Positions 1 to 25,137 of a DNA stretch of 25,137 nt are shown piece after piece. Below the pieces are notes generated by a model that did no database searches, was not told the DNA's origin, and saw only the letters and a list, made by a program, of their open reading frames with translations. This DNA comes from Parvularia atlantis (Eukaryota > Opisthokonta > Rotosphaerida), in the NCBI GenBank assembly GCA_943704415.1, contig CALSCO010000393.1, positions 1 through 25,137 of the forward strand. The letters are read 5' to 3'. Made by a program: the position numbers and the translations under genes. The stretch's first letter is position 1. Every line of letters starts with the position of its first letter.

Positions 1-319
1 GCGCTTGCGGATCTCCTTGCCTGATAGGAACACGTGTGTGGTCGTTGATGCAGACATGTTTGCAGATCAGAATAGCATAATGGTTCATCGTGGTTGGAAA
101 GACACAAGGCGCGCACTTTTATACGCACCTGTAAAGCCGAATTGCAAAGCGGAATCGCTCACTGGAGCAGAGTGCGCAGACGGAAGAGAGAAAATGGAGA
201 GAAGTGGGTACTTTGCTTCATAAAGCGCGACTGATAGGTCTCCACGGTTGCGAAAGGCGGGGGGCTACGGTAGCGCAGCGCGGCCGTACAAGTATCTCGT
301 GCAGGACGTACATCGCGGG
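1..319. other. Terminal non-coding stretch, 3' flank of the SAM-Costars-coactosin gene
   Basis: This stretch is visibly less GC-rich than the rest of the window (roughly half GC in the first 200 bases). It holds only a short open frame at 5-223 with no recognisable motif and no link to a neighbouring exon. It lies just downstream of the stop codon of the minus-strand gene that ends at 320, so its right part is probably 3' UTR and terminator. No tRNA or other RNA fold was recognised. Confidence 0.4.
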
Positions 320-3300
320 TCACTGCGTCAGGTTGGCGCGCAGGTTCGTTGCGCCGACGGTCATCTGGCGCGTGGTCAGATCAACGGGCGTGATGCTGAG
401 CGGGCCGGTCTGGTACACAGCTGCGGCGTGCGTTGGCGAGCGCGACGCGACCGAGCGGGCACGCACTGGACTTGAGGTTGCCCTGCTTCTCAATCTCGGT
501 GAAGAACTGCGCGGCGCTCGTCTTGGTCTGGCCAAAGGCAAAGTCGTTTGGGTCGACCGCGACGGCGTTCTGTGCGAGCGCAGTGCGTCAGTCACTGTTT
601 GTTCACACCGCTGTCCGATGCGCGCGCCTGCTTCGAGTCTGCGCGAGCGCGTGAGCGGACGAGCGTGCGTTCGCAAGTGCGCACCGTAGTTGGCGCCGGC
701 CGCCTTGGTCAGGCGCGCGTTGACGATCGCCGTCGTACACTCGTCCTGGTTGTGCGCAAGCAGCTCAATGTGATAAAACTGCGGCGGCCTGGGGCTGAGT
801 GCCACGGTGCGGGCGAGTATGCGCGCGCGAACCTTCATGTACGACTCGGCCATGATCCGCGTCTGCTCGACGGCGCGCGCGCGCTGGCCCGGCGTGATGC
901 TCGAGCCGACCCAGCGGATGTAGACGTACTTGGTGCGCTGCTCGGCGCTGCTCGCGGGCGCGCCTCAACACGATGCGCGACGCGCCGCACGCACCCACCC
1001 GAGCGACGTCCGCAGGTACCCAAACAGCACCATGCTGTCCGACAAGTGCGTGCTGACCTCGTCCGCGCCGCCCGTGCCGCTCTCGTGCACCACGGGCGTG
1101 TCCTTGTCGAACGAGAGCAGGACCCTGGCGCGGCACGGCGTAAGCGACGGGCGGGAATGCGCCGACGCTGCGCACCACGACACGGCCTCGTCCTCTGCAA
1201 ACACGCGCGCGATCGCGTCCACCGCGTCTGACCCCTTGGCCGGCGCCGGCAGACCCGCGCCGCTCGCCAGACCGCCGCCGACCGCGCGAGACTTTGCAGC
1301 GCTGCTCGTGCTGCCCTTGGCGGGCGCCGCGGCCGAGTCTGCGAGGAAGATCTCGACCTTGTTGTGCTTGCCTGGAGCGCACGCGCTCCCGTCAGCGAGT
1401 ACCGCGGCGAGAGCACGCGCCGCGCCTTCCAGCAGCAGCGAGCCCTCGTACGAGATGATCCCTTTGGCCTTGGCGCTCTTGAGGATGCCGCCGACCGAAT
1501 CAAACAGCCGCTCGATCTTGGCGTCGCGGAACACCTGGCGGATCGGTGGGTGAGCGCGGCGCGCCAGACAAGGCGCAGTGCACCTGCTCAAACAGCACCA
1601 CGGCGTGCCCGTCGGCCGTGTGCTTGGCCAGGCGACGCAGCTGCGTCGCGCGCCCCGCCTCTCAGCCGCGCGACAGACGGGGCGGGCAGCGCGCACCTCC
1701 GGCACGAGCTTTTGCAGCTCCGCGTCGATCTCTTGCTCGACGGCAGATGGCTTCCCCACGTCGTCCGCGTCCTGCTCGGGCTCAGCGACAGGCAGTGGAA
1801 TGAGGTCCTCGTCGTCCTCCTTCACCGCGGCGACCGGCTCGGGCACGGCGGCCGGCGCGGCCGGCTTGGGCGCGATCATCGGCTTGGACGGCACATCTGG
1901 CTTTGGCGCGGCAACGGGCTTCGCTGCGGCAGGCGCCAGGTTGTCGTGGCCATCGTCGCCATCGTCGCCATTGTCGCCCGCATCGTCAGCCTAGCGGCGC
2001 CGTGGGCCGTGAGCAGGGCGGGCGCGCTTGCTGGCCGCACCTGCGCCTTGGCCCTGTTGAACGCGGCCAGCGCGGGCTTGGCGGGCGTGGGGGGCTTGGT
2101 TGTCGGGCGCGAGGGCGGCGGTGGCTTGCTGAACGAGCCCGAGGCTGGGCGCACGGCGCTGGTGGCGGGTCAGCAAAGGCGCACTGCATGAAAAAGCACG
2201 GCCCACCTCGCAGCCTTGCTTATCGTAACCTCCTCGTCCTCGTCGATCTCCTCGTCCACCACTGACGGCACGGCCGGCATGGCCGGCGCAGGCGCGCTCT
2301 TCACGGCACTGGTGTCGTCCTCGTCGTCCTCGTCGTCGTCATACATCTTCACCACCGTGCGGCGCGCTGATGGCGGTGATGCGCGCACTGCGGCAGCTGG
2401 CTGCGGCTGCGCATGCGGTTGCGGAGCGGGCTGTTGCTGAGCTTTCGGAGCGGGCTGCTGTTGTGATTGCTGCGGCGTCGCGGCCGAGGCGATGGTGTGG
2501 TGCACGATCGAGCCCGTCGTGGCTGAGTATGTGGCCTGCTTCACGGCCGCGGCTGACGGCGCGGCGGCTGTCGCAGGCGAGCGTCAGAGAGATGTGAGCG
2601 ATTTTTAGCCCAGCACACCCGTGGGGCTGCGCAGCGTCTCGATGGCCAGCAGGAGCGCCTTGCGGTGGCCCGGCAGGGTGATGCCCAGGGCGTCGAGGTC
2701 CTCCGGGATGATGTACTGTCGTCCGCCATCAGCGGCGCCAGAAAGCCGCGCCCAGACGCGCACCTGGACGACAAACATTGAGTCGTAGCCCTGCGGTGCG
2801 TTTGGCCGGTAAGCGCGTGGGCAAGCACGCGGCCTGCGCACCATCCCAAACAGCTTGGGCGCGTGCGACGCCAGCCCGAATCCCTCGAGCCACGCGATAA
2901 CCTCCTGCTGCTTGGTGGTGAGCGCGTTGGGGTCTGTGCATACAATGCGCCGTCAGCGCGGAACCGCACTTGCGGCGCGTGTGCGCAGACGTGCCGTGCA
3001 CGATCGCGGCGGCCTTGCCCGGCTTAGAGCTCGCGGCCTGCTCGCGGTCGGCCTCGCGCTCGTCGGCCAGCTTTTCGCGCAGGCGCATGACCTCGCGGAA
3101 GCACAGCTGCTCCAGGCGCTCCTCGAGCAGGCGCATGTCCTAAGGGGTGCGCCATGCGTGAGGCGTCGCGCAGAAGGCGATGGCGCGCACCTGGTCGACG
3201 CGCTCGACGTTGTGGCGCACCTCGCGCACGACGACCTGCTCCAGGCGCGTCTCCATCAGCTGCAGCTGGTCCTCCATGTCCATCGGGAGCGGCGGCGACA

Positions 3301-4237
3301 CGTTGTCCTTCTGCGCGACGCACACAAGGCGCGGTCACGCCGCGCACGCACAGCCGCCAACGCGCGACGCGACGCGACCTTCCAGCCCTCGACCAGCTGC
3401 CACACCCGGTCGACCTCCTTCTTGATGCGCGTGTCCACAGACGACGAGAGCAAGTCCAGGTCGGCCGCTGTCGGTGCCGGCGCCTGAGCGGCCGCGGCGG
3501 GCGGCGACGGCCGAGGTGCGCGCACCGGTCCTCTCCTGGATGGCCTGGCGGAACCGGACCTGCTCGGCGCTCTCCTTCTGCAGCGTGAGCCGGAACGCGT
3601 CCAGGTCCTGCGACGCGTTCTGCGGCGCGCCCGTCAGTGCAAAAAGGCGCAAGATGGCGCACGCACGCACGCACGCACCTTCCACGACGCCTGCAGCGTC
3701 GCGACGATCGCCTTGAGGCCGTCGACGTCGCCCAGCTGCGCGGCGGCGTGTCAAGCGGGGCGTGCGGCCGCGTGCGCGTGCACGCACAAACTCGGCGCGC
3801 AACGTGTTGAGCGACGGCTTGAGTACATCGCGCACCCACGTCTTGATCGCCACAAAGTCGCTCGACGTCTTCTCGGCCAGCTGCAAGGTGCGGCGCACTC
3901 AGACGTGCAGCCGGCCCGAGCGCGCGCGCGCGCACCCGCCGCAGCGACGACACGTCTTGCGCCAGCTCGAGCAGCATCTTGGTCTTGGACGCCTTGCCGT
4001 CCGCGCCGCCGCCGGCGCCGTCGTCCTTGGCGTCGGACGCGGCGGGCGCGGCGGCGGCGGGCGTCGGCGTCGGCTTGGGCGCCTTCTTGGCCGGCGACGT
4101 GGCGGGCGGCTCGGCTGCGTGCGCGCGATGCCCGAGGGCGTGAGCGCCTGCCCACCACGACGGCGGCCGCGTCGGACCGCACCGGCCGACTCTGCGCGCG
4201 GCTTGGTCACGTGCGAGACGGGCGGTGGTGTAGACAT
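320..4237 (-). CDS. Coiled coil-SAM-Costars-coactosin (ADF-H) multidomain actin-regulatory protein, 23 exons
   Basis: Predicted 930 aa from 23 exons whose phases all agree (5' exons 4237-4183, 4114-3936, 3880-3788; last exon 420-320). Residues 1-290 are Ala/Pro-rich, then helical. A SAM domain (about 294-350, with LDALGITLPGHR) is built from exons 2933-2842, 2790-2764 (27 nt) and 2715-2619. A Gln/Pro-rich and acidic linker follows, then a Costars domain (about 604-690; FRDAKIERLFDSVGGILK, GIISYEGSLLLEG) and a coactosin-type ADF-H domain (about 720-855; GTGGADEVSTHLSD, KYVYIRWVG, LTKAAGANYD) with a 75-residue tail. Costars and coactosin families bind or regulate actin, and SAM domains oligomerise, so a multimeric cortical actin factor is inferred. 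The join of the SAM half to the rest rests on an in-phase 51-nt intron (2618-2568). If it is not spliced the SAM half stops at 2605, and the second half has no ATG until its MYDDD motif. The 31-nt intron 2964-2934 is the weakest junction. Confidence 0.72.
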
Positions 4238-5429
4238 CGCAGGTAACTGGTGCAGGTTTGCTGCGACGCCGACGCCCTCTCAGCATCGTGAGCAGCAATG
4301 GCGCCCGCCACGTGGCACACTTCTTTTTTGCACGCCTTTGCCCGCTCGTGCTCGCGCGGGCCGCGCCCGCCGAGAGGGGGAGGGAGATGCGCGCGGGTGG
4401 CGGCACCGGCGAGGGCTGTTTCTCAGTCGAAGCACACACACGGAGGCGCCCGTCCTCCCGCGCTCGCGCTTTGGGGAACGTCCCCGCACACGAGGCTGAA
4501 AGAGCCCGCCGTGAACGGTGCACCTCCCCTCGGCCCGTCAAACGGTCGCGCCCGCGGTCTGCCGTACCGCGAACCTGCGCAGGCGGCTGCGTGACGGGGG
4601 GGACCCAGGCGGCGGCAGGGACCCGGCGCCCCGACTGCGCCCGCGTCCGCGCCGCTCGCGCGCGTGGCCTGCCGGCGCCACCGGCGAAGACGGAAGCTTC
4701 GCGGCTGCAAAATGCCGCGCGGTGGACGGAGCCAGGCTGCCGGCGCACGCGTTGCGGTGGCGCGGGACGGGACTGCCCGCTCGCGGGGATAGGGGTGTCG
4801 GTGCGCCCACGCCGCCTGCCCCGTCGCGCCGGCCGTCCGCCAGCTGGGGACCGCTCGTGATAGCACAGTAATACAGCTCGGGCCCTCCGCTTCGCCTCGC
4901 TGTGGCGCGAGCCGTGGCGGGGCGTTGTGGGGGGTTGCAACCGAACGGGGCGTACTCCGCCTGTGCTGCCACCCTCTCCAATCGCTCTCTCTCTCCCTCT
5001 CTTTTCCCTCCCCTCCCCGCGACCTGGCGGTTCTCACCGCCCCTTCCCTCTTGCGACATGCGTTCATTTAGGCGCGTGTCTTGCGTGCGTCGCGTACGTG
5101 CGTCTGTGCGAAGCAGAATGGACCCGATCACGCGGAAGATCGGACAACAAGCTCAGGGTGCGCCCGCCCCACCATCCCGCCCCGCCATCCCGCACGTGCT
5201 GTGATGCTTCAACTCAATGAATTTCTTCGTCTGACCCGCGTGAAGACACCGTTTTTTGACAACCCCTGAGTACGCACGCTGTCCTGTCATCTCCTCCGCT
5301 GTCTCGCGCTCGATCGTGTTCGGCGCTGACACGCCGCCGCCGGCCCGGCGCTGCAGCAGTCGTCTTGAGTGGACAACTGTCTGTTTGTACTTGCTCATGC
5401 ATGCATGCAGAAAGACAGCACTGGCGGGG
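4238..5429. other. 1.2-kb intergenic region with no supported gene
   Basis: This is the longest gene-free stretch. It lies between the start of the SAM-Costars-coactosin gene (to the left, minus) and the stop of LYS12 (to the right, minus), so it should hold the promoter of the first and the 3' UTR of the second. Long open frames occur on both strands, but they are low-complexity Arg/Ala/Pro-rich translations typical of stop-poor GC-rich DNA and show no family motif. A pyrimidine-rich tract runs at 4984-5018 on the plus strand. The segment 5205-5300 is less GC-rich and resembles UTR. No tRNA, snRNA or 5S gene was recognised. Confidence 0.45.
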
Positions 5430-6833
<1,404 letters not shown>

Positions 6834-7030
6834 GTGCCATACCGGGTGCGGCCGCAGTGTGGTGGTGTGCGGTGGTGCGGTGCGTGTGAGCGACTGGTGA
6901 GGCCCGCGCGCAAGGCATGCGAGACCGTGTAGCCAGGGCGAGTAGTGTTCGATGGGTAAGTGGATATAGACTGCGTGAACTCAGTTGGCGGCCACCATAG
7001 TGCGGTAGTTTAGCGGGCCACGCGCTGGTT
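6834..7030. promoter_or_regulatory. Divergent promoter region between LYS12 and the SLC41-type gene
   Basis: Fewer than 200 bp separate the two oppositely directed coding regions, and only about 32 bp if LYS12 starts at the ATG at 6998. The region must contain both promoters, though no individual element could be assigned. The part at 6940-7000 is less GC-rich than its surroundings. Confidence 0.4.
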
Positions 7031-8904
7031 ATGCCGGCGACGTCCGGCGGCGTTGATGGCGACGCCGATGACGCGCTGCTGCTCGTTGACGGCCTGGACG
7101 ACGCCGTCGAGCTCGCGCGGCTGTACCGCGGCGACGGCGGCGACGCGCGTGGCCTCGTGCTGGTGCGGCAGGCCGACGACGGCGGCGAGATCGTCGCGGA
7201 CGAGGGGCCGGTCGTGCTCGCGTCGCAGGTGCGTCCGCGTGGCCGGCTGCGATCTACGGCCGGCCTTACGTTGCGCGCAAGGCGCTGCCGTCGCTGCTCC
7301 TGGCCGCGCTCGGTTCGGCCATCACCGGCTGGCTGTTTGGCGTGGTGCAGGGCTGGCCCGTCTTCCGCGACACGCCCGAGTTTTTCATCCTCGTGCCCGT
7401 CCTGTTCAACCTGAAGGGCAATCTCGAAATGAACCTGGCCTCGCGCCTGTCGACGGCCGTGCGCCGCCTCAACGCACCACGAGGGGAGGCTCACATCGCG
7501 TCCCCTCCCCGCCCCGCGCAGGCCAACATCGGCCTGCTCAGTCGGCACGCCTCGCGCTGGCAGGTCGTCGTCGGCAACCTCGCGCTGCTGCAGGTGCAGG
7601 CGCTCGGCGTGGGCACACTCGCGGCCGTGCAGGCGATGCTCCTGGGCGGGCTGGAGCACAGCATGTGGAACGACTTTTCCAAGGGCCTGTTTATCGTGAC
7701 CACGAGCGTCGCGACGGCGTCGCTGGCGAGGTGTGCATTCGCGTGCAAAGTGACGCGGCGCGCTTAGACACACGAGCGTACAGCCTCTTGCTGGGCACGC
7801 TCATGTGTCTGCTCGTGATCGTGTGCCACCTCTGCCGCGTCAACCCGGACAACGTTGCGACGCCGATCGCCGCGTCCCTGGGCGACCTCTGCACCCTCGT
7901 CATCCTCGGCGCGCTCGGCTCGGCCCTGTTTGTCTCGCTCGGTGCGCGCTGGCGGCGGCGGCGGGCTGCGCACCGAGCTCACGCACGCAGCAGACACGTA
8001 CTGGGTGCCCGCGATCGCCATCGCGCTCATGTTCCTCCTGCCCGTGTGGATCCACCTGGCCTACACCAACGAGCACGTGCAGGGCGTGCTCGTGGACGGG
8101 TGGCTGCCGCTATTTGCCGCCATGCTGATTTCGAGGTGCGCCGGCCGTGCCGCTGCCGGCGCCGTGCTCAACGGTGTGCCCGCGCAGTGGCGCCGGCATC
8201 CTGCTCGAGTCGTCGCTGTCGCGCTTTCCCGGGCTCGGCGTGATGATTCCCGTCGTGAACGGTGTGTCGTGCGGCTGCATGCGGGCTGACGTGCGGGCTG
8301 ACGCGCGGTCATGCGCGCTCGGCCCAGGCGTGGGCGGCAACATCGGCTCAATCTACGCCAGCCGGCGCTCGACCTTTCTGCACGTGCGTGCGACCGTGCA
8401 CCGGTCTGTCGTGGACGGCTGACGCCGCTGCGCGTCGCACCAGGCCGGCGTGCCGGAAAACCACCGCCGGAGCATGCTCGCGCTGTTCCTGCTGGCGCTG
8501 CCGCTGCTGCTGCTCTTTGTCCTCGCCGTCTACACGCTCGGCATGGGTCACGTGCACGTCACGCCGCTGTTCCTCCTGGCCGTGCTCGTCGTGGGCATCC
8601 TGCAGGTGCGCGCGCGCGTTGGGCATGCGTGCGTGCTCTCCCTTACATCATCGCGCCAGGTCGGCCTGCTGCTCTTCGTCGCACACCACATGGTGCGCTG
8701 GTTCTGGCGCAACCAGTTTGAGCCGGACGACTACGTCATCCCGCTGCTGTCGGCGCTGGGCGACGTCGCCGGCACGGCGCTGCTGGTGGCCGCGTTGTGC
8801 GTCTGCGCGTGCACCATGCACGACACAGCGGCTGATCGCGCGGCCCGCGCAGCTACGTTCTCGTGGCCATTGGCGACCAGGAGCTGCTGCAGCCGCCGCC
8901 CTAG
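7031..8904 (+). CDS. SLC41/MgtE-type divalent cation (Mg2+) transporter
   Basis: A multi-pass membrane protein of the SLC41 family, which moves Mg2+ and related divalent cations. Ten exons (7031-7228, 7282-7458, 7522-7730, 7784-7941, 7991-8135, 8188-8261, 8328-8383, 8444-8605, 8660-8796, 8853-8904) give 455 aa with every phase consistent. The N-terminal 65 residues are acidic and soluble. The first SLC41 repeat contains FILVPVLFNLKGNLEM, NLASRLSTA-ANIG and NPDNVATPIAASLGDL. The second contains LSRFPGLGVMIPVVNG, VGGNIGSIYASR and DDYVIPLLSALGDVAGT. These paired signatures are the conserved cation-pathway segments of the family. The ion has not been tested. The gene converges on the amidohydrolase gene, with 95 bp between the stop codons. 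Confidence 0.93.
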
Positions 8905-8999
8905 CCACCGTGCCGCCGCCGCTCTAGACCGTAGACTCACATGCACAGGAAAACAACTAAACACGTCTTTGTTGCCGCCGCACATGATTCAAGTTTGCC

Positions 9000-9906
9000 T
9001 CACGCCGCCGCAAAGCCCGCCGCGCTCAGCGTCTTGCACAAGTGCGCCGCAAAGACCGCGCGCCACGCGTCCTGCACCAGCAGGTCCTGGCGCACCTCGA
9101 TCATGAGCGCGCGCTTGCCGTGTGCCCGCGCGTGCTTCTCGGCCGAGAACAGAAAGCCCTGCTTGCCCGACCAGGGCTCGTTAAACAGCGCCTTGTACCC
9201 GGCCGCAACGAGCCCGGCGTGCACCTGCAGCGCGTGCGCACGTATCGCTCAGGGGCCGCGCGTGCACGTGCGCGCGCAAGCGCGTGCGCACCTGCAGCGC
9301 CACGTCCTCGTCGTCGTTGTACAGCACCCCGACCTCCATCTCGCGCTTAGCGCCCTCGTACATGTCCGTGAACGAGTGGATCGAGAACACGAGGCGCACG
9401 TCCGGGTGAGTGCGCAGGTGCTCGTCGATCGCGGCGTGGTACGGGTGGTACAGCAGCGTCAGGCGCCGCTCGCGCTCCTCGGGCGACACGCTCTGCGCGG
9501 CCGTGAGCGCTGTGGCAACGTGTGCGCCCAGCGTGCACACCTGGTTCAGCAGCACCGGCTGCCCGTCGGCCACCGCGCGGAAGAGCGTCTGACGCCGGCC
9601 GCGGCGTCAGCAGCAGCGGCGTCGATGGGTGCGGCAACCGACCTCCGAGTCGAGCGGGCGGTTGCAGTCGCACAGCAGGCGCGAGAACTGCGCCGCGATG
9701 CCCGTGCAGCCGAGCCCCGTCGCGAGTTCGCGCGCCAGCGCCTCGGCGCCCAGGTCGACCGCCCAGTGCATGCCCACGAGGCGCTCGTCGCCCTGCGGCC
9801 AGCCGGTCCACGGCGGCGGGATGCGCTGGGACGCGTGCTCGCACGTGAGCAGCACCAGCGCCGCGGCCGTCGCGTGCTCGCCGCCAAAAGCCACGACGGG
9901 CTCCAT
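9000..9906 (-). CDS. N-formylglutamate amidohydrolase family protein
   Basis: Predicted 261 aa from three exons (9906-9643, 9588-9292, 9224-9000). The sequence fits the N-formylglutamate amidohydrolase-like family of zinc-dependent hydrolases: TCEHASQRIP near the N terminus, HWAVDLGAEALARELA, SRLLCDCNRPLDSE, then LLYHPYHAAIDEHL, FSIHSFTDMYEG and the C-terminal MIEVRQDLL. The His/Glu/Arg motifs of the family are present, so activity is plausible, but the substrate is unknown because these COG3931-like members lie outside a histidine-degradation operon. An upstream in-frame ATG at 9963 would add 19 residues and overlap the septin start codon. The family is best known from bacteria, so old horizontal transfer is possible. 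The second intron (9291-9225) has the same 13-base sequence across both splice junctions. Confidence 0.85.
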
Positions 9907-9961
9907 CACGGTATGGTCCTCGAGTTTCGAGTGTGCTATTCTTGTCTCGCCGCAAGCGACC
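9907..9961. promoter_or_regulatory. Short divergent spacer between amidohydrolase and septin genes
   Basis: Only 55 bp separate the chosen start codons of the two opposite genes. This stretch and the long first septin intron must therefore hold the promoters of both, unless transcription starts inside the neighbouring gene. The palindrome CATG at 9961-9964 offers an ATG on each strand. Confidence 0.35.
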
Positions 9962-11883
9962 ATGCCTGGTGCGTCCCGCCCGGGCCGGCCCCGCGCCCCC
10001 ACGGCGCCGACCCCCGGCGCTGCTCGCCTCCCCACCTCCGTACTGCGCATAGCGCGTGCGTGCAACTGACGACGCGCGCACACGCCCGCCCGCGGCTCGC
10101 CTCCTCGCGACGCGACGGGAAAAAAAAAACGGCTCTGTCGTTCATCCGTCCTGCTCGCGCGGCCCATTCCAAGGCGACGCGAAGGGCGGCCAGGCCGGCT
10201 TTGTCGGCTTCAGCAACCTTCCCAACCAGGTGCACCGCCGCTCGGTTAAGAAGGGCTTCCAGTTCACGCTGCTCGTGCTCGGTGCGCGCTTGCGTGTCCC
10301 GCGCACGTGTCGAGGGCTCACGCCGTCGCCGTCGCCGCTGGAATAAAAAAGGTGAGTCGGGCCTGGGCAAGTCGACCTTTGTCAACACGCTCTTCGGCTG
10401 CCCGATCTACGCGCCCCGCGCGGCCAAGGAACCGAGCAACGAGACGGTTGACGCGGTCGTCGTGCGCACGCACACGGCCACGGTCGAGGAGAAGGGCGTG
10501 CGGCTCAAGATCAACGTGCTGGACGCGCCCGGCTACGGCGACTTTGTCAACAACGACGCGAGGTGCGCGCGCGCGCACGTGGGGCGCCTGGTGCCCCGTG
10601 CCTGACACGCGGCGCAGCTGGAAGCCGATCGTGAGCTGCATCGACGAGCGCTTCGACGCGTTCCTTGAGCAGGAGCGCCGCGTCAACCGCAAGACGATCA
10701 TCGACAACCGCATCCACTGCTGCCTGTACTTCATCGCGCCGACGGGCCATGCGTGCGTACGGCCCAACCGCCCGTGAGGATGCCCGGCCGCTCACGGCGC
10801 ATCGCAGCCTTAAGACGCTCGACATCGAGTGCATGAAGCAGATCCACGAGAAGGTCAACCTCATCCCCGTCATCGCCAAGGCCGACACACTCACCAAGGA
10901 CGAGACGGCGCTCTTCAAGAAGCGCGTGTGTGGCGCGCGCTCGCGGCCCCGCACGCGCGCACCGCTCACGGGCCCTGCAGATCCTCGACGACCTCGCCTT
11001 CCACGGCATCAAGACGTTCTCGGTCGCGACCGACGCCGACGACGACAAGGAGACGGTCGACACGGCGCGCGCGCTGATGGTGCAACCGCGCTGGGCGCGA
11101 CGAGTGGCGAAGCTGACGGGAGGGCCGCGCGGCAGGCCAAGGTGCCCTTCACGGTCATGGGCAGCGAGAAGGAGTTTGACGTCGAGGGCAAGAAGGTCCG
11201 CGGCCGCCAGTACCCGTGGGGCACGATCCTCGGTGCGCCTCGTTTCGCACGTATGCGTCGTTGCTGACCCCTGCGCAGTTGAGAACGAGGAGCACAGCGA
11301 CTTTGTCAAGCTGCGCCAGCTCGTGATTCGGTGGCGTCACGCGAGGGCCCGCGCGGGAGAGGCTGACGCGGTCGCGCGCAGGTCGCACATGGAGGACCTC
11401 ATCCTCACGACCAACGAGAAGCTGTACGAGGCCTACCGCACGCAGAAGCTGTCGGCGGGCGGCGGCGCGGTCGGCGAGGCGATGTGCGTTGCGGACGGGG
11501 TGCGCGCGAGGCCGCCGTGCTGACCCGCGGCCCCGCACAGCAACGGCAACAGCCCGCTCGCGCGCCTGGACGAGGAGAAGAAGAGCGCCGAGCAGCGCCT
11601 GAAGAAGATGGAGGCCGACATGAAGAACATCTTCAACGAGAAGGTCAAGGCGAAGGAGAACAAGCTGCAACAAAACGAGGACAAGGTGCGCGGGCGTGCC
11701 CGGCTGGGTCGGGCCGTGACCTCGCTTCGGGGGGGAGGGCAGATCAAGCGCGAGTACGCCGAGCAGAAGGAGGCGCTCGAGCGGCAAAAGAAGGAGCTCG
11801 AGGACAAGCTGCGGCAACTAGAGGACGCCACGCGCGCCGAGCAGGCCAAGGCGTCCAAGAAGAAGAAGTCGGGCCTCTTCTGA
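9962..11883 (+). CDS. Septin GTPase with C-terminal coiled coil
   Basis: A filament-forming GTPase of the septum and cell cortex. Eleven exons (9962-9968, 10174-10281, 10352-10562, 10618-10752, 10808-10925, 10981-11079, 11136-11232, 11279-11330, 11382-11483, 11541-11685, 11743-11883) give 404 aa. Seen in order: [20 protein letters not shown] (polybasic region), P-loop GESGLGKST at about residues 39-47, G3 motif DAPGYGD, G4 motif AKAD, the septin unique element with GRQYPWG, and a Lys/Glu-rich coiled coil from about 330 to the end. The N-terminal motif resembles fungal Cdc3/AspB-type septins, but the subgroup is not proved. The first exon (ATG plus four bases before a GTGCGT donor, then a 205-nt intron) is inferred, because no ATG lies in frame upstream of the second exon. 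Confidence 0.92.
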
Positions 11884-11934
11884 GAGCGGCGCGAGGTCTG
11901 GGAGCGGGTGAAGGCGTGTGTTGTGTGACGCGCG

Positions 11935-13131
11935 ATGGAGGCCACGTGGACGACCATCGAGGCAAGCACTGTGGCGCCGTCGGCGTTGCGCGCCGGCCGC
12001 CGACCGCCGACCGCCGACCGCCGACCGCCGCCGCAGAGCGACCCGGGCGTGTTCACGGAGCTCATACGCGACGTCGGGTGCAGCGGCGTGCAGGTGGAGG
12101 AGATCTACAGCCTTGACGACGAGACGCTGGCGAGCCTGGCGTGCGCGCGGTGCGGCCCGCTGCGCGCCTGCTCACCGCGCGCGCAGGCCCGTGTTTGGGC
12201 TCATCTTCCTGTTCAAGTACACGGGTGAGCGCAACCCGCGACCTGTGACGGCGTCGGTGCCGGCCGACCTGTTTTACGCGAAGCAGGTCGCGGCGGCGCG
12301 GCGGTGTGGCGTCAAGCGCTGACCGCGCTCGCGACAGGTCATCCACAATGCGTGCGCCACCCAGGCCATCCTCGCCGTGCTCATGAACGCGCCGGGCGTG
12401 GACCTGGGCGCGGAGCTGGCCGGATTCAAGGAGTTTACGCGCGACTTTTCGCCCGAGGTGCGGACGACTTCGGCGGCGGGTCCGCGGCGGCTGACGACGA
12501 CGATGCGGCGCGCAGCTCAAGGGCGAGGCCATCACCAACAGCGACACGATGCGCACGGTGCACAACAGCTTTGCGCGCGCCGAGGCCGTGACGGTAGACG
12601 AGAAGCGCGGCGGCAAGCCTGAGGACCTGTTCCACTTCATCTCGTACGTGCCGTTCGAGGGCGTGCTGTACGAGCTCGACGGCCTCGCGGGCGGGCCGAT
12701 CCCACTGGGCGCGTGCACGCCCGACAACTGGCTGCAAGTGGTCCGGCCGGTCATCGCCGAGCGCATCGAGCGCTACCAGACCGAGGGCAGCGGCGAGATC
12801 CGCTTCAACCTAATGGCGGTCATTCGCGACCGGCGCGCGCAGTGCCGCGAGCAGCTCGAGCGGCTCGAAGAAGACGACGCGGGGACGGACGTGGAGACGC
12901 AGCTGCTGCGCAGGGAAGAGCTGCTCGCGACCATCGCGTCCGAGGAGGCCAAGATGGCGCGCTATGCGGTGCGTGCGTTCGCGTGCGCGTGCGTGTGCGC
13001 GTGCCCGCGGGCTCGGCACTGAGCCGCGGACGCAGAAGGAGAACGCGCGGCGCAAGCACAACTTTATCGGCTTCATCTACGAGCTGATGCAAATCATGGC
13101 TGAGCGCGGTGTCCTTGTGCGGCGTCCTTGA
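11935..13131 (+). CDS. UCHL5: Ubiquitin C-terminal hydrolase L5 / UCH37 family
   Basis: A cysteine deubiquitinase of the UCH37 type, usually bound to the proteasome through Rpn13. Six exons (11935-11961, 12037-12140, 12187-12286, 12338-12457, 12516-12968, 13036-13131) give 299 aa. The catalytic set is in place: Gln77, Cys83 (NACATQ), His157 (LFHFISYVP) and Asp172 (LYELDGL). The UCHL5-specific start [14 protein letters not shown] and the C-terminal [14 protein letters not shown] are also clear. The protein stops soon after that helix (GVLVRRP), so most of the charged Rpn13-binding tail of animal UCHL5 appears to be absent. The first intron (11962-12036) has a GC rather than GT donor (GCAAGC), supported by exact phase and by the conserved residues it joins. 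Only 51 bp separate it from the septin stop. Confidence 0.95.
11996..12033 (+). repeat. 7-bp tandem repeat (CGACCGC) inside a GC-AG intron
   Basis: About five copies of a CGACCGC unit fill the 3' half of the first UCHL5 intron and run up to its CAG acceptor. The repeat is free of G-tract or stop constraint because it is spliced out. Confidence 0.85.
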
Positions 13132-13431
13132 CTTGGCGACCGTGCGCCACCCTTAGTCTCCATCGTCCTTGTCCGGGTCTTCCTCGTCCTCGTCCGTCGC
13201 AGCGGGCCGCTGCGTACGCCGATCAGCCGCCGCACATCCCGCGCGCGCAAGCAATCCGTACCGCGCTTTACCCTCGCCACATCGTGTCGATGCGAGCCAC
13301 TCTCTGGCAGCGTCCTTCGCGCACTGCGACGCAGGCACTGGCTCGGCGCGCGGCGAACTTACAGTTGCAATGACAACTTGTCGCCATTACGTACGTACAA
13401 TCGGGCTGACTTTCGCAACAATTGTGCAAGG
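13132..13431. other. Convergent intergenic region between UCHL5 and the Ras GEF
   Basis: Both flanking genes end here, so this 300-bp stretch should hold two 3' UTRs and their poly(A) signals. It contains a CT-rich section at about 13157-13197 and a less GC-rich section at 13365-13431. No coding sequence with a recognisable motif and no RNA gene was found. Confidence 0.4.
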
Positions 13432-15208
13432 TTAGGGATCCTTCGGCTCGACCTGGAGTGAGCGCTCGTACATCTCCTTCTCGTCGACCAGGTGGCCCTC
13501 GTTGTCCAGCAACAGGCTCACGATCTCCGGCACGTCCTGCAGTGCGTACCGGCGCAGCTTGAGCAGCTCAATCTCGTTGATCGTGTTGGCCAGCTTGCGG
13601 CACTTGTCAAAGTTGACCAGGTCCGTGCCCTTGACCCGAGTCGGGTTGCCGTCCTCGATGAACGTCAGGTCGCGCAGATACAGCCCCAGCCAGGGCACGC
13701 AGGGCGGGTCGACCGAGTACAGCGATAGCCGCAGGTTGTTAAAGTTGTCCTCGGGCGACATCAGCTCGGCCAGCTCGGTGTATACGGCCATGGTCTTGGT
13801 TGACACGAGCTGACATGCGCGCGTTCAGCCCGGCACAAGCCCGGCGTCGGCGCACCTCCCACGACTTGCGCAGCCGGTGCACGGGCGCAGACTGCAGGCC
13901 CGACAGGATCGCGTTGACCGCGTTGAAGTTATTGAGCGCGCGACACCGCTCGGCCGTGTGGACAAAGAGCTTGATGAGCCGCGCGCGCTGCTTGGGCGCC
14001 GGGCCCCGCATGATCCCGTGGAAGACCCAGCGCGTGACCTGTTGTTGGCGCCGGGCGTGAGCCGGCGACGCGGTCGCGCGCGGTCGCGCACGTCGTTGAA
14101 GCGCTTGATCAGCCGCCGGATGTTTGGCGCGCGCAGGTCGCCGTCCTTCTTGTTCCAGGCCTGCTTGAGCCACTCGCGCGGCTGGATTTGGACAAAGATG
14201 CGCTGCCACGGCGCCAGGGGTGAGTGTGGTGGTGGCCTGCAGCGACGCGACGCACGTGCTCGATCAGCGTCAGCTGCCGCGCCAGCTCGGTCGGGTCAAC
14301 GTCCTCGAGCTGCAAGCTCCCGCCCGCCGTCTTGGGCAGGATCGGCGGGGGCGTCTCGCCCTCGGCCTAGCGCGCGCCACCGCGTTAGACGGCCGTGCCG
14401 CGCGGCGCACGCAGCGCACCGCCCCGCTGTACTCGCTCGCGCTGCTGGTGTTGGCGGGCCCGGCCAACATCGCCTTCTGCGCCAGCGCTTGCGGGTAAGC
14501 ACGGCGCGCGAAGACGTGCGGGCGGGCGGCACTCAGACCTGCTTGGCGAGCAGCTTGGTGATCTCAGCCGCCATGGGCTCCATGTGCTTGCGCATGGTGG
14601 TGTCTGCACGCACGCGTCGGCACACATGTGCACGCACGCGGCGCCGCACCGGCAAAGTGCTGCAGCTGCGTCCAGATGGCCAGGGCCTCGTCGCGGTCGA
14701 TCGTGAGGAAGAAGCGCTCGATCCACAGGCGCATCACGTGGAACACCCTGAGGCGGATCGGCGTGAGGATCTCGGTCTGGAAGTGGAGGTACTGCCGCGG
14801 CGTGAGGTTGGGAAGGCTGTAATCGAAGCTGTTTCGGCGTTGCGCCGTGAGTTTGCTGGCGGGCCAGGACGCACTACCGCACACCGCGCCATCAGCAGCT
14901 GCATGAGCTCGCGCGCGTTGGTAAAGTGCTCGTAGGTCATCATGAAGACCGACTCAAAGTCCTCGTCTGCGCGCGCGGTCAGTGCGTCAGTGCAGTTAGA
15001 CGGTGTGCGCGCGCACGGCACCGGGGTAGAAGTACGTCAGGCGCTCGACCAGGCGTGACAGTGACCCGGCCTTGATCACGGGAAAGCCGTCGCGCGTCCT
15101 GTCGACATCAACGACGATGTCGGTCGTGTCCTCGTGCAGGGCCGTGACGAGCGGCTGGAGGCACTCGTCGACCATGAACAGCTTGGAGCCCATCGCCTTG
15201 CGCGTCGG

Positions 15209-15282
<74 letters not shown>

Positions 15283-17867
15283 GCGCGCGCGCGCGGGTCA
15301 GGCGACATCGGCCGCGAACGCTCTGCGCACCTGGTGATGCGCGTCGTGCTCGTTGCTGCGCACGGCGCGCCGGCGCAGCGTCTGCCCAACCGAGTTGAGG
15401 CCGAGCTTGAACTGGGTCGCGCGGGTGAGGTCGCGCAGGAGCACTTGCAGACCGCTGCAAGGGGGTCAGCACGGCGCGCGTGTGCAGCTGCGAAGGGCGC
15501 ACCCGGCCGCAGCTTGCGCGGATGCGGCGCTGGTGGCCGTGGGTTGCTTGTGTGCGGCGAGGCGGTCGCGCTCGACTCGCTCAAACAGGAGGTACTCTTG
15601 CCAGTACTTGCGGTCCTTCTCGCGGCGCGTCTGCTCGAGCTCCTACGGGCGCGTGCGGGTCAGAGGGTCGAGGCGGCGGGCGGACGGACGTACGTGCAGG
15701 CGGTGCGCATACTCGTCCGAGTGGTCAAAGATCTGGCTGACGATGACGAGCAGGGCCTTCATCGACTTGGCGACCTCGAGCGTGGCCTTCTTGACGTCGT
15801 CGACCGCTGCATAGCGCGCGTGAGTGCGTGAGCGAAAACGGCCGGCGCGCAGGGCACCGTGGTCGGGCGGCCAGACGCCACTGGCGATGCGCGTGGCGAT
15901 GAGGAGCGTCGACACCTGAGGCCGCGGGTTTGGCACGCGGCAGGCGGGGCCACCGGCGTGGGCGCACCGTCTGCTGCAGCGCGGTCGTGTGGGCGTGCAG
16001 TGTGCGCTTGGTGTCGTCGCTCATGACTTTGTCAAAGTCTGCGACGGCGGCCGTCGTCTGGTCGAGGATGCCCCGGACGGCCTGGCTGACGAGCTCAGCC
16101 GTGGGCGTGTACAGCTCACGGCTGGTCTTGTCCTGCGTGAGCTTGACGAGCTGGGCCATCTGGCGCACGACGGTCTGGGTGGCCGTGGTGAAATCGGGCC
16201 GGCGGATCGTGAACGGGAGCGGGGCGACCGCGGGGCCAGCCGCGGGGGCGGGCGGGGCGGCGGGCACGGGCGGCGAGGGCGTCTTGGCCGTCATCTCCTC
16301 GGAGCTCATGGGGCTGAGCGGTCGCTTGTCGCCGGCGGTGGGCGGGCGCAGGGGCCGCTGCTGAGTGACTGCCGAGGCGTCCCAGGGCGAGGCGGGCCGT
16401 CGTGCGCGCCGCTCAAGCGTGCCGTAGCCGAGGCGCAGCGAGGCCGTGTCGCTGTCGGAGGCGGTGTCGCTAGCGAGGTCGTCGTCGAGCGCAATGGTCG
16501 TGAGCTTGGCGAGGAGCTCGTCATTGGCGAGCGTTGAGGCGGGCCGGGCGGGCCCCTGCGCCGCGTCGATAAGCTGCTGCGCCGTCTGCTGCAGCGCCCG
16601 GCTCGACTGGAGAAACTCGTCCTGGTCGTCCTTGGCGATGGCGTTGGTGAGGAGCAGCTGCACGAGCGTGACGAGCATCGCCAGCTCCTGGCCGAGCTGC
16701 TGGAAGAGCGCGGCGTGGGGCGGCCCCGGGGGCGGGGGCGTGCTGGCAAAGCCCGACGATGACGAGCGGCGGGCGAGCATGGGTGGCGTGGGCGCGACGA
16801 CGGGCCGCTGGGCGCGCGTGAGGTTTTGCAGCGCGGCATCGGCGAGGGCGACGATGCGCATCGTCTGGTGAAAGGCCTCGAGCATGCGCGGGCGCAGGTC
16901 GTCGAGCGCGGCCGCAGTGACGAGGGTCTCCATGTGGCGTAGGGTGCCGACGAGCGCGTCGACCGCGTCCGACACGCCCTGGACGTGCTGCGCTTGCGTC
17001 GGCGCGGGCACGACCGACGCAGACGTGGCGCCGATGGCGCCGTCGAGCGCAGCCTCGACCACGAGCACGAGCGCGTCGAACGCGGCCGCAGCCTCGGAGG
17101 CGAGGGCGGTGGTGGCGCTGGCGGCGAGATCGGTGCTAGCGTCGGCGGCAGCGTCGGCGGCGAGGGTGCCGGTGTCTGCCGAGTCGATGATGACGACGAG
17201 GTTGCTCGGGAACCAACCCTCGCGCCCGTCGATGTTGCCGTGCGCCCAGCCGTCGCCGTCGCGGTCGTAGCTGTCGACCTGGATCTGCTGGCCGGCGACG
17301 AACGCGAGCGGCGGGGCGCGGTCGGCAGCGAGGCCCTCGTAGCCGTAGAGCGCGTAGGCGAGGCGCGGGCGCTGCTGCTGCTGCTGCTGCTGCGCGCGCT
17401 TGGCGAGGTAGACACGCGCCTGCAGCACGAGGCGGGGCAGCAGCGCGAGAAAGGCGTCGATCTGCGAGCCGAGGCCGCCGGGTACCAGCGCGTCGGCTTG
17501 TTTATGTTTAAGCGAGTGGTCGTGCGCGGGCGGTCGCGCGCCGCGCACCAAACAGGCTGAGCACGCCCGCGCTGTTTTGCAGCACGACGACGAGGCGCTT
17601 GACGGCGCGCACGACGCGCTCCTGCGGCGTGTCGGCGCGGAAGCCGAGCCAGCGCACGGCGTCGCGCACGGTTTGCCCCTGCACAGCGAACTCAGGTGCG
17701 GGCGCGGCGCGGCGCACGTGTGTGTGCTGCGCCCTGCGGGATGGCGCGTGGGGGCTACGCACCATCTGCCGCACGCCCTCGCGCAGCTGCTCGTCAAAGT
17801 CGGCGCGCGGCCGCAGCGACGGCGGCGGCGAGGCCGGCGGCGCCGAGTTGTGTGACCGCACGGCCAT
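13432..17867 (-). CDS. CDC25: CDC25-type Ras guanine nucleotide exchange factor (SH3-REM-RasGEF)
   Basis: Activates Ras by GDP release. In fungi this family feeds nutrient signals into cAMP or MAPK signalling. Sixteen exons give 1175 aa with all phases consistent; the main ones are 17496-15968 (1529 nt) and 13809-13432. An SH3 domain lies at about 125-185 (LAYALYGYEG, GWAHGNIDGREGWFPSNLVV), preceded by seven Gln. A long Ala/Pro/Ser/Thr-rich region follows, then a REM domain (about 765-870; AGSLSRLVERLTYFYPD, IRLRVFHVMRLWIERFF) and a RasGEF catalytic domain (about 930-1150; DVDPTELARQLTLIEH, LNNFNAVNAILSGL, PCVPWLGLYLRDLTFIEDG). SH3 followed by REM-RasGEF is the fungal Cdc25/Ste6 layout. The ATG at 17867 is the first in frame. 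The ATG at 17765, directly before intron 1, is an alternative. Confidence 0.94.
15212..15279 (+). repeat. (CA)34 microsatellite in a Ras GEF intron
   Basis: Thirty-four uninterrupted CA units. On the gene's strand this is a (TG)n tract ending just before the CAG acceptor of intron 15330-15209, where a pyrimidine tract would be expected. It is probably polymorphic. Confidence 0.97.
17372..17392 (-). repeat. (CAG)7 coding microsatellite encoding polyglutamine
   Basis: Seven CTG units on the plus strand read as seven consecutive glutamines just before the SH3 domain of the Ras GEF. The frame is open on both sides, so copy-number change would alter length without a frameshift. Confidence 0.9.
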
Positions 17868-17895
17868 GGTGTGAATGTTCTGTGTGCGTGCGCGG
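17868..17895. promoter_or_regulatory. 28-bp spacer between divergent Ras GEF and SPX-SER2 start codons
   Basis: The plus-strand start at 17896 is fixed by the canonical SPX beginning MKFGK. The first in-frame ATG of the minus-strand Ras GEF is at 17867, leaving 28 bp, or 130 bp if that gene begins at 17765. Either distance implies a shared core promoter or transcripts that start inside the partner gene. No TATA-like element is visible. Confidence 0.45.
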
Positions 17896-20160
17896 ATGAA
17901 GTTCGGCAAGCGCCTGGCCGAGAGTCGCGAGCGCCTGGCGGCGACGCTGCGCGACAGCTGCCTCGACTACAAGGCGCTCAAGCAGCTGATTAAGCCACTG
18001 CGCGCCAGCCTCAGCCGCAACGCGTTCTTCCCGGCCAACTTTCGGCCGTCGGGCGCGGACGTGGGTGCGTTCGCGCGCGCATGCGACGTGCGCGTGGCTG
18101 ACGGCGCGCGCGCACCCAGGCCGCATCCTCGTGCCCAACTTTTCCGAGCTGGTCGGGTGCAAGCTGCTCGACCTCAAGTCCGCCGTTACGCGCTTCCTCG
18201 ATGTGCTCGACCACGAGGTCGAGAAGCTCAACCGGTGCTACGTCGCCGAGGCCGAGCGGCTGCAGGTGCTGCGGAGCGCCGCGCATCCGGCGCAGGGGGC
18301 GGAGGGGCAGCGCAGCGCGTCGATGGCGCTGCTGGCGCATGTCGAGGGGCTAGAGGTGCACGCCGCGTGTACACGGCTCAGCGCGCCACTCAGCATGCGC
18401 CGCAGACGTTCGTGTCGCTCAACTACACCGGCGTGGTCAAGATCCTGAAGAAGATGGAGAAGGTGACGGGTCTGGACATCCGCGAGCCGTTCCTCTATCG
18501 CATCTCGATGCTCCCGTTCAGCAAGGCCGTCTCGGTGGCCGACCTCAAGGCGCAGCTGCTCGCCGAGCTCCTGCCGACGGCCGCGCCAGACGAGCCGCCG
18601 GCAAAGCGCGCGCGTGTCGCGGGCGACTCGGCCAACGGCGATGGTGATGGCGCGGCCCTGGTGTCGGCGGCCGACGGCGAGGTGCGCGCGGCGATGTGGA
18701 CCGTCCCGGCACCGGTGTTGGCGGCCGACGGCGAGGTGCGGGCGCGGATTGACGCGGCGACACGGACCGTCACTGCACTGGCGGGCTCACAGCCGCTGTT
18801 TCGGCCGAGCACACCGCTGTCGTCGTTGGCGCCGGTGGCGGCGGCAACGGCGGCGGCGGCGGCGGCGGTGACGGTGCGCACAGCGTCGACGGCGTCAGTG
18901 GGCGAGGCGGCGTCGGCGCTGGTGTCGATCACGGGGCGGCAGGGCACGGACCTGCTGGCGGCGCTGCTGGCGGGGCTGGAGCGGCACCAGGTGCGCGTGC
19001 TGGACGTGGGGTTGGCGCGGGTGCACCACGCGACGACGGCGGCGGCGCTGGTGGAGATGCCGGCGGAGGAGTCGGTGCTGCTGCGCGAGCTCACAGACGA
19101 GTGTGACAAAATGGGCGCGGCGCTGACGTATCAGGTCAACCCGGCGCGAACGCCCATGCCGACGTCGCTGGCGCCGTACCCGGAGCGGGAGGCGCACGTG
19201 GTGACGATCGTGGGCGACGTGCCGCTCGGCGCGGCGGTGCTGTCTGCGGTGACGCGCGTGGTCGTGGGCCAGAACGCGTCGGTGATGCGCGTGCACAAGC
19301 TCGGCGCGTTGCTGCGCGCGGTGGAGCTCGGCGTGAGCGCGCCCGAGGGGCTCGACGTCTTGGCGTTGCGCGCGGCGCTGTTTGTGGTCGCGCGGGTACA
19401 CGCGTGCGACGTGCACGTGCAGCGCGAGTCGGTGCACCGGCGCGGCAAGCGGCTCGTCGTGTTTGACATGGACTCGACGCTGATTCGGCAGGAGGTCATC
19501 GACGAGCTTGCGCGGTATGCCAACGTGCACGATCAGGTGCGTGGCGGGCGGCGGAGCGCGGCTAGCGGGCGTGACAGTCGGCGGTCGGTATTGACGGGGA
19601 GTGCGCAGGTGAAACAGATCACGGAGGAGGCGATGCAGGGCAAGCTGGACTTTCGCCAGTCACTGCGCAAGCGTGTGGCACTGCTCGCGGGCCTGCCGGT
19701 GTCGGCGCTGGACGAGGTCAAGGCGCGACTGGAGCTGATGGAGGGCGCGCTGCCGCTGTGCCGGGCACTGCGCGGGCTGGGCGTGCGCACGGCGGTGGTG
19801 TCGGGCGGGTTCCTGCCGATGGCGCTGCACATCAAGGAGGCGCTGGGGCTAGACTACGCGTTTGCGAACCAGCTCGAGGTGTCGGCCGACGGGCAGACGC
19901 TGACGGGCCAGCTTGTGGGCGAGGTGGTGGACGCGCAGCGCAAGGCAGACCTGCTGGGCACGCTGGCGCAGCTGGAGGGGGTGCAGCGCGAGCAGATTGT
20001 CGCGGTGGGCGACGGCGCCAACGACTTGCTCATGCTGGCCGCGGCAGGCGTGGGGATAGCATTCCGCGCCAAGCCGGTGGTGCAGGAGCAGGCCTCGTTC
20101 CGCATCAACACGCGCAGCCTCCTCTCCGTCCTGCACCTGCTCGGTCTCGATGCCGAGTGA
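17896..20160 (+). CDS. SER2: SPX domain fused to double-ACT phosphoserine phosphatase (SerB/Ser2 type)
   Basis: Predicted 695 aa from four exons (17896-18064, 18120-18355, 18406-19536, 19609-20160). An N-terminal SPX domain (1 to about 175) starts MKFGKRL and contains DYKALKQLIK, DLKSAVTRFLDVLDHEVEKL and LNYTGVVKILKKMEK, the Lys-rich helices that bind inositol pyrophosphates in this family. A low-complexity linker with PPAKRAR (possible nuclear signal) follows. Two ACT-like domains come next (about 307-378, starting ITGRQGTDLLAALL, and 398-475, starting VVTIVGDVPLGAAVL). The HAD phosphatase (485-690) has FDMDSTL at about 488-494, VVSGGF and VGDGANDLLML, which would release serine from phosphoserine. 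The SPX C-terminus, both ACT domains and the catalytic Asp motif lie in one uninterrupted 1131-nt exon, so the fusion is not a splicing guess. Phosphate-regulated serine synthesis is an inference. Confidence 0.95.
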   Translation: MKFGKRLAESRERLAATLRDSCLDYKALKQLIKPLRASLSRNAFFPANFRPSGADVGAFARACDVRVADGARAPRPHPRAQLFRAGRVQAARPQVRRYALPRCARPRGREAQPVLRRRGRAAAGAAERRASGAGGGGAAQRVDGAAGACRGARGARRVYTAQRATQHAPQTFVSLNYTGVVKILKKMEKVTGLDIREPFLYRISMLPFSKAVSVADLKAQLLAELLPTAAPDEPPAKRARVAGDSANGDGDGAALVSAADGEVRAAMWTVPAPVLAADGEVRARIDAATRTVTALAGSQPLFRPSTPLSSLAPVAAATAAAAAAVTVRTASTASVGEAASALVSITGRQGTDLLAALLAGLERHQVRVLDVGLARVHHATTAAALVEMPAEESVLLRELTDECDKMGAALTYQVNPARTPMPTSLAPYPEREAHVVTIVGDVPLGAAVLSAVTRVVVGQNASVMRVHKLGALLRAVELGVSAPEGLDVLALRAALFVVARVHACDVHVQRESVHRRGKRLVVFDMDSTLIRQEVIDELARYANVHDQVRGGRRSAASGRDSRRSVLTGSAQVKQITEEAMQGKLDFRQSLRKRVALLAGLPVSALDEVKARLELMEGALPLCRALRGLGVRTAVVSGGFLPMALHIKEALGLDYAFANQLEVSADGQTLTGQLVGEVVDAQRKADLLGTLAQLEGVQREQIVAVGDGANDLLMLAAAGVGIAFRAKPVVQEQASFRINTRSLLSVLHLLGLDAE

Positions 20161-20236
20161 GCATGCGTGTGTGCTGCAGTGCATGTGCGCAACGCAAGGG
20201 TGCCGCAACGCGACTGCATACATACACACGCTCACA

Positions 20237-21093
20237 TCAGCTGCGCTTGAAGGCGTCGTCGGAGGGCGGCTGCGCGGTGACAGCGGCGGTGGGGCCGGCG
20301 GGCGAGGCTTGCACGACCTGGACGCCGTACTTGCGCTGCATGGCGGCCTCGTAGCGCGTGGCGTGGTTGTCAACGGTGATGATGTAGCTCATGATGCCGA
20401 GGGTGAAGAGGATGGCGAGAACAAAGACCGCGTTGACAGCAAACGTCACGGTCGTGCTCGCGCGCTCCTCCCACAGGTACACGATCGTCAGCATCGGCAG
20501 GACCACGCCCGCGTGCTCGCCGTCGTTGTCTGCGGGTGGTTGGTCAGGTGAGCGGGGCGGCGGCAGAGGCACGACGCACAGTCGGCCGTCCACTTCATCC
20601 CGACAATGGCACCCTCGGCGTGGGTGAAGCGCACGACGAGTGTGTTGACCACGCGCCCGCGCCCGTCCGCGATCACCAGCCACGGCGTCACAAACTGGTC
20701 GTTGGCGAACGAGAGCATCCTGCGCAGAGGCGGTGAGAAGAGGGAGCGGGTGCGCTCTTTTGTTGAGCCAGGCGCACAGTTTGAAGGGGTCGCTGGTCTG
20801 CGCGCTCTCCTTGACCTGCGCGCCGACGGGCACCTGCACCTGCCGCGCCTGGCCGAACCGGGGCGAGTCGCGCCCGAGCACGTCGCGCCACGGGCTCTGG
20901 TTCTGCACACACGCGCGCACACGCTCAGGCGGGGCAGGGGAGAAAAAGGGCGCGGGCTGCATCGCACCTGCCCGAGCTGCGTGCGCTGCATCGCCCAGAC
21001 GATGTCGCCCGGCGCAAAGGCCGCCGCACGGGCGAGCGCGAGCGCGAGCGCGAGGAGTATGACAGCCGGTCTCGGCCACATCTGTCTGCTCAT
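20237..21093 (-). CDS. Unrecognised type I membrane protein with signal peptide
   Basis: Predicted 227 aa from four exons (21093-20968, 20902-20778, 20719-20580, 20529-20237). The N terminus is a textbook signal peptide (MSRQMWPRPAV then a run of Leu/Ala, with cleavage likely after ARAAA). A lumenal or extracellular domain of about 130 residues follows (motifs WAMQRTQLGQ, VQVPVGAQVKES, TPWLVIADGRGRV, RFTHAEGAIVG). One membrane span lies near 165-190 (VFVLAILFTLGIMSYIIT), and a cytosolic tail of about 45 residues contains YGVQVVQ. I do not recognise the family. Conserved-looking motifs and clean splice phases argue for a real gene. The start at 21093 overlaps the stop codon of the upstream same-strand gene. 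A second ATG at 21081 would still keep the signal peptide. It converges on the SPX-SER2 gene with 76 bp between stops. Confidence 0.8.
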
Positions 21094-21725
21094 TGACACA
21101 CAAATTGCACCGCCGACACGACCGCGGCCGACGCGCTAAAGTCGGGCTCGGCGCCGGGCTTGGTGGCGCCGCGCGTGGGGCTGGGCGGCGGCGTGGCGGG
21201 CGTGCCGATCGTTGTGGTTGGTGCGCCGACGTCGCCGACCTCGACCTGACCGACGCGGACGCCGTCGACGCGCGGTGTCGGCGCGGGCGCGGGCTTGGGG
21301 CCGTGCGCGCTCGCGACGATGTGCAGCACGACGGCGCCGGGCTCCATGTGGCGTGCGGCGGCGTCAACGAGGGCGTCGTGCACGGGGCGATCGGGCTGGG
21401 TCTGGACGAGCACGAGCGCGTCGAGCCGGCCAAACTGCTGCACCGCGTACTCGACCCAGTTGCGGCACGTCTCGTCGCACGACGACACGCCCGGCAGGAT
21501 CATGCATGCGCGCCCGGTCTCCTCGACGGCGGTGCGGACGCGCTCGGCGACCGCGGTGTTGGCCGGGTGGTAACCGAGGATGATCTGCGACGGCCGCGCG
21601 TGTCAGCCGACGCCTCACCGCCCAAGACGGCGACGCACCTGCACGCCCTCGTGCGCGAGCTGCAGCGCCAGCGAGCCGCCGAGCGCGTTGTCGCCGTTGG
21701 CGATGAGCGCGGTGCGGCGCGACAT
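21090..21725 (-). CDS. Truncated short-chain dehydrogenase-like (Rossmann) protein
   Basis: Predicted 193 aa from two exons (21725-21639, 21584-21090). The first 115 residues follow the N-terminal half of an SDR: strand and glycine loop TALIANGDNALGGSLALQLA, then EGVQ-IILGYHP, a helix AERVRTAVEETGR, ILPGVSSCDETCRNWVE and FGRLDALVLVQTQ. The usual NNAG motif is replaced by VQTQ, and the Tyr-x-x-x-Lys catalytic pair never appears. Instead the chain ends in a Pro/Thr-rich tail. It is thus unlikely to be an active oxidoreductase and may be a nucleotide-binding or scaffolding relic. It is also possible that a 3' exon was missed. The stop codon TGA shares bases with the ATG of the downstream membrane-protein gene. 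Confidence 0.65.
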
Positions 21726-21807
21726 GCTGACAGTGCGCGTCACACGAGCGTCACGCTGCTGCGACCCACACCGCATCAGCACTTTCCGCGCAGCTGCTTA
21801 CGGAGCG
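21726..21807. promoter_or_regulatory. 82-bp divergent promoter region between the SDR-like and four-TM genes
   Basis: Start codons of opposite genes lie at 21725 (minus) and 21808 (plus). The spacer is less GC-rich than the flanking exons and contains no coding motif. It must hold at least part of both promoters. Confidence 0.4.
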
Positions 21808-22494
21808 ATGCGTCCCGAGCGCGAATCGGAGCGAGACCGTGCGGCCGAGTTTGAGGGTGCGCGTGTGGCGCGTGTGGCGCGTGTGGCGCGTGGCGCGGGT
21901 GGCCTGACGTGAAATGCAGCGTGGCAGACGGCCGTGGCCGTGTGCGGTGTTGGACTGTACCTGGTGCACATTGCGGCGCTGGGCGGCGGTGCGTGGGTCG
22001 TGCGCAACTGGGTCGACGACTACCCCCAGTGCATCTGGGCGCCCGGCGTGCGTGTGCTTGCGTGTGTTTTTGCGCGGGTTTCGCTGACGCGCGTGGGCGC
22101 AGGCCTACCTACTCGGTGCGGGCGTGACGGTGGTGGCGCTACCGTTTGTGGCGTCGCTGATCGCGCGGATGATGAACGCGGCCGGCATCGGCATCGACAC
22201 GGGCGCGCTCCTGGCGTGGTTGTTCCTGACCGTGCTTGAGGTCATGGGCGCGTTGACCCTGTTCAAGTGGGCGCCCAAGTGGTGTGCGGACCGCGCGCTG
22301 TGGAGCGTCGCCTTTGCGCTGTGGATCACCGACGCGCTCATCTGGCTGGTGCGCTTCCGTTGGCGCGGTTTGTTGCGTCGCTGATGGGGCGTCAGTTCCT
22401 GTGCTTTGCGCCGCTGCTCCTCCGTCGCCGGCGCACCGGCTACAAGTTTTTCGGCGTCGATACGACGTACCAGAGCGTGCCCCTCGTGGTTTAG
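21808..22494 (+). CDS. Unrecognised four-transmembrane protein
   Basis: Predicted 173 aa from four exons (21808-21856, 21920-22047, 22103-22348, 22396-22494), all phases consistent. After a charged N terminus (MRPERESERDRAAEFE) come four hydrophobic segments: AVAVCGVGLYLVHIAALGGG, AYLLGAGVTVVALPFVASLI, ALLAWLFLTVLEVMGALTLF, and WSVAFALWITDALIWL joined to FLCFAPLLL. The short C-terminal tail ends TTYQSVPLVV. The last intron (47 nt) is needed for this ending; if it is retained the frame stops at 22382-22384 after WRGLLRR. The size and hydrophobicity suggest a small tetraspanning membrane protein, but no family was recognised. Confidence 0.72.
21857..21902 (+). repeat. GTGTGGCGC minisatellite within an intron
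   Basis: About four imperfect copies of a 9-bp GTGTGGCGC unit occupy the first intron of the four-TM gene, starting at its GTGCGC donor. Confidence 0.8.
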
Positions 22495-22680
22495 GGAGGG
22501 GTTGGTTGGCGGGGCGGTGGACGGAAGGGCAAAGCGAGTGCCGCGCGACGCAAGGGCAACATGTGACGGTACGTGTTAGTAAAGACCCAAACAATAAAAG
22601 TGTTGACGACAACCCGGTGAGGTGCGACCAAGCGTGGCAGCCGCGCAACGACCGCTCAACGTGCGCTGCGCGCGCAGGGC
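22495..22680 (+). promoter_or_regulatory. Promoter/5' leader of the sorting nexin gene
   Basis: This 186-bp spacer separates two same-strand genes. It contains a less GC-rich patch at 22560-22612 that includes an AATAAA-like hexamer at 22592-22597, a candidate poly(A) signal for the upstream gene. A GTGAGG donor at 22618 and a GCGCAG acceptor ending at 22677 could define a 5' UTR intron just before the ATG. Confidence 0.35.
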
Positions 22681-24138
22681 ATGACGGAGGGCGCAGGCAA
22701 CAACGTGTTTTACAGCACGATCGACAAGCTGCTGCAGAGCGGCACGCCCGTGCTCGTGACCGACCCGCGGCGCGTGGGCGAGGGCCGCGAGGCGCACATC
22801 GAGTACCTGATCCAGATCGAGGGCCACAGCGTGCGCCGGCGCTTTTCCGAGTTTGACACGTTCCGCGACGCGCTCGTGCGGCTCAACCCGACATGCATTG
22901 TGCCGCCGCTGCCGGAGAAGGACGGCATCACGCTGAGCATGGTTAGCTTCAACCTGCTCGCCACGACGGCCAATGCCGACCACGAGTCTGTCGAGAAGCG
23001 GCGCGTGCACCTGCAGTCGTTCCTGAACCGCGTGGCGAAGCACCCGATCCTGTCGGCGTGCCGGCTGTTTCACCGCTTCCTCGAGGCCGACGCTTGGGGG
23101 CCGGCCCTGGCCGAGGAGATCAAGTCGCTCGAGGCGCCGTCGATCTTTGGCAGCCTCAACGTCATCGCCCCGCGCGTGCAGCGCCCGGACGCGCGCTTCC
23201 TCGACATCCAGAACCACTCGACCAAGTTTGGCCAGCAAGTCGCCGCCATCGAGCGCAACGTGCGGCGGCTCGTGCGTCGTCAGTCCGGTAAGTGTGGGTG
23301 GGGTCTGGCGCGCGGTGGGTGGTGATAGTGGGGTGCGAGCGTGGCGAGCTCTGTGCAAACGGTGCTGGAGGGGTTGCGCTGTTGCACTGCATCATGCTTG
23401 TGTGCACGCGCCGCGCGCAGAGCTGGGCGGCGACTATGCCGAGCTGGGCTCGATCTTCCAGGCGTTTGCGTCGCACGAAAAGGAACTGTCGGCAGCACTG
23501 ACCAAGACTGGCGAGGCCGTGGACGGCGTGTTTCTGGGCTCTCGCTACACGGTGTCGGAGGTGCGTGCCGCAGCACGTCACTCCCCGCGCGCGCGCGCGC
23601 TCACACCCGCGCGCGCTCACACCCGCGCGCGCCACGACAGATGGAGACGACGGTGCTGGACCCGCTACAAGAGTACATCGGGTTTGTCAACTCGATCAAG
23701 ACCGTGCTCAAGGTGCAGGAGCAGCGGCACGCGGCCGTCGAGGGCATGATGGACCAGCTCCAGAGCAAGCGTGACCAGCTCAAGGTGACCGAGGCGCAGC
23801 TCGCCGGCCAGCCCACGGGAGAGAGCCTGTCGTCATCGCTCTTCCGGAGCCTCGGCCGCATGCTCGACTCAAACCCGCAGCAGACCCTGCGCGACAACGC
23901 GACCAAGCTGCAGACGGCCGTCAGCGAGCTCGAGAAGACCACAGACGAGTCCAACTCGGCCCTGACCAAGTCGTCCGAGGCCGTGCTGCACGACTACGAG
24001 CGCTACAGCCGCGCCAAGGCGCACGACTTTAAGGCGATCATGCTCGCCTACGCCAAGACCGAGATGGACTTTCACCACAAGAACGCGGCCCTGTGGGAGA
24101 ATGTCGTGCCCGTCATCGACAAGACGGTCTCGCAGTGA
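22681..24138 (+). CDS. PX-BAR sorting nexin, Snx41/Atg20/Snx4-like
   Basis: Predicted 414 aa from three exons (22681-23287, 23421-23560, 23641-24138). A PX domain (about 15-140) has VRRRFSEFDTFRDAL, VPPLPEK, and RRVHLQSFLNRVAKHPIL followed by LFHRFLE. This pattern fits Snx4/Snx41/Atg20, which bind PI3P and act in endosomal recycling and selective autophagy in fungi. A helical BAR region (about 200-410) contains YAELGSIFQAFASHE, LQEYIGFVNSIKTVLKVQEQ and a C-terminal helix DFKAIMLAYAKTEMDFH. Intron 1 is longer than usual here (133 nt) and has a rare canonical GTAAGT donor. Assignment within the Snx41/Atg20/Snx4 group needs phylogeny. Confidence 0.92.
23582..23636 (+). repeat. Purine/pyrimidine-alternating GC repeat in a sorting nexin intron
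   Basis: Tandem units of GCGCGCGCTCACACCC make up most of intron 23561-23640. Alternating purine-pyrimidine (CG and CA) steps of this kind can adopt Z-DNA. It ends shortly before the ACAG acceptor. Confidence 0.7.
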
Positions 24139-24348
24139 CGACAGCGCGTGTGTCTGTGATGGGTTGGATGGCTGGCTGGTGTGTGAGAGCGTATGAAGGT
24201 CTCGCCGCCGACGACGGTCATGGCGATGTCGTTGAGCTGCTGCTGAAGGCTGGCGGTGCGCCTGACCGCGCCGGCTGCACTTTGTGATGTGGACATGCGC
24301 ATAGCGTGCGCAGCGCATGTCGTCTCACAATACCACACGGATCTGGGA
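24139..24348. other. Convergent spacer between sorting nexin and SNAP-25-like genes
   Basis: These 210 bp lie between two stop codons that face each other and should hold both 3' UTRs. No motif or RNA gene was recognised. The right half is modestly less GC-rich than the flanking exons. Confidence 0.4.
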
Positions 24349-25065
24349 TCACCGGATGTTGTTGGCGCGCTGGGTGACGGCCCACATGCGCGCGTTGCTC
24401 TGGTCGGTGGTGATGTTGAGGCGCGCGAGCTGCTCGTTCTGCGCGTCGAGCTCGTGCCCGATGACGGTGGCCTGCTCACGCAGCTGCTCCACGTCGCGCC
24501 CGACCTCGCTCATGTTGCGTTCGAGCTCGGCCTCGACGGCGCTGTTGGGCAGGAGGCGGCGAAACTGGGCGGGCGGCTCAACGGGAAGGGTGTAGGGCAC
24601 GGGCGCGCCGTCGACAATGCCGAGGCTGGTGCCGGTGGTGGGCACGGGGGCGATGCCCGAGACGGGCTGCTGCGTGATGACGGCGTCGGCGGCGGGCGGC
24701 GCGAAGGGCTTGCGGCCCTCAGGCAGGGGCCGCGTGTCGGGCTTGGCCACGCCCCACCCGCAGCAGTAGACGCAGCAGTAGCAGCACTTTTCCATGATGC
24801 TCAGCTGGCGCTCGTTCTCGCGCAGGGTCCGGTCGATGTGCGCGCCGCCGCGCTCGATCCGGTTGAGCGCCTCACCCTGCTCCTTGAGCGCGACCATCGT
24901 CTGCACCGCAGCGCGCTGCGACTCGTCCGTGGTCCGAAGCATGCGCCGGCTCGCCTCGAGCGACGCCTGCACGGTCGTGTCGACCGCCGCGACGTCGGCC
25001 GTGTCGGCCGCGGCGGGCGACGTGTCGGTGGTGTCGGTGGGCGGCGTGGTGTCCGGTGCGCCCAT
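24349..25065 (-). CDS. SNAP-25-like Qbc-SNARE with palmitoylation-type cysteine cluster
   Basis: An intronless 238-aa frame. Two SNARE motifs are visible. The first (about 27-90) reads LEASRRMLRTTDESQ, then LKEQGEALNRIE with the central Gln at 63. The second (about 175-235) contains HELDAQNEQLARL with its Gln at 209 and ends TQRANNI. Between them is a Cys-rich block (94-102, CCYCCVYCC, six Cys) followed by a Pro-rich linker. This is the animal SNAP-25/23 plan: a Qb helix, an acylated linker that anchors the protein to the plasma membrane, and a Qc helix, acting in exocytosis with syntaxin and synaptobrevin. Yeast Sec9 lacks the cysteines. The start at 25065 precedes an Asp/Thr-rich leader. 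It is the only confidently intronless gene here. Confidence 0.93.
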   Translation of the reverse strand: MGAPDTTPPTDTTDTSPAAADTADVAAVDTTVQASLEASRRMLRTTDESQRAAVQTMVALKEQGEALNRIERGGAHIDRTLRENERQLSIMEKCCYCCVYCCGWGVAKPDTRPLPEGRKPFAPPAADAVITQQPVSGIAPVPTTGTSLGIVDGAPVPYTLPVEPPAQFRRLLPNSAVEAELERNMSEVGRDVEQLREQATVIGHELDAQNEQLARLNITTDQSNARMWAVTQRANNIR

Positions 25066-25137
25066 GGTCGAGCGAAGTGGGCCATCACGTGCGCGCTTGG
25101 CGCCTGAACTCCTGCCGCGCAAACTTGCCCCCCCCCC
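25066..25137. other. 5' flank of the SNAP-25-like gene and contig end
   Basis: The last 72 bases are the start of the SNARE gene promoter and finish in a run of ten C (25128-25137). A homopolymer at the very end of the window suggests that assembly stopped there, as with the 37-G tract inside LYS12. Confidence 0.5.

What the first reader, a model, noticed from the sequence alone, without database searches (positions are those of the whole stretch)
17896..20160. SPX domain fused to a double-ACT phosphoserine phosphatase
Seen: one continuous 1131-nt exon carries the end of a clear SPX domain, two ACT-like domains and the FDMDST catalytic motif of SerB/Ser2. Known: SPX domains sense inositol pyrophosphates, and hence phosphate status, in VTC, PHO81/87/90/91 and XPR1; ACT domains sense amino acids. 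I know of no described SPX-SerB enzyme. Inference: the last step of serine synthesis, which releases phosphate, may be gated both by phosphate status and by an amino acid.
Basis: partly seen in the sequence, partly recalled or inferred. Interest (0 to 1): 0.8.

Follow-up and report, generated by a model that had tools for sequence, protein, structure and literature searches.

The report
SPX-fused phosphoserine phosphatase of early-diverging fungi
A fungal enzyme that makes the amino acid serine carries, in the same protein, a domain of the kind that cells use to sense phosphate; the combination recurs across many early-branching fungi and may tie serine production to phosphate supply.

Summary

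So the architecture is not peculiar to this organism; databases hold it as 'phosphoserine phosphatase', 'HAD-like' or hypothetical. Seven literature searches aimed at it, in an open-licence library, showed no description of the fusion. Most likely it is a phosphoserine phosphatase gated by inositol pyrophosphates through SPX and by an amino acid through ACT. Ligand binding, gating and its direction are inferred, not shown.

The parts
17896..18064 (+). exon 1: start codon, first SPX helices (MKFGK..., Y25, K29, K33)
   Evidence: Pfam SPX; residues conserved
18065..18119 (+). intron 1 (GT-AG, 55 nt)
   Evidence: the relative P0021 has no insertion at this place
18120..18355 (+). exon 2: SPX, middle part
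   Evidence: rice SPX2 and SPX1 chains align over query residues 1-174 and 1-175
18356..18405 (+). intron 2 (GT-AG, 50 nt)
   Evidence: P0021 has an in-frame insertion at the same position
18406..18555 (+). exon 3, first part: SPX pocket helix (N141, K147, K150, K151, K154) and end of SPX
18556..18807 (+). exon 3: low-complexity linker between SPX and ACT1, with a 43-nt direct duplication (18653-18695 and 18707-18749)
   Evidence: the corresponding linker of the relative's model has pLDDT under 50
18808..19440 (+). exon 3: two ACT domains
   Evidence: ACT_6 E 1.8e-9 for residues 307-374; M. avium SerB alignment; relative's model
19441..19536 (+). exon 3: start of the phosphatase domain with FDMDST motif
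19537..19608 (+). intron 3 (GT-AG, 72 nt)
   Evidence: the spliced product matches the serB model over its whole length
19609..20160 (+). exon 4: rest of the phosphatase domain (SGGF, RK, GDGAND motifs) and stop codon
   Evidence: TIGR00338; 62% identity to Thoreauomyces P0001 residues 458-643

Best explanation
It is the organism's phosphoserine phosphatase (last step of the phosphorylated serine pathway), built as SPX-ACT-ACT-SerB. Shown by sequence and by a relative's model: one gene, four domains, intact catalytic motifs, an intact SPX ligand pocket, and the same architecture in many early-diverging fungi. Inferred: the SPX domain binds inositol pyrophosphates, whose level follows phosphate status, and thereby changes the oligomeric state or domain packing of the ACT-ACT-phosphatase part, while the ACT pair adds feedback by an amino acid, perhaps serine. 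I commit to SPX as an autoinhibitory part relieved by inositol pyrophosphate (more serine, and so more one-carbon units and phospholipid head groups, when phosphate is plentiful). That sign is argued from VTC and is the weakest step; the confidence below is for gating by inositol pyrophosphate, and only slightly over half of it is for this sign.
Against: No binding, activity or expression data. The ACT1 turn is GRQGTDL here (GPHGTDI in most rows): the position aligned with the glycine of M. avium's DQPG turn is D317, invariant in 122 of 122, so ACT1 may bind something else or nothing. The serine-driven transition of the M. [quoted passage not shown] With ACT1 included, the fit to M. avium SerB2 has rmsd 10.6-12.7: ACT1 sits differently. 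The aminotransferase model TIGR01364 found nothing in this genome; of 10 Aminotran_5 matches I scanned frames at five loci and saw other families or none (for one, L030, the frame was probably not the matching one): the pathway's middle step is not located. SPX and ACT are joined by a disordered linker and the model's pTM is 0.64: no defined contact between sensor and enzyme is shown. VTC was not found. P0021, a close relative of the SPX part, is predicted without the enzyme part.
Confidence: 0.55

Rival explanations
1. SPX is a docking or oligomerising part: it places the phosphatase with other SPX proteins or partners, and catalysis itself is set by ACT ligands and substrate, with inositol phosphates acting mainly as glue.
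For: The linker is long and disordered in the relative's model and longer here; SPX domains contact each other in VTC (PMC10167327, passages); pTM 0.64 shows no firm contact with the enzyme part.
Against: The pocket lysines K147, K150 and K151 are kept without exception in 122 aligned rows, which mere docking would not require in so strict a form.
Confidence: 0.25
2. Gating by inositol pyrophosphates with the opposite sign: the ligand shuts the enzyme off in phosphate plenty, so that phosphate-starved cells draw on this phosphate-releasing step.
For: The reaction releases phosphate (known chemistry); some SPX proteins repress in phosphate plenty (AtSPX1 inhibits PHR1-DNA binding in a phosphate-dependent way; PMC5651819, passages).
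Against: The phosphate released was taken up earlier in glycolysis, so the pathway gains none (reasoning, not tested). No data here decide the sign.
Confidence: 0.2
3. Gene-model or assembly artefact: two neighbouring genes, an SPX protein and a serB, read as one.
For: The window is 69% GC, where long open frames arise by chance (165 stop-to-stop frames of at least 100 aa); the linker is low-complexity, longer than in the Thoreauomyces relative, and holds 13 in-frame GT-AG pairs of about 39-200 nt; P0021 is predicted as SPX alone.
Against: The same fusion in many independent assemblies (all 120 listed rows hold the HAD motif, and the lysine equivalent to K147); codon-position GC bias runs on through the linker, though weaker there.
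Confidence: 0.02
4. SPX is a remnant without ligand, carried along by history.
For: The SPX sequence is divergent overall (47.8 bits for the query), and the query has V155 where 116 of 122 rows have H.
Against: Pocket residues are among the best-kept positions of the domain.
Confidence: 0.05

Closest known systems
Mycobacterial SerB2 (M. avium 3p96, 5jlp; M. tuberculosis SerB2)
   Different: No SPX domain; different ACT1 turn; ACT1 placed differently in the model
SPX proteins regulated by inositol pyrophosphates (VTC4, XPR1; PHO81, PHO87/90/91 and GDE1 by recall)
   Same: N-terminal SPX with the ligand-pocket residues, ahead of an effector part
   Different: Effector part here is an amino-acid biosynthesis enzyme, not a phosphate, polyphosphate or glycerophosphodiester protein
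SPX-ACT-ACT-HAD proteins of early-diverging fungi (e.g. Thoreauomyces P0001, Rhizophagus irregularis P0088, Mortierella alpina P0113)
   Same: Same order of domains and same conserved residues; named 'phosphoserine phosphatase', 'HAD-like' or hypothetical by their sources
   Different: The window's protein is a long-branched outlier with a longer linker
Pyropia yezoensis SerB-like protein (P0002)
   Same: ACT plus SerB; falls next to the fungal proteins in the tree
   Different: No SPX among its precomputed domains
Yeast Ser2 (recalled, not compared)
   Same: Fungal phosphoserine phosphatase
   Different: Recalled as about 300 aa without SPX

Membership tests
SerB phosphoserine phosphatase (TIGR00338) | profile score over the curated cut-off | tested here: met
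   259.9 bits, cut-off 144.15
SerB phosphoserine phosphatase (TIGR00338) | HAD catalytic motifs DxDST, SGG, K, GDGxND | tested here: met
   present in the query; D489 and D491 in 121 of 121 rows with a letter, D647 in 94 of 94
SerB phosphoserine phosphatase (TIGR00338) | hydrolyses O-phosphoserine | not testable with these tools
   no assay
Double-ACT SerB (SerB2 type) | two ACT domains before the phosphatase | tested here: met
   ACT1 by Pfam; ACT2 by alignment to 3p96 and a relative's model, not by Pfam
Double-ACT SerB (SerB2 type) | glycine in the ACT1 beta1-alpha1 turn needed for serine binding (PMC4270767) | tested here: inconclusive
   residue aligned with the M. avium DQPG glycine is D317; G312 and G315 are invariant near it; that this glycine is the paper's G18 is my inference
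SPX domain (PF03105) | profile score over the curated cut-off | tested here: met
   47.8 bits, cut-off 27.8; 60 members of A2 match, as many as are fused (E-value threshold)
SPX domain (PF03105) | ligand-pocket residues on helices 1, 2 and 4 | tested here: met
   K33 and K154 counted as pocket by recall
SPX domain (PF03105) | SPX helical fold | tested here: met
SPX domain (PF03105) | binds inositol (pyro)phosphates | not testable with these tools
   no assay

The most novel reading that the evidence does not exclude
A deep-rooted class of inositol-pyrophosphate-gated biosynthetic enzymes: in many, perhaps most, fungi outside Dikarya, arbuscular mycorrhizal fungi included, phosphate status acts directly on de novo serine and one-carbon supply through an SPX domain built into phosphoserine phosphatase.
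Probability: 0.42. Interest if true: 0.8.

Novelty: new variant of a known kind. Interest (0 to 1): 0.62.

Why it matters
SPX domains are known from phosphate and polyphosphate proteins; I know of none on a core amino-acid biosynthesis enzyme (recall). If the gating is real, phosphate signalling reaches serine and one-carbon metabolism directly, by one protein, in fungi for which phosphate trading is central (arbuscular mycorrhizal fungi among them). The idea is directly testable in vitro and by complementing a yeast serine auxotroph. It would also pose the question of what Dikarya do instead.

Tried and rejected
Gene-split artefact: rejected by the conserved fusion. Other frame-keeping splice models were listed; the ones that weaken the SPX or SerB homology were dropped. 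One search printed no model because I gave the start codon one base off; one search corrected that.

The first protein search (query = spliced product) listed 20 hits: 2 with SPX (P0001, P0020) and 18 plain SerB. The profile search with three N-terminal parts gave 6 hits and did not list P0001, because only the candidates sharing most words are scored; so absence from any of these lists (Dikarya, for one) proves nothing. In one search, 71 of 191 hits were not shown to me.

VTC (PF09359), PPIP5K2_N (PF18086; its control also found nothing) and SerC (TIGR01364) gave no match in the window's genome; introns and an incomplete assembly may hide them. Two weak serB matches on C19 and C398 (27 and 24.4 bits, under the cut-off) and a 114.6-bit PGDH match on C552 were not followed. 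The organism was not identified: the eukaryotic SSU rRNA search never got an answer. The tree (quick method, 38 rows) puts the window's protein beside all other fungal fusions in it (support 94), but its branch is long (1.97) and the program warns about long branches; I take no taxonomic position from it.

Foldseek's own list (50 of 1599 shown) was filled mostly by phosphatases and showed no SPX chain; the SPX match comes from the second look.

Full report
The gene. On the + strand, exons 17896-18064, 18120-18355, 18406-19536 and 19609-20160 join to a 695-aa product through GT-AG introns of 55, 50 and 72 nt. Other junction combinations keep the frame (16 models printed); this one best restores the SPX core (...LETFVSLNYTGVVKILKK...) and the SerB core (...VHDQVKQITEEAM...). 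A metagenomic relative, P0021 (65% identity over 39% of the query), has no insertion at intron 1 and an in-frame insertion exactly at intron 2, which supports both junctions. P0021 itself is predicted as 278 aa of SPX without ACT or phosphatase; I could not fetch its contig to see whether the gene call is cut short.

More than chance? An open frame of 377 codons is not strong evidence in a window of 69% GC (P about 0.003 per try; 165 stop-to-stop frames of 100 aa or more), and exon 3 alone scored 26.6 bits for SPX, under the cut-off, in the exon-wise scan. Conservation decides. The search with P0001 residues 1-440 reported 191 hits and listed 120. All 120 carry the HAD nucleophile motif D[MV]DST, all 120 have the lysine equivalent to K147, and by my reading of the table 119 have a precomputed SPX domain (the exception, P0072, aligns over 100% of the query region). 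Listed proteins without a precomputed HAD domain come from metagenome sources and are short. Of the 70 sequences of alignment A2, 60 are fused and 10 are red-algal or bacterial SerB added on purpose; SPX matched 60, ACT_6 70 and HAD 66. Named members include Thoreauomyces (Chytridiomycota), Piromyces (Neocallimastigomycota), Phycomyces (Mucoromycota), Mortierella (Mortierellomycota), Rhizophagus (Glomeromycota), Basidiobolus (Basidiobolomycota), Coemansia (Kickxellomycota) and Syncephalis (Zoopagomycota).

The sensor pocket. In the 122-row alignment (query, P0021 and 120 relatives), Y25, K29 and K33 are unchanged in all 116 rows with a letter there; K147, K150 and K151 in 122 of 122; K154 is K (13) or R (109). 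With K and R merged, 28 of 160 well-filled SPX columns are at least 95% conserved and all 8 positions that I call pocket or pocket-side are among them (Fisher p 3.5e-7). I settled on those 8, K33 and K154 by recall, and the rows are related, so the p is optimistic. Among 23 representatives at under 70% identity, Y25, K29, K33, K147, K150 and K151 are unchanged in 23 of 23, N141 in 22, and K154 is K in 5 and R in 18. By the HMMER alignment K147 falls on Vtc4 K129 and N141 on N123. Changes of K129 and N123, made together with the matching residues of Vtc3, leave VTC fully or partly active without ligand and little stimulated by it (PMC10167327, passages).

The enzyme and its context. The catalytic motifs are intact. 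The serB model and the Thoreauomyces protein each find one gene in the window's genome, this one; two further weak serB matches are short, under the cut-off, and were not followed. The genome has InsP-kinase family exons on three contigs and, on C65, exons whose best NCBIfam match is phosphoglycerate dehydrogenase (81-83 bits, under that model's full-length cut-off). SerC was not found, nor VTC.

The ACT part. M. tuberculosis SerB2 binds serine through its ACT domains and changes oligomeric state (PMC4270767, passages; [quoted passage not shown] The fungal ACT1 turn is different: the residue aligned with the glycine of M. avium's DQPG turn is D317, invariant here, with G312 and G315 also invariant. 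So the ACT ligand is open.

Mechanism. Shown: one protein with SPX, two ACT domains and an intact phosphatase; SPX pocket under strong constraint. Inferred: inositol pyrophosphates bind SPX and alter packing or oligomerisation of the ACT-ACT-phosphatase part. I favour relief of autoinhibition, as in VTC, so that serine synthesis runs when phosphate is plentiful. The opposite sign and a docking role remain open.

What is known. Seven searches of an open-licence full-text library were aimed at the fusion. 'SPX domain' with 'phosphoserine phosphatase' is held by 3 papers, 2 listed, whose titles and abstract starts concern sugarcane miRNAs and a plant ITPK kinase (not opened). 'SPX', 'phosphoserine phosphatase', 'fungi' as whole words gave none; two searches gave none; I saw listings and abstract starts, none about such a protein, and opened four papers for passages (PMC8401276, PMC8298701, PMC7381174, PMC10167327). 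A genome-wide survey of nutrient signalling in mycorrhizal fungi names SPX proteins among PHO transporters and Pho81 and does not contain the word phosphoserine (PMC8401276, passages); nor does the R. irregularis methylome paper (PMC8298701, passages). The other three searches were for pocket residues and SerB2. The library lacks most subscription journals, and supplements were not searched. The architecture itself already sits in public databases.

Verdict. It is a new variant of a known kind: a presumed SPX-controlled protein whose effector is a serine biosynthesis enzyme.

Noticed in passing
17868-17895: Only 28 bases separate the SPX-SerB start codon (17896) from a putative start codon (17867, - strand) of a divergent gene with an SH3 domain (SH3_2, E 1.1e-6, frame 15725-17977); a RasGEF domain lies further along that strand (13432-13824, E 8.2e-20). 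If one gene, it is a Cdc25-like RasGEF (recalled resemblance) sharing a tiny promoter with SPX-SerB.
   Followed up: partly
18653-18749: A 43-nt direct duplication (86% identical, spacing 54 = 18 codons, in frame) lengthens the SPX-ACT linker of this organism.
   Followed up: partly
G000 (whole genome): No VTC polyphosphate polymerase domain (PF09359) and no SerC (TIGR01364) detected, although SPX exons lie on four other contigs; true absence or incomplete assembly not resolved.
   Followed up: partly
P0021: A metagenomic SPX sequence, 65% identical to this one, is predicted to end after SPX at 278 aa; a cut gene call or a free-standing SPX protein in a close relative.
   Followed up: no
P0002, P0003 (Pyropia yezoensis and a metagenomic relative): Red-algal ACT-SerB proteins without SPX group next to the fungal fusions, apart from six bacterial SerB (quick tree with long-branch warnings); common origin or transfer not tested.
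   Followed up: no
22621-24138: A PX domain (E 9.1e-21) followed by a Vps5 C-terminal-like domain (E 6.6e-11): probably a sorting nexin gene split by an intron.
   Followed up: no
8423-9106 and 12495-13022: An MgtE-type divalent cation transporter part (E 1.2e-8) and a ubiquitin C-terminal hydrolase family 1 part (E 3.8e-21).
   Followed up: no
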